Source: Arachnia rubra
GTDB taxonomy: Bacteria > Actinomycetota > Actinomycetes > Propionibacteriales > Propionibacteriaceae
NCBI RefSeq assembly: GCF_019973735.1
Contig: NZ_AP024463.1
Coordinates: forward strand, 1,364,001 to 1,428,000
DNA: 64,000 nt
Direction: 5' to 3'
Shown: positions 1-64,000 of the stretch, in pieces
How the letters are laid out: each line of letters starts with the position of its first letter
Position numbering within the stretch: position 1 is the stretch's first letter
Program-made: the position numbers and the translations under genes
Notes under the pieces: model-generated
Told to the model about the DNA's origin: nothing
What the model saw: the letters and a program-made list of their open reading frames with translations, nothing else
The model's database searches: none

Positions 1-159
1 CGGCTTGAGCGCTGGGAGACCGTGAAGCGATTCGCGATCCTCGACCATGAGCTGACGGTCGGCAACGATGGCGTGACCCCGAACATGAAGATCCGTCGTG
101 CGGCGGTGACAGATCGTTACGCCGACATCGTCGACTCACTCTACGACACCGAGGAGTGA
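1..159 (+). CDS. C-terminal end of a long-chain acyl-CoA synthetase (AMP-binding), truncated by window edge
   Basis: Only the last 52 codons are present, read in frame from base 1 to a TGA at 157-159. The peptide contains VKRFAILDHELTVGND followed by TPNMKIRR, the usual C-terminal end of long-chain fatty-acid-CoA ligases (AMP-dependent synthetase family): the catalytic-lysine region (TPNMKIRR) and the tail after it. The enzyme activates fatty acids to acyl-CoA with ATP. The next gene, an acyl-CoA thioesterase, starts one base after the stop, and the gaggag at 151-156 inside the end of this gene serves as its ribosome-binding site, so the two are probably cotranscribed and act on the same acyl-CoA pool. 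The N-terminal AMP-binding core lies outside the window. Confidence 0.75.
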   Translation, partial: RLERWETVKRFAILDHELTVGNDGVTPNMKIRRAAVTDRYADIVDSLYDTEE

Positions 160-160
160 C

Positions 161-1009
161 ATGTTCCGCACCACGATTGCGCTGCGCTGGTCCGACGTCG
201 ACGCCCAAGGGCATGTCAACAACGCTGTGGTGGCTGACTACCTGCAGGAGGTGCGGGTTGCCTTCTTCCGGTCCGGGCCCTGCACCGAGCTGCTCGACGC
301 CGGGGTTGTGGTGGTCGGGCACCAGATCCGCTACCTGGCTCCGATCACCTATTCAGACGCCGGCATCGGCGCCGAGATCGTGGTCTCCCGCCTGGGGGGA
401 GCCCGGTTCGACGTGGCTTATTCGTTGTTCCAGGACGCCACAAGGGTGGTGGAGGCCAGGACGGTGCTGTGCCCATTCGACTTCGAGTCCCAGGTGCCCA
501 CCCGCCTGGCCCTGACCGACCGGGAATGGCTAGCCACCCATCAGGCTGAGGCGCAGCCCCTGCAGCCCCTCGAGGTGCCGGACCTCGGCCGGAGCGGATC
601 CGTGACGCCTTGCCCGGTGCGCTGGTCCGATCTGGACTCCTACGGACACGTCAACAATGTGAAGGTCCTCGACTACCTGATGCAGGCGCGCATCACCGTC
701 ACCACCTCATGGAGCCCCGGCATGGCGCGCTCCGGAACCCCAGGAGCCCAGCTGAACTGGCTCATCGCCCGGCAGGACGTCGACTACGTCAACCAGATTC
801 CCCACCGGCTGGCGCCGTACGCGGTGCGCACCGCCCCGGCAGCCCTCGGCCGCACATCGGTGACCCTCACCGCTGAGATCTTCAATCCCGACGACGGCAC
901 CCCCTTTGCCCGTGGCCGCACCATCCTGGTCGCCGCGGACCAGGCCGGGAAGCCCATCGAGCTGCCAGAGCAGGTCAGGCAGGACCTCACGGAGCGGCTG
1001 ATTAGCTGA
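161..1009 (+). CDS. Acyl-CoA thioesterase with two hotdog (4HBT) domains
   Basis: This 282-aa protein holds two copies of the 4HBT signature: WSDVDAQGHVNNAVVADYL near residue 10 and WSDLDSYGHVNNVKVLDYL near residue 153. The D-x-x-GHVNN motif carries the catalytic Asp and the helix that binds the thioester, so both halves look active and the protein is an internally duplicated double hotdog. It should hydrolyse acyl-CoA to free acid and CoA. The ATG at 161 is preceded by gaggag with a four-base gap, inside the end of the upstream acyl-CoA synthetase gene. It converges with oxyR, with only 11 bp between the stops and no clear terminator. Confidence 0.85.
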   Translation: MFRTTIALRWSDVDAQGHVNNAVVADYLQEVRVAFFRSGPCTELLDAGVVVVGHQIRYLAPITYSDAGIGAEIVVSRLGGARFDVAYSLFQDATRVVEARTVLCPFDFESQVPTRLALTDREWLATHQAEAQPLQPLEVPDLGRSGSVTPCPVRWSDLDSYGHVNNVKVLDYLMQARITVTTSWSPGMARSGTPGAQLNWLIARQDVDYVNQIPHRLAPYAVRTAPAALGRTSVTLTAEIFNPDDGTPFARGRTILVAADQAGKPIELPEQVRQDLTERLIS

Positions 1010-1020
1010 TCCGCGGCATA

Positions 1021-2028
1021 TCAACGCTCCGGGGTCTCATCCACAGGCTCCCACAGCGGCTGAAGCAGGGGAGCCCCGGGCAGGGAGAGCGCCTCTGACG
1101 GGGCCGCGTCGTCCTGCGCTGGTTGCCCCGCCGGTACCAGCGCCTGCGCGAGCTTTTCAAGGGTCGCTGCGCGCGGCGAGGTGTGAGGCCAGGCCAGGGC
1201 GATGTCCCGGCTGGGTGCGGGAGGGTCGATCCGGCGCAGGGCCAGGTCGTGAGACGAAGGGACGGGGGGTAGGACCGTCATGGCCGGGAGCAGCGTGATG
1301 CCACCGCCTGAGGCGATCATGTGCCGCATGGACTCTAGGCTGGTGGCGCGGTAGTCTTGCCTCAGGCAGACCCCATGCTCGTCCGCCCACCGCTGCACCT
1401 GCCCGCCCAGGCAGTGCCCCTCGTCTAGGACCAGCAGCTCGTGTTCCGCGACGCGGGCCGGCGGGATGCAAGACGCCTCGCCTGGGCCGGCCCCGGTGAC
1501 AGCGGCCAGGGGATGTCCTGCGGGCGCCGCCAGGACGAACTCCTCACGGAACAGGGGACGCGTCTCCAGGCGCGGGTCAGTGACGGGCATGGCGATGAGG
1601 ACCGCATCCAGCTGGCCAGCCTGCAGCATCGTAACCAGCAGCTGGGTCTTCTCCTCGGTGAGCAGCAGCTGGAGATCCGGGAGGTGCCGCCGGACCTGCG
1701 GGAGGATATACGGCAACAGATAGGGGCCCAGGGTGGGGAAGACACCCAGCCGCAGCTCTGTCAGTGTGCCCGTTGCCTCCTGGGCGATCACGTGGATCGC
1801 TTCGGCGCTGGCCAGGGTCTTGCGCGCCTGCTCAGCCACCCGCTGCCCGACCGGGGTCAGCACGAGAGGCGAGGAGATACGGTCGACCAGGATGACGCCG
1901 AGCTCTTCTTCGAGTTTGCGGATCTGTACGGACAGGGTCGGCTGCGAGACCCCGCAGGCGGCGGCCGCTGCGCGGAAACTCCGCTGCCCGGCCACCGCCA
2001 CGAGGTACTCAAGGTCCCGCAGATTCAT
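1021..2028 (-). CDS. oxyR: LysR-family hydrogen-peroxide sensor/activator OxyR
   Basis: The 335-aa protein starts with a LysR winged helix (residues 1-60, [20 protein letters not shown]) and continues into a periplasmic-binding-type sensor domain. The motif [11 protein letters not shown] places Cys206 where the peroxidatic cysteine of OxyR sits, followed by [20 protein letters not shown], also typical of OxyR. The usual resolving cysteine nine residues further on is absent; the nearest downstream cysteine is Cys221. The ATG overlaps the ahpF stop in an ATGA, so the regulator is the last gene of an ahpC-ahpF-oxyR operon and is likely co-induced with its targets by peroxide. OxyR acts as a tetrameric cytoplasmic DNA-binding protein. 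The assignment is firm; the redox mechanism may be altered. Confidence 0.9.
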
Positions 2029-3614
2029 GCATGGACAGTAGCAGCGGGTGTGGTCTCGCCCGTCTTGCCTGAGCGGATCAGGTGATCGAAAGCGGACAGC
2101 GCCGCAGTTGCCCCTGAACCCATGGAGATGACGATCTGCTTGTACGGGGTGTCCGAACAGTCCCCAGCGGAGAACACCCCAGGTAGCGAGGTAGCGCCGC
2201 GCATATCAGTGACGATCTCACCAGCCCGGTTGCGCTCGATCACGCCGTCCAACCAGTCAGTGTCGGGCAACAGGCCGATCTGAACGAAGACCCCCTCCAC
2301 CTCCAGCCGGCGCACCTGCCCTGAGGAGCGGTCCTCGACGTCAAGACCCGTCACCTGGGAGCCATCGCCGGTGACTTCCGTCACGCGAGCCGACGTCACG
2401 ACATCGACGTTGGGCAGGGAACGAAGGCTCTCCACCAGCACGGCATCGGCTTTGAGATCGTCGAGAAACTCTACGACCGTCACGTGTGATGCCACCCCCG
2501 CCAGGTCGATGGCTGCCTCAATCCCCGAGTTACCGCCGCCAATCACCGCGACCGGCCTGCCCTTGAACAGGGGGCCGTCACAATGCGGGCAGAAGGTCAC
2601 ACCCTTGTTCCGGTATTCCTCCTCGCCGGGCACCCCCATGGTGCGGTAGTGGGCTCCCGTGGCCAGGACGACACTGCGTGAGCGCAGCGTCCCGCCACCC
2701 TCGAAGCCGACCTCGATCAGGCCATCCTCGCCCCCTGGGCGCAGCGCCGAGGCCTTCACGCCTGTCGTGATATCCACATCGTGGGAGCGCACGTGCTCCT
2801 CCAGGGCGGCGCCGAGCCGTGGCCCCTCGGTGCGGGGCACCGAGATGAAGTTCTCGATCGCCATGGTGTCGAGCACCTGGCCGCCGAACCGGGCAGCCAC
2901 GAGGCCGGTGCGCAAAGCCTTGCGAGCGGCATAGATCGCAGCGGTGGCGCCCGCAGGACCGCCGCCCACGACCAGGACGTCGAAGGGGTCCTTGGCATCG
3001 AGGGAGCCGGCGATTCGTGCTCCCGCCCCCGCGTCCAGGCGGGCGACGAAGTCCTCGACGTCCATGCGGCCCTGCCCGAAGAGTTCCCCATCCTTGTAGA
3101 CGGTGGGGACCGCCCGGATGCCCCGCGCCTCCACTTCCTCCTGGAAGGTGCCGCCCTCGACCGCCACGTGACGGATCCTTGGGTTGATGACGCTCATGGT
3201 GTTGAGCGCCTGCACCACGGTGGGGCAGTTCTGACAGGTCAGGGACATGTAGGTGACGAACTTCCCACCCTCCAGTCCCCGGACCGCCGCAGCGGTCTCC
3301 TCATCCAGGCGGGGGTGGTGCCCACCGACCTGGACGAGGGCAAGTACCAGCGAGGCGAACTCGTGTCCCATCGGCAGGCCGGCGAAACGCACCGAGACCT
3401 CGGTTCCCGCTCGCCGCACCGCGAAGGACGGGGTGCGCTCGTCGGGCTCGCTTGTGACGGTCACCAGGGGGCTGAGCGCCGCGATCTCGTCGAGCAGGTC
3501 ACGTGTCTTCGCAGAGGCAGCTGAGTCGTCGAGGGAGGCGGCAAGCTCGATAGGCAGCGAGACGAGCTCCAGGTATTTCCTGAGCTGTGCAGTTGCGTTG
3601 GCATCCAGCACCAT
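2025..3614 (-). CDS. ahpF: Alkyl hydroperoxide reductase subunit F (flavoprotein disulfide reductase)
   Basis: At 529 aa this matches AhpF, which passes electrons from NAD(P)H through FAD and two dithiols to AhpC. The N-terminal tandem thioredoxin-like domain carries CQNC at residues 127-130. A thioredoxin-reductase-like body follows with the FAD dinucleotide fold ([12 protein letters not shown]), the redox dithiol CPHC at 342-345, the NAD fold (VIGGGNSG) and the C-terminal FAD motif (VFSAGDCSD). Translation starts at an ATG with gagaggga upstream, 12 bp after the ahpC stop, and the gene ends in a four-base overlap with oxyR. All catalytic cysteines are present, so it should be functional with the adjacent AhpC. 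Confidence 0.95.
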
Positions 3615-3626
3615 GGGGTTTCCCTC

Positions 3627-4190
3627 TCAGATCTTGCCGGCCAGGTCGAAGGACGGGGTGAGCGTCTCCTCGCCCTCCTCCCACTTGGCGGGGCACACCT
3701 CGCCGGGGTGGTTGCGGATGTACTGGGCCGCCTTGATCTTGCGGACCAGCTCCGCTGCGTTGCGACCAACCCCGTCCGGAGTGGTCTCGATGTACTGGAT
3801 GAGGCCGTCGGGGTCGATGACATAGGTCGAGCGGTCGGCCAGGCCGGAGTCCGGGCGCGCGTTGTCGAAGTTCTGGGTGATGACGCCATTGACGTCCCCG
3901 AGCATCGTGTACTCGATGGTGCTGACCTCAGGAGAGGACTCATGCCAGGCCTTGTGGACGAAATGCGAGTCACGGCTGACCGAGTAGACCTCCACACCCA
4001 GCGACTGGAGTTCGGCATACACGTCCTGCAGGTCGGCGAGCTCGGTCGGGCACACGAAGGTGAAGTCGCCCGGGTAGAAGAAGACGACGTTCCACTTGCC
4101 CCGGAAGTCATCGCTGGAGACGTCCACGAAAGCGCCGGAGCGATAGCCGGTCGTGGCGAAGGGCTTGACCGGGGTGTTGATCAAGGACAT
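3627..4190 (-). CDS. ahpC: Alkyl hydroperoxide reductase subunit C (2-Cys peroxiredoxin)
   Basis: This 187-aa peroxiredoxin reduces hydrogen peroxide, organic hydroperoxides and peroxynitrite in the cytoplasm. The peroxidatic Cys47 lies in FYPGDFTFVCPTE and the resolving Cys166 in HPGEVCPAKW, the pattern of the AhpC/Prx1 class. I chose the ATG at 4188-4190 because aaaggtgat lies just upstream; a GTG three codons earlier would place the Shine-Dalgarno inside the gene. It is the first gene of ahpC-ahpF-oxyR, so its upstream region should contain the OxyR-controlled promoter. Confidence 0.95.
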   Translation of the reverse strand: MSLINTPVKPFATTGYRSGAFVDVSSDDFRGKWNVVFFYPGDFTFVCPTELADLQDVYAELQSLGVEVYSVSRDSHFVHKAWHESSPEVSTIEYTMLGDVNGVITQNFDNARPDSGLADRSTYVIDPDGLIQYIETTPDGVGRNAAELVRKIKAAQYIRNHPGEVCPAKWEEGEETLTPSFDLAGKI

Positions 4191-4397
4191 GAAGATCACC
4201 TTTCATCGTTCGATCAGGATGATAGTAAATGTATATCGAAACAGACCTATTTGCATGGTTTTGTCTATGGGTGTTGTGGTCTCGCCACGGGATGAGGTTC
4301 CGTGAGGAGGGATGGCGGTGCGGGTGGCATTCCAGGCGTCCTGGCGGGATGCCGCGCGCCGGATGGCCTGGCCTCAGGGAAAGGCCCAGGTGCCGCG
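4191..4397 (-). promoter_or_regulatory. ahpC upstream region, probable OxyR-controlled promoter
   Basis: The 207 bp between lhr and ahpC hold no gene that I can support. The half next to ahpC (about 4205-4280) is clearly more AT-rich than the surroundings. On the minus strand it contains two ATAG tetramers 18 bp apart and a TATACATTTACTATCAT stretch nearest the gene. ATAG half-sites are typical of OxyR targets, but the spacing does not match the classical 22-bp periodicity, so the exact operator is uncertain. The half next to lhr is GC-rich and featureless. Confidence 0.4.
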
Positions 4398-7300
4398 TCA
4401 GCGGACCCCGCGACCTGGGCCGCTGGCTCCCTCCACGACGAGGCCCTGCGGATGGAGCCCGGCGCCGGCCTCGCGGAGCGTAGCCGCCGCGGGGTGCGCG
4501 GTGGCGCGGACGCCGTCGATTTCCTCGATGCGGAAGCGGGGCATCCGGGTCTGCGCGACACACTCCGCCAGGGCATGGAACACCTGGGTTGCCGTCAGGT
4601 CTGGGGAGTCCGAGGGAAACAACGCCAGTGACCGCCCGCCGCGTCCCAGATAGGCCAGGCAATGGCCGCCGGCGATCACGACCACAGCGCCTACGCTGCG
4701 GGATGGTCGGGCCGTCTCATGCTGAGGCCAGGGCAGCACCTGGCCGAAGGGATTTGCAGGATCCATCGCGGCGAGCACCCGGGCGGGTGAGGCGACCGGC
4801 TCGCGGAAGGAACGTAGCGTCTCGATGGTCTCGGGGGACGCGAACTGGGCCGCGCCCAGTCCTGCCACGAGCATGCCGCGTCGCACCAGGCCACTGTCCT
4901 CGAACTCTCTCAGCAGCCCATAGGCCGCGGCGAAGCCGCCGGGCGCGCCCTCGGCGACTCCCCGGGTCACGACGCCATAGCGCTCTAGCCAGCCGGCTGC
5001 CTGCGCCAGCCGCGCCTTTCCTGGCTCGGGGAAGGCGTTGTTGGCGACGTACCAACGGCCGGCCAGATGTTGCGGGGCAGAGCGAGCCGGCCGCATCGGC
5101 CGGGGCCGCCTGGCCCGGGTGCGTGTCGCGGGCCGTGATGCGTGGCGAGACGATCTATTCCCGGTGAGCAGGGCCCGTATCGTCATCATGGAGGCCGGTG
5201 CGACCAGCCCGGCAGCGGCCGCCCGCCACAGGGCCTCTGCCTGCTCTGGGGGAACCAGGCCGTCGCCCAGTCCCGCCGCGAGCGCGGCATCCTCGTCGCT
5301 GCCCGCCACGGACGGCGACGGCACCAGGTCCAGATCATCCGCGGCCACGAGCGTCATCGCCGGATCCGTCCCGGTGCTGCGGATCCTGAGCAGCACCTCG
5401 CCTTCGGCCAGCAGCTGATCCAGGTGCGCAGGCTGGTATCCATCAAGGCGCGCAGGCAGGAGATGGGACTCCCACAGACTGGCCGGGAGCACCGCTCCAG
5501 CGAGCTGTTGCAGGGCCAGCAGCACCTCGTCGGGGGAGGACCGTGGTGGCTCTGTGATGCCGTGCCGGTCCAGCAGGAAACGGGCGTACCCGTCAGCGGG
5601 GATAGGTTCGAGGCTCGCCCGGGCAGTGGCCAGGCAGCGGCTTCTCAGCCGGTCCAGCACCACCGGGTCGCAGTACTCCGGGCCGGTCCTGCCCTCCGTG
5701 AACTGGCCCGTGATCAGGCGTTCAGCTGCCGCCTCCGCCTCCAGGATGTGATGGGCCACAGCCCTGCCAACCCCCAGCGACGCCGCCAGCATGGCTGCGT
5801 CGAAGGGAGTGTGGGTGCGGGCGAAACGAGCGACGAGCTGGGTCAGGGGATCACGGCCACTAGGCTCAGTTGCTGGCTCAACTGGCACCGCCACCCCGAG
5901 CGCATCGCGCAGCAGCGCCAGATCGGAGACGGCTGCCAGGCGTTCCTCGCCCGCGATCACCACAGGAATCAGAGCATCGGGCAGTGGATCAGGCAGGGCG
6001 ATGTCACTGCGGAGCGCCAGGTCGGCACGGGATAGCGGTCCCAGACGGCGGGGCAGTGCAGCCAGTTCCGTGACGTCTCGTGCCCGGTGCCCGTCGGCGG
6101 TGTGCTGCAGCTCCGCCTGGACCTGGGCCACGATGCCGGGATCCAGCAGCTCTCGCAGGTCCAGCGACCCCAGGACCGAGGACAGCAGAGCCGGGTCGAG
6201 GGCCAGCGACTGGGCGCGCCGCTCCGCCATCGGCAGGTCACCCTCGTACATGAAGGTGCCCGTATAACGGTAGAGCATGGTTGCAGCGAACGGACTGGGT
6301 GAGGGGGTGACCACCTCCACGAGTCTCACCCGTCCGGACCGGATCCGGCCCAGCAAATCCAGCAGGCCGCTCAGGTCCCAGCAGTCGTTGAGACACTCCC
6401 GGGCCGCCTCCACGGTGATGGGAAAGTCCGGGTGCTGGCGCGCCACCTGGAGCAGCTGTGCCGCGCGATGACGCTGCTGCCACAACGGCATCCGGCGGCC
6501 ATGACGGCGGGGCAGCAGCAGGGCACGGGAGGCGCATTCCCGGAACCGGGCCGCGAACAAGGAGGTACCGGTCACCTGCCCGGTGACGAGCCGTTCCACC
6601 TGATCAGGTGCGACCTGCAGCAGCTCTGGCACCAGCAGGTGCGGCAACTCTCCATCGGGGAGCCGCAGGATGAAACCGTCATCGTTCGCCACCGGCCGGG
6701 AATCCACCCCAGAGCGCCGCTCCACGAGGGCTGCGACCGCCACGCTCCAGGGAGCCAGCACCGCACGGCCGAGGGGGCTGTGCACCACCACCCGCCAGTC
6801 ACCCAGCTCGTCGCGGAACCGCTCCACCACCACCGTCCGCTCGTCCGGCACCACCCCGGTAGCTTCCCGCTGCTCTGTCACGAAGGCGACCAGCTCGTCC
6901 CGGGTCGGCCCGTCCAGCCAGGGAAAATCGACACGGTCCTCGCTGACGCGCCGCAGCAGCTCCCCGATCCGGCAGCCCAGCTCAGCTGGCCGGGACTGGT
7001 CGTCGCCGCGCCAGAACGGGAGCTTCCCAAGCCGTCCTGGTGCGGGGGTCACCAGCACCTGGTCGCGGGTGATCCCAACCACCGTCCACGACGACGCACC
7101 CAGCGTGAAGGTCTCACCCACGCGCGTCTCGTACACCATCTCCTCATCCAGCTCCCCGACCCGCCGGCCCGGCCCGCCGCCCTCGGCCAGGAACACCCCG
7201 TAGAGACCCCGGTCAGGGATCGTGCCTCCCGACGTGACCGCCAGCCGCTGTACGCCGGGCAACCCCACCAGGCGGCCACCCTGCTTCTCAAGACGGGCCC

Positions 7301-8672
7301 GCAGCTCGGAGAAGTCGGCGCTGGGATAGGTGCCGAGCAATAGCTGAAGCACGCTTCCGAAAGCCGCCTCGCCCAGGCCCGCGTAGGGGTGGGAGCGTCG
7401 CACCGCCCGTAGCCAGGCAGCGATGTCCAGGCCCGCATCGCCCTCGGCGGCAGCGGCCGCCACGGTCTGCTGGGCCAGCACATCGAGCGCCAGGGTGGGG
7501 ATGCGCAGCTCCTCAATGTGGCCCGAGATCATGTCGGAGATGGTCACGACCGCAGCCGCCAGCTCCCCGCGATGCAGCGGATAGACGGTGCCCCGGGACG
7601 TCGCCCCCACGCGATGCCCGGCCCGGCCCATGCGCTGCAGCGCGCTTGACGTGGTCGGGGGAGCGCCGATCTGGATCACCTGCTCGACCGCCCCCATGTC
7701 GATACCCAGCTCCAGGGAGCTCGTGGCGACCACTGCCCGCAGCCGGCCCTCCTTCAGCGCTTCCTCGATATCGGCCCGCACCTGTTTGCTGACCGAGCCG
7801 TGATGGGCGCGGGCCAGGTCGCCCTCACCTCCCTGCTCCAGCCAGAGCTCGTTCAGGCGCGCCGTCAGCTTCTCCGCCGTGCGCCGGGCGTTCGCGAACA
7901 CCAGCGTCGACCGTGCCCGCAGGATGGCCGCCAGGATCTCGCTCTCCACGTGAGGCCACGGGTCAGTGAGTGGGGGAGTGGACACCATGACCTCCCACTG
8001 TTTGCTGGCAGCGGGCGCCACCACTTTCACGGCCCGGTCGCCACCGAGGAACGCCGCCACCTGCTCGACGGGACGCACGGTGGCGGACAGGGCGACGCGC
8101 TGCACATCGCGCCCGGCCAGCAGGTCCAGCCGCTCCAGGCTCAGGGCCAGGTGGGTGCCGCGTTTCGACCCCGCGACGGCGTGGATCTCGTCGATGATCA
8201 CGGTCTCGACGCCGCGGAGCGTCTCCCGGGCTGCGGAGGTCAGCATCAGATACAGCGACTCGGGAGTGGTGATGAGCACATCCGGCGGGTTGCGGCGCAA
8301 CCGGTTGCGGTCGCGCGCCGTGGTGTCACCGGACCGCACGCCCACAGTGACGTCGGCCACGCGGTGGCCGAGCCGCGCCGCCTCCTCCCGGATCCCCGCC
8401 AGCGGGATGCGCAGGTTCCGCTCTACATCCACCCCGAGAGCCTTCAGCGGGGAAACGTAGACCACCCGTGTGCCGCGCGGCCGGGCATCGGGCTGCAGCA
8501 GCAAGTCGAGGGCATGAAGGAAGGCGGCGAGAGTCTTCCCGGAACCGGTGGGTGCCACCACCAGGACATGCCCACCGGCACTGATCGCCTCCCACGCCCC
8601 CTCCTGCACCGCGGTCGCCGCGGGAAAGGAAGCCTCAAACCAGCTGCGCGTCGGAGGCGAGAAGCCCGTCAA
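4398..8672 (-). CDS. lhr: Large Lhr-type ATP-dependent DNA/RNA-DNA helicase
   Basis: The 1424-aa protein has the Lhr superfamily-2 architecture. Walker A (APTGSGKT) lies near residues 40-47, the Walker B box is DEIH, and helicase motifs V/VI appear as ATSSLELGIDMG and QRMGRAGHRVG. After the core come the winged-helix and beta-barrel segments and a long C-terminal domain, as in full-length actinobacterial Lhr (about 1500 aa). Lhr unwinds RNA:DNA hybrids in a 3'-5' direction and is linked to DNA repair. The start is a TTG that overlaps the gnd stop in a TTGA, so translation is coupled to gnd. The protein is full length. In mycobacteria lhr is paired with nei2; here the only nei lies 13 kb away beside a SNF2 gene. 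Confidence 0.9.
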   Translation of the reverse strand: MTGFSPPTRSWFEASFPAATAVQEGAWEAISAGGHVLVVAPTGSGKTLAAFLHALDLLLQPDARPRGTRVVYVSPLKALGVDVERNLRIPLAGIREEAARLGHRVADVTVGVRSGDTTARDRNRLRRNPPDVLITTPESLYLMLTSAARETLRGVETVIIDEIHAVAGSKRGTHLALSLERLDLLAGRDVQRVALSATVRPVEQVAAFLGGDRAVKVVAPAASKQWEVMVSTPPLTDPWPHVESEILAAILRARSTLVFANARRTAEKLTARLNELWLEQGGEGDLARAHHGSVSKQVRADIEEALKEGRLRAVVATSSLELGIDMGAVEQVIQIGAPPTTSSALQRMGRAGHRVGATSRGTVYPLHRGELAAAVVTISDMISGHIEELRIPTLALDVLAQQTVAAAAAEGDAGLDIAAWLRAVRRSHPYAGLGEAAFGSVLQLLLGTYPSADFSELRARLEKQGGRLVGLPGVQRLAVTSGGTIPDRGLYGVFLAEGGGPGRRVGELDEEMVYETRVGETFTLGASSWTVVGITRDQVLVTPAPGRLGKLPFWRGDDQSRPAELGCRIGELLRRVSEDRVDFPWLDGPTRDELVAFVTEQREATGVVPDERTVVVERFRDELGDWRVVVHSPLGRAVLAPWSVAVAALVERRSGVDSRPVANDDGFILRLPDGELPHLLVPELLQVAPDQVERLVTGQVTGTSLFAARFRECASRALLLPRRHGRRMPLWQQRHRAAQLLQVARQHPDFPITVEAARECLNDCWDLSGLLDLLGRIRSGRVRLVEVVTPSPSPFAATMLYRYTGTFMYEGDLPMAERRAQSLALDPALLSSVLGSLDLRELLDPGIVAQVQAELQHTADGHRARDVTELAALPRRLGPLSRADLALRSDIALPDPLPDALIPVVIAGEERLAAVSDLALLRDALGVAVPVEPATEPSGRDPLTQLVARFARTHTPFDAAMLAASLGVGRAVAHHILEAEAAAERLITGQFTEGRTGPEYCDPVVLDRLRSRCLATARASLEPIPADGYARFLLDRHGITEPPRSSPDEVLLALQQLAGAVLPASLWESHLLPARLDGYQPAHLDQLLAEGEVLLRIRSTGTDPAMTLVAADDLDLVPSPSVAGSDEDAALAAGLGDGLVPPEQAEALWRAAAAGLVAPASMMTIRALLTGNRSSRHASRPATRTRARRPRPMRPARSAPQHLAGRWYVANNAFPEPGKARLAQAAGWLERYGVVTRGVAEGAPGGFAAAYGLLREFEDSGLVRRGMLVAGLGAAQFASPETIETLRSFREPVASPARVLAAMDPANPFGQVLPWPQHETARPSRSVGAVVVIAGGHCLAYLGRGGRSLALFPSDSPDLTATQVFHALAECVAQTRMPRFRIEEIDGVRATAHPAAATLREAGAGLHPQGLVVEGASGPGRGVR

Positions 8673-10105
8673 TCCGCAGCGACCTCGGTGCCGTCGGTGG
8701 ACCAGTTGATGTGGAAGGAGCCCTCATCGTCGGTGCGGCGGTAGGTGTGGGCGCCAAAGTAGTCGCGTAGCCCCTGGGTCAGGGCGGCCCCGAGGCGCGG
8801 GGAACGCACCTGGTCGTAGTGGGCCAGGGCGGCGGCGAAGCCAGGCACCGGGATGCCCGACTCGACGGCCGCCGCGACGACCCGGCGCCAGGCGTTCTGG
8901 CAGTTTGCCAGCTCGGCGGCGACGGACGGGGCCTCCAGCAAGGTGACTAGGTTGCCGTCGGCGTACTCGGAGCGGATCCGCTCCAGCAGCCGGGCCCGGA
9001 TGATGCATCCGGCACGCCAGATTTTTGCCACCTCGGCGATGTTGATCCTCCAGCCGTACTCGGCCGCCGCCATGCGGATCTCGTCGAGGCCCTGCGCGTA
9101 GGCCACCACCTTGCTGGCCCACAGCGCCTGCCGGATGGACTCAACGAAGCCGGCACGGTCGGATGCCCGCAGACTGCCGTCAGGCCCCTGCAGCGCAGCC
9201 TGGGCCGCGGCCCTGAGCTCGGGGCTGGAGGAGACCGCGCGGGCGAACACGGCCTCGGCAATGGTGTTGACGGGGGTCCCGAGGTCGAGCGCCGACTGGA
9301 CGGTCCAGGTGCCGGTGCCCTTCATGCCGGCCGCATCCACGATGACATCCACCAGCGGTACGCCCGTACGGGGATCGGCCTTGCGCAGCACATCGGCGGT
9401 GATCTCGATGAGATAGGAGTCCAGATCGCCCTGGTTCCAGGAGGAGAAGACCTCAGCCTGCTCATCCGGGCTCAGGCCCAAGGCCTTCAGTAGCGTCCAG
9501 GCCTCACCGATGAACTGCATGTCGGCGTATTCGATGCCGTTGTGAACCATCTTCACAAAATGCCCGGCGCCGTCGGTCCCGATGTAGGTGCAACACGGCT
9601 CACCATCGGCGTCGGCGGCGATCCGCTCCAGGATGGGGCCCAGCGCCTCGTAGGACTCCGCGGAGCCTCCCGGCATGATCGAGGGCCCCTCCAACGCACC
9701 GACCTCACCGCCCGAGATGCCCGCCCCGACGAAGTGGAGACCGAGGTCACGCAGGCGCTGCTCGCGTCGGCGGGTGTCCTGGAAGTATGAGTTGCCGCCA
9801 TCGACGACGATGTCTCCCTCCTGAAGGAGAGGTATCAGTGCATCTATGGTGGCGTCGGTCGCCCCGCCCGCCTTGACCATGAGGATGATGCGGCGCGGCC
9901 GCTCCAGCGACGCCACGAAATCCGCCAGCTCATGGGAGGGCGCGAAATCCCCCTCGGACCCGTGAAGCCTCATGACCTCGTCAGTACGGGATGCCGTCCG
10001 GTTATAGAGGGCCACCCGGAATCCCTTGTGGGCGAGGTTGCGGGCCAGGTTAGAGCCCATCACCGCCATCCCGATTACTCCGACCTGGGCCAGTTGCTCG
10101 CTCAT
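8669..10105 (-). CDS. gnd: 6-phosphogluconate dehydrogenase, decarboxylating
   Basis: The 478-aa enzyme oxidises 6-phosphogluconate to ribulose 5-phosphate, making NADPH and CO2 in the pentose phosphate pathway. Visible motifs are the NADP fold GMAVMGSNLARN near residue 12, DGGNSYFQDT, the substrate loop FVGAGISGGEVGALEGPS, the catalytic HFVKMVHNGIEY, and the C-terminal tail RDYFGAHTYRR followed by HINWS. The length is that of the dimeric long form. I chose the ATG at 10103-10105, which has aaggag and then four bases before it; a longer open frame upstream has no site. The 3' end overlaps lhr by four bases, an odd pairing of a metabolic and a repair gene. Confidence 0.95.
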   Translation of the reverse strand: MSEQLAQVGVIGMAVMGSNLARNLAHKGFRVALYNRTASRTDEVMRLHGSEGDFAPSHELADFVASLERPRRIILMVKAGGATDATIDALIPLLQEGDIVVDGGNSYFQDTRRREQRLRDLGLHFVGAGISGGEVGALEGPSIMPGGSAESYEALGPILERIAADADGEPCCTYIGTDGAGHFVKMVHNGIEYADMQFIGEAWTLLKALGLSPDEQAEVFSSWNQGDLDSYLIEITADVLRKADPRTGVPLVDVIVDAAGMKGTGTWTVQSALDLGTPVNTIAEAVFARAVSSSPELRAAAQAALQGPDGSLRASDRAGFVESIRQALWASKVVAYAQGLDEIRMAAAEYGWRINIAEVAKIWRAGCIIRARLLERIRSEYADGNLVTLLEAPSVAAELANCQNAWRRVVAAAVESGIPVPGFAAALAHYDQVRSPRLGAALTQGLRDYFGAHTYRRTDDEGSFHINWSTDGTEVAAD

Positions 10106-10332
10106 GTGTCTCCTTAAACTGTCCGGCGGCCTTTCGGACCGGCACGGCCAGCTTAGTCGACGAGGACGGCATACACGGATGATAATGACGAGGTAACGGA
10201 AAAGCGGACGAATTCTGTACATTCGATGCGGACAAGATGATGAGCGTTGAGCCTCACTGGCCCGCATCCCCAGGGTGCTGTGCCGTCAGGAAACAGCTCC
10301 TGAATCAAGGTCGGCCTAGGGAGGAAGGCTCA
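10106..10332. promoter_or_regulatory. Divergent intergenic region between gnd and the sugar-binding lipoprotein gene
   Basis: This 227-bp region separates two divergent genes. For the plus strand a possible promoter is TCGACG followed after 18 bases by GATAAT, around 10154-10183; it is weak at the -35. For the minus strand no convincing promoter is visible. A small inverted repeat, GTCCG with CGGAC, lies just upstream of gnd. No open frame here looks coding. Confidence 0.3.
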
Positions 10333-11652
10333 ATGCGGATCAAGGGTCTGATGGGTGTCGCCAGCCTGGTGTCAGCGGCAGTGCTTGCTCTGACCAGCTG
10401 CTCTGGGGGCGGGTCCGCCACAGAATCCGGCTCTACCTCCCTCAGCGGCGAGGTCATCAAGCTCGAGTACCTTCATCGCCTTTCAGACGGGCAGGGGATG
10501 ACCCCGGTGGCGGAGATCATCAAGAAATGGAATGACACGCACCCGAATGTCCAGGTCATCGCCACCAGGTTCTCTGGCAAGGCCACGGAGATGGCAGCCA
10601 AACTCGAGGCTGACGTCAAAGCCGGGACCGCTCCCTGCCTGGCCCAGGTCGCATATGGCGAGGCCCCCGGGATGTTCGTGAAGAACCTCCTTGAGGATGT
10701 GTCCGCCGAGGCCGCCAAATACAAGGACGACTACACCAGCAGCGCCTACGCGCAGATGTCCGTAGGCGGTAAGATGGTGGGCCTGCCCCAGGACACTGGG
10801 CCACTGGTGTACCTCTACAACGAGGCCGAGTTCAACGCCCTCGGTATCGAGGTGCCCAAGACCTTCGATGAACTCCTGGAGGCAGCCAAGAAGGCCGCTG
10901 CCCAGGGCAAGTACATCCTCGGCTTCGAGCCCGATGAGGCCGGCTACGGCCTCTCCGCTCAGGCTGCGGCCGCCGGAGCCGTCTGGTATTCGGCCGTCGA
11001 CAACAAGTGGAGGGTCAATACCACCGGCGAGGAGAGCCAGGCGGTGGCGACATTCTGGCAGGAGGCACTGGACGCCAAGGCTGCGCTCACCCACAACCGC
11101 TGGTCTAGCGAATACGAGCAGGCCCTGGCCAGCGGAAGCCTCATCGGCAACATCGCTCCCGCCTGGGAGATCGGCTCCGCCCTGGACAAGCTTGACGGCA
11201 CGGCCTACGAAGGGCAGTGGCGTGTAGCGAAGCTCCCCACTATCGGTGGCGCCCAGATGACCGGGCCCGACGGCGGCTCCGGTGTGGCTGTGATGAAGGG
11301 CTGCGGTCACAAGACCGAGGCGATGGAGTTCAACAATTGGCTCAACACGCAGGTGGCCGACCTGGCAGCCCGGGGACTGCTGCCAGCCGCCAAGGATGCT
11401 GTCACAACGCCTGAGAAGACGCTGCGCCAGTTTGGCAACCAGGACGTCTACAAGGTGTTGTCCGAAGCCGGCGACGAGATTTCCTCGCAGTGGAGCTACA
11501 TTCCTGGTTTCCCGGACGTCACCCCCAAGATGAGCGAGAAGGCAGCCGAGGTGGCCGCCGGCAGCGCGAAGGTGGCCGATATTCTCACCGTCGCCGGAGA
11601 CGCCTCCCGGCAGACCCTGAAAGACGCCGGCCTGCCGGTCGCCGACAGCTGA
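10333..11652 (+). CDS. Extracellular solute-binding lipoprotein (family 1, sugar ABC-transporter type), orphan
   Basis: This 439-aa protein begins with a lipoprotein signal peptide (lipobox LTSC, predicted lipidated Cys near residue 21) and continues as a family-1 extracellular solute-binding protein: EYLHRLSDGQGMTPVAEIIKKW, a substrate-cleft segment, and GPLVYLYNEAEFNALG. Such proteins bind sugars, oligosaccharides or glycerol phosphates outside the membrane and hand them to an ABC permease. No permease or ATPase gene lies nearby; pyrC converges on the 3' side and gnd diverges on the 5' side. The ATG at 10333 is chosen because gaggaagg lies five bases upstream and the signal peptide begins there. 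It is complete, and the substrate cannot be told from sequence. Confidence 0.85.
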   Translation: MRIKGLMGVASLVSAAVLALTSCSGGGSATESGSTSLSGEVIKLEYLHRLSDGQGMTPVAEIIKKWNDTHPNVQVIATRFSGKATEMAAKLEADVKAGTAPCLAQVAYGEAPGMFVKNLLEDVSAEAAKYKDDYTSSAYAQMSVGGKMVGLPQDTGPLVYLYNEAEFNALGIEVPKTFDELLEAAKKAAAQGKYILGFEPDEAGYGLSAQAAAAGAVWYSAVDNKWRVNTTGEESQAVATFWQEALDAKAALTHNRWSSEYEQALASGSLIGNIAPAWEIGSALDKLDGTAYEGQWRVAKLPTIGGAQMTGPDGGSGVAVMKGCGHKTEAMEFNNWLNTQVADLAARGLLPAAKDAVTTPEKTLRQFGNQDVYKVLSEAGDEISSQWSYIPGFPDVTPKMSEKAAEVAAGSAKVADILTVAGDASRQTLKDAGLPVADS

Positions 11653-11660
11653 CCCTGAAA

Positions 11661-11690
11661 CACCGGGGCTGCCTCGATGACACCCCGGTG
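11661..11690. terminator. Hairpin between convergent solute-binding and pyrC genes
   Basis: CACCGGGG at 11661-11668 pairs perfectly with CCCCGGTG at 11683-11690 across a 14-base loop. It sits in the 48-bp gap between two converging genes and lacks a T-run on either side, a common form in high-GC bacteria. It probably terminates in both directions. Confidence 0.55.
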
Positions 11691-11700
11691 CGATGGGAGG

Positions 11701-12966
11701 TCAGCGACGGTAGGTGACCCTGCCGTCCCAAAGGGTCATCTCCACCGGGTCGGGGAGATCCCGGCCGTGGTAGGGGTTGTTGTGGCTTCGAGAGGCGGAG
11801 TCCCCTCGGTCCACTGTCGCGCGCCGCGCCGGATCGATCAGCACCAGGTTGGCCGGTTCTCCCGGGGCCAGCGGACGTCCCTGCGCGGTAGCCTTGCCGA
11901 TTCGCGCGGGCGCGTGGCTCATGCGGTCGGCGACCTGCTGCCAGGTCAGACGGCCCGGGGCGACCATGGTCTCCATCACCACGCCGAGGGCCTGCTCCAG
12001 GCCCAGCATGCCGGGCCTGGCGTCTACGAAGGCGTGGTCCTTGTCCTGGGGTGCGTGGGGAGCGTGGTCCGTGGCGACCGCGTCGATGGTGCCATCGGCC
12101 AGGGCCTCCCGTACCGCCTCCACATGCTCGCTGGTGCGCAGCGGGGGATTCACCTTGAAGGTGGTGTCGTAGCCGATCACCTCGGGAGTGGTCAGGTACA
12201 GGTGGTGTGGCGTGGCCTCAGCGGTGACCCGGATCCCGCGCCGCTTCGCCCAGCGCAGCACCTCCACGCCCTCGGCGGTTGAGACGTGGCACACGTGCAG
12301 GCGGGAGCCGGTGGCCTCCGCCAGGGCGACGTCGCGGGCGATGATCACCGACTCCGCGACTGGCGGCCAGCTGGGCAGTCCCAGCCGTCCTGATATCTCA
12401 CTCTCATGGCAGCAGGCGTCCGCTCCGGCCAGGGTGGAATCCTGGGCATGCTGGGCCAGCACCCCGTCGAAGGGCCGCACCCACTCGAAGGCGCGTCTCA
12501 TCAGGCTGGCGTCCATGACGCAGCGGCCGTCATCTGAGAACACCGAGACCCGGGCCCGGGAACGATGCATCAGCCCCAGCTCCGCCAGTTCGCGCCCAGC
12601 CAGCTCCTTGGTAATGGCGCCGACCGGGATCACCTGGCAATGGTTGGCCGCCACCCCCAGCGTCAGCACGTGCTCCGCGGTCTCGGCGGTGTCGGTGACA
12701 GGCTGGGTGTTGGCCATCGCGAAGACGGCGGTGAACCCGCCGCGCGCGGCGGCACGGGATCCGGACTCCACAGTTTCCGCGTCCTCACGTCCGGGTTCAC
12801 GCAGATGGGTATGCAGGTCCACCAGCCCCGGCAGCGCCAACAGCCCGTCTGCATCAATCACGGTCGACCCGATGGGATGGTCCTTCGCGAACCGGCCCGA
12901 CTCGATGAAGAGATCCGTCCTCGACCCATCTGGGAGGGTCACCCCGGTGATGGCGAGTTTTGACAT
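11701..12966 (-). CDS. pyrC: Dihydroorotase, type I
   Basis: The 421-aa amidohydrolase closes carbamoyl-aspartate to dihydroorotate, the third step of UMP synthesis. The zinc site motif GLVDLHTHLREPG lies near residue 47, followed by NTQPVTDT, the HVCHVSTAEG metal ligand region, EATPHHLYLT and the catalytic-Asp motif AVATDHAPHA. These are features of the class I enzyme found with pyrB in Gram-positives. It starts 17 bp after the pyrB stop and is the last gene of pepN-pyrB-pyrC on this strand; the other pyr genes and pyrR are not in the window. Confidence 0.95.
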   Translation of the reverse strand: MSKLAITGVTLPDGSRTDLFIESGRFAKDHPIGSTVIDADGLLALPGLVDLHTHLREPGREDAETVESGSRAAARGGFTAVFAMANTQPVTDTAETAEHVLTLGVAANHCQVIPVGAITKELAGRELAELGLMHRSRARVSVFSDDGRCVMDASLMRRAFEWVRPFDGVLAQHAQDSTLAGADACCHESEISGRLGLPSWPPVAESVIIARDVALAEATGSRLHVCHVSTAEGVEVLRWAKRRGIRVTAEATPHHLYLTTPEVIGYDTTFKVNPPLRTSEHVEAVREALADGTIDAVATDHAPHAPQDKDHAFVDARPGMLGLEQALGVVMETMVAPGRLTWQQVADRMSHAPARIGKATAQGRPLAPGEPANLVLIDPARRATVDRGDSASRSHNNPYHGRDLPDPVEMTLWDGRVTYRR

Positions 12967-12983
12967 GTGGCTTCTTCCTCCCG

Positions 12984-13904
12984 TCAGTCGGCCAGCAGAT
13001 GGTGCAGCACACTCATACGGACCGCGACCCCCGAGGAGACCTGGTCAAGCACGATGGACCGCGGGTCATCGGCGGCTGCCGAGCTGATCTCCAGGCCACG
13101 GTTCATGGGGCCAGGGTGCGCGATTACGGCGGTGGGACGCAGCCGTGACAGCCGCGGCACCGTCAGGCCGTAGGCGTCGACATACTCCCGCTCCGAGGGG
13201 AAGAAACCGCCATGCATGCGTTCCCGCTGCACCCGCAGCATCATGGCCACGTCGACGTCGGAGATGACCTCATCCAGATCTGCCGTCACCTGCACCCCCC
13301 AGGAGCCCACCCCCGGTGGCAACAGCGTGTGGGGGGCAACCAGCACCACCCGTGCTCCCAGCCGTCCGAGCAGCGCGACGTTGGACCTCACCACCCGGGA
13401 ATGCAGCAGGTCACCGGTGATGGCCACCAGCTTGCCCTCCAGGGTGCCCAGCCTGGTGCGCCTGAAGTGGGTCAGCATCGCATGGGCATCCAGAAGGGCC
13501 TGGGTCGGGTGTTCGTGCGTGCCGTCACCGGCATTGACCATGGAGGCACGCACCCAGCCCGCCGCCTGCGCCACCGAGCCGGAACCCGGGTGCCGCATCA
13601 CGATGGCGTCCACCCCCATGGCATCCAGGGTCATGAGGGTGTCGCGCATCGACTCGCCCTTCGAGACGCTGGAGCCGCGGGCCGACACATTGATCGCGTC
13701 GGCTGACAGCCATTTGGCTGCGAGTTCGAAGGAACTCCGGGTGCGGGTGGAGTCCTCGAAGAAGAGGTTCACCACGGTGCGGCCCTTCAGGTTGGGCAGC
13801 TTCTTGACCCGGGCCTCCTGCAGCTGGTGCATCTGGCCGGCCACGTGAAGAATCGAGTGAATCTCGTCGGTGGTGAGATCAGCGATGCTGAGCAGATGCT
13901 TCAT
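12984..13904 (-). CDS. pyrB: Aspartate carbamoyltransferase catalytic subunit
   Basis: The 306-aa enzyme joins carbamoyl phosphate and aspartate, the committed step of pyrimidine synthesis. [13 protein letters not shown] is the carbamoyl-phosphate motif, SSVSKGES the lysine loop borrowed from the neighbouring subunit, [14 protein letters not shown] the central site, and [13 protein letters not shown] the aspartate-side loop. The ATG at 13902-13904 starts the family's usual N-terminus ([10 protein letters not shown]) with ggaaagaag about ten bases upstream. It lies 28 bp after pepN and 17 bp before pyrC. No PyrR gene or obvious PyrR-binding leader precedes it. Confidence 0.95.
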
Positions 13905-13932
13905 GGCCGGGTCTTCTTTCCGAGGAGCTGGA

Positions 13933-16512
13933 TCAGTGGCGGCTGCGTTCCTGGACTCGTAGGCTGCGTTCCGCCTCATCCAGCCGTTCACTGAGCAGGC
14001 GCCGCACCTGGTCGCTGGGCTCACCCTCGGCGAGGTAGCGGCGGAACCGGGCAACCAGGTCAGAGCTCACCAGGGTCTCGGGGAACAGCCAGCGTAGCGC
14101 CGCACCGATGGCCGCGTAGCCGCGGTTCTCCCAGCCGCCCTCCCGGCGCGAGATGAGGCTAGCCAGCTCCGCGTAGGAATCCACGTAGGGCCTGAGCACC
14201 TCATCCTGGCCGAAATTGATGAACCCCATGGCGATACTGCGGTGGGTCTCATTCGGCACGTCCGGGTCAGCAGTGGCCAGGCGCCATGCCTCGGCCTTGG
14301 CCTCAGCCGTCGGTATGCCCGCGCGGGCACCTGCGGCACGCTCGGCACCCGTGTTGGTGTTGTCCCGCTCCAGCTCAGCGGCGATCTCAGGCTCGCCGAA
14401 CACGCCGCGGCGAGCCAGCGCGGCGACGATGAGCCAGCGCACCTCGGTGTCCACCGCAAGGTCGGTCGGGACCTCCTCGTCATGCAGCCAGCCGCGGATC
14501 AGCTCGCAGGCATCGTCGCTGCGCGCTGTCCCGATCAGAGTCTTGGCAATGATCAGCTGCGCATCGGAGCCCGGGCCGGCGTCCTTCAGCAGACCAGCCA
14601 GGCCGGTGACCAGACGCGTGTTCGCAGTCTCCCTGAGCTCGGGAGCCATGAAACGACCCGAGCAGGCCGCGGCCTGTGCCAATACGGTCGTGATGGCGGC
14701 CATGTCTTTCTCGGAGCCGATGCCCTGGAGCGCGAGGGACACCATCTCCTGCGGGGCGATCTCGGCGTCCCGGACGGAATCCCAGAACAGTGACCAGGTG
14801 ACGGCGCGGGCTAGCGGGTCGGCGAGCTTGTCGATCCCCGCCACCAGCGCATTGCGGGAGACCTCGTCCAGGCGGATCTTGGCGAAGGTCAGATCGCCGT
14901 CGTTGAGCAGGACCACGTCGCGGCGCGCATGCCCGACCAGCTCCGGTACCTCGGTGCGCTCACCGGAGATGTCGGTTTCCACGTAGTCGACGCGCTCCAG
15001 GCCCTCCTCGGTGCTGGCGTAGATGCCGATGCCGAGGCGGTGGGTGCGCAGCGTCGGCCAGCCTTCTGGCGCTGTCTGGACGACGGCGAACCGCGTGAAG
15101 GTGCCGGTCTCGTCCACCTCGAACTCTGCCCTGAGGGTGTTGACCCCGGCACTTTCCAGCCACTGGCCGGCGAACCAGGACAGGTCACGCCCGGAGGCCG
15201 CCTGCAGCTCGGTGAGTAGGTCGGTGAGGGTGGTGTTGCCGTAGGCGAACTTGCGGAAGTAGTTGCCGACTCCCTTCAGGAAGGCCTCGATGCCAACGAA
15301 GGAGACCAGCAGCTTCAGCACCGAGGCGCCCTTGGCGTAGGTGATGCCGTCGAAGTTCTGCTCCACCTTCTCCAGGTCGCTCATGTCGGCGGCGATGGGA
15401 TGGGTGGTTGACAGCTGGTCCTGCAGGTAGGCCCATGCCTTGCGCTCGTTCGAGAAGGAAGCCCACGGGTTGGCTCCCGTGCCGTACTTCTTCGCGATCT
15501 CGTCGGCGGCGAAGTGGGAGGCCCACTCAGCGAACGACTCGTTGAGCCACAGATCGTCCCACCAGCGCATGGTCACCAGGTCGCCGAACCACATGTGGGC
15601 CAGCTCATGGAGGATGGTGTTGTCCCGGGCCTCCAGCTCGCGGGCGGTGACGCGGGAGCGGAACAGGTACTGGTCACGGAAGGTGACGCAGCCCGCGTTC
15701 TCCATGGCGCCGAAGTTGAACTCGGGCACGAAGACCTGGTCGTAGGAGTCGAACGCGTAGGGCACCCCGAAGGCGGACTCGAAGACCTCGAAGCCGCGCT
15801 GCGTGGTGGTCAGGATCCTGTCGGCGTCGAGGAACTCGGCCATCGACGCGCGGCAGGCCACGGACGCGGGGAGGACCCCGGCCTTCGAGGTGATCTGGCC
15901 CTTGACGACGTGGTATTCACCCGCCACCAGCGCGGTGATGTAGGTAGCGATCACCGGAGTGGGGGCGTGCTCGAAACGTGCGATGCCATCGCCGGCGGGT
16001 TTACCTGCGACGGAGCGGGAGTTGCTGAACACGCTCCAGTGCTCCGGGGCCACGACCGTCAGCTGGAAGGTTGCCTTCTGGTCAGGCTGCTCGAAGGTGG
16101 CGTACATCCGGCGGGCATCAGCCGTCTCGAACTGGGAGTACAGGTACACCTTGCCGTCGGTGTCGACGAAGCGGTGCAGGCCCTCACCGGTGTGGGAGAA
16201 CCGGCCGACCGCATCGACCACCACTGTGTGCCTGCCCTCGCTGAGGTCTTTCAGCGGCAGCCGGTAGCCGTCGAACTCGTCGAGCGGCAGCGGCTTGCCG
16301 TCCAGGGTGGCGGAGCGGATCTCGTCGGCGATCACGTCCAAGTGGGTGGACCCGCCCGCCGAGGTGAAGTCGAGCTCGGTGTGAGAGGCGAAGGTGCGCT
16401 CGGGATCGGCGAGACCATTGCCGGTCACGTCAACCGTCACCCGATAGGTCTCTGCCTTGACGACGCGGGAGCGGAGGGCGGCTTCTTCGCGAGTGATATT
16501 GGCGGTTGCCAT
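13933..16512 (-). CDS. pepN: Aminopeptidase N (M1 zinc metallopeptidase)
   Basis: The 859-aa cytoplasmic exopeptidase removes N-terminal residues from peptides. The exopeptidase motif GAMEN and the zinc motif HELAH (His302, His306) with the distal Glu in LNESFAEW are intact, and the long C-terminal ERAP1-like helical domain is present. The ATG at 16510-16512 has gaaggtg just before it and gives the usual actinobacterial N-terminus ([11 protein letters not shown]). It heads a probable operon with pyrB and pyrC and diverges from ligA. It works downstream of the Clp and tricorn proteases encoded in the same window. Confidence 0.93.
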
Positions 16513-18745
<2,233 letters not shown>

Positions 18746-18751
18746 GCCGAC

Positions 18752-18761
18752 AGTCTAGGGT
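18752..18761. promoter_or_regulatory. Overlapping divergent -10 elements (SNF2 gene and small protein)
   Basis: The ten bases AGTCTAGGGT contain TAGGGT on the plus strand, eight bases before the SNF2-helicase ATG, and TAGACT on the minus strand, six bases before the GTG of a small frame. The two hexamers share their central TA, as in symmetric bidirectional promoters. Neither gene has a Shine-Dalgarno, so both are predicted leaderless. Confidence 0.5.
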
Positions 18762-18769
18762 GGGACGGC

Positions 18770-21700
18770 ATGGGACCCAACTCCGCCGCCTGGGTTACGC
18801 AGGTCAGCGATGAGGCCATCAAGGTCTCCTGGGGCGTACCCACCTTCCTCAGAGGACGCGCTTACCGGGATGCCGGGCATGTGATCAAACACTCGGTGGG
18901 CCGGAATGGAGCTATTGACGCCGTGGTCCAGGGCGCCGGTGGGAAGACATACCGGACCTTCCTTCACCACGACCAGCGAGGGGTCAGCAGCGCCTGCTCC
19001 TGTCCGGTCGCCATGGGGTGTAAGCATGCCGTCGCCGTGCTGCTGGCCGTGCGGGACTCCGAGTCCGAGGGCACCTCCTCCTGGGAGGACCTCCTAGGCG
19101 GGTTGCTTCCCGCATCTGCAGCCGGGGAAGGTGATCAGGAGGCCGTCGAGCTCTGCCTGGAGTTCCGGCTCGACGGCCCGCTGGAGAACCTCGATGCGCT
19201 GGTGCTGCGACCGCTGCGGATGGGGAAACGGGGCTGGGTCAAGTCCCAGGCGAGCTGGGGGGACATCACCTCGAACTACCGAGGCCTGGACTACGATCCC
19301 CGCCAGCGTGAAGTGCTGCTCCAGATGGCGCAGCTCGTCGGATATCACCAGTACTCCTACGGCAATCTCGCCACGATCCCGCTGTCCAGTCTCGGGCCGC
19401 TGGGCTGGTCCCTGCTGGATCAGGCCACCGCCGCCGGCATCCCGTTCATGGCGGGGGAGGGCCTCAAGGAGGTGGGTGTCGACTTCGACCCGGTCCGGGT
19501 CTGGCTGGACGTCACTGCACATGGGGACGGCGCACGAGAGCTCGTGATCTCCGGGGACCTGGGTCCTGTGGTCCCGGGCGGGAGGCGATTCCTGATCGGG
19601 GAACCCGCCCATGGTCTCGGTGAGCTGGGACCTGGGGGCCGGCTGCGTCTCCACCCACTGGCTGAGCCGCTTCCCGGCGCGATACGGAACTGGTTCAATC
19701 AGGATCTGAAGGTCACGATCCCAGCGCAGGATGCCGACCGGTTCCAGTTGATGTACCTACCGTTCCTCGCCCAGAAAGGCCTCGTCGCACCCGGCAGCTG
19801 GAACCCAGAGGAGCTTCCGCAGCCCGGACTGACCCTCCAGCTGACCCACGAACCCGGCCACCGGCTGCTGCTTTCGTGGGGTTTCAGGTACACTTCGCAG
19901 ACAGCCGCCACCAGCGTCCCGTTCCGCCCCCGGCGGGGTGACTTCTTCCGGGACCTGCCCGCCGAACATGCGCTGGAGGCAGCCGCCGCCAAGCTCGCTG
20001 GCGATTTCCCGGCCCTGCTGGAGTCACACCGGGAAAAGCTGTTGCCCACCGCGGCGCTGAGCCACGCGGATGCCGCCCGGTTCATCACCGAAACCCTGCC
20101 GCTCCTGGAGGCCAGCGGGGTGGCCGTGACCCAGTTAGGCGAGGTCCTCGAATACTCGCGTGCCGCTGAGCCGCCCGTGATCGCTCTCAGCACCGAGGAC
20201 ACCGACGACCTCGACTGGTTCAACCTGCGGATCCAGGTCACCGTGGCAGGGCAGGAGGTGCCATTCGGACCGCTCTTCCGGGCGCTGGCCGCCGGTGACG
20301 ACGCGATGCTCCTGGACGATGGCACCTGGTTCCTGCTGGACCATCCTGAGCTCAGCCGTCTGCGGCAGCTCCTCGCGGAGGCCCGCGAGCTCATGGATTC
20401 CGCGCCCGGTGGGCAGATCCGCATCAGCCCGTACCAGGCCGGCTGGTGGGAGGAGCTCACAGCACTCGGGGTCATGGAGGGGCAGTCACGTCGCTGGCTG
20501 GAACGGGTGCAGGCGCTCCGGGACGCTGGTGTCCGGGAGGAGCCGGTAGCGGTTCCCGGTGGTCTCGCGGCCACGCTGCGTCCCTACCAGGAGCGTGGAT
20601 TTGCCTGGCTGGTCACACTCTGGGACGCCGGACTCGGTGGGGTGCTCGCCGACGACATGGGGCTTGGCAAGACGCTCCAGACCCTCGCGCTCGTGGAGCG
20701 TGCCCGCGAACTGGGACAGCTGGACCAGGCTCCGGTGCTCGTGGTGGCCCCCGCCAGCGTCGTCGGAGCCTGGGCGGAGGAGGCGGCCCGGTTCGCTCCC
20801 GGACTCAGCGTCGCTGTCGTCAGGGCCACCGAGGCCCGGCGTGGCACGCCCTTGGCCGATGAGATCGCAGGTGCACATGTGGTCGTCACCTCCTACACCC
20901 TGCTGCGGCTGGAGGACGAGGCATACCTTGGACGCAGGTGGAGTGGCCTGGTGCTGGACGAGGCCCAATTCGTCAAGAACCCCCGTTCCCGGACACATCA
21001 GCTGGTGCGCCGCATCGGGAGCCCCTTCACCCTGGTCATCACCGGCACGCCCCTGGAGAACACCCTCAGCGACCTGTGGTCCATGTTCTCGTTGGCGGCG
21101 CCGGGCCTGTTCCCCCGCCTCGACGAATTCACCGAGAGCTACCGCACACCAGTGGAGAGGGACGCGGACATGACCGCGCTGGCGCGGCTGCGCTCCCGGA
21201 TCCGCCCGTTCATGCTGCGACGCACCAAACGTGAGGTTGTGGCGGAGCTTCCGGAGAAGGTGGAGCAGGTGATGCGCCTGGAACTCACCCCGGAGCACCG
21301 GCGCCGCTATGACCAGCACCTGACCAGGGAGCGCACCCGGGTGCTCGGGATGCTCCAGGACATGGACCGGAACAGGGTCGCCATCTTCCGGGCCCTGACG
21401 AAGCTCCGGCAGCTGGCCCTGGACCCCCGGCTCGTGGACCCTGACCTGCCCGCCACGGCCTCGGCGAAGATCACCGCTGTGGTGGAGCAAATCCGGGAAC
21501 TAGCCGGGGAGGGGCACCGGGCACTGGTCTTCTCCTCCTTCACCGGATTCCTGAGGCTGGTGCGCGAGGCCTTGGAGCAGGAGGGGATCGAGTACGTCTA
21601 CCTTGATGGCCGCACCCGCGACCGTCCAGCCCGCATCGCCCGGTTCCGCGAGGGTAACGCTCCGGTGTTCCTGATCTCCTTGAAGGCCGGTGGATTCGGA

Positions 21701-21964
21701 CTCACCCTGACCGAGGCCGATTACGTCTTCGTGCTCGACCCGTGGTGGAATCCCGCGGCCGAGAACCAGGCCGTGGACCGGGCCCATCGCATCGGACAGA
21801 CCCAGGCCGTGAACGTCTACCGCATGGTGGCGGTGGATACCATCGAGGAGAAAGTCGTGGCCCTCCAACAGCGCAAACGTGACCTGTTCACCTCTGTCGT
21901 CGACACGGGGGAGTTCCGCGGCACCGCAATCACCGCCGCGGATATCCGGGGTCTGCTGGAATAG
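18770..21964 (+). CDS. SNF2-family DNA translocase/helicase with SWIM zinc finger (HelZ-like)
   Basis: The 1064-aa protein opens with a SWIM zinc finger (CSCPVAMGCKH, residues about 79-89), followed by a long family-specific region and the SNF2 ATPase core. Walker A is ADDMGLGKT near residue 630, Walker B is DEAQ, and the second lobe ends with DRAHRIGQTQAVNVYR, the classical SNF2 motif VI. Bacterial members are RapA/HelZ-like remodelers that move along duplex DNA and displace proteins. It is predicted leaderless (TAGGGT, eight bases, ATG). The nei gene starts four bases after its stop, so the pair likely form a repair operon. It is intact and has the usual length for SWIM-SNF2 proteins. Confidence 0.9.
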   Translation: MGPNSAAWVTQVSDEAIKVSWGVPTFLRGRAYRDAGHVIKHSVGRNGAIDAVVQGAGGKTYRTFLHHDQRGVSSACSCPVAMGCKHAVAVLLAVRDSESEGTSSWEDLLGGLLPASAAGEGDQEAVELCLEFRLDGPLENLDALVLRPLRMGKRGWVKSQASWGDITSNYRGLDYDPRQREVLLQMAQLVGYHQYSYGNLATIPLSSLGPLGWSLLDQATAAGIPFMAGEGLKEVGVDFDPVRVWLDVTAHGDGARELVISGDLGPVVPGGRRFLIGEPAHGLGELGPGGRLRLHPLAEPLPGAIRNWFNQDLKVTIPAQDADRFQLMYLPFLAQKGLVAPGSWNPEELPQPGLTLQLTHEPGHRLLLSWGFRYTSQTAATSVPFRPRRGDFFRDLPAEHALEAAAAKLAGDFPALLESHREKLLPTAALSHADAARFITETLPLLEASGVAVTQLGEVLEYSRAAEPPVIALSTEDTDDLDWFNLRIQVTVAGQEVPFGPLFRALAAGDDAMLLDDGTWFLLDHPELSRLRQLLAEARELMDSAPGGQIRISPYQAGWWEELTALGVMEGQSRRWLERVQALRDAGVREEPVAVPGGLAATLRPYQERGFAWLVTLWDAGLGGVLADDMGLGKTLQTLALVERARELGQLDQAPVLVVAPASVVGAWAEEAARFAPGLSVAVVRATEARRGTPLADEIAGAHVVVTSYTLLRLEDEAYLGRRWSGLVLDEAQFVKNPRSRTHQLVRRIGSPFTLVITGTPLENTLSDLWSMFSLAAPGLFPRLDEFTESYRTPVERDADMTALARLRSRIRPFMLRRTKREVVAELPEKVEQVMRLELTPEHRRRYDQHLTRERTRVLGMLQDMDRNRVAIFRALTKLRQLALDPRLVDPDLPATASAKITAVVEQIRELAGEGHRALVFSSFTGFLRLVREALEQEGIEYVYLDGRTRDRPARIARFREGNAPVFLISLKAGGFGLTLTEADYVFVLDPWWNPAAENQAVDRAHRIGQTQAVNVYRMVAVDTIEEKVVALQQRKRDLFTSVVDTGEFRGTAITAADIRGLLE

Positions 21965-21968
21965 TGCA

Positions 21969-22793
21969 ATGCCCGAAGGACACGTCATCCACCGTCTCGC
22001 CAGCATCTTCCAGGCGGACTTCGCCGGACACGGCGTCAGCGTCAGCTCTCCGCAGGGAAGGTTCGCCGAAGAGGCGGCCCGGCTGGACGGCTCCACCCTC
22101 ACTGGTGCCGAGGCCGTCGGAAAACACCTCTTCATAGATTTCGACGTCCCGGACCCGCACCGCATCCACATTCACCTGGGACTGATCGGGAAGCTTGGCT
22201 TCACGCCGGTGACCGACCCCGTTGGGCAGGTGCGGCTGCGGATCGTATCCGGCGGGCAGGCAGCCGACCTGCGGGGGCCGCAGTGGTGCCGCCTGGTTAC
22301 GGACGAGCAGTACGAGAAGGTGTTCGCGGACTCAGGTCCCGACCCGCTGCGCACCGACGCCGATCCCTCCCGTGGCCTGGCGAGGATCCAGCGGTCGGGG
22401 AAGTCCATCGCCGCCCTGCTGATGGATCAGCGGGTCGCTGCGGGGGTGGGCAACATCTTCCGCGCCGAGGTGCTGTTCCGGCATGGAATCGATCCGATGA
22501 CACCGGGACGGGACATCGACGAGGCCACCTGGCGTATGCTGTGGGATGACCTGGTGGGCCTGATGGCCGTCGCCCTCGAACGCGGCCGCATCGACACCGT
22601 CGCCCCAGAGCATGGTCCCGAGGCCCAGGACAGGCCCCCGAGAGTGGACGCCCACGGCGGCGAGGTCTACGTGTACCGGCGTGCCGGACAGCCATGCCTG
22701 GTGTGTGGCACGCAGGTAAGCACCATGATGCTGGAGGGACGCAACCTCTACTGGTGCTCAAGGTGCCAGCAATCACACGCTGCTTCCGACTAG
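21969..22793 (+). CDS. nei: DNA glycosylase/AP lyase, Fpg/Nei family (Nei1-like)
   Basis: The 274-aa enzyme excises oxidised bases and nicks the abasic site. Pro2-Glu3 of MPEGHVIHRLA are the Schiff-base and catalytic residues; QRVAAGVGNIFRAE is the helix-two-turn-helix, and the C-terminal zinc finger has CLVC and CSRC pairs. SVSSPQGRFA at residues 23-32 is the pattern I recall from mycobacterial Nei1, so this is probably its orthologue. The start is fixed by the MPEG N-terminus. It lies four bases after the SNF2 helicase gene, suggesting translational coupling and a shared role in base-excision repair. Its TAG stop is also part of the next gene's predicted -10 element. Confidence 0.93.
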   Translation: MPEGHVIHRLASIFQADFAGHGVSVSSPQGRFAEEAARLDGSTLTGAEAVGKHLFIDFDVPDPHRIHIHLGLIGKLGFTPVTDPVGQVRLRIVSGGQAADLRGPQWCRLVTDEQYEKVFADSGPDPLRTDADPSRGLARIQRSGKSIAALLMDQRVAAGVGNIFRAEVLFRHGIDPMTPGRDIDEATWRMLWDDLVGLMAVALERGRIDTVAPEHGPEAQDRPPRVDAHGGEVYVYRRAGQPCLVCGTQVSTMMLEGRNLYWCSRCQQSHAASD

Positions 22794-22796
22794 TCT
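22791..22796 (+). promoter_or_regulatory. Leaderless -10 element of the beta-phosphoglucomutase gene
   Basis: TAGTCT lies exactly seven bases before the ATG at 22804, and no Shine-Dalgarno is present. Its first three bases are the stop codon of nei, so the glucan-phosphorylase operon may have its own promoter embedded in the end of nei. Confidence 0.5.
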
Positions 22797-22803
22797 GTTC
22801 GCC

Positions 22804-23517
22804 ATGCAGTTCAGCGCCTTCGACGCCTATCTTTTCGATCTCGATGGGGTGATAACTCCAACCGCCGAAGTCCATATGAAGGCCTGGGCCGAGATGTTCA
22901 ACGCCTTCCTGGCCGGTTTTCCCGGCCAGTTGCCATGGACCGACGCCGACTACTTCGCCCATGTGGACGGCAAACCCCGCTACGACGGGGTTCGTGACTT
23001 CCTGTCCTCCCGCGGCATCGAGTTGCCGGAGGGCAGTCCTCAGGATGCCGCGGCCGAGCAGAGCATCTGCGGACTGGGTAACCGCAAGAATGAGACCTTC
23101 AACGAGATCATCCGCCGTGATGGCGTCGCCCCCTATCCCGGGTCAAAGGCACTGATCGAGGCGCTCCAGGCTCGCGGCGCGGGGCTGGCTGTGGTCTCCT
23201 CGTCGCGCAACGCGGTGCCCGTGCTGCGGTCAGCTGGGCTGGCGGACGCTTTCCCGGTGATCGTCGACGGCAACGTCGCAGGCAAGCAGGGCCTGGCTGG
23301 GAAGCCGTCTCCCGACACCTTCCGGTACGCTGCCGGCCTCCTGTGCGTGGAGGAGCCTCGGGCCGTTGTGATCGAGGACGCGCTCTCCGGGGTGGCGGCT
23401 GGGGCCGCTGGCGGTTTCGGTCTCGTCGTTGGTGTCGATCGTGGAGTCGGCGCCGCGGCTCTCCGCCAGGCAGGCGCTGGTCTGGTGGTCTCTGATCTGG
23501 GGGAGTTGGTGGCCTGA
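22804..23517 (+). CDS. pgmB: HAD-superfamily beta-phosphoglucomutase
   Basis: The 237-aa protein has the HAD motif I FDLDGVITPTAEVH, where the two aspartates (residues 10 and 12) are nucleophile and acid/base; motif II is VVSSSRN, the lysine is in GLAGKPSPD, and motif III is VIEDALSGVAAG. The motif and cap match beta-phosphoglucomutases, which convert beta-glucose 1-phosphate to glucose 6-phosphate. The next gene, a GH65 phosphorylase, produces exactly that substrate and its ATG overlaps this stop by one base (TGATG). The pair corresponds to the mycobacterial Rv3400-Rv3401 arrangement as I recall it. The assignment to mutase rather than phosphatase rests mainly on this partnership. Confidence 0.85.
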   Translation: MQFSAFDAYLFDLDGVITPTAEVHMKAWAEMFNAFLAGFPGQLPWTDADYFAHVDGKPRYDGVRDFLSSRGIELPEGSPQDAAAEQSICGLGNRKNETFNEIIRRDGVAPYPGSKALIEALQARGAGLAVVSSSRNAVPVLRSAGLADAFPVIVDGNVAGKQGLAGKPSPDTFRYAAGLLCVEEPRAVVIEDALSGVAAGAAGGFGLVVGVDRGVGAAALRQAGAGLVVSDLGELVA

Positions 23518-26015
23518 TGCGCTGGATTGCCTCTGACCCGTTGAACCGGTTCCGCTTCCCGACCGATCCCTGGCGTCTCGTGGAGGTGGAGCCCGGCCTC
23601 GATGACCTCGGCGTCACAGAGACCCTGTTCTCGATCGGCAACGGCTATCTCGGGATGCGCGGCAACCCGGAGGAAGGACGCAAGTCCTACGCCCATGGCA
23701 CCTTCATCAATGGCTTCCACGAGACCTGGACTATCAGGCACGCCGAGGCGGCCTTCGGGTTCGCCAGCACTGGCCAGACCATCGTGAACGTGCCCGATGC
23801 GAAACTCATCAAGATCTACGTCGACGATGAGCCGCTCACGCTGGGACAGTCCGACCTCGATCACTACGAGCGCGCCCTCGACTTCCGGTCAGGCAGCCTA
23901 ACCCGTGACCTGGTCTGGCGCACCCCTGCAGGCAAGCGGGTACAGCTGCGTTCCCGCCGCATGGTCAGTTTCACCGACCGGCACTTGACGCTGTTCGAGA
24001 TCGAGCTGACCATGCTGGAGGGCGATGCCCCGATCGTCCTCAGCTCCCAGGTGGTTAACCGCCAGGATGGCTTCGACGACTACCGCCAGCCCGGGCAGAA
24101 CGAGGAGGGATTCGACCCGCGCCGCGCGGGCAAGCTCGATGGCCGAGTGCTGCAGCCGCGTAGTCAGTGGCACGACGACCAGCGGATGGCACTCGGATAC
24201 GAGACCACCGATTCCCACATGACGCTGTGCGTGGCGGTTGAACACTCCCTCGAGACCGCGAACGCCTACGAGGTGATCTCCAGGATCGAGGAGGACCAGG
24301 CGAAGCAGGTCTACCGGATTGAGGCGCGTGCCGGGGTGCCGATCGTGATCCGCAAAGCCGTGGCTTATCACACCTCCCGCGGCGTGCCTGTCACAGAGCT
24401 CTTCGACCGGTGCCGCCGCACCCTGGACCGGGTCACCGAACGGGGTTTCGACTCGTTCTTCGAGGCGCAACGCGCCTGGCTCAATCAGTTCTGGACCGAC
24501 TCGGATGTCGAGGTGGGCGGGCAGCCCGCCATCCAGCAGGCCGTCCGCTGGTGCCTGTTCCAGCTGGCCCAGGCCACGGCCCGATCCGATCAGCTCGGGA
24601 TCCCGGCCAAGGGGGTCACGGGGTCGGGGTACGAGGGGCATTACTTCTGGGACACCGAGGTGTACCTGGTGCCCTTCCTGACCTACACCGCCCCGCGAGT
24701 GGCTCGTAACGCCCTGCGGTACCGCGTCAGCCTGCTGCCGAAGGCGAAGGAGCGTGCTCAGATGCTCAGCCAGGAGGGGGCGCTTTTCCCGTGGCGCACC
24801 ATCAACGGTGAGGAGGCTTCTGCCTACTACGCTGCAGGTACCGCCCAGTACCACATCGATGCCGACATCGCGCATGCCTTTGCCAAGTACCGCGACATCA
24901 CAGGGGACACCGACTTCCTGTACCGTGACGGTGCCGCTGTGCTGGTGGAGACGGCGAGGATGTGGGCGGACCTGGGTTTCTGGCGGACAGAGGCCGATGG
25001 GTCGAAACGATTCCACATCCATGGCGTCACCGGTCCCGACGAGTACACGGCCGTGGTGAACAACAACATGTTCACCAACGTGATGGCGCGGGCGAACCTC
25101 AGGCTCGCAGCCGAACTGATGCAGGAGCTGGAGGAGAGCGACCCGTCCTGTTGGGAGCGGCTGGTGCAGACCCTGGACGTGGTGCCGGAGGAGATAGAGG
25201 AGTGGAAGGCCTGCGCTGAGGGCATGCTCATCCCCTTCGACGAGACCTTCGGCATCCACCCCCAGGATGAGAAGTTCCTGTTCAGCGAACTCTGGGACCT
25301 GGAGAACACTCCGGCGGACAAGTTCCCGTTGCTGCTGCACTTCCATCCGCTGGTCATCTACCGGTTCCAGGTGCTGAAACAGGCTGATGTGGTGCTGGCA
25401 CTGTTCCTGCAGGGGGACCAGTTCACCCTGGCGCAGAAACGCGCCGACTTCGAGTACTACGACCCCATCACCACGGGGGACTCCACCCTGTCAGGGGTGG
25501 TGCAGTCTGTGATCGCGGCAGAGGTCGGCTACCAGGACATGGCCATGCAGTATTTCCTCACCGGGCTCTATGTGGATCTGGCGGACCTGCACGCCAATTC
25601 CAGGGACGGGGTGCATATCGCCTCGACCGGGGGAGTGTGGAATGCCTTGGTCTTCGGGTTCGGCGGGCTGCGTGACTACCACGGCGACATCAGTTTTGAC
25701 CCGCGCCTGCCCAAAGACTGGGAGTACCTGAGGTTTCCCCTCCAGATCCGTGGCTCCCGTCTGCGGGTGATGCTGGAGCGCGACGCCATCTTCTTTGAGG
25801 TCGAGACCGGCGGGCCGGTGGAGGTCAGCGTGCGTGGGCAGCGTTTTGTGATCAAACCTGGAGCACAGACCCGGGTTCCGCTGGAACACCAGGGTGAGGA
25901 GCTGCCCTCCCTGAAGGGGCGCCACCCGGTGACGGGGGTGCGGCGCGGCGACGGCTCCGTTATCACGGCGAACGTGCCCGAGGCTCATGACCAGGACCCG
26001 GTGGCGGCTGACTGA
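23517..26015 (+). CDS. GH65 disaccharide phosphorylase (maltose/trehalose/kojibiose type)
   Basis: The 832-aa enzyme is a glycoside hydrolase family 65 member. It has an N-terminal beta-sandwich (SIGNGYLGMRGNPEE), the (alpha/alpha)6 barrel with GHYFWDTEVYLVPFL, and the general acid Glu509 in HGVTGPDEYTAVV; the segment STLSGVVQSVIAAEVGY lies where the phosphate site is found. These enzymes split an alpha-glucoside with inorganic phosphate, inverting to beta-glucose 1-phosphate, which the overlapping upstream beta-phosphoglucomutase then uses. The exact disaccharide cannot be read from the motifs. The N-terminus (MRWIASDPLNRFRF) fits the actinobacterial subgroup. It is intact and cytoplasmic. 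Confidence 0.92.
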   Translation: MRWIASDPLNRFRFPTDPWRLVEVEPGLDDLGVTETLFSIGNGYLGMRGNPEEGRKSYAHGTFINGFHETWTIRHAEAAFGFASTGQTIVNVPDAKLIKIYVDDEPLTLGQSDLDHYERALDFRSGSLTRDLVWRTPAGKRVQLRSRRMVSFTDRHLTLFEIELTMLEGDAPIVLSSQVVNRQDGFDDYRQPGQNEEGFDPRRAGKLDGRVLQPRSQWHDDQRMALGYETTDSHMTLCVAVEHSLETANAYEVISRIEEDQAKQVYRIEARAGVPIVIRKAVAYHTSRGVPVTELFDRCRRTLDRVTERGFDSFFEAQRAWLNQFWTDSDVEVGGQPAIQQAVRWCLFQLAQATARSDQLGIPAKGVTGSGYEGHYFWDTEVYLVPFLTYTAPRVARNALRYRVSLLPKAKERAQMLSQEGALFPWRTINGEEASAYYAAGTAQYHIDADIAHAFAKYRDITGDTDFLYRDGAAVLVETARMWADLGFWRTEADGSKRFHIHGVTGPDEYTAVVNNNMFTNVMARANLRLAAELMQELEESDPSCWERLVQTLDVVPEEIEEWKACAEGMLIPFDETFGIHPQDEKFLFSELWDLENTPADKFPLLLHFHPLVIYRFQVLKQADVVLALFLQGDQFTLAQKRADFEYYDPITTGDSTLSGVVQSVIAAEVGYQDMAMQYFLTGLYVDLADLHANSRDGVHIASTGGVWNALVFGFGGLRDYHGDISFDPRLPKDWEYLRFPLQIRGSRLRVMLERDAIFFEVETGGPVEVSVRGQRFVIKPGAQTRVPLEHQGEELPSLKGRHPVTGVRRGDGSVITANVPEAHDQDPVAAD

Positions 26016-26023
26016 GTGCCCCG

Positions 26024-27166
26024 ATGATCGAGATCCCCGTCAGCCGTGGCACAGTCCGGGTGGAGGTGTCTGGGGGATTCATGCCGGTGCCCTCCGCAGA
26101 ACCTGGCCGCTGGCTGTTCCAGTCCGGTGACACCGCTGCGGAGGTGCGGTACCGGCCTGGGGAGAACGAGGCCCTGGAGTTCGCATTCCAGAACGGCGGC
26201 TCTACCGAGGTCAGGGTGCCGGGTTTCCGGTTCGTGGTTGGCGACTGCGTGGTTGGCTGGCTCTCCGGGACTGCGGGGAGGATGCTGCTGGATGGCGCGG
26301 CCTGGGTGATGCTGAGCGGTTGGTGTGCCGATGGCGGCAACGGGCCGGAGGGAAGGATCGCCCGGGTCTTCGGCGAAGGGACCGGGCTGGCTCCCGGTAA
26401 AAGGCTCTGGTCGCGGTGGCGGCTGTATCCAGATGAGGCAGTGCCGCCCCTACCCGCCTGGCTGCCCGCGGAACGCTACCTGCCGCTGGGGGAGGCCGTG
26501 GAGGTCCCCGACCCGGACGTCGCATGCACAGGACAGGAACTCAGCGTGGAGACCACGATGGATGGCAGCCTGGTGCGTGGTCCCGCCGGCTGCCATGAGC
26601 TGGTGGTCCATGGTCCCGCTGGGGTCAGTGGCCTGCAGGTTGGCTGGCACCTGCCCATGGAACAGCTGGTCACACAGGCCCTGGAACGGCTGGGTGAGGA
26701 TCCTGGTCTTGAGGCGTGGCTGCTCGTCTGGTTGCTTTCCCAGCCGGGCCTGGATGAGCGGGAGCAGCTTCTGGACCGGCTTGACCTGGCTTTGGGGGAC
26801 TGCCTGGAGTTCCCCGGCCTGTGGGGCGTCATGGCGGGGTTGCGTGCCATCCAGGTCACCGACCTTCCCGTGCAGGACGAGGTAGAGGCCGCCGCGCGCG
26901 GTTTCAACGTCGAGGAGGCCCTGGTGATGCGCACGACGATCGACGGTGCCGCGCTGACCTCTCACCCCAGCTCTGCCCACACCGGCTTCACCGCACGCGA
27001 GGTGGTGCTGACCCGGGTCCAGCTCGCAGGGCACCCTGAATCACCGCTTCATCAGGAACTGGCCGAGGGCCTGCGGGTCGCTGAGGCGCGGCTGTGCTGC
27101 GAACTGTCAACCGCCCCCGATCCTGCTGCTATCGCGTGGTTGTTGTTGGGTTCGTCGCTAGGCTGA
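26024..27166 (+). CDS. Unrecognised 380-aa protein in the glucan-phosphorylase operon
   Basis: I do not recognise a family. The gene starts eight bases after the GH65 stop and ends six bases before the next gene, so it belongs to the same transcript. The first 190 residues look rich in beta strands, with many Gly, Val and Trp (GRWLFQSGDTAAEVRYRP, WVMLSGWCADG), somewhat like a carbohydrate-binding sandwich. The remainder is predicted mainly helical (LEAWLLVWLLSQPGLDEREQ). There is no signal peptide, membrane segment or evident catalytic motif. Codon use and GC match the neighbours, so the gene is probably real and native. A role in handling the disaccharide or regulating the phosphorylase is only a guess. 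Confidence 0.75.
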   Translation: MIEIPVSRGTVRVEVSGGFMPVPSAEPGRWLFQSGDTAAEVRYRPGENEALEFAFQNGGSTEVRVPGFRFVVGDCVVGWLSGTAGRMLLDGAAWVMLSGWCADGGNGPEGRIARVFGEGTGLAPGKRLWSRWRLYPDEAVPPLPAWLPAERYLPLGEAVEVPDPDVACTGQELSVETTMDGSLVRGPAGCHELVVHGPAGVSGLQVGWHLPMEQLVTQALERLGEDPGLEAWLLVWLLSQPGLDEREQLLDRLDLALGDCLEFPGLWGVMAGLRAIQVTDLPVQDEVEAAARGFNVEEALVMRTTIDGAALTSHPSSAHTGFTAREVVLTRVQLAGHPESPLHQELAEGLRVAEARLCCELSTAPDPAAIAWLLLGSSLG

Positions 27167-27172
27167 GTGGTC

Positions 27173-27913
27173 ATGGAGACAACACGAAAGACCGATCCGC
27201 CTGTCCGCGTAGCATGGCAGGTCCTGGGAGCCACCCTGGTGCTCCTGTTGGCCACGGTCGTCTTCGTAATGGCGGTCTCCGGGAGTTTCCGTAACTATCT
27301 TCAGGACTGGCTTGGCCCCTGGCTGCTGGCAGCTGCTGTCGCCATGGGCGCTTTGGCGCTCTGGACGCTGCTCGACGCCACAGACAAGGTAGCGGGGCTG
27401 AGGGGAGACAGTCACGGGCACGGTTCCCCGCGGGTGGCATTGCTGCTGCTGGTGCCCACGCTGCTGTTCGCCGTCTCGGCCCCGGCGTCACTCGGCGCCA
27501 GTGCGGCTGGTGCCGCTCCGGCCAAAACGAAGCCGACGACGTCGAACACCGTGGAATTCCCGCCGCTGCCCGCTGATTCCGTGACCGAGATGTCCGTGCA
27601 GGACTTCGAGGACCGCTACGCGTTCGGTGATCCTACGCTGCTGGCCGGGCGGCCAGTTCGGCTGCTGGGCTTCGTAGCCAGGCAGGCGGACCTGGCGGCG
27701 GGGCAGTGGAGTGTGAACCGGTTCCGTATCTACTGCTGTGTGGCGGATGCCACCCTGTTCACCGTCCCCGTCGAAGGCGCCGACAGACCTGAGGGCGACA
27801 ACGCCTGGGTTGAGGTTGAGGGAGTGGTGGACCTCGACGCCAGCGGAGAGCATCCTGTGCTCACGGCCTCCAGCGTGAGAGTGGTCCAGCAGCCGGAGGA
27901 CCCCTACCTGTGA
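27173..27913 (+). CDS. TIGR03943-type membrane protein, partner of the downstream permease
   Basis: The 246-aa protein has two N-terminal transmembrane helices (about residues 13-34 and 45-66), a short His/Gly-rich loop (SHGHGSP), a third helix, and an extracellular C-terminal domain containing FRIYCCVADATLF. This is the layout of the TIGR03943 family (YcgQ-like), almost always encoded beside a DUF318/ArsP-like permease, as here; the two overlap in a GTGA. The molecular function is unknown; the CC and His motifs make metal or thiol handling plausible. I chose the ATG at 27173; a GTG two codons earlier is equally possible. It follows the unknown phosphorylase-operon gene with no clear terminator. 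Confidence 0.8.
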   Translation: METTRKTDPPVRVAWQVLGATLVLLLATVVFVMAVSGSFRNYLQDWLGPWLLAAAVAMGALALWTLLDATDKVAGLRGDSHGHGSPRVALLLLVPTLLFAVSAPASLGASAAGAAPAKTKPTTSNTVEFPPLPADSVTEMSVQDFEDRYAFGDPTLLAGRPVRLLGFVARQADLAAGQWSVNRFRIYCCVADATLFTVPVEGADRPEGDNAWVEVEGVVDLDASGEHPVLTASSVRVVQQPEDPYL

Positions 27914-28890
27914 GAAGCAGCTTCATCCGCGTCTGGGCGCTGCCCTTCGCCGGGGTCGCCCTGACCGTCGCGCTCATCTACCTGACTGTCTCCCGGGGCC
28001 CACTGCTGCGGCTCCAGGGCAGCGCAGCGACCTGGGGAACGCTCACCATGGGGATCGTCGTGCAAGCTCTGCCGTTCCTCGTGCTCGGGGTGCTCGTGTC
28101 GGGCGCGATTGCCGCCTTCGTGCCGAAGGACGTGCTGTCCCGGATTACCCCCAAGTCCCCGTTGCTGGCGGTGCCGGCCGCGAGCGTCGCGGGCATGGTG
28201 CTGCCGGGCTGTGAATGTGCCTCGGTGCCAGTGTCGCAGTCACTGATGCGGCGAGGGCTCCCGCAGGCTGCTGCGCTGGCCTTCCTACTGGCCGCCCCCG
28301 CCGTCAATCCGGTGGTGCTCGTCGCAACGGCCGTGGCCTTCGCTGGCAGCACCCCCATGATGGTGTGGGCGCGGCTGATCGCCTCTCTGGTCGCGGTCAT
28401 CGCGGTGTGCTGGCTGTGGACTGGCGTGGGCAAGGCCGAATGGATGAAGCCTCAGGACGGGCATGACCACACTCATCAGTCCAAAGCAGCTGTTTTCCGT
28501 GAGACCGCGATGCACGACCTGCTGCAGGCGGGCGGTTTCCTGGTGATCGGGGCGGCTGTGGCGGCGTTCATGAAGGTGGCGGTGCCCGCCGGCTTCCTCG
28601 CCCTCCTGACTGAGAACCTGTGGCTCGGGATCGCGGTCATGGCTTTGCTGGCGGTGCTGCTCTCGCTGTGCTCCGAGGCAGATGCCTTCGTCGCAGCCTC
28701 CCTGCCGGGGGTTTCCCCGACAGCTCAGCTCGTGTTCCTGGTGGTTGGGCCCATGGTGGACGTGAAGCTGTTCGCCATGCAATCCGGTGCCTTTGGGGCG
28801 AGGTTTGCCGTCCGCTTCATGCCGTTGACGCTGCTGGTGTGTGTCTGGTCGGCTGCCGTGGTCGGGGCCGTCATGTTCGGCACCTTCTAG
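27910..28890 (+). CDS. ArsP-like (DUF318) permease
   Basis: This 326-aa polytopic membrane protein has about eight predicted helices in two halves separated by a hydrophilic loop with HDHTHQ. It shows the family motif GCECASVPVSQSLMRRG near residue 98, AFLLAAPAVNPVVL after it, and LCSEADAFVAASLPG in the second half. DUF318/ArsP_1 permeases include an organoarsenical exporter, but most partners of TIGR03943 proteins have no proven substrate; the CEC motif suggests a soft metal or thiol ligand. It starts at a GTG overlapping the previous stop by four bases. Its TAG stop overlaps the stop codon of a converging gene. Confidence 0.85.
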   Translation: MRSSFIRVWALPFAGVALTVALIYLTVSRGPLLRLQGSAATWGTLTMGIVVQALPFLVLGVLVSGAIAAFVPKDVLSRITPKSPLLAVPAASVAGMVLPGCECASVPVSQSLMRRGLPQAAALAFLLAAPAVNPVVLVATAVAFAGSTPMMVWARLIASLVAVIAVCWLWTGVGKAEWMKPQDGHDHTHQSKAAVFRETAMHDLLQAGGFLVIGAAVAAFMKVAVPAGFLALLTENLWLGIAVMALLAVLLSLCSEADAFVAASLPGVSPTAQLVFLVVGPMVDVKLFAMQSGAFGARFAVRFMPLTLLVCVWSAAVVGAVMFGTF

Positions 28891-29234
28891 GATTTCTCCC
28901 TGATCCAGGCTATGAGGTTGGCGGTGGCGTCACCGGTGCGTTCAGCCATGGTGTGGCCCTGACCCCAGACTGTGGCGAAGTCTGGTGTGACAACGGCCAG
29001 GAAGTTGTCCAGCGACGTGGTGATCGAGCGACCAACATGGCCAGCTCTACCTGCCGCATAGCTCCCCTCGGCGCTCTGCTCTAAAATCAGCGTGGCACCG
29101 TCCGGGTCGGTCAGGGTGATGTCGTTGAGCGTGACCGCGTTGTAACGCAGGTAGCGCACGGCAACTTTGAGATCGGTCATGCCCCAGAGCGCGTTCCCGG
29201 TGTAGGCATCAGTGTTCGAGTCTTTGCCGCGCAA
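28887..29234 (-). CDS. Hypothetical small protein, possibly 5'-truncated
   Basis: The frame gives up to 115 aa from a TTG, or 97 aa from an internal ATG (MTDLKVAVRYLRYNAVTL). Neither start has a good Shine-Dalgarno. The frame stays open upstream to a TAG near 29290 without an ATG or GTG, and the extra residues (GSHLRALRGKDSNTDAYTGN) read like protein. This suggests loss of the original 5' end. I recognise no domain; the C-terminal half (TMAERTGDATANLIAWIREKS, shown without its first residues) is predicted helical. Its stop codon is interleaved with that of the converging permease. The gene next to an AT-rich patch may be a remnant. Confidence 0.5.
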   Translation of the reverse strand: MRGKDSNTDAYTGNALWGMTDLKVAVRYLRYNAVTLNDITLTDPDGATLILEQSAEGSYAAGRAGHVGRSITTSLDNFLAVVTPDFATVWGQGHTMAERTGDATANLIAWIREKS

Positions 29235-29545
29235 AGCACGTAGATGAGATCCGATGCTCCAGGGACCCCCTGCCGACTGTCGTGGAGACTAGGGAGTAAT
29301 CATACGGGGCTGCCGGTGTTGCAAAACTACTTACCAGGGTGGGTACGGCCTGTAGTCTTGAATAAATTCGTGAATTTGATCTGGTTAGCCAGTGGATCTG
29401 GTATCAGAGTATCGTAGTTATCGTTGGCAGAATTTTAATTTATCCATTGTCCAATCAAATTAGCTGAGTGGAAACCCTTAATTCTGGGCCAAGAGATTTA
29501 AGATACCGGAATAATAGAGAGCGCCTAGGGGGAGTGAAGGCTGGT
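29235..29545. other. AT-rich intergenic patch upstream of the excalibur protein
   Basis: From about 29320 to 29520 base composition falls to roughly 40 percent GC by eye, far below the surroundings. It holds a perfect inverted repeat AAATTC-GT-GAATTT at 29364-29377 and two direct copies of GATCTGGT at 29378-29385 and 29395-29402. No open frame of note is present. The patch probably holds the excalibur gene promoter and an operator, and may mark an old insertion junction. Confidence 0.45.
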
Positions 29546-29989
29546 ATGAAAACTATTTGGTACAAGACACGCTGGGTGGCAGCGGGGCTTGCCGGGATTG
29601 TGGGTCTCGGGCTTGGCAGCGGGATGGGGGAGCACAAACAACAACCCGCTGCTGTCCCGGGTGTGCAGACCACCGTCTCTGTTACGCCTGCCCCTATCGT
29701 GGAGACAGTTACGGTCGCAGCGACAGCCACTGCTGTTGAAACTATTGAGACGACGGCCACCGCAACCGAGACCATACCGGCGGAGACCATGCCGTCTACA
29801 GACGCCCCCACAACTGTGTCACCCTCAGAGTCGACCCCCACAGCAAAAGAAACCATGCAGCAGTCAGAGGTCTATTACAAGAGCTGTGCAGAGGCCAAGG
29901 CGGCTGGGGTTGCTCCCATGCGCAAGGGCGAGCCTGGTTATCGCCCTGAGCTTGACCGGGATAAGGACGGAGTGGCCTGCGACAAGTGA
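29546..29989 (+). CDS. Exported protein with C-terminal excalibur calcium-binding domain
   Basis: The 147-aa protein has a signal or anchor helix (KTRWVAAGLAGIVGLGLGSG, residues 7-26), a Thr/Pro/Glu-rich linker of about 80 residues that is probably extended and extracellular, and a C-terminal excalibur domain: SCAEAKAAG, GEPGYRPELDRD and DKDGVACDK. The DxDxDG motif resembles the EF-hand calcium loop, and the paired cysteines match the family. Excalibur domains occur on secreted actinobacterial and Bacillus surface proteins and nucleases; no nuclease domain is present here. The ATG at 29546 has gaagg five bases before it. The gene sits alone downstream of an AT-rich patch and converges with the ara-like cluster. 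Confidence 0.85.
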   Translation: MKTIWYKTRWVAAGLAGIVGLGLGSGMGEHKQQPAAVPGVQTTVSVTPAPIVETVTVAATATAVETIETTATATETIPAETMPSTDAPTTVSPSESTPTAKETMQQSEVYYKSCAEAKAAGVAPMRKGEPGYRPELDRDKDGVACDK

Positions 29990-30011
29990 GGCGCGCCCTT
30001 ATGGACGCGCC
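29990..30011. terminator. Hairpin between convergent excalibur and ribulokinase-like genes
   Basis: GGCGCG at 29990-29995 pairs with CGCGCC at 30006-30011, with two further CC-GG pairs inside the loop. It starts right after the excalibur stop codon and lies just downstream of the converging kinase gene, so it could serve both strands. There is no T-run. Confidence 0.5.
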
Positions 30012-30025
30012 CCACTTCCTGGCTG

Positions 30026-31693
30026 TCAGCCTTGCGACTTGGTCACAAGGATCTGTTTGCGGCATGCCTTGAGGTGGTGCATGACCTCGTTGCGGCCTTT
30101 CCCGAAGTAATCATGCAGCACCCGGTATTCCCGGTATAGGTCGTCGTAGGCGGCGACATTCTCCGGGATGGGGGTGAATGTGGTCTCCGGGGTCACTTCC
30201 CGGTGGGCCATCACCGGGGCTGCCTCTCGGACATCCGGGTATTCACCGGCGGCGACCGCGGCATAGATCGCCGACCCGTGGGCGCCTGAGGCCACCGACG
30301 GGCAGATCGCCAGCGGCAGGTTGGTCACGTCCGCGTAGATCTGCATCAGCAGCGGGTTCTTGACCAGCCCTCCCGCGACCACCAGGTCACCCACCTCGAC
30401 GCCCGCCTCCCGGAAGGCCTCGATGATCACCCGGGTGCCGAAGGCCGTCGCCTCCAGCAGCGCCCGGTACTGATCCTCCGGTGTGGTGGTCAGCGTGAGA
30501 CCGAGCATGAGACCGGTCAGCTCGGTGTCATCCAGGATCGACCGGTTCCCCGAATGCCAGTCGAGGGCCAGCAGCCCATGCTCACCGACCTGCTGCGCTG
30601 CGGCCAGCTCGGTGAGGTACTCGTGTACGCCTATGCCCTTGGCCGCGGCTGCCTCGACATATGCCGGCGGGACACAGGTGTCGACAAACCAGCCGAAGAT
30701 GTCACCGACCCCGGCCTGCCCGGCCTCATAGCCCCACAGACCCTTCACGATCCCGTCCGGCACGATGCCGCCGATTCCCGGCACCTCGCCAAAGCTCTCC
30801 GAGGTCATCATGTGACACGTCGAGGTGCCCATGATGAGCGTCAGCTGTCCTGGTTCGCAGGCGTTCGCGGCAGGCACCGTCGCGTGGGCGTCGATGTTCG
30901 CGGCTGCGACGGCGATGCCCTCCGGCAAGCCGGTCAGCGCCGCCGCCTCGGCTGTCAGCGATCCCACGCGGTCACCGGGCTTTGCCACCGGCTGCGGCAG
31001 CAGCTCAAGCAGCCGGGAGAAACCGGGAGCCATCGCTTCCAGGACCTCAGCCGGTGGGTGGGAGCCGTCCACGAAGTTCCCCTTGTACCCGGCCAGCGAC
31101 ATGGAGGCCGCCAGCTCGCCGGTGAGACGCTGGATGATCCAGTCGCCGGCCTCCACGAAATGACTGGCCGCATCCCAGACCTCCCGGTCCTCTTCGAACA
31201 GGGCCAGGGCCTTCGCCAGCTGCCAGTCCGCCGACACCTCTCCGCCATAGCGGGCCAGGGTTTCTGGTGCCAGCTCAGCCAAAACCTTGTTGACGACCTT
31301 GCCCTGCTGCTGGGAGGCGTGATGCTTCCACAGCTTCACGTAGGCATGAGGACGCCTGGCAAACTCAGGCTTCTCACACAGCGGCGCATAGGACGAGTCG
31401 GTGGGGAAGACCGTGCAGGAGGTGAAGTCGACAGCCAGGCCGACGACATCACCGGGCGACACACCCGAGTCGGCAACGGCCTGGGGCACCGCCTTGCCCA
31501 GAACCTCCAGATAGTCGGCGGGCACCTGCAGAGCCCAATCCGGAGGCAGCTGCTGTCCTTCCAGCTCACGATCGATCACCCCGTGCGGGTAGCTGTGCTC
31601 AGCGCTCGCGAGAATCTTCCCGTCCGCCACAGATACGACGACCGCCCGCCCCGAGAGGGTGCCGAAATCGATTCCTACAACTGCTTTGCTCAT
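30026..31693 (-). CDS. araB: L-ribulokinase-like FGGY kinase (AraB type)
   Basis: The 555-aa protein is a full-length AraB-type kinase: VGIDFGTLSGRAVVV at the N-terminus, AVDFTSCTVFP, HAYVKLWKHHASQ and EVSADWQLAKAL in the substrate domain, GTSTCHMM and WGYEAGQAGVGDIFGWFV, then the nucleotide-site motif VAGGLVKNPLLMQIYADV. AraB phosphorylates L-ribulose at C5 (some also accept ribitol or D-ribulose). The start is clear from aaggag six bases before the ATG. It is the last gene of the cluster, 25 bp after araM. Neither arabinose isomerase (araA) nor ribulose-phosphate epimerase (araD) is present, so its true ketose substrate is open. A second FGGY kinase lies two genes upstream. Confidence 0.88.
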   Translation of the reverse strand: MSKAVVGIDFGTLSGRAVVVSVADGKILASAEHSYPHGVIDRELEGQQLPPDWALQVPADYLEVLGKAVPQAVADSGVSPGDVVGLAVDFTSCTVFPTDSSYAPLCEKPEFARRPHAYVKLWKHHASQQQGKVVNKVLAELAPETLARYGGEVSADWQLAKALALFEEDREVWDAASHFVEAGDWIIQRLTGELAASMSLAGYKGNFVDGSHPPAEVLEAMAPGFSRLLELLPQPVAKPGDRVGSLTAEAAALTGLPEGIAVAAANIDAHATVPAANACEPGQLTLIMGTSTCHMMTSESFGEVPGIGGIVPDGIVKGLWGYEAGQAGVGDIFGWFVDTCVPPAYVEAAAAKGIGVHEYLTELAAAQQVGEHGLLALDWHSGNRSILDDTELTGLMLGLTLTTTPEDQYRALLEATAFGTRVIIEAFREAGVEVGDLVVAGGLVKNPLLMQIYADVTNLPLAICPSVASGAHGSAIYAAVAAGEYPDVREAAPVMAHREVTPETTFTPIPENVAAYDDLYREYRVLHDYFGKGRNEVMHHLKACRKQILVTKSQG

Positions 31694-31718
31694 ATGTATC
31701 TCCTTCGGTCTCCCGGGG

Positions 31719-33080
31719 TCAGGCTCTCGGGGCCTGGCGGCCCCAGAAACCATCGGGTGCGAACAGTTCATCCACCAAAGCGTCCAGGAGGCCGGTTTCC
31801 AGTGCGAGATCCAGGACGGTGTAGCGCTTGCGGATCATCTGGGCGCGGGTATAGGTGGCCCGGAACCTTTCCCAATCCAACCCGATGTCCTGCGGATGGG
31901 CGGGGGCGCCGGCGGCGCGCAGCATCTCCTGCAGCTCGCTGGCGGGCAGCAGCTGATTCCGCAGCCTCACCGACACATCGGGCCACACAGAGGCCAGCAG
32001 CTCCAGACGAGCCCTCAACTGTTCGGGCGGAAGCCATTTGGCGAGGGCCTGGACGACGGTCTCCTCAACCAGGCGGGGATCGGGATGGAGCCTGCGGACC
32101 TCGGCCTCCATCGCATCCCGGCCAGGCCAGGCCGCGACCACGGAGTCGATGTCGAGGTCTGACAGATCCCGTTCCAGCAGCCGCTCGTAGAGGGCGGCGA
32201 TCGCCACCGTCCCGATGCCGACCTTGAAACCGTGCGACAGGCGCCTGGGGGTGACGTCCACCCCATGCCCCTCCATCTCCCAGAGATGGCTGAACTGGTG
32301 TTCCGCACCGGAGGCAGGCCGGCTTGACTGATGGGCCTGCATGGCGAGCCCGCTCATCACGAGCCCCTCCACCAGATCGCCGGTGGCCGCGACATCACCG
32401 GCGGCCAGGTCGGCCGGTCGTGACAGTGCGCCACGCAACGGGCCCTGGACCAGCTCCCAGACGCTCTGGTCGATGGCCTCGGCACCCAGCACGTCGGCGA
32501 GAATCCAGTCCGCCCCGGCGGGCACCTTGCCCAGCAGGTCACCATAGCCAGAGGCCGTCATCACCTGCGGGGCGGCTGCCATCAAGGCCAGATCGGCAAT
32601 ACAGCCGTAAGGCGCCGGGCAACTCAGCGTCTGTTTGAAGCCGTCGAGGGCGATGGAGGCGCCAAAAGCGGTGTAGCCATCCATGGAGGCCGCCGTCCCC
32701 ACCACCATGTAGCGCCGGCCAAGTTCCCCGGAGGCACGTTTCACAATGTCGTTGAGGGTACCCGATCCGACAGCGACGGCGACGGCGTCCAGCGGGGCCA
32801 GGATATCCCGCAGGGCCTCGCAGTTCTCGTATTTCGCGTAGAGCTCCGGGTCACCGGGGAAGACATGCGGCGTGGCCAGCTCCACCCCAGCCGCCGCCAG
32901 TGCGCTGGAGACCTGTTTCCCGGCCAGCTCGAAGGTGCGCTCGTCTGCGACCACGACCGCTTGGACTGGGCCGAAAAGGTCCTTGAAGACCTGCCCGGCC
33001 TGGCCGATGGCACCTTCGCCGATCACCACAGCCTTGGTGTCGGTGGCATCCTGCAATGCCTGGGTGATCAGGTCCGCCAT
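31719..33080 (-). CDS. araM: Glycerol-1-phosphate dehydrogenase family protein (AraM/EgsA-like)
   Basis: The 453-aa protein belongs to the iron-containing-alcohol-dehydrogenase-like G1PDH family: GSGTLNDIVKRAS is the NAD-binding loop, GTAASMDGYTAFGASI and SGYGDLLGK the substrate site, with metal-ligand histidines in GAEHQFSHLWEM and RRLSHGFKVGIGT. Bacillus AraM reduces dihydroxyacetone phosphate to sn-glycerol 1-phosphate and is encoded within the arabinose operon. Here it sits between an FGGY kinase (one base between the genes) and an AraB-type kinase. Actinobacteria do not use G1P lipids as their main membrane lipid, so a catabolic substrate such as a sugar phosphate or polyol phosphate is equally possible. 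The motifs are intact. Confidence 0.85.
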   Translation of the reverse strand: MADLITQALQDATDTKAVVIGEGAIGQAGQVFKDLFGPVQAVVVADERTFELAGKQVSSALAAAGVELATPHVFPGDPELYAKYENCEALRDILAPLDAVAVAVGSGTLNDIVKRASGELGRRYMVVGTAASMDGYTAFGASIALDGFKQTLSCPAPYGCIADLALMAAAPQVMTASGYGDLLGKVPAGADWILADVLGAEAIDQSVWELVQGPLRGALSRPADLAAGDVAATGDLVEGLVMSGLAMQAHQSSRPASGAEHQFSHLWEMEGHGVDVTPRRLSHGFKVGIGTVAIAALYERLLERDLSDLDIDSVVAAWPGRDAMEAEVRRLHPDPRLVEETVVQALAKWLPPEQLRARLELLASVWPDVSVRLRNQLLPASELQEMLRAAGAPAHPQDIGLDWERFRATYTRAQMIRKRYTVLDLALETGLLDALVDELFAPDGFWGRQAPRA

Positions 33081-33081
33081 A

Positions 33082-34644
33082 TCAGCCTCGCTTCGTGTTC
33101 TCGCGATCCACCATGTCGTGGATCATCGGCTGGAGCCGCGGATAGGTGTTGGCGTAGGCGTCGACGAAGTACTGGTATTCCTCATGCCGCTGCTGGTTTG
33201 GCTCCAGCAGGTCGATCTCATGAACCATCTCCTTGGCCGCCGCGCCGAGATCGGGGTAGAGCCCCGCGCCGACCGCCGCCAGCATGCAGGAGCCCAGCAC
33301 CACCGCGTCACCGACCTCGGTCAGGGCGATTGGGACCCCGGTGACGTCCGCATGCATCTGCATCCAGTCGCGGCTCTTCGTCGCGCCGCCGGCGGCGACG
33401 ATCTTCTTGACCTCGAAGCCAGCCGCAGACATGGCCCGCAGGTTGTGGGCGGTGCCGTAGCAGACCGACTCCTGGATGGCGCGGTAGAAGTGAGCTGGGC
33501 CGTGGTGCAGCGAGAGCCCCCAGATCACGCCGCGGGCCTTCGAATCCGTGTACGGGGTGCGGTTGCCCTGGAAATACTCGTTGATGATCAGCCCTTCGGA
33601 ACCGGGTGGCAGGTCCTTCGACTGCTTGTTGAGGATGTCGTAAACATTGAGCCCGGTGGCCTCAGCGGCCTGGATGAGGTCGCGGGCGAAGTTGTCCTTG
33701 AACCATTTGAGCACCGACCCGGTGGACACCTGGCCGCCCTCGACGGTGTACTGCCCCTTGACGACGCCATCGGTGTAGGCGCCGAAGAAGCCCTTGCCGT
33801 GGATGGGCTTGTCGGTCTGTCCCGTGAGCACATGGGAGGAACCGGTGATCAGCGCCATCACGCCAGGCTCGACCACGCCCAGGCCGATCTGCCCGGCCCA
33901 GGCATCCGCTGGGCCCTGCGCGACGGGGATGCCTGGGCGCAGCCCGAGGAGCTGGGCAGCGATCACCGAGAGCTCGCCGACGGGGGTGCCGAGGTCCACG
34001 ACGTTCTCGGGGATCTTGCTGAAGACGTCCCCGCAGCCGATGGTCTCGTAGAAGTCGGTGGGCCAGCCGCCCTGGTCCCGGTTGTAGTACATGCGCAGCG
34101 CAGCCGAGTTGATGTTGGTGGTCCACTCGCCGGTCAGCTTGTAGGTCACCCAGTCGGGGGCATCCACCAGGCGGTATGCCGCGTCGTAGGTCTCGCGCTC
34201 GTTCTCCCGCAGCCATGCGGCTTTGAAGGGGTACCACTCGGCCGTGGCGGGGGCGGTGCCCCTGCCGTTGTAGAGCCGCGCCACCGAATCCGACTTCTCA
34301 GCGCGGGCCGCCTGCTCGGTGGCGCGCACGTCCATCCACATGATCGCAGGCCGGAGGGCCTCGCCACGCTTGTCCATGGCGACCACAGTCATGGTGGTCG
34401 CGTCGTAGGAGATGCCCTTGATGGCGGCAGGGGAGACACCCGAGGCCGCGATCACCTTGCGGCATGAGGCCTGCAAGGCCTCCCACCATTCTTCTGGATC
34501 CTGCTCAGCCCAGCCTGGATGGGGATGGGTGGTGCGGTAGGTGGTGGCGGCGAAGGACACCGGGTGGCCTGCCAGGTCGAAGATGGCAGCCCTCACGCTT
34601 TCGGTGCCGAAATCGATGCCGAGGAGGTAGGTGTTTTCAGTCAT
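33082..34644 (-). CDS. FGGY-family carbohydrate kinase, pentulose/tetrulose type
   Basis: The 520-aa kinase has the FGGY N-domain (LLGIDFGTESVRAAIFDL, GISYDATTMTVVAM, IMWMDVRATEQA) and C-domain (ITGSSHVLTGQ, EGLIINEYFQGNRTPYTD, IVAAGGATKSRDWMQMHADV). It is distinct from the AraB-type kinase two genes downstream and looks closer to the D-ribulose/xylulose or erythrulose-type branches, but the substrate is not readable from motifs. It begins ten bases after the HAD phosphatase stop and ends one base before araM, so the four genes are tightly packed and cotranscribed. Two different FGGY kinases in one operon suggests two related substrates or a branched route. Confidence 0.85.
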   Translation of the reverse strand: MTENTYLLGIDFGTESVRAAIFDLAGHPVSFAATTYRTTHPHPGWAEQDPEEWWEALQASCRKVIAASGVSPAAIKGISYDATTMTVVAMDKRGEALRPAIMWMDVRATEQAARAEKSDSVARLYNGRGTAPATAEWYPFKAAWLRENERETYDAAYRLVDAPDWVTYKLTGEWTTNINSAALRMYYNRDQGGWPTDFYETIGCGDVFSKIPENVVDLGTPVGELSVIAAQLLGLRPGIPVAQGPADAWAGQIGLGVVEPGVMALITGSSHVLTGQTDKPIHGKGFFGAYTDGVVKGQYTVEGGQVSTGSVLKWFKDNFARDLIQAAEATGLNVYDILNKQSKDLPPGSEGLIINEYFQGNRTPYTDSKARGVIWGLSLHHGPAHFYRAIQESVCYGTAHNLRAMSAAGFEVKKIVAAGGATKSRDWMQMHADVTGVPIALTEVGDAVVLGSCMLAAVGAGLYPDLGAAAKEMVHEIDLLEPNQQRHEEYQYFVDAYANTYPRLQPMIHDMVDRENTKRG

Positions 34645-34654
34645 GGTGGTTCTC

Positions 34655-35491
34655 TCAATCTTGTTCTGTCCAGCCGAGCTCGTCCCACAGCCGCTGGGGG
34701 ATGAGCCGGTCTATGCGGTCAAGCACATAGGTGGGTTTGTGGTTCTCTTCAAGTGCTGCGACGTCCTGGGCGGTGGTCTCGCCCGTCAGCACCAGACAGG
34801 AGGCCATGCCGGTGTCAAGCGCCATCTGGATGTCAGTGCCGAGCCGGTCCCCGACCATCACGCAGTCAGCAGGATCGACCTCCAGGCCACGGAGGGCCTC
34901 CTCCAGCATGATGGGGGAGGGCTTGCCCAGGTTCGCTTCCGCCTTGACCCCGGTGCAGGTCTCGATCGCTGCGGTGATCGCGGCGCAGTCAGGCTCTCCA
35001 CGTCCACCCGGGAAGGGGCAGAACCGGTCCGGGTTGGTCTGGACCAGGATGGCGCGACGGTGAAACCAGATCGCATCGAAGGCGGTCTGCAGCTTGGCGT
35101 AGTCGAAAGTGCGGTCGTAGGAGGCGACGACGACATCGATCTGCTCGGGGTCCTCACTCAGCCGGAAACCGGCCTCGGTGAGCGCGCGTTTCAAGGGCTG
35201 CTCACCGACGACGAAGAGGGTGGCGCCGGGATGATGCTCCTGCAGCCAGCGTGTGGTTGTCACCACCGTGTTCGCGATGTCCGTGATCTCGGTCGGCAAT
35301 CCCAGCCGGGCCAGCTTCTCAACGTACTGCTGTGGGTCCTTCGTCGGGTTGTTGGAGAGGAACCGCACCGGGATCCCGCGGCGGCGTAACTCCCCGATCA
35401 ACCGGGCTGCGCCAGGCAGCAGGTGATCGCCCAGATAAATCGTGCCGTCCAGGTCGAATACATAGGCCTGGTGCAGCTCGGTTGGCGGCAT
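34655..35491 (-). CDS. HAD-superfamily sugar-phosphate phosphatase, NagD/AraL type
   Basis: The 278-aa protein has HAD motif I DLDGTIYLGD, motif II FLSNNPTKD, the C2 cap between, the lysine in LGKPSPIMLEEAL and motif III MVGDRLGTDIQMA. This is the NagD (class IIA) subfamily, which includes AraL, the promiscuous sugar-phosphate phosphatase of the Bacillus arabinose operon. Its likely job is to remove toxic or dead-end phosphorylated sugars that build up in the pathway. The ATG at 35489-35491 is chosen because aaggaaaacc precedes it; a longer frame upstream lacks a site. It follows a hairpin and may have its own promoter, ten bases ahead of the FGGY kinase. Confidence 0.85.
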   Translation of the reverse strand: MPPTELHQAYVFDLDGTIYLGDHLLPGAARLIGELRRRGIPVRFLSNNPTKDPQQYVEKLARLGLPTEITDIANTVVTTTRWLQEHHPGATLFVVGEQPLKRALTEAGFRLSEDPEQIDVVVASYDRTFDYAKLQTAFDAIWFHRRAILVQTNPDRFCPFPGGRGEPDCAAITAAIETCTGVKAEANLGKPSPIMLEEALRGLEVDPADCVMVGDRLGTDIQMALDTGMASCLVLTGETTAQDVAALEENHKPTYVLDRIDRLIPQRLWDELGWTEQD

Positions 35492-35626
35492 TGGTTTTCC
35501 TTCCTGGAACCTGAGTGTGTCGTGCATTCGCCCAGGTTCCTCTTTCCAGATAGGGCAGCCTCGCTGCGTGCACCCCGCTCACGGCACGTCCAGTACCGTT
35601 TCGCTGACTGCCTCAGCGTGGCATCC

Positions 35627-35649
35627 GCCCCGGAGCCAGGCTCCGGGCG
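35627..35649 (-). terminator. Hairpin between the membrane protein and HAD phosphatase genes
   Basis: CCCGGAGCC at 35629-35637 and GGCTCCGGG at 35639-35647 form a near-perfect palindrome, effectively a 7-bp stem with a CCAGG loop. It lies about 20 bp downstream of the membrane protein stop. With no T-run it may be an incomplete terminator that lowers expression of the kinases relative to the isomerase and transporter. The remaining 130 bp up to the phosphatase gene hold no gene. Confidence 0.45.
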
Positions 35650-35670
35650 ACGGACCCCAGGCGCCCGCCC

Positions 35671-36768
35671 CTAGAACAATGGGGCGGCGATGTTCGCCAC
35701 GGAGACGATGATGGTGTTGGCGATCCAGATCGCGGCTGCCGGCGGATCGAAGTGGGTTGTGCCCCGGTCGTGGAACAACCGCGCCTGGATCTCGGCCAGC
35801 CATGCGGCAAACATGCCCGCCACCACTGCGGCCAGCAGGGCCACAGTGGCCATCATGATGAACTGGCCTTTGACGCCGGCGTCCAGCACGTTGCGGCTGT
35901 TGTCGAACAACGCGACCAGTGAGATTCCCCTATCGCTCATGGTGTTCCAGAAGTCCTGGCCGGCTGAGCTGCCGATCAGGCCATCCGCCAGCACCGGTAG
36001 GAAGGCCACGGAGGCCAGGCCAGCGCTGATCGTGATGTGGTGGGTCACCGGCATCTCGGCGCCAAGGATCAGGAACATAACGCAGAGAGCGGAGATCGCG
36101 AACGCGAAGGTCTGCGCGTTGCCGGTCGCTGCCAGTTTGGGGAAGGCCAGCGCGATGAACAGCGTCGCACCACCAGATAGCAGCCCGAACATCGCTCCGA
36201 GCGGAAGGTACTGGCTCGGTTTCTCCTGGTAGCGCAGCCAGGCCGCGTCATCGCTGGGGGCGATCTTCCCGAGGAAGGACGTGGAGTCGTTGAACTTCTC
36301 TCGGTTCAGGAAGTTGCCGCCCGCGACGAGACGCGCCACGACAGCGGACAGCACCACTGTCAGAGCCACCGAGTCGGTGTGACTGCCGAACCACGGGATT
36401 TTGGTGATGAGGTTCTGGACGACATATCCGAAGACCCCGAATGCTGCGCCCACCCAGAGCACGTCGGGCTTGCCTAACCGCGCCAGCGGACTGGTAGCGT
36501 CCTTGCCGTCGGCGTATCCGCGCCGAGCAGCGTATGCCGCGGCGCCCACGCCGCCGGCGAAGGCGATATGGGGTCCGGCGAATGGCCCGAAGGCCAGATA
36601 GGTGAAGCCTGCTGTCGACTCGGTTCCGAGGTAGATGCCGAACGAGGTCAGCACCGTGAAGCCGGTGATGGCGAAGGCGAAGTTGCCGCCGATGGCGGCA
36701 CCGAAGAACCCGCCTGCGATGGCGACGGCGAGGCCGAAAAGATAACTGGCGGTTCCGGGATCGAACAT
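35671..36768 (-). CDS. Unknown polytopic membrane protein, probable sugar/polyol transporter of the cluster
   Basis: The 365-aa protein is almost entirely hydrophobic, with about ten predicted helices (for example YLFGLAVAIAGGFFGAAIGG, VLWVGAAFGVFGYVVQNLI, FAFAISALCVMFLILGAEM). Glycine-rich segments (AGPHIAFAGGVGAAAYAA) and a conserved-looking polar stretch MPVTHHITISAGL recall transport pores. I cannot place it in MFS, PTS EIIC or ABC families. It starts with aaggaac four bases before the ATG, 29 bp after the RpiB-like gene. Because no other transporter accompanies the catabolic genes, uptake of the substrate is the most economical role, but this is inference. It has no ATPase or PTS partner in the window. 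Confidence 0.75.
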   Translation of the reverse strand: MFDPGTASYLFGLAVAIAGGFFGAAIGGNFAFAITGFTVLTSFGIYLGTESTAGFTYLAFGPFAGPHIAFAGGVGAAAYAARRGYADGKDATSPLARLGKPDVLWVGAAFGVFGYVVQNLITKIPWFGSHTDSVALTVVLSAVVARLVAGGNFLNREKFNDSTSFLGKIAPSDDAAWLRYQEKPSQYLPLGAMFGLLSGGATLFIALAFPKLAATGNAQTFAFAISALCVMFLILGAEMPVTHHITISAGLASVAFLPVLADGLIGSSAGQDFWNTMSDRGISLVALFDNSRNVLDAGVKGQFIMMATVALLAAVVAGMFAAWLAEIQARLFHDRGTTHFDPPAAAIWIANTIIVSVANIAAPLF

Positions 36769-36797
36769 CTTTGTTCCTTAACTGGTTTCCTGGGGAG

Positions 36798-37259
36798 TTA
36801 GCTGGTTTTGGGCTCGTAGGAGCTGATGGCGGCCACCTTGGGGCCGGAGGATGAACTGGGGTCGAAGGTGTATCCGAGCCACTCACGTACCAGGCGGCGC
36901 GCCAGCTGGAGGCCGATCACGCGTTCGCCCAGGGTTAGTACCTGAGCGTCGTTTGACAGGACCAGGCGTTCGACGGAGAAGCTGTCATGGGCGACCGAGG
37001 CACGGATGCCCGGCACCTTGTTGGCTGCTATGGCCATTCCCATGCCCGTGCCACACACCAGCAAGGCCCGGTCGGCCTCACCCGCAGCCACCTTTTTGGC
37101 TGCGTCGACGGCCACGTGCGGATAGTCGATGTCCTGCCCGGGTGAGACGCCCACATCTATGACCTTGGTGACGCGCTCGTCAGCCTCAAGGTCAGCCTTC
37201 AGGGTCTCCTTGTAGTTCACACCGGCGATGTCCGCGCCTACGACGATAGTAAGTCCCAT
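36798..37259 (-). CDS. RpiB/LacAB-family sugar-phosphate isomerase (tetrulose/pentulose-phosphate type)
   Basis: The 153-aa protein has the family core LVCGTGMGMAIAANKVPGIR with the catalytic cysteine, and HDSFSVERLVLSNDAQVLTLG with the active-site histidine. The N-terminal DHAG of canonical RpiB is replaced by DIAGVNYKE, losing the phosphate-side histidine, and the C-terminus (REWLGYTFDPSS) recalls the erythrulose-4-phosphate isomerase subgroup more than housekeeping RpiB. The ATG at 37257-37259 is preceded by gagga; a TTG four codons earlier is less likely. It is the first gene of the sugar cluster, just downstream of a candidate operator. The precise substrate is an inference. Confidence 0.8.
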   Translation of the reverse strand: MGLTIVVGADIAGVNYKETLKADLEADERVTKVIDVGVSPGQDIDYPHVAVDAAKKVAAGEADRALLVCGTGMGMAIAANKVPGIRASVAHDSFSVERLVLSNDAQVLTLGERVIGLQLARRLVREWLGYTFDPSSSSGPKVAAISSYEPKTS

Positions 37260-37395
37260 GCCTGTCCTCAACTTCCTTGTACGGGGGGTGGTAGGAAGAG
37301 TAACAGCGAAGCTGTGAAAAACACCATAGATTATGGTTTGGAAAAGTATTATCCCTAGTCAAACCGGCGTGTCGCAGCTCAGGGGGAGTGGTTGA
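37260..37395 (-). promoter_or_regulatory. Promoter/operator region of the sugar cluster
   Basis: This 136-bp gap separates the DeoR-type regulator from the first catabolic gene. It is AT-rich between 37310 and 37360 and contains the perfect 15-bp inverted repeat ACCATA-GAT-TATGGT at 37323-37337, a good candidate operator for the adjacent regulator. On the minus strand TTGACT (a near-consensus -35) lies upstream of the repeat, but no well-spaced -10 follows it. Confidence 0.5.
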
Positions 37396-38208
37396 TCACT
37401 CGGCTATGACGACCTCTACACCGTAGCTGTTCAACTCCTCACGGACCGCCTGCGGGGTTGCGGCATCGACCACCACGGTGTCGAAGTCGGTGAGTTCCGC
37501 AAAGGTGTAGAGCGCCTTGCGGGTGAACTTGGTGTGATCCAGCAGCAGGTACCGCCTGCTGGCGGATGCGATCATCGCCTGCTTGACCTGCACTGCGTTC
37601 TCGTAGGGATGCTGGCAGCGCCTCCCGACCACCCCGGAGGCCGACATCACGCAGTGATCAGCCTGCCAGGACAGCAGATTGGAAGCGGCGGTCGGTCCCA
37701 TCATCGCGTGGGCCCAGCTCTCGTATTCGCCGCCCGTCAGCAACAGGCGGACGCCGTGCATCTGCTTCGCCTCGTTCGCCACCAGCAGGGAGGTCGTGAT
37801 CACGGTCAGAGGGTGTACCCCCTCTAGAGCGCGCAACACCCACAATGCCGACGTCGAGTCGTCCAGCATCACGGAGCTTCCCTGACCGATCCGGGGAGCC
37901 AGCGCCTCGGCCATTGAGTGCTTCATCTCCGGGCTCTGCTGGAGGCGGAATTCGGCATCGGCCTCACTGAGGCTCGTAGCGACGGGATGGACGATACCCC
38001 GGTCCAGGTGAACGAGGCCAGCCTGCTCGAGATTCGCCACATCCCGGTAGATGGTCATCACCGAGACGGCGACCACCCGGGCCAGGTCCTCGACACGGAC
38101 GCCTCCCTGCGATATGACGTGCTCGGCTATCACCTGCCGCCGGCCCTGGGGGCTTTGAGGTGCGGACGTCTGTAGGCGGTGGAACTCGGGCTGGTGGGTT
38201 GGGCTCAT
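37396..38208 (-). CDS. DeoR/GlpR-family transcriptional regulator
   Basis: The 270-aa protein has an N-terminal winged helix with the DeoR signature (RVEDLARVVAVSVMTIYRDV, where most members have S-x-x-TIRRDL) and a C-terminal sugar-phosphate sensor of the RpiA/GlpR type (MLDDSTSALWVLRAL, LTGGEYESWAHAMMGP, LLLDHTKFTRKALYTF). These repressors are released by a phosphorylated intermediate. It lies directly upstream of the isomerase, transporter and kinase genes on the same strand and is the obvious candidate to control them through the palindrome at 37323-37337. The start is uncertain: ATG at 38206-38208 or ATG at 38251-38253, the latter overlapping the DedA gene; neither has a good ribosome-binding site. 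Confidence 0.85.
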   Translation of the reverse strand: MSPTHQPEFHRLQTSAPQSPQGRRQVIAEHVISQGGVRVEDLARVVAVSVMTIYRDVANLEQAGLVHLDRGIVHPVATSLSEADAEFRLQQSPEMKHSMAEALAPRIGQGSSVMLDDSTSALWVLRALEGVHPLTVITTSLLVANEAKQMHGVRLLLTGGEYESWAHAMMGPTAASNLLSWQADHCVMSASGVVGRRCQHPYENAVQVKQAMIASASRRYLLLDHTKFTRKALYTFAELTDFDTVVVDAATPQAVREELNSYGVEVVIAE

Positions 38209-38242
38209 CTTCTGGACGGGGTAGGGGACAACCCTTCCAACT

Positions 38243-38938
38243 CTAGACTTCATCCCCGGTGTCGTGGGCTGAAGACGTGACTTCCTGCTGCTGCGGGGCA
38301 GCGCGCCTCGAACTGCGCAGCCTGACGGCGACGAACCAGGCCAGAGCGGCCACGCAGGCGGCTATCACCAGTTTCAAGAAGACGTCCACGTACCCCTCGA
38401 CCACTGTCCAGTTCGCGCCCAGCAGATAACCGGCGCCGATCAGGATGGTGTTCCAGATGGCGGCGCCCGCCGTGGTCAGCAGGGTGAACTGCCATGGATT
38501 CATGCGGGTGATCCCGGCGGGGATGGAGATGAGTGACCGGAACACCGGCACCATGCGTCCCGTGAAAACAGTCCAGCCTCCCCACCGCTGGAAGAACGCC
38601 TCAGTGCGGTCGATGTCGGATGTCTTGACCAAGGGCATCTTGGCCAGGATCCGGCGGGTTCGCTCCCGTCCCAGCCACGCCCCTACCCCATACAGGGCCC
38701 AGGCTCCCACTACGGAGCCGGAGGTGCACCAGAGGATCGCCGAGAGGACGGTCATGCTGGAGCTGCCGGTGCCTGCGGAGAAACCTGCCAGGGGCAGGAA
38801 AACCTCGGACGGCAGGGGCGGGAACAGGTTCTCAAGAGCGATGAGCAACGCTGCCCCGGGACCGCCGAGGGCCGTCATGATCCCGACGGCCCAGGCCGCG
38901 ATCCCGGTCAGTGAATCCGCAGTGGTCTCCAGCAGCAC
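38243..38938 (-). CDS. DedA/SNARE-associated family membrane protein
   Basis: The 231-aa protein has the DedA core: ENLFPPLPSEVFLPLAGF, the helix pair around SGSVVGAWALYGVGAWLG, and GRMVPVFRSLISIPAGITRMN, with four to five predicted membrane spans and a short cytoplasmic tail. DedA proteins include scramblase-like undecaprenyl-phosphate flippases and keep membrane potential and cell-envelope balance. I chose the GTG at 38936-38938 because AGAGGAG precedes it by five bases; ATG, TTG and GTG codons further upstream have no site. It lies upstream of the DeoR-type gene on the same strand, but a functional link with the sugar cluster is unlikely. Confidence 0.85.
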   Translation of the reverse strand: MLLETTADSLTGIAAWAVGIMTALGGPGAALLIALENLFPPLPSEVFLPLAGFSAGTGSSSMTVLSAILWCTSGSVVGAWALYGVGAWLGRERTRRILAKMPLVKTSDIDRTEAFFQRWGGWTVFTGRMVPVFRSLISIPAGITRMNPWQFTLLTTAGAAIWNTILIGAGYLLGANWTVVEGYVDVFLKLVIAACVAALAWFVAVRLRSSRRAAPQQQEVTSSAHDTGDEV

Positions 38939-39116
38939 GCTGGCTCCTCTCATCAAGGGCACATGGCCCGGCAATTGTGTGAGTTGACTCGTAGAGCGCG
39001 GGCTAAATCAACCACATCCAGCTGGGGGCTGGCTGGAGGCCGTCTGTGAGATCGATGTGGCCTGCCACGATGTCCTGGTCCCACTGACACTAGCCGTTCC
39101 ACCCGGTAAACGTCAT

Positions 39117-39148
39117 GACCCCCGGTACAAAGTTCTATGCCGGGGGTC
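39117..39148 (-). terminator. Terminator hairpin downstream of tRNA-Pro
   Basis: GACCCCCGG at 39117-39125 pairs perfectly with CCGGGGGTC at 39140-39148 across a 14-base loop, seven bases beyond the 3' end of tRNA-Pro. A short run with three T follows on the minus strand. It should end the tRNA transcript. Confidence 0.65.
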
Positions 39149-39155
39149 ACAGGTG

Positions 39156-39228
39156 TCGGGACGACAGGACTCGAACCTGCGATCTCCTGCTCCCAAAGCA
39201 GGCGCGCTAGCCACTACGCTACGTCCCG
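39156..39228 (-). tRNA. tRNA-Pro (anticodon TGG)
   Basis: The minus strand folds into a cloverleaf: acceptor CGGGACG pairs with CGTCCCG, the anticodon stem CCTGC/GCAGG encloses TTTGGGA with TGG at the centre, and the T arm carries GGTTCGAGTCC. The discriminator base is A and the 3' CCA is not encoded. It reads CCN proline codons, chiefly CCA. Confidence 0.95.
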
Positions 39229-39309
39229 GTGCCTCTCAGGAAGAAGCTCAGCAGAGTCTACTGCAAGCCATTGCCTGCTGCCCAATGTGGAATACCCGCC
39301 CGCGCCCGT

Positions 39310-39684
39310 TCAGTCTTTGGCGCCGAGCAGCCCGCCGAGTAGAGAGCTCACGAAGCTGATGACGACGCTGCCCCACAGGGCGGGCCAGAATCCGTCAACG
39401 AAGAAGCCGATGCCGAACCGCTGGGCAATCCAGGCGGTCAATGCCAGCATGCTGGCATTGATGACCAGCAGGAACAGGCCGAAGGTGACCACGACCAGGC
39501 AGAACGACAGCACCTGCGTGAACGGCTTGATGACGGCGTTGACCACTCCCATGATGGCCGCCACCCCGAGCATGATCAGGATGTACTGCTGGTCTGTCTC
39601 GGCGACGACTCGGATCCCGGGAATGAGCCAGACCGCAGCTGCGGTTGCGATTGCCCCCACGACAAGCCTCAGAAGCATTCTCAT
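39310..39684 (-). CDS. Phage-holin-family-like small membrane protein (PF04020 type)
   Basis: The 124-aa protein consists of four hydrophobic helices with the family pattern WLIPGIRV and IMGVVNAVIKPFTQVLSFCL. Such proteins are widespread in Actinobacteria; despite the family name they are usually chromosomal, and their role is unknown. There is no lysis gene or other phage gene nearby. It lies between the two tRNA genes on the same strand. The ATG at 39682-39684 comes six bases after TACCGT with no Shine-Dalgarno, so it is predicted leaderless. Confidence 0.8.
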   Translation of the reverse strand: MRMLLRLVVGAIATAAAVWLIPGIRVVAETDQQYILIMLGVAAIMGVVNAVIKPFTQVLSFCLVVVTFGLFLLVINASMLALTAWIAQRFGIGFFVDGFWPALWGSVVISFVSSLLGGLLGAKD

Positions 39685-39745
39685 GCATCCACGGTACCTG
39701 TTTACCGCGCCGAGCTTGGGTCGATGACCGGTTATTGACCGCCAA

Positions 39746-39819
39746 TGGAGCGGATGACGGGAATCGAACCCGCGTAGCCAGTTTGGAAGACTGGGGCTCT
39801 ACCATTGAGCTACATCCGC
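39746..39819 (-). tRNA. tRNA-Gly (anticodon TCC), CCA encoded
   Basis: The minus strand gives acceptor GCGGATG pairing with CATCCGC, D arm GCTCAATGGTAGAGC, anticodon stem CCAGT/ACTGG enclosing CTTCCAA with TCC, and T arm GGGTTCGATTCCC. The discriminator is T and CCA follows in the genome at 39748-39746. It reads GGA/GGG glycine codons. In contrast, the neighbouring tRNA-Pro lacks an encoded CCA. Confidence 0.95.
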
Positions 39820-39937
39820 AGAGCATCGGAGAGTCTAGCAGCTTACCCCGATGATCCCCACTCGAGCCAGGACCAGCTCTTAGGGCTGGTTGCTGGTGTC
39901 CGGTCGGCGGGGTCTGCTGACGCTTTCTTTGGCGCTT

Positions 39938-40993
39938 CTAGTCCAGGCTTTTCCGGATGTAGAGGGCGCGGATCAGGTCCAGCACACCTCCCATGAGCAC
40001 AGGCGGCACGGATGCCAAGGCCAGCACCTGTGCTCCTGGTCTTAGGAAGATCAGGGCGATCAGGAGACTGCCGGTCAGGATCGTCCAGGAGAATGCGATG
40101 AGACAGGCCCAGGCTGTCGCGATTTTCTCCCGGCGCGGGAAACCCTTGAGAAAGCTGTTTCCTGCCCCCTTCCGCAGCGGCAGGATTCGAGAGCGGAGCC
40201 TGAACACGGTGAGCGTCACCATCAAGACGGAGAGCACCAGTCCACCAATGACATTCCAGAATGCCACGGCAGTGCATAGGAGACAGGCCGGAAGGGTGAG
40301 CCAGGTTGCCTCCCTGATCGCCGATACGACCTTCTTGTTCAGTATCAATACCGGTCTGTGGTCTTCGGGAGCCTCGCTGAGTACCTCGATGAGGCCAGAA
40401 CTTGCGGTTCTTAAGTCTCCTCTCTTCAAAGCAAGATGAGCGATGTTCTCCTTGGCCTCGACCTTGCCTGGGTCTAGCTCCAAGGCCTTCCGGTACGCCA
40501 GCTCTGCCGCCTCCGGATCTACGTCGTGCAGCACATATCCGAGTGAAAAATGGTAGTCGGGGTTGCTGGGGCCCAGCTCTATGGCCTTCTGGGCCTCGTG
40601 GCGGGCCTTGGTGAACCACCTCAGATCTGCATAGACCTTTGCGATCACAGAATGAGGGCTGGGAGCCTCCGGATCGAGGCTGATCGCCTCCCGTAGGGGC
40701 TGTAACGCCTCGGCTGGCCGACCCTGGCGCCAGAGAGAATAGGCGAGCACCTGGAGGCAGAAGGACCGTATCGGGTTCTCCGGATTCAACGCCAGTGCTG
40801 ATCGTGCATGCGACTCTGCCTGCTGGAAGTCGTGGTCGTAAAAAAGATGGGTTCTGCCTATGTGCCCATGTACCAAGGCCTGATCCGCATCGTTGTCGCC
40901 CAGTAAGGGATACAGGATTTCCAGGGCCTGGGGGATGCGGCCTAGGTTTGCCAGTTCTTCAGCCCGGTCCAGCTTTTGCTGTGACTGGTTCAC
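39938..40993 (-). CDS. TPR-repeat protein with C-terminal membrane helices
   Basis: The 351-aa protein has an N-terminal array of about five to six tetratricopeptide repeats (residues 5-215; for example PEAAELAYRKALELDPGKVE), followed by four hydrophobic helices in two pairs (about 230-275 and 290-340) that should anchor it in the membrane with the TPRs in the cytoplasm. There is no signal peptide. Its start overlaps the end of the upstream AAA+ ATPase gene by four bases, so they are translationally coupled. A TPR scaffold bound to the membrane and a TPR-tagged ATPase suggest a membrane-recruited remodelling complex. I know of no characterised counterpart. Confidence 0.8.
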   Translation of the reverse strand: MNQSQQKLDRAEELANLGRIPQALEILYPLLGDNDADQALVHGHIGRTHLFYDHDFQQAESHARSALALNPENPIRSFCLQVLAYSLWRQGRPAEALQPLREAISLDPEAPSPHSVIAKVYADLRWFTKARHEAQKAIELGPSNPDYHFSLGYVLHDVDPEAAELAYRKALELDPGKVEAKENIAHLALKRGDLRTASSGLIEVLSEAPEDHRPVLILNKKVVSAIREATWLTLPACLLCTAVAFWNVIGGLVLSVLMVTLTVFRLRSRILPLRKGAGNSFLKGFPRREKIATAWACLIAFSWTILTGSLLIALIFLRPGAQVLALASVPPVLMGGVLDLIRALYIRKSLD

Positions 40994-42261
40994 AACAGCC
41001 GTCTTGACTTCATGTAGGTGGTGAGTTCCTCATACTCGCCCGTCGGGTCCGCGTAGGTGACGACGTTGCGGGCTGTCTTGAACCAAGGACCTGCAGAAGG
41101 ACGGATCTGTTTGAGAGCAGAGGTGAAATCCTTCATGTTGACCATCCGGGTTCTGCCGGTGCGTACCGAGTCGATCATCGCCAGCTCCGCTGCGCTCTCA
41201 CACAGATGGGCCAGGTCGGCCCCTGTGAAACCCTCGGTGTCCCGGACGAGTCTTGCCAGGTTGATGCCCTCGACGGGGCGGCGGGCAAGATCATGTCTCA
41301 GGATGGCCTCGCGGGCACTCTGGTCTGGGGGCAGGACCAGAACAGTGCGGTCCAGCCGGCCCGGCCTGCGGAGTGCCGGATCCACGTCCCAGGGAGCATT
41401 GGTCGCGGCGAGCACGAACACCCCCTCGTTGTCCGAGCTGACTCCATCGAGCTCCTGGAGAAGCTGGTTGATCACATTGCGCATTCCGCTGGACGCGCTG
41501 AGGGTGCGTTTCAGGCCGATTGCGTCCAGCTCGTCGAGGAAGAGCACCACGGGGGCGGAGCTCCTCGCCACCTGGAACACGCCATGGAGGTTGCTCTCTG
41601 ACTGTCCCAAGTACATGTCGAGCACGTCCGAGAGGGTCACGCTCATGAACGATGCGCCCATCTCTCCTGCGACAGCGCGTGCTATGAACGTCTTTCCGCA
41701 GCCCGGTGGCCCGTAGAGCAGCAGGCCACCCTTGAGGCTTTTCCCATACAGCCTGCGCAGTTCTGGATTGCGCATAGGAGCCAGGAAGGCGATCTCCAGG
41801 CGTTCTTTCACGTGATCCATGCCTCCCACATCCGCCAGGCGTATTCCCGTCCTCTCGACCTCCCAGACGTCTTGGGGGCGGGCCTCCTCATCTTCGTGGA
41901 TGACCTCAGGCCGTGACCGTCCGTCTTCGTCATCCGTCACAAAACGCGGGGCGGGGCCGTCGCCAAACTGCTGTTCTGCCTGCGACCAGTTGAAATCCGC
42001 TGCCCCTCGCTCCTGCTCGGGGACGGGATGCCCGTCCTCGGCGGATTGCTCTGCCGAGGGGCTTGAGGGGAATGCCTGGGCCAGCAGTGCGTGTGCCTGC
42101 TGGTTGGATGGGTCCTGCTGCAGGGCGGCAGCGCAGTGCTGGACGGCTTCCGTACCCCGGCCATCGGCTATGAGCAATTCCACCACGTGCAACCGTAGGG
42201 GGACATCGTCAGGGCGGTCGGCTACAGCTCGCAAAAGCGAGTCGATGAGGGGGTTTGGCAT
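40990..42261 (-). CDS. AAA+ ATPase with N-terminal TPR-like region (Cdc48/Vps4-like)
   Basis: The 423-aa protein begins with a short helical TPR-like segment (residues about 1-70), then an acidic linker, then one classic AAA domain: GGMDHVKERLEIAFLAPM, Walker A YGPPGCGKT, Walker B VLFLDELDAIG, the second region of homology AATNAPWDVDPALRRPGRLDR, and sensor-2-side GFTGADLAHLCESAAELA. This places it with Cdc48/FtsH/Vps4-type unfoldases, here without a protease domain. The second ATG (42259-42261) lies seven bases after TACCAT and is the likely leaderless start. The next gene, a TPR membrane protein, overlaps it by four bases. The target is unknown. Confidence 0.85.
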   Translation of the reverse strand: MPNPLIDSLLRAVADRPDDVPLRLHVVELLIADGRGTEAVQHCAAALQQDPSNQQAHALLAQAFPSSPSAEQSAEDGHPVPEQERGAADFNWSQAEQQFGDGPAPRFVTDDEDGRSRPEVIHEDEEARPQDVWEVERTGIRLADVGGMDHVKERLEIAFLAPMRNPELRRLYGKSLKGGLLLYGPPGCGKTFIARAVAGEMGASFMSVTLSDVLDMYLGQSESNLHGVFQVARSSAPVVLFLDELDAIGLKRTLSASSGMRNVINQLLQELDGVSSDNEGVFVLAATNAPWDVDPALRRPGRLDRTVLVLPPDQSAREAILRHDLARRPVEGINLARLVRDTEGFTGADLAHLCESAAELAMIDSVRTGRTRMVNMKDFTSALKQIRPSAGPWFKTARNVVTYADPTGEYEELTTYMKSRRLL

Positions 42262-42313
42262 GCGCATAATGGTAGGGCGCGCGCCGACACACCGGGAGAT
42301 GAGCAGGTCACGG

Positions 42314-42343
42314 TTGGTCGGCTTGGATGCCCTTGGTTAAACT
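42314..42343 (+). promoter_or_regulatory. Probable tig promoter
   Basis: TTGGTC at 42314-42319 and TAAACT at 42338-42343 are separated by 18 bases and resemble the housekeeping sigma consensus. Transcription would start near 42350, leaving a leader of about 27 bases with aggag before the GTG of the trigger factor gene. Confidence 0.6.
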
Positions 42344-42376
42344 TGCGGCGACCAAATCAAGTTCAGGAGTCGATTC

Positions 42377-43783
42377 GTGCCCAGCACCGCAGAGAAGCTG
42401 AGCCCCACGAGGGTCAAGCTAACCGTAGAGATCCCCTTTGCTGATCTCAAGCCCCATCTCGACAAGGCCTACAAGGAGATCGCAGAGCAGGTCAGCATCC
42501 CTGGATTCCGCAAGGGCAAGGTGCCGGCCGTCGTCATCGATCAGCGCTTCGGCCGGGGGGTGGTCCTCCAGGAGGCCATCAACGACGCCATGCAGCCCGC
42601 CTACGAGGCCGCTCTCGCCGAAGCCAAGGTGGCTCCTCTCGGCCAGCCCGAGATCGAGATCACCAAGCTGGAGGACGGTGAGGTGGTCGAGTTCACAGCT
42701 GAGGTTGATATCCGTCCCGACTTCGACCTGCCGGATTTCGCCTCCATTGAGGCGACGGTCGACGCGCTTTCCTCGCTCGATGACGAGGTGGACGAGCGCA
42801 TCTCGATGCTCCGCAAGCGCTTCGCCACCACCACGGAACTCGAGCGCGAGGCCCAGGAGGGGGATGTCCTGACCATCGACCTGACCGCCGCCCAGGATGG
42901 GCAGGAGCTACCGGAGGCCTCCGCCACCGGCGTCACCCTCACCGTCGGTGAAGACTCGGGGATGCTCGAGGGGCTCGACGAGGCTGTCCGCGGCTTGAAG
43001 GCGGGGGAGTCGAAGACCTTTGCCTCCACCCTGATCGGCGGCCCCTTCCGCGGCCAGGAGGCGGACATCACGGTCACCGTCACGCAGGTTGCCGAGGAGG
43101 AGCTGCCCGCGCTGGACGACGAGTTCGCCCAGATGATCTCCGAGTTCGACACCGTCGACGAGATGCGTGAGGACCTCGCCAAGGCAGTCCAGGCGCAGGC
43201 CAGGGCAGAGCAGATCGCCGAGGCGCGGGACAAGGTGCTGGAAGCCGCCCTTGAACAGGTCGACTTCGAGGTCCCGGTCGCTGTGCTGGCCCGTGAGCTC
43301 GAGGCCCGCCGCAACCAGATCTCCGATCAGCTGGCGCGAGCCGGTCTTACCGTCGAAACCTACCTTGAGCAGGCCGAGGACGAGGAGGCTGAGGACGCTG
43401 ACGCCTTCTGGGCGCAGGTTGACGAGCGCTCTACCCAGGCATTGCGCGCCCAGCTGCTTCTCGACAAGTACGCCGATGACAATGGGGTGCCGGTTTCCCA
43501 GCAGGAACTCACCGAGTTGATCCTTCGCAGGGCCACCGAGCAGCGCACCACCCCCCAGGAGGTGGTGAACCACATGATGGAGCACAACCACATGCCGGAG
43601 TGGATGCAGGAGATCCGCCGGGGCAAGGCACTGGCTGAGATCTGCGAGGCCGCGAAGGTGACGGACTCCGAGGGGCAGGTCGTCGAGATGGTCCCCAAGG
43701 CCGAGGAGCCAGCCGAGGCTGAGGAATCCTCCGAGGCCGGCGAGACCGTCGACGACGAGGGCGCTGCCGAAGAAGCGGAGTGA
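42377..43783 (+). CDS. tig: Trigger factor (ribosome-associated chaperone and prolyl isomerase)
   Basis: The 468-aa protein has the ribosome-binding N-domain with the signature PGFRKGKVP (residues about 44-52), an FKBP-type PPIase domain (about 155-240, beginning EGDVLTIDLTA), the helical arm domain, and a very acidic C-terminal tail (about residues 440-468) typical of actinobacterial trigger factors. It binds nascent chains at the ribosome exit. Translation starts at GTG with aggag seven bases ahead. It is followed by an AI-2E-type membrane gene and clpP1-clpP2-clpX, the classical folding/degradation cluster. Confidence 0.96.
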   Translation: MPSTAEKLSPTRVKLTVEIPFADLKPHLDKAYKEIAEQVSIPGFRKGKVPAVVIDQRFGRGVVLQEAINDAMQPAYEAALAEAKVAPLGQPEIEITKLEDGEVVEFTAEVDIRPDFDLPDFASIEATVDALSSLDDEVDERISMLRKRFATTTELEREAQEGDVLTIDLTAAQDGQELPEASATGVTLTVGEDSGMLEGLDEAVRGLKAGESKTFASTLIGGPFRGQEADITVTVTQVAEEELPALDDEFAQMISEFDTVDEMREDLAKAVQAQARAEQIAEARDKVLEAALEQVDFEVPVAVLARELEARRNQISDQLARAGLTVETYLEQAEDEEAEDADAFWAQVDERSTQALRAQLLLDKYADDNGVPVSQQELTELILRRATEQRTTPQEVVNHMMEHNHMPEWMQEIRRGKALAEICEAAKVTDSEGQVVEMVPKAEEPAEAEESSEAGETVDDEGAAEEAE

Positions 43784-43786
43784 TTG

Positions 43787-44890
43787 ATGGGGGCCGCCGA
43801 GCAGTCCAAGGCGGGTAGGTTTCCCCTGTTCGTCGTTGCCGTCATCGTGCTGGGTGCCATCGCGCTGACCCTCACCCTGTTCAAGGACCTCAGCTCGGTG
43901 CTGGCCCCCGCCTTCCTCGCAGTGAACCTCGTGGTCACCACGTATCCGGCATATCGGTGGCTTGAGAAACACCGGGTGCCCCGGATCCTGGCTGCCCTGA
44001 TCATCGGGGTGCTGCTGTTTTCGGTCCTTGTCCTGGTCACGGTGTCTCTCGTGTGGGCCGGGACCTCTATGGTGGCCTCGCTGACCGAGTACGGTCCGCG
44101 GTTCACAGAGTTCTACAACCAGGTGATCGCCTGGCTGACCAGCGTCGGCTTCGACGAAGCCGCGCTGCTCAACCAGCTCAAGTCGGTGTCGCCATCGAAC
44201 GTGATCGGTCTGGTCGGCAACATCGTCACCCAGGCGTCCAGCGCCACCAGCACCATGGTCGTGATACTCATCTGCCTGGCCTTTCTGGTGTTCGATCTGC
44301 CGTCCATGGCGAAAAGACTGGCGATCACAGACAAGCTGCATCCCAGCTTCACCAGCTCCCTTGAGGGCTTCGCAGTCGGTATCCGCCGGTACTGGCTGGT
44401 CACCACCCTGTTCGGCTTTATCGTCGCCATCCTGGATGGGATCGCGCTGGTGATCGTCGGTGTCCCGCTGCCGCTGGTCTGGGTGGTGCTGAGTTTCATC
44501 ACCAACTACATCCCCAACGTCGGTTTCTTCATCGGTCTGATCCCGCCCGCGCTGCTGGCGCTGTTCGAGAAGGGACCTGTGGCCTCGCTGATTGTGATCG
44601 TGGCCTACTGCGTCTTGAACTTTGTGATCCAGTCGGTGATCCAGCCGAAGTTCACCGGTGACGCCGTCGGCGTCACTCCGGTGGCCTCCTTCATCTCCCT
44701 GCTGCTGTGGACCGCGGTCTTCGGCGCCTTGGGCGCTCTGCTGGCGCTGCCGCTGACCCTCATGGTGAAGTCCCTGCTGCTCGACAACGATCCCAAGGCC
44801 CGCTGGGTGGGAGCGCTGATCTCCTCGGACCCCGACGCGGTCGACACCAGTGATTGCGACGATTCCGGGGTGGACGTCGCTGCTGAGTGA
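43787..44890 (+). CDS. AI-2E transporter family membrane protein
   Basis: The 367-aa protein has about seven to eight helices and the family pattern: an N-terminal helix pair, the soluble middle domain (FTEFYNQVIAWL), then LPLVWVVLSFITNYIPNVGFFI near residue 230 and the PTASFI-like segment VTPVASFISLLLWTAVFG. Family members include TqsA/PerM-like exporters and Na+(Li+)/H+ antiporters; the substrate here is not known. The ATG begins three bases after the tig stop, with an overlapping TTG as an alternative, so it is translated from the tig message. It ends 51 bp before clpP1, which has its own promoter. Confidence 0.85.
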   Translation: MGAAEQSKAGRFPLFVVAVIVLGAIALTLTLFKDLSSVLAPAFLAVNLVVTTYPAYRWLEKHRVPRILAALIIGVLLFSVLVLVTVSLVWAGTSMVASLTEYGPRFTEFYNQVIAWLTSVGFDEAALLNQLKSVSPSNVIGLVGNIVTQASSATSTMVVILICLAFLVFDLPSMAKRLAITDKLHPSFTSSLEGFAVGIRRYWLVTTLFGFIVAILDGIALVIVGVPLPLVWVVLSFITNYIPNVGFFIGLIPPALLALFEKGPVASLIVIVAYCVLNFVIQSVIQPKFTGDAVGVTPVASFISLLLWTAVFGALGALLALPLTLMVKSLLLDNDPKARWVGALISSDPDAVDTSDCDDSGVDVAAE

Positions 44891-44906
44891 ACTGGGCGGG
44901 CCATCC

Positions 44907-44934
44907 TTGGAAAATTGCCTGGAGTCGGTACGTT
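44907..44934 (+). promoter_or_regulatory. clpP1 promoter, leaderless
   Basis: TTGGAA at 44907-44912 and TACGTT at 44929-44934 are 16 bases apart; the GTG at 44942 follows seven bases after the -10. There is no Shine-Dalgarno close to this codon. No obvious ClgR-type palindrome is seen here. Confidence 0.55.
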
Positions 44935-44941
44935 GTATGAC

Positions 44942-45565
44942 GTGACCGACAATCGAAACGACATCTCCATGGCGACCCCCCAGGGGCCAGGGCTGGGAAT
45001 GACGGACAACGTCTACTCCTCCCTGCTCGCCAACCGCATCATCTTTCTGGGATCCGAGGTGCGTGACGAGAACGCGAATGCCATCTGCGCTCAGATGCTG
45101 CTGCTGAACGCTGAGGATCCCCACTCAGACATCTACCTCTACATCAACAGCCCCGGTGGCTCCGTCGATTCAGGTATGGCCATCTTCGATACCATGCAGT
45201 GGATCAGCAATGACGTCGCCACGGTGGCCATGGGGCTCGCGGCCTCCATGGGACAGTTCCTGCTGTCCGCAGGCACCCCTGGCAAACGCTATGCCCTGCC
45301 GCACAGCCGCATCATGATGCACCAGCCCTCCGGTGGTCTCGGTGGGACCGCATCCGACATCCGCATCCAGGCGGAGCAGTCGCTGCACATCAAGAAGACC
45401 ATGGCCCAGCTCATCGCGCAGCACACCGGCCAGAGCGTGGAGCAGATCGAGGCCGACTCAGACCGCGACCGCTGGTTCACGGCTGAGCAGGCGCTTGAAT
45501 ACGGTTTCATCGACCACGTCTACGAGCGTGCGTCCCAGATCAACTCGGAGGCTCCGAACCAGTGA
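44942..45565 (+). CDS. clpP1: ATP-dependent Clp protease proteolytic subunit 1
   Basis: The 207-aa serine peptidase carries the catalytic serine in [14 protein letters not shown], the histidine in [10 protein letters not shown] and the aspartate in [15 protein letters not shown]. Actinobacterial ClpP1 and ClpP2 form separate heptamer rings that stack into one chamber, fed by ClpX or ClpC. I chose the GTG at 44942 because it lies seven bases after TACGTT; a TTG nine codons upstream and an ATG nine codons downstream are alternatives. The stop overlaps the start of clpP2. Confidence 0.93.
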
Positions 45566-46209
45566 TGACACATCTGCCTCAGGGCATCGCACCAACAAGC
45601 GTCGACATGGACTACTACATCCCCCAGTGGGAGGAGCGCACCAGCTACGGTCTGCGTCGTGTCGATCCCTACACCAAGCTGTTCGAGGACCGGATCATCT
45701 TCCTCGGCACCCCGATCAGCGACGACATCGCCAACGCTGTGATGGCCCAGCTGCTCTGTCTCCAGTCGATGGACGCGGAGCGACAGATCTCGATCTACAT
45801 CAACTCGCCGGGCGGCTCCTTTACGGCGCTGACCGCCATCTACGACACCATGCGTTACATCAAACCCGATATTCAGACGGTCTGCCTTGGGCAGGCCGCC
45901 TCCGCAGCGGCGCTCCTGCTCGCAGCGGGCACCAAAGGCAAGCGCTTGGCACTGCCCAACAGTCGCATCCTGATCCACCAGCCAGCCACCGAGGGCGGCT
46001 ACGGCCAGAGCTCGGACCTGGAGATCCAGGCCCGGGAGATCATGCGCATCCGTGAGCTGATGGAGAAGATGCTCGCCGCTGACACCGGACAGACGCCCGA
46101 GAAGGTCAGCCGGGACATTGAACGCGACAAGTACCTGACTGCCCAGGAGGCGGTGGAGTACGGCATCGTGGACGACATCCTCACCTCACTCAAGGATGTC
46201 GGGGCCTGA
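45565..46209 (+). CDS. clpP2: ATP-dependent Clp protease proteolytic subunit 2
   Basis: The 214-aa subunit has the ClpP2-type active-site serine in GQAASAAALLLAAG, the histidine in RILIHQPATEGG and the aspartate in DIERDKYLTAQEAVEYG. It is not a copy of ClpP1: the extended N-terminus and the GQAASAA motif follow the actinobacterial P2 paralogue. The ATG overlaps the clpP1 stop by one base (a GTG one codon earlier is possible), giving equal synthesis of the two rings. A perfect 14-bp inverted repeat follows nine bases after the stop. Confidence 0.95.
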   Translation: MTHLPQGIAPTSVDMDYYIPQWEERTSYGLRRVDPYTKLFEDRIIFLGTPISDDIANAVMAQLLCLQSMDAERQISIYINSPGGSFTALTAIYDTMRYIKPDIQTVCLGQAASAAALLLAAGTKGKRLALPNSRILIHQPATEGGYGQSSDLEIQAREIMRIRELMEKMLAADTGQTPEKVSRDIERDKYLTAQEAVEYGIVDDILTSLKDVGA

Positions 46210-46217
46210 ACCTCAGA

Positions 46218-46259
46218 ACTCGTCAGGGTGTTGCGCCACGAGATGACACCCTGACGAGT
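46218..46259. terminator. Perfect 14-bp inverted repeat between clpP2 and clpX
   Basis: ACTCGTCAGGGTGT at 46218-46231 and ACACCCTGACGAGT at 46246-46259 are exact reverse complements around a 14-base loop. No T-run follows. It can act as the clpP1P2 terminator, but its right arm also touches TAGAGT (46259-46264), a likely clpX -10 element, so it may instead or also be a regulator-binding palindrome. Confidence 0.7.
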
Positions 46260-46304
46260 AGAGTTGTGGCCAGTCGTTAATTGACGGACAGAGTGGAGTT
46301 TTCG

Positions 46305-47588
46305 GTGCCACGGATCGGTGAGACCAGTGAGGTCTTCAAGTGCAATTTCTGCACCAAGTCACAGAAACAGGTCAAGCGTCTCATTGCGGGCGATGGTGTG
46401 TACATCTGTGATGAGTGCATTGGGTTGTGTAATGAGATCATTGAGGAAGAGTTCCCCAGGGTCGAGACCTTCGGGTTGCAGGAGGAACTTCCCAAGCCTA
46501 GGGAAATCCGTGATTTCCTCGATCAGTACGTGATCGGGCAGGATGCCGCGAAGAAGGCCTTGTCGGTTGCCGTTTACAACCACTACAAGCGCATCACCTC
46601 CGAGCAGACACGGATCGGGCGTTCGCGTCAGGGAGATGACCCCGTCGAGGTGGGTAAGTCCAATATCCTGCTGATCGGTCCCACGGGGTGTGGGAAGACC
46701 TACCTGGCCCAGACTCTCGCGAAGATGCTGAACGTTCCCTTCGCCATGGCTGACGCGACGGCTCTCACTGAGGCCGGTTATGTCGGTGAGGACGTGGAGA
46801 ACATTCTCCTGAAGCTGATCCAGGCAGCAGATTTCGACATCAAGAAGGCCGAGACCGGCATTATCTACATTGATGAGATCGATAAAGTAGCGCGCAAGTC
46901 TGAGAACCCATCGATCACCCGCGATGTTTCCGGCGAGGGAGTGCAGCAGGCGCTGCTGAAGATTCTTGAGGGAACCGTCGCATCTGTGCCCCCGCAAGGA
47001 GGGCGTAAGCATCCGCATCAGGATTTCCTTCAAATCGATACCACCAAGGTCCTATTCATCGTCGGCGGGGCTTTTGCCGGGCTTGATGAGATCATCAACT
47101 CCCGTGTCGGAAAGCGGCCCCTCGGGTTCAGCGTCGACACCTCCGTCAGCTCCGAGCTGAAGGACCCATTCTCCGCTGTCCGGCCTGAGGATCTCCACAA
47201 GTTCGGGCTCATTCCGGAGTTCATTGGCCGGCTTCCTATGATCTCGACGGTCTCACCGCTGGACCGGGAAGCGTTGAACCGGATTCTCGTTGAACCGCGT
47301 AACGCCCTGACGAAACAGTTCTCGCGCCTGTTTGAACTTGACGGGGTGCAGCTGGATTTCACTGACGAGGCCATTGACGCCATCGCGGAACTCGCCCTGG
47401 AACGGGGCACAGGAGCTCGTGGGCTGCGGGCGATCCTGGAGGAGCTACTGCTCGATGTGATGTTCGAGGTGCCTTCCGCGGAGGATGTGGCGCAGGTTGT
47501 GGTGACCCGTGAGGCTGTTCTCGGAAAAGCGCAACCTGAGCTGGTGGCCTCCTCTCGTGTGGCGCGGCGCCGGGACTTGTCGGCCTGA
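46305..47588 (+). CDS. clpX: ATP-dependent Clp protease ATP-binding subunit ClpX
   Basis: The 427-aa unfoldase has the four-cysteine zinc finger (CNFC and CDEC), Walker A GPTGCGKT, pore loop GYVGED, Walker [14 protein letters not shown], the RKH loop [10 protein letters not shown] and the ClpP-contacting loop region LGFSVDT nearby. The family N-terminus (ARIGE-like) corresponds to a GTG at 46305, which has ggag six bases upstream; a TTG eight codons earlier would add an unusual extension. Codon use is slightly less GC-rich than in clpP1/P2. It has its own promoter region containing a perfect palindrome and lies just upstream of a tricorn protease gene. Confidence 0.95.
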
Positions 47589-47610
47589 CATTTCCCGGCG
47601 CTTCTTCGGG

Positions 47611-47616
47611 TAGGTT
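47611..47616 (+). promoter_or_regulatory. Leaderless -10 element of the tricorn protease gene
   Basis: TAGGTT lies exactly seven bases before the ATG at 47624, within the 35-bp gap after clpX, and no Shine-Dalgarno is present. The gene may therefore be transcribed independently of clpX. Confidence 0.5.
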
Positions 47617-47623
47617 TGGCGCC

Positions 47624-50600
47624 ATGAATTCTGGCTATCTGCGCTACCCACATGTCAATAAGGATCAGGTGGTTTTCGTCGCTGATGACGATCTCTGGCT
47701 GACGACGGTCGCGGGCGGCAGGGCATATCGCCTCACCTCCGAGCACACCGTGGTGCGCAGCCCTCGTTTCTCGCCTTCAGGTGATCAGGTGGCATTTGTC
47801 GCAGGGGCTGCGGGAAACCAGGATCTTCACGTCATCGCTTTAGACGGCGGTAGGCATCGTCTCACATGGCTGAGCGCAGCCCGGATGCAGGTATGCGGCT
47901 GGCTGGACTCTGGGCATGTGCTGGTCGCTTCCATGCACAATGAGGCGCTACGTGCGCTTTCCTGGCTGTATTCCATTTCCCTGGACGGTGAACTGGAACG
48001 GCTTGAATGGGGGCCAGCCTCTGCCGCAGACCGGCGTCCAGATGGCCGGGTGGTGCTGGCCTCCCCGAATTTTCGCGGCCCGGAGGCCTGGAAACGCTAC
48101 CGCGGCGGTATGGCCAACCGGGTCTGGGTCTCCGATGAGAATCAAGAACAATGGCAGCGGCTGCTCCCAGAGGAGAGTGCCAGCCTGGCCGGTCCGTGCT
48201 GGGTGGGAGAGCGGATCGTCTTCACCTCTGATCTGGGTGCGAGGCTGCCGGTAAAAGCGGGTGAGCAGGCACAGGTCTGGAGCGTCGCCCCAGACGGCAG
48301 CGACCTGAGGGCCCACACTGAACACACCTTCGCCGAGGGCTATTGCCGGGACGCCGCCACGGATGGCAGGCGGGTGGTCTTCCACGCACGCGGCGTCCTC
48401 TACGTCCTCGATTCCCTGGATGATGTTCCACGGCCCATCCCGGTGGACGTCGCGCTTGGCCAGCCGGGGCCGGTCACCATCGAGGCCCTGGACCGGCTGG
48501 AATCGGTGATTCCCGATCATGGTGGTGACGGCTCCCTGGTGGAGTGGCGGGGACAGGCCTGGTTCCTGACGCACCGCTCCGGCCCGGCCCGGAACCTGAG
48601 TGGCCTGCCCGGGATCCGGGTCAGGGAGACGATCCCGCTGGGCAGCACGGGAAAAGGCATCTGGGTAACCGATGCAGAGGGGGAGGACTGCCTTGAGATC
48701 AGATCCCTTGACGGCGAGGGGAAATCCCGCCGGATAGCACACGGAAAACTGGGGCGGGTGCTGGAGCTCGCCTCCAACAGCGAGGGCTCCGAGGTCGCTG
48801 CGGCATCCCACGACGGCTCCGTGACTGTCCTGTCTGTCGTAGCGGACACAGCCCGGACAGTAGGCCGGTCGCGGGAGGGTGAGGCGACGGGCCTGGTTTT
48901 CAGTCCAGACGGTCGCTATCTGGTGTGGCGTGAGGCACTTGGCGATGAGGGGGCGCTGGGGCGGCTCGTCGGCTATGACCTCAGGCAGGACAGGTCCTTT
49001 ATCCTGACCCGCGGTCAGTTCAATGACTTCTCACCCACCTTCAGCCTGGACGGCCGGTATCTGTATTTCCTGTCGAGCCGGACCATCGACCCCGCCTACG
49101 ACGAGATCAACTTTGATCTGGGGTTCACCAACACGGTGCGGCCCTATGTGATTCCGTTGCGCGCGGAGGACCCCATACCTTTCGGCCCCTCCGTTGATGG
49201 CTGGGCGATCAGCGACGGCAAGGCCCAGGAGCCGGACGAGAAAGACAGAAAACCAGACGAGGAGCCCGCTGATGCTGAGGACATCGTCCTGGATGTCGAC
49301 GGTGTCGAGGACCGGATGGTCCCGTTGCCTGTTCCCGCAGGACGCTACGACGGCCTTGCCGCCGTCGCGGAGGGAGTGGTGTGGCGGCGTCTTGCCCCGC
49401 ACGCCGGGGTGCTCGGCACAGGACGCATCCCCGGCCAGGAGGTGAAAGACAGTATTGAGGCCTACGACGTCGAGAAGCGCAAGCTGACCGTTGTGGTCGA
49501 CGCCTGCGATGATGCGGCTGTCAGCGGCGACGGCAAACAGCTGGTCGTGCGCAGTGGTGACGATCTGTGGGTGCAGCCCGCCGGCGCGAAAACCGATGAA
49601 GACGATCGTATTGCCGTGGACCTGTCCCGGTTGCGCCGCCAGCAGTCCTGCCGCGATGAGTGGTTGCAGATGTTCGACGAGAACGCCCGCCTGATGCGGG
49701 ACCACTACTGGCGTGAGGATATGAACGGCATCGACTGGGCAGCGGTGTGCGCCGGCTACCGGCCTCTGGTGGAGCGGATTGCCACGCACGACGATCTCGT
49801 CGACGTGCTGTGGGAGACGAACGCCGAACTCAACACCTCTCACGCCTACGTCCTGCCACCTGGCGGACAGACTGAGGACAGGGTGGCTTGGCTGGGTGCT
49901 GACCTGAGCCGCAACGACAAGGGTGAGATTGTCATCGAGCGCATCCTGCAGGGCGAGTCCTCCGATCCGACGGCCCGCTCGCCGCTGCGCGCGGCAGGGG
50001 TGGCGGCCCAGCCTGGAGACGTGATCTCCGCTGTCGATGGTCACGCGGTTACCGGGGTCCCCGACATCAAGGCGCTGCTATTGGGGGCAGCGGGCAAGCC
50101 TGTCGAGCTGACCCTGGAACGGGACGGGAAGAAGCGGCGCGTTGCAGTGGTCCCGGTGGCCAATGAGGCTGGGTTGCGTTATCACGAGTGGGTGGCTTCC
50201 CGGGTTGCCCGGGTCCGTGAGCGTTCACAGGGCCGCGTCGGCTATGTTCACGTCCCGAATATGATGGCTGAGGGGTGGGCGGAGTTCCATCGGCTCATCG
50301 AACAGGCTTCCCGCTGTGAGGCGGTGGTGGTCGATGTCCGGTACAACGGTGGTGGTCACACCTCATCCCTGGTGCTGGAACGGCTGATGCGCACCGTTGT
50401 GGGGTGGGGTCATGCTCGTCAGCTGGACTCCCCGGAACCCTACCCGGCACAGGGAATGCGCGGACCGGTGGTCTTTGTCACCAACCCCTACGCGGGCTCC
50501 GATGGTGACATCATCACTGCCGCGGCTCAGAACCTTGGCCTTGGCCCTGTGGTGGGGGAACGCAGCTGGGGTGGGGTCGTCGGGATCGACGGGCGCTTCG

Positions 50601-50839
50601 AGCTGGTGGACGGCACTGTTGTCACGCAGCCTCGTTTCGCCTTCTCGTTCAACAGGCAGGGTTTCGGTGTGGAGAACCACGGAACGGATCCTGACATCGA
50701 GGTGTGCCTTGACCCAGCCGACTGGGAAGACGGCGGAGACCGGCAGCTTGATGCCGCTGTCGCGGAGGCTCTGACGCGGCTGGAAAGCAAACCGGCGGCA
50801 GTACCGCCACAGCTGCCGCCAGCTACTTTCATCCCATGA
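47624..50839 (+). CDS. Tricorn protease homologue (S41 family peptidase)
   Basis: The 1071-aa protein has the tricorn layout: an N-terminal six-bladed propeller (starting YLRYPHVNKDQVVFVADDDL), a second seven-bladed propeller, a linker, the C1 domain with NTSHAYV (catalytic Ser-His), a PDZ domain (GVAAQPGDVISAVDGHAV), and the C2 domain with AGSDGDII (Ser-Asp) and GVENHGTDPDIEV (the Glu). All catalytic residues seen in the archaeal enzyme are recognisable. Tricorn cuts the peptides released by large proteases into di- and tripeptides, which aminopeptidases then finish. Its place immediately after clpP1-clpP2-clpX, with pepN in the same window, fits that role. No signal peptide; cytoplasmic. 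A strong hairpin terminates it. Confidence 0.92.
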   Translation: MNSGYLRYPHVNKDQVVFVADDDLWLTTVAGGRAYRLTSEHTVVRSPRFSPSGDQVAFVAGAAGNQDLHVIALDGGRHRLTWLSAARMQVCGWLDSGHVLVASMHNEALRALSWLYSISLDGELERLEWGPASAADRRPDGRVVLASPNFRGPEAWKRYRGGMANRVWVSDENQEQWQRLLPEESASLAGPCWVGERIVFTSDLGARLPVKAGEQAQVWSVAPDGSDLRAHTEHTFAEGYCRDAATDGRRVVFHARGVLYVLDSLDDVPRPIPVDVALGQPGPVTIEALDRLESVIPDHGGDGSLVEWRGQAWFLTHRSGPARNLSGLPGIRVRETIPLGSTGKGIWVTDAEGEDCLEIRSLDGEGKSRRIAHGKLGRVLELASNSEGSEVAAASHDGSVTVLSVVADTARTVGRSREGEATGLVFSPDGRYLVWREALGDEGALGRLVGYDLRQDRSFILTRGQFNDFSPTFSLDGRYLYFLSSRTIDPAYDEINFDLGFTNTVRPYVIPLRAEDPIPFGPSVDGWAISDGKAQEPDEKDRKPDEEPADAEDIVLDVDGVEDRMVPLPVPAGRYDGLAAVAEGVVWRRLAPHAGVLGTGRIPGQEVKDSIEAYDVEKRKLTVVVDACDDAAVSGDGKQLVVRSGDDLWVQPAGAKTDEDDRIAVDLSRLRRQQSCRDEWLQMFDENARLMRDHYWREDMNGIDWAAVCAGYRPLVERIATHDDLVDVLWETNAELNTSHAYVLPPGGQTEDRVAWLGADLSRNDKGEIVIERILQGESSDPTARSPLRAAGVAAQPGDVISAVDGHAVTGVPDIKALLLGAAGKPVELTLERDGKKRRVAVVPVANEAGLRYHEWVASRVARVRERSQGRVGYVHVPNMMAEGWAEFHRLIEQASRCEAVVVDVRYNGGGHTSSLVLERLMRTVVGWGHARQLDSPEPYPAQGMRGPVVFVTNPYAGSDGDIITAAAQNLGLGPVVGERSWGGVVGIDGRFELVDGTVVTQPRFAFSFNRQGFGVENHGTDPDIEVCLDPADWEDGGDRQLDAAVAEALTRLESKPAAVPPQLPPATFIP

Positions 50840-50845
50840 AACTTG

Positions 50846-50887
50846 AGGGGTGGGCTCCGCAGATGCTGGGCAGCGGAGCCCACCCCT
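50846..50887. terminator. Bidirectional terminator between tricorn and valS
   Basis: AGGGGTGGGCTCCGC at 50846-50860 and GCGGAGCCCACCCCT at 50873-50887 form a perfect 15-bp stem with a 12-base loop. It lies between the converging stop codons of the tricorn gene and valS, seven and 18 bases away, and serves both strands. Confidence 0.85.
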
Positions 50888-50904
50888 GGTCGATCCTGCC
50901 TCCG

Positions 50905-53466
50905 CTACGCGGGAAGGTCTTCCAGCTCCACCTCAACAGTCAAGGGGCCCTCCGCAATCTTCCAGCCGATGTCACCGGTGATGTGCCCGACAGCCCGCAG
51001 ATCCGGCTCGATGGCCTTCAGCCGTTGCAGCGCAGCGTGGTCTCCCAGGAACGTGGCCTGCTGGACCGGAGTCTTCATGGATACTTTCGCATTCGACTTG
51101 GCGCCGCGGATCACCACCAGTACTGATGCGACATCAGCCAGCAGCTGTCGGGTCCCCCCGGCCTCCAGCGTCAGCTCCCCGGGGGTGGGCCAGGGGGAGC
51201 GGTGGATGGAGGAGCCGTGGGTCCAGGACCAGGTCTCCTCCGTCACGAACGGCAGGAATGGGGCGAACAGCCGCAACTGCACATCGAGCGCGATGGCCAG
51301 GGTGGCTTGCGCAGAGGCCTGACCCTTGCGGTCCTGGGCGCCGTAGGCGCGCTCCTTCACAAGTTCCAGGTAGTCGTCGCAGAAGGTCCAGAAGAACGCC
51401 TCCACGGTCTCCAGCGCCTGGGTGTAGTCGAAGGCCTCGAAGGCTGTGGTGCATGTGGCGACGACATCTGAGAGAGTGGCCAGGAGGGCTTGGTCAACCG
51501 GGTTCGTGATGAGGGCAGGCTCCCCGGGCTCGGGGGCCATGCCGAGCACGAACCTACCGGCGTTCAGGATTTTCATGGCCAGTCGGCGGCCGACCTTCAT
51601 CTGCTTCTCATCGAAGGGGGAGTCCATGCCGGGACGGGCCATGGACGCGCGCCAGCGCACCGCATCGGAGCCGTAACGTTCCAGGATGTCGGAGGGCACC
51701 ACCACGTTTCCCTTCGACTTGCTCATCTTCTTGCGGTCCGGGTCAGTGACAAAACCCGAGATGGTGGTGCGCCGCCACGGCAGCGAGTCGTTCTCGAAGT
51801 TGGCGCGCACGACACGGGAGAACAGCCAGGTGCGGATGATGTCGTGAGCCTGCGGCGCTACGTCCATGGGGAAAGTGAGCTTGAACAGCTCCTCGTCGCG
51901 TTCCCAGCCGCAGGCGATCTGTGGCGTCAGCGACGACGTGGCCCACGTGTCCATCACATCCGGGTCTGCGACGAACCCGCCGGGGACTCCGCGCTGGGAT
52001 TCCTCGTAGCCGGGGGGACAGGCCGTGACAGGGTCGACGGGGAGGGTTGCCTCATCGGCGACGATCATGGCGTCGTACACCGGTTCGCCGTCGGCATCCA
52101 GGGGATACCACACCGGGAAGGGGACCCCGAAGAACCTTTGGCGGGAGATCAACCAGTCACCGTTCAGGCCCTCGACCCAGTTGTCATAGCGGTGCCGCAT
52201 ATGCTCCGGGGTCCAGGCCAGCTCCTGGCCGCGTTTCAGGAGTTCGGTTTTCAGCTGCTCGTCGCGGCCGCCATTGGACAGATACCACTGGCGGGTTGCG
52301 ACGATCTCCAGCGGTTTATCGCCCTTCTCGTAGAAATTGACGGGCCGGGAGATTGGCTTCGGTTCCCCGTTGAGGTCGCCGGAGGCGCGCAGCAGCTCCA
52401 CGACCGCGGCCCGGGCGGAGAAGGTGGTCTTGCCGGCCAGCTGCGTGTAAGGCTCGGCATGGGTCAGCCACTCCGGGGTTTCGCGCTGCAGACGGCCATC
52501 ACGCCCGATCACCGTGCGGGTGGGGAGTTTGAGCTCCCGCCACCACTGAACGTCGGTCAGGTCCCCGAAGGTACAGCACATCGCGATGCCCGCACCCTTG
52601 TCGGGTTCGGCGGCCGGGTGCGCCAGGACTGGGATCTCGACCCCGAAGACAGGCGAGGTGACGGTCGTGCCGAACAGCTGCTGGTAGCGGTCGTCGTCGG
52701 GATGGGCGATCAGCGCACAGACACTGGGAAGCAGCTCGGGGCGGGTGGTCTCGATGAACACAGGGCCGCCTGCGCCGTGGAAGGCGACGCGGTGGTAGGC
52801 CCCCGCATGCTCCCGCGACTCCAGCTCCGCCTGGGCGACTGCTGTCTGGAAGGTGACGTCCCACATGGTGGGTGCAAAGTTCAGATAGGCCTCACCGCGC
52901 GCGAGGTTGCGTAGGAAGGCGCGCTGCGCCACGGCCTGCGTGGCTGGGGCGATCGTGGTGTAGAGAGTGTCCCAGTCGATGGAGAGCCCGAGATACCGCC
53001 ACAGATCCTCGAAGACCTTCTCGTCGATGACCGTCAGCTTCTCACACAACTCGATGAAGTTGCGGCGCGATACGGGCACCTGGCGTTTTGGGTCGGGCTT
53101 GGCAGGGGGAGTGAAGTTCTCCTCGTAGGGAAGCGAGGGATCACAGCGGACACCGTAGTAGTTCTGCACGCGCCGCTCGGTGGGCAGACCGTTGTCGTCC
53201 CAGCCCATCGGGTAGAACACCTCTTTGCCGCGCATCCTCTGATATCGGGCGATGGTGTCGGTGTGGGTGTAGCTGAAGACATGCCCGACGTGCAGTGACC
53301 CGGAGACCGTCGGGGGAGGGGTGTCGATGGAGAACACCTGCTCACGGGAGGCGGGGCGCTGGAACGCGTAGGTGCCGTCCTCACGCCATACCTGTTCCCA
53401 CTTACCCTCGAGGCCTTCGAGAGCGGGCTTGACGGGCAGACCGGAGCTGTAGGCGGGGTTCATCAT
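50905..53466 (-). CDS. valS: Valine-tRNA ligase
   Basis: The 853-aa class I synthetase charges tRNA-Val. The HIGH motif appears as [15 protein letters not shown], the KMSKS loop as [13 protein letters not shown], and the connective-peptide editing domain lies between them ([19 protein letters not shown]). The C-terminal anticodon-binding domain is present, but the long C-terminal coiled coil of the E. coli type is not, as in many Actinobacteria. The double ATG at 53461-53466 lies eight bases after TACGAT without a Shine-Dalgarno, so it is predicted leaderless; the longer open frame upstream runs through a terminator and is not coding. It converges with the tricorn gene. Confidence 0.95.
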
Positions 53467-53522
53467 GGTAGGGAATCGTAGTTGTCGGCGATGGCTGGCG
53501 TAAAAGTCACACCCCGTGACGC

Positions 53523-53559
53523 GATCGAGCCGCCAAGAGTTGATCCCGGCGGCTCGATC
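53523..53559 (-). terminator. Terminator hairpin downstream of the DsbA-like gene
   Basis: GATCGAGCCGCC at 53523-53534 pairs exactly with GGCGGCTCGATC at 53548-53559 across a 13-base loop. It lies 16 bp beyond the dsbA stop and upstream of the valS promoter. There is no T-run. Confidence 0.7.
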
Positions 53560-53575
53560 ACAACAAAGGTGCTGG

Positions 53576-54385
53576 TCAGTTGGAAGCGGATGCGGTCTTC
53601 TCGATGGCTGCGAGGAGGGAGGCCGGATCGTTCGGCGTGATGAGAACGGAGCCGCTGTTTGGGTCCTGGAACTCAAGATCCTTGTCGTTGATGCGGTAGG
53701 CCGGGGTGCTTTGAACGTTGTTGTCGCTCATGGCCTTGTAGGCCTTCTCGGCGAAATCAGCGTAGGTCTTCTCGTCGTAGAGCCTCTGGAAGTTCGTCAG
53801 ATCATCTCCCGTGATTCCCGCCTGCGCGGCGAAATCGACTCGGAGCTGCTGATCGGTGTAGCCGTCTCCCTCATTGGCGGGCTGGTTCTGGTAGACCACC
53901 TCGTGGTATTCCCGGTACTTGCCGACGGCATCGGCAGCGGCGGCGGCCAAGGCGGCGCGCTCGGACGAGCGGGGGTTGGAGATCTTGTTCGCCTGGTTGA
54001 GGAAGTACGCGGTGCGGATCTCGAGGGTAACCTTGCCCTCGTCAACGAGCTGGAGCATCGCCTTTCCGTACTGTGACTCGCGCACCTTGCATGCAGGACA
54101 CTGGTAGTCCTCGTAGAGCACCACGTGGGGCACGCTGCCCGACGGCTGGGTGCCTTTGCTGGCGATGGTGATGCCATAGCCCTCGGTGGCGTTGGGCGGA
54201 GTGCCCTGGGCGCTCTGGGGCTTGTTGAGCGACTGGAAGACAGCGATTGCTACGACAACTGCCACCACCAGCGCCAGCGCGCCCAGGCCGACGCCTATCA
54301 TCTTGGAGTTGCGCTTGCGGCGTGCCTCCAGCTCCTGCTGTTGCCTGAGAGCAGCGCGCCTGCTCAGGTTCGAATTGTTTGCCAT
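53576..54385 (-). CDS. Membrane-anchored DsbA-family thiol-disulfide oxidoreductase
   Basis: The 269-aa protein has a basic cytoplasmic N-terminus ([18 protein letters not shown]), one transmembrane helix (about residues 29-51), and an extracellular thioredoxin-fold domain with the dithiol CPAC in [18 protein letters not shown] near residue 96, the cis-proline region [13 protein letters not shown] and the helical insert. This is the actinobacterial DsbA/BdbD-like type that introduces disulfides in exported proteins. The upstream gene, a MauE/DoxX redox membrane protein, is separated by 11 bp and probably recycles it. A 12-bp hairpin follows the gene. Confidence 0.9.
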
Positions 54386-54396
54386 GGCTTAAGAAC

Positions 54397-54945
54397 TCAC
54401 TCCTCGGTTTCCGCCGTTTTGGCGATGTCAGTCTGGCTCTCTTCGCTGAAACGAATAGGTGAGCCGAAAAGTGCCTGATCCAGGCTGAAAAGAGAACGGG
54501 GACGCATTACCAGCCAGCCGCACATCACGGTCATCACCAGATTCTCGGCCAATTTCTGCGGATACTGGGTGTTCTCAGGAGCTACTTCGCCGCCTTGCCC
54601 GAAGCAGCCGCAGTCGATGCTGATTCCCTGGCTCCACACCCAGACGATGCCGGCCGTGAAGGCTAAGAGCAGCAGCATGGTGACCAGTGCCGACCAGCGT
54701 GTCAGCAGGCCTGCGATGAGCATCGCCCCGACGGCGATCTCAATCACCGGCAGGCTGTGGGCCAGTATGTTCGAGACATCCCAGCCGACCAGCTGATAGG
54801 CCCGGATGTCGATGGCGAAATCAGCCATATTCGTCACCTTCACGATGCCGGCGTACAGGAAGACGACACCTGGTATCAGACGGGCTATCAATCCCACCCA
54901 GTCGGGCCAATACCTCACGGAGGGCTCAGGATATCTGCTCATCAC
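54397..54945 (-). CDS. MauE/DoxX-family redox membrane protein
   Basis: The 182-aa protein has four predicted membrane helices with the DoxX/MauE signature: LIPGVVFLYAGIVKVTN, LPVIEIAVGAMLIAGL, and an extracytoplasmic CGCFGQGGE motif with two redox-active cysteines. MauE-like proteins pass electrons across the membrane to or from periplasmic disulfide enzymes, here the adjacent DsbA-like protein. I chose the GTG at 54943-54945, seven bases after TAGTAT, as a leaderless start; ATG at 54940-54942 and at 54952-54954 are alternatives. It diverges from folC across a perfect inverted repeat holding both promoters. Confidence 0.85.
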   Translation of the reverse strand: MMSRYPEPSVRYWPDWVGLIARLIPGVVFLYAGIVKVTNMADFAIDIRAYQLVGWDVSNILAHSLPVIEIAVGAMLIAGLLTRWSALVTMLLLLAFTAGIVWVWSQGISIDCGCFGQGGEVAPENTQYPQKLAENLVMTVMCGWLVMRPRSLFSLDQALFGSPIRFSEESQTDIAKTAETEE

Positions 54946-54951
54946 GGCAAG

Positions 54952-55022
54952 CATACTAAGAGATCCCAGAGGCAGTGGCGTCGTGAGTCGGCCGGTCTCT
55001 ACCTGTGGGATCTCTTAGTATG
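54952..55022. promoter_or_regulatory. Perfect 17-bp inverted repeat carrying twin divergent promoters (mauE and folC)
   Basis: CATACTAAGAGATCCCA at 54952-54968 and TGGGATCTCTTAGTATG at 55006-55022 are exact reverse complements separated by 37 bases. Each arm contains a TAGTAT -10 element facing outwards, nine bases before the folC ATG and seven bases before the mauE GTG. The two genes therefore share the same 17 bases of promoter sequence, which suggests joint control by one regulator or a duplicated promoter. No Shine-Dalgarno is seen on either side. Confidence 0.75.
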
Positions 55023-55030
55023 TCCCCATC

Positions 55031-56350
55031 ATGGAACACGCCTCCCTTGTAGCCGAACTCACCTCTCGCTGGCCCGAACATCGCGTTGGCCCGGGGCTCA
55101 GCCGTATCGCAGCCCTAATGGATTTGCTGGGAAATCCGGAGCGGGCCACTCCCGTGATCCAGGTGGCCGGCACGAACGGCAAGGGGTCGACCTGCATCAT
55201 GATCGACGCGTTGCTGCGTTCGGCCGGACTGCGCACGGGGAGGTTCGCCAGCCCCCACCTAAGCGATGCCCGGGAACGTATCTGCATAGACGGGCAGCCA
55301 CTGTCCGAGGCGCGGTTCGCCGAGGCCTGGCAGGAGGTCGAACCCTTCGTGCGGATGGTCGACGAGCAACAGCTGGACGGGATAGCCATGACCTTCTTCG
55401 AGGTCATCACCGGCATGGCCTACGCGGCTTTCGCTGACACGCCAGTGGATGTTGCGGTGGTCGAGGTCGGGCTCGGAGGGAGGTGGGACGCCACATCCGT
55501 CGCAGACCCACAGGTGGCGGTGGTGACCCCGGTCGGCGCTGACCACACGCACATTCTGGGCGACTCATTGGAGAAGATCGCCGCTGAGAAGGCGGGCATC
55601 ATCAAGCCCGGAGCGACGGTGGTGCTGTCCGGCCAGGAACCAGCGGCCGCCCGTGTGCTGCTGGCCCAGGCCGTTGAAGCAGGTGACGTCGTCAGGGCCG
55701 AGGGGCCGGATTTCGGTGTGCTGGAGCGTCGTCCGGCGGTGGGTGGCCAGGTGATCCGGATCGAGAGCGCGGGCGGGCCGCTGGGAGATCTGTTCCTTCC
55801 CCTCCACGGAGCTCACATGGCTCGCAATGCCGCGCTGGCCGTCGCTGCCGTCGAGGCTTTCCTCGGCGGTCAACCCCTGGCTCCCGAGATCATCGAGGAG
55901 GGGTTCGCGTCGGTGGTGGCCCCAGCCAGGCTTGAGCTGGCACGCACCTCGCCGGCCATCGTCATCGACACCGCCCACAACCCCCAGGCCGCGCAGGCGA
56001 CCATCGATGCCTGCCAGGAAGCCTTTGCCTTCCAGCCCCTCATCGGGGTGGTGGCGATGATGGCCGACAAGGACACCTCCGGAGTGCTCGAGATCTTCGC
56101 CTCGGCTATGGACCAGGTGGTGGTCACACGTGCCCAGGGAACCCCACGCGCCCTGCCCGCCGAGGAGCTGGCGCGGGCTGCAGAAGACTTCTGGCCGGCC
56201 GGGAAGGTGCACCAGGCCCCGGCGATGCCTGATGCGCTGGAACTCGCGACCCTGCTGGCCGACGCGGCCGGGCCGGGCACCGGGGTGCTAGTGGCCGGGT
56301 CGCTGATCGCGGCCGGGCAAGCCCGTGACCTGCTGGTTGCCGAGCAGTAG
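55031..56350 (+). CDS. folC: Folylpolyglutamate synthase / dihydrofolate synthase
   Basis: The 439-aa ligase adds glutamate to folates (and to dihydropteroate if bifunctional). It has the Mur-ligase P-loop QVAGTNGKGST (residues about 44-54), SPHLSDARERI, the ATP/metal site VEVGLGGRWDATSV, and the KAGIIKPGAT and DTAHNPQAA motifs of FolC. It lies beside valS in most Actinobacteria; here the DsbA/MauE pair has been inserted between them. The ATG comes nine bases after TAGTAT with no ribosome-binding site, so translation should be leaderless. It converges with an SGNH hydrolase gene. Confidence 0.93.
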   Translation: MEHASLVAELTSRWPEHRVGPGLSRIAALMDLLGNPERATPVIQVAGTNGKGSTCIMIDALLRSAGLRTGRFASPHLSDARERICIDGQPLSEARFAEAWQEVEPFVRMVDEQQLDGIAMTFFEVITGMAYAAFADTPVDVAVVEVGLGGRWDATSVADPQVAVVTPVGADHTHILGDSLEKIAAEKAGIIKPGATVVLSGQEPAAARVLLAQAVEAGDVVRAEGPDFGVLERRPAVGGQVIRIESAGGPLGDLFLPLHGAHMARNAALAVAAVEAFLGGQPLAPEIIEEGFASVVAPARLELARTSPAIVIDTAHNPQAAQATIDACQEAFAFQPLIGVVAMMADKDTSGVLEIFASAMDQVVVTRAQGTPRALPAEELARAAEDFWPAGKVHQAPAMPDALELATLLADAAGPGTGVLVAGSLIAAGQARDLLVAEQ

Positions 56351-56427
56351 GAACAGTCCTCATGACCCGGCGCTGAGGTCACCCGGGGCGATGGGGTCCG
56401 CCTATGGGAATAGCGTGTGCTTAGGGG

Positions 56428-57045
56428 CTATGGTCGGCGCAGTGCTTCGACCCGGGTGTGGGCCTCACGGTTCCAGGCCTCGGCGATCAGCTTGTGGCCC
56501 AGATCGGTGGGATGGACCCCGTCCTCGGCCAGCTCCTCGTTCTCATAGTCTGAGGAATACTCCCGGATCATCAGGCCTAGGTCAACCACTGCGCAGCCAT
56601 ATTCCGCTGCCAGGTGGTGGACGAGCTCCTGCCTCGGCTCCAGGTCCGCCCCCCAGCCCTCCTGCTCCGGGGTGACAGGGGCGACGAACGGCACCACAAG
56701 CACCACCGGCGTCCTGCCCAGGCTCTCGATCAGGCGCCGGTACGCGGCCTCGAACTCCTTCAGCGGCGAGGCCGCCTCGCCCGTGACCACCTGCCAGGTG
56801 TCGTTGATCCCTATGAAGATGCTCACCAGATCAGGTTTCTCCGCCAGCACATCGGCGTTGAATCTTGCCTCCAGATCCGCCATACGATCTCCGCTGACGC
56901 CCGCGTTGACGACCCGCGCGAACGCCAGGGGACCTTTGGCGAGCTTCGCCACGTAACCGGTGCCCAGGGATCCGCTGGCCGGGTCCCTCCCAGCGTCGGT
57001 GATGGAGTCCCCGGCGAACACGACGGTGGGCAGGCTCGCGGTCAT
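56428..57045 (-). CDS. SGNH/GDSL-family hydrolase (esterase)
   Basis: The 205-aa protein has the four SGNH blocks: FAGDSITDAGRD (nucleophile Ser), NAGVSGDRMADLEARF (Gly), FIGINDTW (Asn) and DGVHPTDLGHKL (Asp-x-x-His). There is no signal peptide, so it should act in the cytoplasm, perhaps as a carbohydrate acetyl esterase. aaaggag five bases before the ATG supports the start at 57045. It follows the GH26 mannanase gene on the same strand by 72 bp; deacetylating imported manno-oligosaccharides would fit, but is inference. Confidence 0.88.
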   Translation of the reverse strand: MTASLPTVVFAGDSITDAGRDPASGSLGTGYVAKLAKGPLAFARVVNAGVSGDRMADLEARFNADVLAEKPDLVSIFIGINDTWQVVTGEAASPLKEFEAAYRRLIESLGRTPVVLVVPFVAPVTPEQEGWGADLEPRQELVHHLAAEYGCAVVDLGLMIREYSSDYENEELAEDGVHPTDLGHKLIAEAWNREAHTRVEALRRP

Positions 57046-57117
57046 CTCAGCTCCTTTGGAAACGGTGTCGCGACAGGGTTCCACTATGCCATCGCGGTGC
57101 AGGTGACCAGCATAAAG

Positions 57118-58293
57118 CTACCGTTTCCATTCCTTGGCGAAGATAGTCCACGGGTCGTCGTGGAAAGCCCGGAAATCGGACAGCAGCGGATGATCCGGGT
57201 AGTTGCCATGCGCAGGATACGGGACATAAGCGTGTTCGCGATCACCGTGGCCGTAGTTCGCCCAGGTCAGCATCCAGGCCAGGCGGCGGGCATTTTCGTC
57301 GCGTTTCAGCGACTCCAGCACCGATGTGAACCAGCGCGGTCCCGACGCCGATCCCTCGCGAAGCCCGAACTCGGTCCAGGCCGGGACCTTTCCATGCTCG
57401 TCGGCCAGCCTGACCACCATGGACAGGTCGGCGATGGTGGAGTTGATCCACTCGCCACTGCCTCCGGTGTTGTCGTAGGAGTCATAGCCGAAGACATCGA
57501 CGTAATCGTCCCCGGGATATCCGTTCAGATACCTGGTGGGGTCACCGTCCAGCGGCGAGTTGGGAGAGTAGGCATAGAGCAGGTTGTGGAGGCCGCGATT
57601 GTCACGCAGGTATTCGACGGTGAAGCGGAACAGTTCGGCATACTGCTCCGGTGTGGCATGCCCTGCCCCCCACCAGAACCAGTCGCCGTTGTGCTCATGC
57701 CAGGGACGCATGATGACCGGGATCAGGGTCCCGTCTGCGCGTTTAGCCGCCGTGATCGTGTCGGCCAGCCGGTCCAGGTGCGCTGTCAGATCGGCGTTCC
57801 GTGCACCTCCTGGAAGCACTGAGGCGACTGCGTCGCCTGAGGTGTCGCGGAAGTTACCGCCCGTGACGGGATTCGGCATGTGCATGGTCAGGGTGTTGAC
57901 CCCGCCCAGGGCATCGGCCTGTCTGATTATGCTGGCAAGGGCCTCGACATTTGTCTCGCGTGGGGCACCGGCCTCGCCCGGCCTTTCATCGCCCTCGGCG
58001 ATGAGGCTGTCCCAGCCGAAGACCGCAGGGTAATCACCCACTGCGGCTGCGGTGTCTGAGGCACTGCCATCGCCCTGTTCAAAGGTGAAGCCCAGGGACA
58101 GGTCGTGCTGATGACCGAAGAGGATTCCCTTACCCTCTTGGGCATGCAGCCGTGTCAGGAGACGCTGGGCCTCGGTGGTGGCCGCCGGGTCCGCTGCGGC
58201 GGAGGGGGAGACCTTTGGAACAGGCGAGGAGCAGCCGGCCACCGGCAGGCCGACGGCTATGAGCAAAGACAACAAGCCTTTCAGGGGCCTCAT
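57118..58293 (-). CDS. GH26 endo-beta-mannanase lipoprotein
   Basis: The 391-aa protein has a lipoprotein signal peptide (VAGCSS, lipidated Cys near residue 21) and a GH26 (beta/alpha)8 barrel. The general acid Glu lies in RPWHEHNGDWFWWG and the nucleophile Glu in PAWTEFGLREG, both in the right places; GHQHDLSLGF and WDSLIAEGDE are further family motifs. It should cut beta-1,4-mannan or related glucomannan at the cell surface. The ATG is eight bases after TAGGCT without a Shine-Dalgarno, so leaderless. A cytoplasmic SGNH hydrolase gene follows. The pair occupies the folC-rne interval where I would expect ndk in other Actinobacteria. Confidence 0.9.
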   Translation of the reverse strand: MRPLKGLLSLLIAVGLPVAGCSSPVPKVSPSAAADPAATTEAQRLLTRLHAQEGKGILFGHQHDLSLGFTFEQGDGSASDTAAAVGDYPAVFGWDSLIAEGDERPGEAGAPRETNVEALASIIRQADALGGVNTLTMHMPNPVTGGNFRDTSGDAVASVLPGGARNADLTAHLDRLADTITAAKRADGTLIPVIMRPWHEHNGDWFWWGAGHATPEQYAELFRFTVEYLRDNRGLHNLLYAYSPNSPLDGDPTRYLNGYPGDDYVDVFGYDSYDNTGGSGEWINSTIADLSMVVRLADEHGKVPAWTEFGLREGSASGPRWFTSVLESLKRDENARRLAWMLTWANYGHGDREHAYVPYPAHGNYPDHPLLSDFRAFHDDPWTIFAKEWKR

Positions 58294-58609
58294 CGCAGTC
58301 CAGCCTAGAGTGCTCCCAAAATCGCCTGGGACTCAGAACGGCACCGGCCTGTTGGGGGGCAGCGCAGCTGCAACATTCCCGGTGGAGCGACAGTGCCCGG
58401 TGAACGTTCCTGATCCATCGCAAACGTGAATTGTGTAACAATAGGCGACAGGTCAAGCACCGCCGGTGCCGCTGAGAGGCAGCCCGAGGCTGAAACCGCG
58501 ACGATGAATCTCGACCGCGGAGGCCCCGATGCTTCTGGTTGACCTTGAGTCTTGAGAGGCGCGGTAAGCCGCGTCAGAGCTGGCGCCTACGCGCCCTAAG
58601 GAGTCCTAC
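58294..58609 (+). promoter_or_regulatory. rne upstream region with a structured leader
   Basis: This 316-bp gap has no convincing gene. From 58457 it holds a row of small hairpins: GCACC/GGTGC at 58457-58469, CAGCC/GGCTG at 58480-58492, CCGCG/CGCGG at 58496-58520, and GGCGC/GCGCC at 58582-58595 directly before the aaggag of rne. If transcribed, this would be a long structured 5' leader; RNase E genes are often autoregulated through such leaders. The leftmost 15 bases carry the GH26 promoter on the other strand. Confidence 0.5.
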
Positions 58610-61195
58610 ATGACCGAACCCAGCCAAGAATCCTCTGCATCCGAGCTGCCCTCACGCCCGCGCGTCCATCAGCTGGCCAAACATCTCGGCATCACGAGCA
58701 AGGAGCTGTTGGCCGAACTCTCCCAGCTCGGCCATGAGGTACGCAGCGCGTCCTCTGTCGTGACGGCTGACGTCGTGACCGCTGTGCTCGAGGCTCATAC
58801 CCCGGAGCCTGAGGCAGTTCCGGAACCAGGGCCTGGGACAATCCCCGAGCCAGACTCCAAGGAAGCTGCCATAGCTGAGCCGCCCGTTGAGCCTCAGCCG
58901 GATCAGTCCGGGCAAAGGCAACGTAGGCGTCGCGCCGCGTCCCGGCCTGCTGGCCCTCCCGTCGATGTGAGTGCGCCAGCCGAGACCACCACCACGGCAG
59001 CTGCCACAGCCGAACCGGCCGAGACCACTGAGCCGGACACCAGCCGCGGCCCTGCGAGGCGCCGCCGTCGTGCGACCCGGCCTGCGGGAGGGCCGGCCGC
59101 CCCCGCTCCCCAGACCGAGGTGGCCGAGGCCGGGGCCCAGACCGGCTCCGAGGAACCGCAGCCGGAGGCGCCATCGGAGCCCGCTCCCAGGGGAAGACGC
59201 CGCCGCGCGGCCCGGTCGGCTGGGGCCGTCACACCCGAGAGGACTGAGCCGGCCGAGGGCGAACAGGATTCCAGCGATTCCGGTGAGGATGGCATCGCGG
59301 CCGCGCTTCGCATGGCGGAGGAGGCCGCGAAGGCCCGGCGTGCCGCCACCGTGAAGGATCCATTCGCGGTCACGGCCGAGGGACGCACCGAGACCCTGGC
59401 GAAACTGGCCGATGCCATCGCTGACGACTCTGAGGACAGCGAACCCGGCTCCGGGGCTGAGGAGGAACCGGATGAGACAGCCGTTGAGGAAGAACGGCCC
59501 AGTCGCCGGCGCCGGAGACGTGGCGGAAGGCGCCGGCGACGTGGCTCCAGCGCCGAGGAGACGTCCGCAGACGACGGCGATGATGCCACGGAGGCTGGCG
59601 ATGAGTCCTCCACGGATTCACCCGGTGCCCCGGACCAGGAGGAGACAGCTGACGAGGAGAACGAGGCCGAGGGGGAGACCAGCACCCGCCGTCGGCGTCG
59701 GCGTCGGCGGCGTTCAGGAAACTCCGAGGCCAAGGGTGGCGCCGATGATGAGGTGACCGGCATCGAGGGGTCCACCCGGATGGAGGCGAAGCGGCAGCGG
59801 CGCAAGGAGAACCGGGCTGCCGGCCGGCGCCGCGCCCCCATCCTGTCCGAGGCCGAGTTCCTGGCCCGCCGTGAGTCCGTGGACCGCAAACTCGTGATCC
59901 GCCAACGGGCTGATTACACCCAGCTGGCAGTGGTGGAGGACGGCATACTCGTGGAGCACTACGTGGACCGCGCCTCCGCGACCTCCTTGATCGGCAACGT
60001 CTACCTGGGGCGTGTACAGAATGTGCTGCCCAGCATGGAAGCCGCGTTCATCGACATCGGCCGTGGCCGCAACGCCGTCCTCTATGCGGGTGAGGTGGAC
60101 TGGGACTCCTACGGGGTCACGGCCGAGGACCGCAAGGTCGAGAAGGTCTTCAAATCGGGTCAGACCGTGTTGGTCCAGGTCACCAAGGACCCGGTCGGCG
60201 CCAAAGGCGCTCGCCTGACCGGGCATGTCTCCCTACCCGGCCGTTACATCGTCTACTCCCCAGGTGGGCACCTGTCCGGGATCTCCCGCAAGCTCCCGGA
60301 CGTGGAGCGCACCCGGCTGAGGCAGATCCTGGGCGAGCTGATCGGTGACACCGAGTCGGTGATCGTGCGTACCGCAGCTGAGGGGGTCGCAGCCGAGGAA
60401 CTGGTGCGGGACGTCAACCGTCTCAAGGCGCAGTGGGAGGTGATTGAGAAGAAGGCGAAGGCCGGCAAGGCACCGGAAACCCTCTACGCAGAACCCGATC
60501 TGACGCTGCGCATCGTCCGTGACCTTTTCACCGAGGACTTCGCGAAACTTACTGTGCAGGGGGATGACGCCTTCGAGTCGATCTCGGCCTACGTCGGGCA
60601 TGTCGCCCCCAACCTCGCGGATCGCGTCGAGCGGTTCGAGCCGGGGGAGGACGGCAAGGACCTGTTCGCGCAGTACCGCATCGATGAGCAAATCGCCAAG
60701 GCTCTCGACCGCAAGGTCTTCCTGCCATCTGGTGGGTCACTGGTGATCGACCGCACCGAGGCGATGACCGTCATCGACGTCAACACGGGACGTTTCACGG
60801 GATCTGGGGGCAATCTCGAGGCCACCGTGACCAGCAACAACCTGGAGGCAGCCGAGGAGATCGTCCGGCAGCTGAGGCTGCGCGACCTTGGCGGCATCGT
60901 CGTGATCGACTTCATCGACATGGTGCTGCCCAGCAACCGTGAGCTGCTGCTGCGCCGTCTGGTGGAGTGTCTCGGCCGCGACCGCACCAGGCATCAGGTG
61001 GCGGAGGTCACCAGCCTGGGTCTGGTGCAGCTCACCCGCAAACGCATCGGCACTGGCCTGGCGGAGGCCTTCACCGAGGAATGCGAGCACTGCCACGGTT
61101 CTGGGTATCTGCGCTTCGATGACCCCGTTGACTCGCAGGCGCCAGCCGACGGCGGCGAGCGCAAGTCCAGCGGTAGGCGGCGCAGGAAGGGCTAG
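58610..61195 (+). CDS. rne: Ribonuclease E/G
   Basis: The 861-aa endoribonuclease processes rRNA and tRNA precursors and initiates mRNA decay. Like other actinobacterial RNase E proteins it has a long N-terminal extension: an IF2_N-like helical module (RVHQLAKHLGITSKELLAEL, residues 18-37) followed by about 330 residues of Pro/Ala/Glu low-complexity sequence with several RRRRR clusters, then the catalytic core from about residue 420. The core has the S1 domain (IGNVYLGRVQNVLPSMEAAF), the Mg2+-binding aspartates in VIDVNTGRFTG and VVIDFIDMVLP, and the zinc-link CEHC. The ATG is preceded by aaggag. It ends 155 bp before rplU. Confidence 0.95.
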   Translation: MTEPSQESSASELPSRPRVHQLAKHLGITSKELLAELSQLGHEVRSASSVVTADVVTAVLEAHTPEPEAVPEPGPGTIPEPDSKEAAIAEPPVEPQPDQSGQRQRRRRAASRPAGPPVDVSAPAETTTTAAATAEPAETTEPDTSRGPARRRRRATRPAGGPAAPAPQTEVAEAGAQTGSEEPQPEAPSEPAPRGRRRRAARSAGAVTPERTEPAEGEQDSSDSGEDGIAAALRMAEEAAKARRAATVKDPFAVTAEGRTETLAKLADAIADDSEDSEPGSGAEEEPDETAVEEERPSRRRRRRGGRRRRRGSSAEETSADDGDDATEAGDESSTDSPGAPDQEETADEENEAEGETSTRRRRRRRRRSGNSEAKGGADDEVTGIEGSTRMEAKRQRRKENRAAGRRRAPILSEAEFLARRESVDRKLVIRQRADYTQLAVVEDGILVEHYVDRASATSLIGNVYLGRVQNVLPSMEAAFIDIGRGRNAVLYAGEVDWDSYGVTAEDRKVEKVFKSGQTVLVQVTKDPVGAKGARLTGHVSLPGRYIVYSPGGHLSGISRKLPDVERTRLRQILGELIGDTESVIVRTAAEGVAAEELVRDVNRLKAQWEVIEKKAKAGKAPETLYAEPDLTLRIVRDLFTEDFAKLTVQGDDAFESISAYVGHVAPNLADRVERFEPGEDGKDLFAQYRIDEQIAKALDRKVFLPSGGSLVIDRTEAMTVIDVNTGRFTGSGGNLEATVTSNNLEAAEEIVRQLRLRDLGGIVVIDFIDMVLPSNRELLLRRLVECLGRDRTRHQVAEVTSLGLVQLTRKRIGTGLAEAFTEECEHCHGSGYLRFDDPVDSQAPADGGERKSSGRRRRKG

Positions 61196-61204
61196 GCATC
61201 CGAG

Positions 61205-61220
61205 GCCGGTTTGACCCGGC
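61205..61220 (+). terminator. Small hairpin after rne
   Basis: GCCGG at 61205-61209 and CCGGC at 61216-61220 enclose TTTGAC. It is short, lacks a T-run and overlaps the -35 of the rplU promoter, so it is at best a weak terminator. Confidence 0.3.
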
Positions 61221-61239
61221 GGGGCAGTGAACGTAAAAT
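61211..61239 (+). promoter_or_regulatory. Strong sigma-A-type promoter of rplU-rpmA
   Basis: TTGACC at 61211-61216 and TAAAAT at 61234-61239 are separated by exactly 17 bases, each one mismatch from consensus. It is the best canonical promoter in the window. Transcription from about 61246 would give a leader of roughly 105 bases before the rplU GTG, long enough for regulation by a ribosomal protein, though I cannot identify a known leader fold. Confidence 0.8.
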
Positions 61240-61350
61240 TATCCCCCGGTTGTCATGCCGTGTCTTTCGTGCGGCCAGATACCACCTCCTGATGGCCCCG
61301 ACGGGTGCACGGGAGATCCCCAGGCATGAGAAGAAGAAGGTAGGTCAGGC

Positions 61351-61659
61351 GTGTACGCGATCGTGCGCAGTGGCGGACGCCAGCACAAGGTGGCTGTTGG
61401 CGACATCCTCGACATCGACCTGGTGTCCGAAGGGGTCGGCGAAACCGTCAACCTGCAGCCGCTGCTGCTGGTCGATGACGGCACCGTGACCTCCGATGCC
61501 AAGGCCCTCGGCAAGGTCTCCGTGACGGCCGAGGTTCTGGCCGAGACCAAGGGTCCCAAGATCCGGATCATCAAATTCAAGAACAAGACCGGCTACAAGA
61601 AGCGCCAGGGCCACCGTCAGCGGTACACCCAGGTCAAGATCACCGGCATCAAGAACTGA
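61351..61659 (+). CDS. rplU: 50S ribosomal protein L21
   Basis: The 102-aa protein matches L21 from end to end: [17 protein letters not shown] at the N-terminus and [18 protein letters not shown] at the C-terminus, which binds 23S rRNA. It starts at GTG with aagg about ten bases upstream. It is followed 15 bp later by rpmA, the usual order. Confidence 0.97.
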
Positions 61660-61674
61660 GGCAGGAACAAGCAG

Positions 61675-61932
61675 ATGGCACACAAGAAGGGCGCGTCCTC
61701 GACGCGCAACGGTCGTGATTCCAACGCCCAGCGTCTCGGTGTGAAGCGCTTCGGCGGTCAGATTGTCGGCGCGGGCGAGATCATCGTCCGCCAGCACGGT
61801 ACTCATTTCCACCCCGGCGACAACGTGGGCCGTGGCGGCGACGACACCCTCTTCGCCCTGGCAGCAGGCCAGGTCAACTTCGGTGTCAAGCGTGGCCGCC
61901 GCGTGGTCAACGTGGCGCCCGTGGAAGCCTGA
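61675..61932 (+). CDS. rpmA: 50S ribosomal protein L27
   Basis: The 85-aa protein begins [20 protein letters not shown], with the flexible N-terminal tail that reaches the peptidyl-transferase centre, and contains [18 protein letters not shown]. The N-terminus is not extended by a cleavable prefix as in Firmicutes. Start is supported by the conserved MAHKK and an aggaac upstream. A strong hairpin follows. Confidence 0.97.
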
Positions 61933-61950
61933 GTCAGATCAGATACTGGC

Positions 61951-61984
61951 GACGGGCCCGCCTCCTTCGGGGAGCGGGCCCGTC
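61951..61984 (+). terminator. Intrinsic terminator of rplU-rpmA
   Basis: GACGGGCCCG at 61951-61960 pairs with CGGGCCCGTC at 61975-61984, and CTCC with GGAG inside, leaving one bulged C and a TTCGG loop: about 14 bp in all. T-rich sequence (gctgtttggtttt) follows. This is the most conventional terminator in the window. Confidence 0.85.
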
Positions 61985-62023
61985 GCTGTTTGGTTTTCGG
62001 ACTCCTTTGAGATACTTCTCATC

Positions 62024-63487
62024 GTGGCGATTCCCTCCTTCGTAGACCGAGTCAGGCTGACCGTGCAGGCAGGCAATGGCGGCCATGGCTGCGCCTCGGT
62101 GCACCGTGAGAAATTCAAGCCACTTGGCGGGCCTGACGGCGGCAACGGGGGCGATGGAGGTTCCGTGATCCTGCGAGTGGCGGACAACCTCAACTCGCTT
62201 GTTGAATACCACCGCCAGTCGGTCAGGAAAGCGACCAACGGGCAGCCCGGGCGCGGTGACCATCAGCACGGCGCCAGAGGGGAAGACGTGGTGCTGGCCG
62301 TGCCAGCTGGCACCGTTGTCTCTGATGCCACGACGGGGGAACACCTGGCGGATCTCGCCGGGCCTGGCCAGGAATACGTGGCTGCCGTCGGTGGCAAGGG
62401 CGGGCTGGGGAACGAGGCTCTCGCGACGACTGCCCGCAAGGCCCCAGGTTTTGCGCTGCTTGGGGAGGAAGGCGAGTCCCGGCTGATCCAGCTAGAGCTG
62501 AAGGTGCTGGCCGACATCGGCCTGGTCGGGTTTCCCTCGTCGGGGAAGTCCTCGCTGATCGCGGCCATCTCTCGCGCGAAACCAAAGATCGCCGACTACC
62601 CGTTCACCACGCTGGTGCCGAACCTGGGAGTGGTGGTCGCCGGTGATGTCACCTACACAGTCGCTGACGTGCCAGGCCTGATCGAGGGGGCCTCGCTTGG
62701 CAAAGGGCTGGGTTTCGATTTCCTGCGGCATATCGAACGCTGTCAGGCCATCGTGCATGTGATTGACCTGGGCACCTGGGAAGCGGGACGTGAACCCGTC
62801 GCCGACCTGGAGGTGATCGAGGCTGAGCTGGCGGCTCACGGTGGCCTGGAGGATCGTGAGCGCCTGGTGGCCCTGAACAAGGTGGACCTGCCTGATGCCC
62901 CCGAGCTGGCTGAGCTCGCCCGCCCCCAGCTGGAGGAGCGTGGCTATCGCGTGTTCGAGATCAGCACCAAGACAGGCGTGGGGCTCAACGAGCTGAAGTT
63001 CGCCATGGCCGGGATCGTCGCGGATCGCCGCGCCACCGCCGAGGCGCAGGAACCGCCTAGGAAAGTGCTGCGTCCCAAGCCGGTGGGCCGGGTTTCTTTA
63101 GATGACTCATTCACCATCGCCAAGAAGGGCGACGGTCAGGGAGGGTTCCTGTGGCGGGTCAGGGGGATGAAACCGGAACGCTGGATCCGGCAGACCGACT
63201 TCAGCAATGCTGAGGCGGTCGGCTACCTGGCCGACCGGTTGAACCGGCTGGGGGTTGAGGAGAAACTTCTTGAGCTGGGCGCCCGGGAGGGGGACGCGGT
63301 GGCCATCGGTGGTGAGGACGCCGTCATCTTCGACTTCGCGCCGCAGATCGACACCGGCGCGGAGATTCTCTCCCGGCGTGGCGAGGATCCGAGGCTGGAG
63401 ACCGAACGCCCAGCCGTCACCAGGCGTCGTGAGGCTGATGCTGAATACCACGCCAGGAAGACGCGCGAGGTTCTCGATGAGAGCTGA
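62024..63487 (+). CDS. obg: Obg/CgtA GTPase
   Basis: The 487-aa GTPase assists 50S assembly and links it to growth control. The Obg fold fills residues 1-160 with glycine-rich loops ([13 protein letters not shown]), followed by the G domain with G1 GFPSSGKSS, switch region [13 protein letters not shown]3 [10 protein letters not shown] and G4 NKVD, and the OCT domain ([20 protein letters not shown]). The GTG at 62024 gives the family start ([10 protein letters not shown]) and follows GATACT by seven bases without a Shine-Dalgarno, so it may be leaderless. The frame is open far upstream but that part overlaps rpmA and the terminator. Its end overlaps proB. Confidence 0.96.
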
Positions 63488-64000
63488 GGTCATAGCTGCG
63501 CGGCGCCTGGTGGTGAAGGTCGGCTCCTCGTCGCTCACAGGCGACCAAGGCCACCTGGATCCGGAGCGCGTCAAGGCATTGGCGTCGGATATCGCTGCAC
63601 TGCACAACCAGGGCAGGCGAGTGGCGCTGGTGACATCCGGGGCGATCGCCTCGGCGCTCAGCCCGCTGTCTTTGAACAGCCGCCCCAGGGATCTCGAAAC
63701 CCAGCAGGCCGCGGCCGCGGTGGGGCAGGGCATCCTGATCCGGCACTACACCGAGGCGTTTGCCTCGCACGGGCTGCTGGTGGCGCAGATACTGCTCACC
63801 GCGGGTGACTTGCAGGATGGGCGCAGCTACCGGAACGCACTGAACACCGTCTCCCGGCTCTTCCGGTTTGGGGTGGTGCCCGTGATCAACGAGAACGACA
63901 CGGTGGCCACAGGGGAGATCCGCTTCGGTGACAACGACCGCCTAGCCGCGCTGACCGCTCACTTGATCCGGGCCGATGTCCTCGCAATCTTCAGCGACGT
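63477..64000 (+). CDS. proB: Glutamate 5-kinase, N-terminal part (runs off the window)
   Basis: The visible 174 codons match ProB, which phosphorylates glutamate in the first step of proline synthesis: [13 protein letters not shown] (nucleotide-site lysine), [39 protein letters not shown] and [18 protein letters not shown]. The ATG at 63477-63479 overlaps the end of obg by 11 bases and has gagg six bases upstream. The rest of the kinase domain and any PUA domain lie outside the window. Confidence 0.95.

Follow-up and report, generated by a model that had tools for sequence, protein, structure and literature searches.

What does a gene cluster break down if it carries homologues of AraB, AraL and AraM and stands in a genome where araA and araD are missing? 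This question is raised by a locus of Arachnia rubra, located in a stretch of 64,000 nucleotides (contig NZ_AP024463.1, positions 1,364,001 to 1,428,000 of the forward strand) that we refer to as the window. The araB, araL and araM genes are part of the Bacillus subtilis ara operon. On the basis of sequence comparison, we predict with a probability of about 0.6 that this operon serves the phosphorylative breakdown of small sugar alcohols, with erythritol as the most likely one, and its conserved set of six genes looks like a previously unrecognised route for the uptake and use of erythritol (perhaps ribitol) in propionic-acid bacteria and their relatives.

Gene content and predicted operon structure

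Seven ORFs, all of them open and on the minus strand, were read at about the places where the first-pass annotation had set seven genes on one strand, and profile searches agreed with its family calls; the end that it gave, 38208, falls inside the DeoR ORF. The features are as follows:

37396..38253, minus strand: DeoR/GlpR-type regulator (longest ORF; the true start is perhaps internal)
37323..37337, minus strand: candidate operator, inverted repeat ACCATA-ATC-TATGGT (direct reading; weak)
36798..37271, minus strand: RpiB/LacAB-family isomerase, proposed tetrose-phosphate type (probable start ATG 37259)
35671..36768, minus strand: DUF7973 (PF25928) membrane protein, proposed polyol facilitator
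34655..35527, minus strand: HAD-IIA phosphatase (PGP/NagD/AraL kin), proposed metabolite-repair or control phosphatase
33082..34644, minus strand: FGGY kinase 2, proposed erythritol kinase
31719..33080, minus strand: AraM-family (Fe-ADH_2) dehydrogenase of 453 residues, proposed polyol-phosphate dehydrogenase
30026..31771, minus strand: FGGY kinase 1, AraB-type (ribulokinase equivalog), optional cluster member (likely start ATG 31693)

From RpiB to kinase 1 the intergenic gaps range from 1 to about 143 bases, a spacing that suits a single predicted operon. The regulator matches DeoRC with 130 bits (cut-off 31.8) and HTH_DeoR with 31 bits. The inverted repeat listed above precedes the ATG of RpiB by about 78 bases, and AT-rich inverted repeats, read without a shuffle control, were seen at about -54 to -100 in 12 of 36 upstream regions. 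A shared DeoR operator was rejected, since the repeats differ between species, and a promoter scan returned one site compared with 1.0 in shuffles. For the phosphatase, the best-scoring model was TIGR01452 with 163 bits, under its cut-off of 202, while HAD-IIA/TIGR01460 was passed with 122 bits (cut-off 100).

Conservation of the neighbourhood among relatives

The first-pass annotation had proposed a comparison of gene order, with the lack of a conserved neighbourhood as a refuting outcome. We found the order DeoR-RpiB-DUF7973-HAD-FGGY kinase-AraM, with or without the AraB-type kinase, recurring across Propionibacteriaceae and Actinomycetaceae, often with a transketolase gene after it. The HAD gene is kept in 36 of 47 loci (L007-L053) that contain DUF7973 by construction, several of them on short contigs. 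Within these 36 DUF7973+HAD loci, RpiB is found in 27, kinase 2 in 31, AraM in 31, transketolase in 15 and kinase 1 in 19, a DeoR gene lies in the stretch in 31, and HAD, kinase 2 and AraM occur together in 28. Four Micropruina loci (L012, L013, L015 and L027) have DUF7973 and HAD with no FGGY kinase in the stretch; three of the four keep AraM, and glpABC adjoins the Micropruina clusters. Beyond these families, kinases, AraM, HAD, RpiB and transketolase genes stand together on a Rubrobacter plasmid and in a Eubacterium MAG.

Arabinose as a candidate substrate

Use as an accessory of L-arabinose catabolism, comparable to that of AraL and AraM in Bacillus, is suggested by the co-occurrence of an AraB-type kinase, AraM and HAD-IIA, and a Propionibacterium freudenreichii locus of like content was filed in this way in the excerpt of PMC4437456. 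There a locus with araM, araL and two araB genes stands under L-arabinose, and the genes are noted to be non-essential for this sugar in B. subtilis. Against this reading, a search that was positive in 5 of 14 control genomes, including E. coli and B. subtilis, found no araA in the complete A. rubra genome, and no araD was found there, the only class-II aldolase domain being that of a rhamnulokinase-aldolase fusion. The two genes, noted earlier as missing from the cluster, are thus absent genome-wide. In addition, kinase 2 and araA tend not to occur together across 198 genomes of the host's family: araA is present in 14 of 41 genomes with kinase 2 and in 93 of the 157 in the remainder (odds ratio 0.36, p = 0.005, kinship ignored), and in 13 of 36 when only close kinase-2 copies are counted (p = 0.026, likewise without regard to kinship). 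The distribution of the cluster does not follow araA, which bears out the initial view that this is not an arabinose operon; we rejected the accessory role on both grounds and consider it extremely improbable.

Two FGGY kinases

Kinase 1 scores 669.5 bits with the ribulokinase model TIGR01234 (cut-off 583) and groups with the AraB of Priestia megaterium in the tree (support 100/100). Kinase 2 matches FGGY_N and FGGY_C, with no NCBIfam model above its cut-off, and forms a clade of its own that adjoins the Rubrobacter plasmid kinases. It stands apart from the EryA-type kinase of a rhizobial plasmid locus (L131), which lies on a long branch; this locus represents the Brucella/Rhizobium ery operon on the strength of its gene order and is not annotated as ery. 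We propose kinase 2 as a putative erythritol kinase.

An RpiB-family isomerase of predicted tetrose-phosphate type

The isomerase scores 148 bits with LacAB_rpiB (cut-off 24.7) and passes TIGR02133 (180 bits, cut-off 168), a model named for ribose-5-phosphate isomerase. With NF051858 (D-erythrulose-4-phosphate isomerase) and the RpiB model it scores 141 and 140 bits, respectively, whereas the other RpiB of the genome scores 115 and 177. The NF051858 cut-off of 240 is missed by the window isomerase and also by a tetritol-type copy (143.5 bits) from an Arthrobacter plasmid locus (L089), which represents the Mycobacterium smegmatis-type tetritol pathway by its gene content. These two isomerases are 61% identical and fall into one clade (support 100/99). 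We defined a signature, HD..S.ER...SN[ND], that occurs in 27 of 27 RpiB copies from the DUF7973+HAD loci, counting those that score at least 150. It is also present in the isomerase of the rhizobial ery-type operon, in that of the Arthrobacter DAK-kinase/TIM/RpiB locus and in 5ifz and 3qd5, while the other RpiB of A. rubra has R.HNN instead. The link to a substrate comes from these contexts, which would point to tetrose phosphates.

AraM-family dehydrogenase and its contexts

AraM matches PF13685 (Fe-ADH_2) with 109 bits (cut-off 28), and its residues D181, H261, H265 and H283, among which we presume the metal ligands to be, are invariant across nine aligned sequences. Membership in the glycerol-1-phosphate dehydrogenase (G1PDH) family would allow AraM to make sn-glycerol 1-phosphate, for lipids or a glycerol route, with the remaining genes handling glycerol, and such a reading would suit both the occurrence of DUF7973 in glycerol loci and the glpABC genes beside the Micropruina clusters. 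We regard it as very unlikely: the G1PDH equivalog NF002022 is missed by far (161 bits, cut-off 413), glycerol use has no need of the two pentulose-type kinases, the sugar-phosphate isomerase or a transketolase, and PcrB, the lipid partner of glycerol 1-phosphate, was not found in the A. rubra genome, on which ground an archaeal-type lipid role was rejected. Because PcrB was not found and the second AraM of this genome is the last gene of a glucitol-type PTS operon, AraM more likely oxidises polyol phosphates, and probably does so here. The earlier proposal of a triose phosphate that AraM reduces is thus not supported.

The contexts of AraM in the host's family extend this picture. With a limit of 5 kb, 37 of the 137 homologues are neighbours of kinase 2 and 31 of a glucitol-type PTS gene; none has both nearby, and 69 have neither. 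Seen from the PTS side, 31 of 59 rows (one of them weak) have AraM nearby, where about 0.3 would be expected. Used as queries against plasmids, AraM and kinase 2 also led to other polyol-type loci in rhizobia and Acidiphilium, in which AraM is paired with HAD-IIB and a GlpD-like gene; these had no part in the substrate assignment.

DUF7973 as a putative polyol facilitator

None of the profiles in the Pfam and NCBIfam collections searched matched the membrane protein; precomputed annotation assigns PF25928 (DUF7973) to a 99%-identical database entry and to other listed relatives. Its structure model has about ten long helices. Two DUF7973 models resemble urea channels weakly, with no Foldseek match at E <= 0.001 for either. 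Genes for glycerol kinase, G3P dehydrogenase, dihydroxyacetone kinase or diol dehydratase, the examples being named by curated models, lie near DUF7973 in 12 of 37 non-cluster loci (L047-L085 without the cluster-bearing L050 and L059). Papers on glycerol use in Haloferax are said to name a facilitator in the glycerol operon. Taken together, gene context and the weakly channel-like fold suggest that DUF7973 may be a polyol facilitator.

The first-pass annotation had placed the cluster on a route for another ketose or polyol (tetrulose, pentulose or tetritol). A substrate other than arabinose, with tetritol among the options, holds up, and a polyol is favoured over a ketose because of the DUF7973 contexts and the pairing of AraM with the PTS.

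Proposed pathway and the pentitol and aldolase alternatives

In the pathway that we propose, DUF7973 would admit the polyol, erythritol would be phosphorylated by kinase 2, and the AraM-family enzyme would use NAD to oxidise the polyol phosphate at the carbon adjoining the phosphate, giving L-erythrulose 1-phosphate, a step suggested by family chemistry and context. A TIM-type step would then yield D-erythrulose 4-phosphate; the linked second TIM could perform it in P. freudenreichii, and in A. rubra only the single TIM found could do so. Alternatively, AraM may yield D-erythrulose 4-phosphate directly, with no TIM step. RpiB would isomerise this product to erythrose 4-phosphate. By-products or surplus sugar phosphates could be removed by the HAD phosphatase, and DeoR probably represses the cluster locally. 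Kinase 1, which about half of the loci have, probably extends the range to a pentitol or pentulose, for instance ribitol. The linked TIM passes the curated triose-phosphate isomerase cut-off (300 vs 293) and may be an ordinary TIM. A second TIM gene was rejected as a mark of the pathway, as its association with kinase 2 is not significant (at least two TIM genes in 15 of 41 kinase-2-positive genomes and in 44 of 157 others, p = 0.34), and the TIM protein tree was uninformative.

Against erythritol, the AraB-type kinase 1 speaks for a pentose, nothing in the cluster corresponds to EryB or EryC, and the rhizobial EryA, on its long branch, does not group with kinase 2. The TIGR02133 and NF051858 scores of the isomerase, the Micropruina loci without an FGGY kinase, the single TIM found in A. 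rubra and the AraM homologues in neither context also count against it. The chief rival is a pentitol (ribitol/adonitol, perhaps L-arabitol) as main substrate, with erythritol used via other genes: an FGGY kinase would form the pentitol phosphate, AraM the pentulose phosphate, and RpiB and transketolase would lead into the pentose phosphate pathway. Kinase 1 above its equivalog cut-off fits this scheme, as does the Eubacterium locus, where a second RpiB of canonical-like type is found besides a ribulose-phosphate epimerase (264 bits, cut-off 213) and a gene of the transaldolase/fructose-6-phosphate-aldolase family. Adonitol is fermented by the same species as erythritol, and Sinorhizobium meliloti EryA also takes adonitol and L-arabitol according to the excerpt of PMC3599248. 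However, the erythritol-type signature is found in every cluster RpiB counted, the linked TIM and DAK genes of P. freudenreichii suit tetruloses, and in 17 of the 36 loci, some of them on short contigs, no kinase 1 was found. We therefore judge the pentitol reading unlikely, and erythritol remains the preferred substrate.

The fate of erythrulose 1-phosphate may also differ from our scheme, with an aldolase cleaving the L-form to dihydroxyacetone phosphate and formaldehyde and RpiB doing something else. Cleavage instead of isomerisation was suggested for P. pentosaceum in the part of PMC10733421 available, and the Rubrobacter cluster has a gene annotated as fructose-bisphosphate aldolase. Nevertheless, no aldolase gene was found in the window cluster by ORF list and profile searches, and the RpiB signature together with the linked transketolase points to erythrose 4-phosphate, which leaves cleavage quite unlikely.

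Occurrence of the cluster in erythritol-fermenting species

P. freudenreichii DSM 20271T combines DAK, TIM, DeoR, RpiB, DUF7973, HAD, kinase 2, AraM, kinase 1 and transketolase in one stretch, which also contains a short-chain dehydrogenase ORF. This strain ferments erythritol and adonitol (PMC4619572, in part), as do 21 of 21 P. freudenreichii strains in the excerpt of PMC4437456, in which genes were found for neither. The type-strain cluster, at about 2.39 Mb, has a map position similar to that of the 'second arabinose locus' of the latter excerpt and is probably the same cluster. Acidipropionibacterium jensenii, which has the cluster (L050), includes strains that ferment both polyols (PMC6920887, in part), and erythritol fermentation helps to define biotypes of Cutibacterium acnes (PMC2924382, in part). 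Literature searches returned nothing usable on the phenotype of Arachnia. If the erythritol reading is true, the cluster would provide a genetic basis for erythritol fermentation by dairy propionibacteria, a trait so far without one, and would set right an arabinose annotation inherited from Bacillus; it opens the question of the erythritol genes to direct testing by gene removal in an organism used for food. DUF7973 would likewise gain a function, and AraM a role that goes further than glycerol 1-phosphate.

Comparison with known systems

The Brucella/Rhizobium ery operon (EryABC, EryH and EryI), whose product is erythrose 4-phosphate (PMC5992420, in part), shares with the cluster an FGGY polyol kinase, a polyol-phosphate dehydrogenase, a DeoR regulator and, by alignment with its plasmid representative, an RpiB-type isomerase with the same signature. 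In contrast to that operon, the cluster has an AraM-family dehydrogenase in place of the GlpD-like EryB and DUF7973 instead of an ABC transporter; EryC is lacking, and no TIM gene is linked to the cluster in the window. The M. smegmatis-type tetritol pathway (EltD, LerK, LerI and DerI) is alike in its RpiB clade and, in P. freudenreichii, in the linked TIM and DAK; there oxidation of the polyol comes before phosphorylation of the ketose (PMC10733421, in part), whereas in the cluster the FGGY kinase seems to act first. In a broader and more tentative view, to which we give somewhat less than even odds, AraM-family enzymes, which are known as glycerol-1-phosphate dehydrogenases with archaeal-type chemistry, would in these bacteria be a general class of polyol-phosphate dehydrogenases fed by FGGY kinases or the glucitol-type PTS, and DUF7973 proteins widespread polyol channels with a urea-channel-like fold, together forming a third, so far unrecognised layout of bacterial erythritol catabolism whose handedness, with the phosphate positioned to suit a G1P-type enzyme, mirrors that of the Brucella route with its G3P-type enzyme.

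With the B. subtilis ara operon the cluster has in common homologues of the AraB-type kinase, HAD-IIA and AraM; it differs by the lack of araA and araD and by an extra FGGY kinase, RpiB, DUF7973 and, in relatives, transketolase. The glucitol (Gut/Srl) PTS operon pairs a PTS gene with an AraM homologue in A. rubra and 30 other genomes of the family; phosphorylation takes place there during uptake, whereas in the cluster it would be carried out by a cytosolic kinase.

Gene content and conservation of the cluster

The window spans positions 1,364,001-1,428,000 of a host genome consisting of one contig of 3,316,972 bases. The first-pass annotation had described an ara-like cluster of seven genes on one strand, and all seven are present in the order it gave: on the minus strand, in the direction of transcription, these are the DeoR regulator, RpiB, the membrane protein (DUF7973), the HAD-IIA phosphatase, FGGY kinase 2, AraM and the AraB-type kinase 1. 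Neighbouring genes from RpiB to kinase 1 are at most about 143 bases apart, the widest spacing being that between the membrane protein and HAD genes. An Excalibur-domain protein (window 29468-29989, plus strand; 58 bits) is convergent with the cluster end.

The membrane protein family was scanned against 84,980 species genomes, which yielded 92 relatives, the best 80 of which were kept, giving 79 loci. The nearest named locus is that of [Pseudopropionibacterium] massiliense (L007). Across the 47 loci L007-L053 from these best 80 of 92 relatives, where DUF7973 is present by construction and gene counts were set by score thresholds, DUF7973 and HAD are kept together in 36, and these include RpiB in 27, kinase 2 in 31, AraM in 31, kinase 1 in 19, DeoR in 31 and transketolase in 15. 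A comparison of gene order in relatives had been proposed, and it reveals a conserved neighbourhood, with HAD, kinase 2 and AraM all present in 28 of the 36 loci; several of the contigs are short, so that missing genes may reflect contig ends. One cluster transketolase tested with TIGR00232 scored 759 bits against a cut-off of 682.

The set also occurs in other lineages. A Eubacterium MAG (L059) carries kinase 1, AraM, HAD, RpiB, a transaldolase/fructose-6-phosphate-aldolase-family gene, a split transketolase, kinase 2, a second RpiB, ribulose-phosphate epimerase and DUF7973. One stretch of a Rubrobacter plasmid is annotated with three FGGY kinases, two AraM, RpiB, HAD-IIA, a DAK kinase and transketolase, and gave no DUF7973 match. 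Exceptions are the Micropruina stretches L012, L013, L015 and L027, which hold DUF7973 and HAD and, in most cases, RpiB and AraM as well; no FGGY kinase was found in them, and they contain glpABC and a GpsA-like gene instead.

Evidence against an arabinose role

The arabinose isomerase and epimerase had been noted as missing, and the genome-wide search bears this out: no araA was found in the whole window genome, while the same search detected it in 5 of 14 control genomes, including E. coli and B. subtilis, and the sole Aldolase_II domain found belongs to a fusion protein:

L006:85-2565, plus strand, window genome: apparent fusion of rhamnulokinase and a class-II (rhamnulose-phosphate-type) aldolase, 826 residues

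Among 198 Propionibacteriaceae genomes, araA occurs in 107 and kinase 2 (called at E <= 1e-100) in 41, with both together in 14, a negative association (odds ratio 0.36, p = 0.005, kinship uncorrected) that is also seen with close kinase 2 copies only (36 genomes; odds ratio 0.41, p = 0.026, likewise uncorrected). The failure to find araA in the window genome and this negative association make an arabinose role for the cluster very unlikely.

The RpiB-family isomerase

The window RpiB exceeds the cut-off of TIGR02133, a model named ribose-5-phosphate isomerase (180 versus 168). On NF051858 (D-erythrulose-4-phosphate isomerase), where the cut-off is 240, it reaches 141, against 140 on the general RpiB model; for the other RpiB of the genome the corresponding scores are 115 and 177. 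When the sequences are aligned, HD..S.ER...SN[ND] is common to the window RpiB and the isomerases of L131 and L089, and the other copy carries SE.YSAE..RRHNN at the aligned position. L131, on a rhizobial plasmid, comprises an FGGY kinase, a GlpD-like gene, an epimerase, two regulators, TIM and RpiB, and its gene order is that of an ery operon (cf. PMC3599248). L089, from Arthrobacter, contains a DAK kinase, a TIM-family protein, two alcohol dehydrogenases, DeoR and RpiB.

The strict signature is found in 39 of 45 RpiB ORFs read and in every one of the 27 copies with a score of 150 or more at L007-L053. Two second copies (L009 and L028) have the canonical pattern, and four rows (L019, L107 and both of L059) have neither strictly, the second L059 copy being canonical-like by eye. 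The closest solved structures, 3qd5 (177 bits) and 3sdw (176), both of fungal origin, carry the signature, as does 5ifz; the next matches score about 105. In the RpiB tree, which has several long branches, the window copy groups with the Arthrobacter copy and with all but one (L107) of the 18 cluster copies sampled (support 100/99), and the other copy of the window genome falls outside. Deletion of a Yarrowia RpiB-type protein with 48% identity to Brucella EryI impaired erythritol assimilation (PMC5992420). From the contexts in which it occurs, we infer that the signature probably marks isomerases of tetrose phosphates.

The AraM-type dehydrogenase

The window AraM (453 residues) keeps the aligned D/H/H positions and scores 161 on the G1PDH equivalog, under its cut-off of 413. 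A second AraM is encoded elsewhere in the genome:

L136:8551-15339 (G000:C1, about 950.5-957.3 kb), minus strand: glucitol-type PTS operon with AraM as last gene (GpsA-like, PRD regulator, GutM, SrlA, SrlE, SrlB, AraM)

AraM homologues number 137 rows in 84 of the 198 Propionibacteriaceae genomes. Thirty-one of these rows, matching 31 of 59 PTS rows, lie within 5 kb of EIIBC-GUT (one weak row below cut-off in both counts), where about 0.3 would be expected by chance, assuming a 3.2-Mb genome; the pairing occurs in 31 of the 198 genomes and is not general, since 28 EIIBC-GUT rows have no AraM nearby. Kinase 2 lies within 5 kb of 37 of the 137 rows (38 of 60 kinase rows, fragments counted); none is near both partners, and 69 are near neither. 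Kinase 2 and the glucitol PTS would each supply AraM with a polyol phosphate, and oxidation of such compounds would be the simplest role shared by the two contexts. In several loci a GpsA-like gene occurs together with AraM. On rhizobial and Acidiphilium plasmids (L116, L118), AraM is paired with HAD-IIB and a GlpD-like enzyme; this combination of a G1P-type and a G3P-type dehydrogenase perhaps allows carbinol inversion.

Proposed chemistry

The product of EC 2.7.1.27, described from P. pentosaceum, is D-erythritol 4-phosphate, whose phosphate-adjacent carbinol is configured as in sn-glycerol 1-phosphate, on which AraM acts. In Brucella, the mirror erythritol phosphate is formed and oxidised by a GlpD-like enzyme, consistent with sn-glycerol 3-phosphate; the route proposed here differs in using the G1P-type configuration and AraM. 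Oxidation of D-erythritol 4-phosphate by AraM would give L-erythrulose 1-phosphate, a compound named in the title of a 1968 paper by Wawszkiewicz. LerI and DerI convert L-erythrulose 1-phosphate to erythrose 4-phosphate, with D-erythrulose 4-phosphate as the intermediate (PMC10733421). No dedicated gene for the TIM-type step was found in the window genome, and TIM copy number does not track cluster presence among Propionibacteriaceae genomes. PGP/Pho13-type phosphatases clear 4-phosphoerythronate, a by-product of erythrose 4-phosphate, and such a role would fit the cluster HAD. Among the titles and abstracts listed in searches of the largely open-access literature, none ascribes a role in erythritol or polyol phosphate use to this cluster, to DUF7973 or to AraM.

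Polyol phenotypes in relatives

P. freudenreichii DSM 20271T ferments adonitol and erythritol (PMC4619572). Both are used by all 21 strains of the species in a study that found neither pathway and classed under L-arabinose a locus with two araB genes, araM and araL that the studied strains carry (PMC4437456). The DSM 20271T cluster (L095) comprises a DAK kinase, TIM, DeoR, RpiB, DUF7973, HAD, kinase 2, AraM, kinase 1 and transketolase, with a short-chain dehydrogenase ORF on the opposite strand between DeoR and RpiB. Its TIM, one of two in the genome, exceeds the cut-off of a curated triose-phosphate isomerase model (300 versus 293) and so may be an ordinary TIM. The cluster kinases are open, and the araB near araA is broken:

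L132:7765-9550, plus strand, P. freudenreichii DSM 20271T: araB in three ORF pieces

The A. jensenii strains reported in PMC6920887 all ferment erythritol, adonitol and both arabitols, and the species carries the cluster (L050). No usable report of an erythritol or polyol phenotype for Arachnia was found in the literature searched. In a Cutibacterium-like genome, kinase 2 is interrupted:

L096:8455-10119, minus strand: kinase 2 with an in-frame TGA

Breaks of this kind might relate to the strain-dependent use of erythritol in C. acnes.
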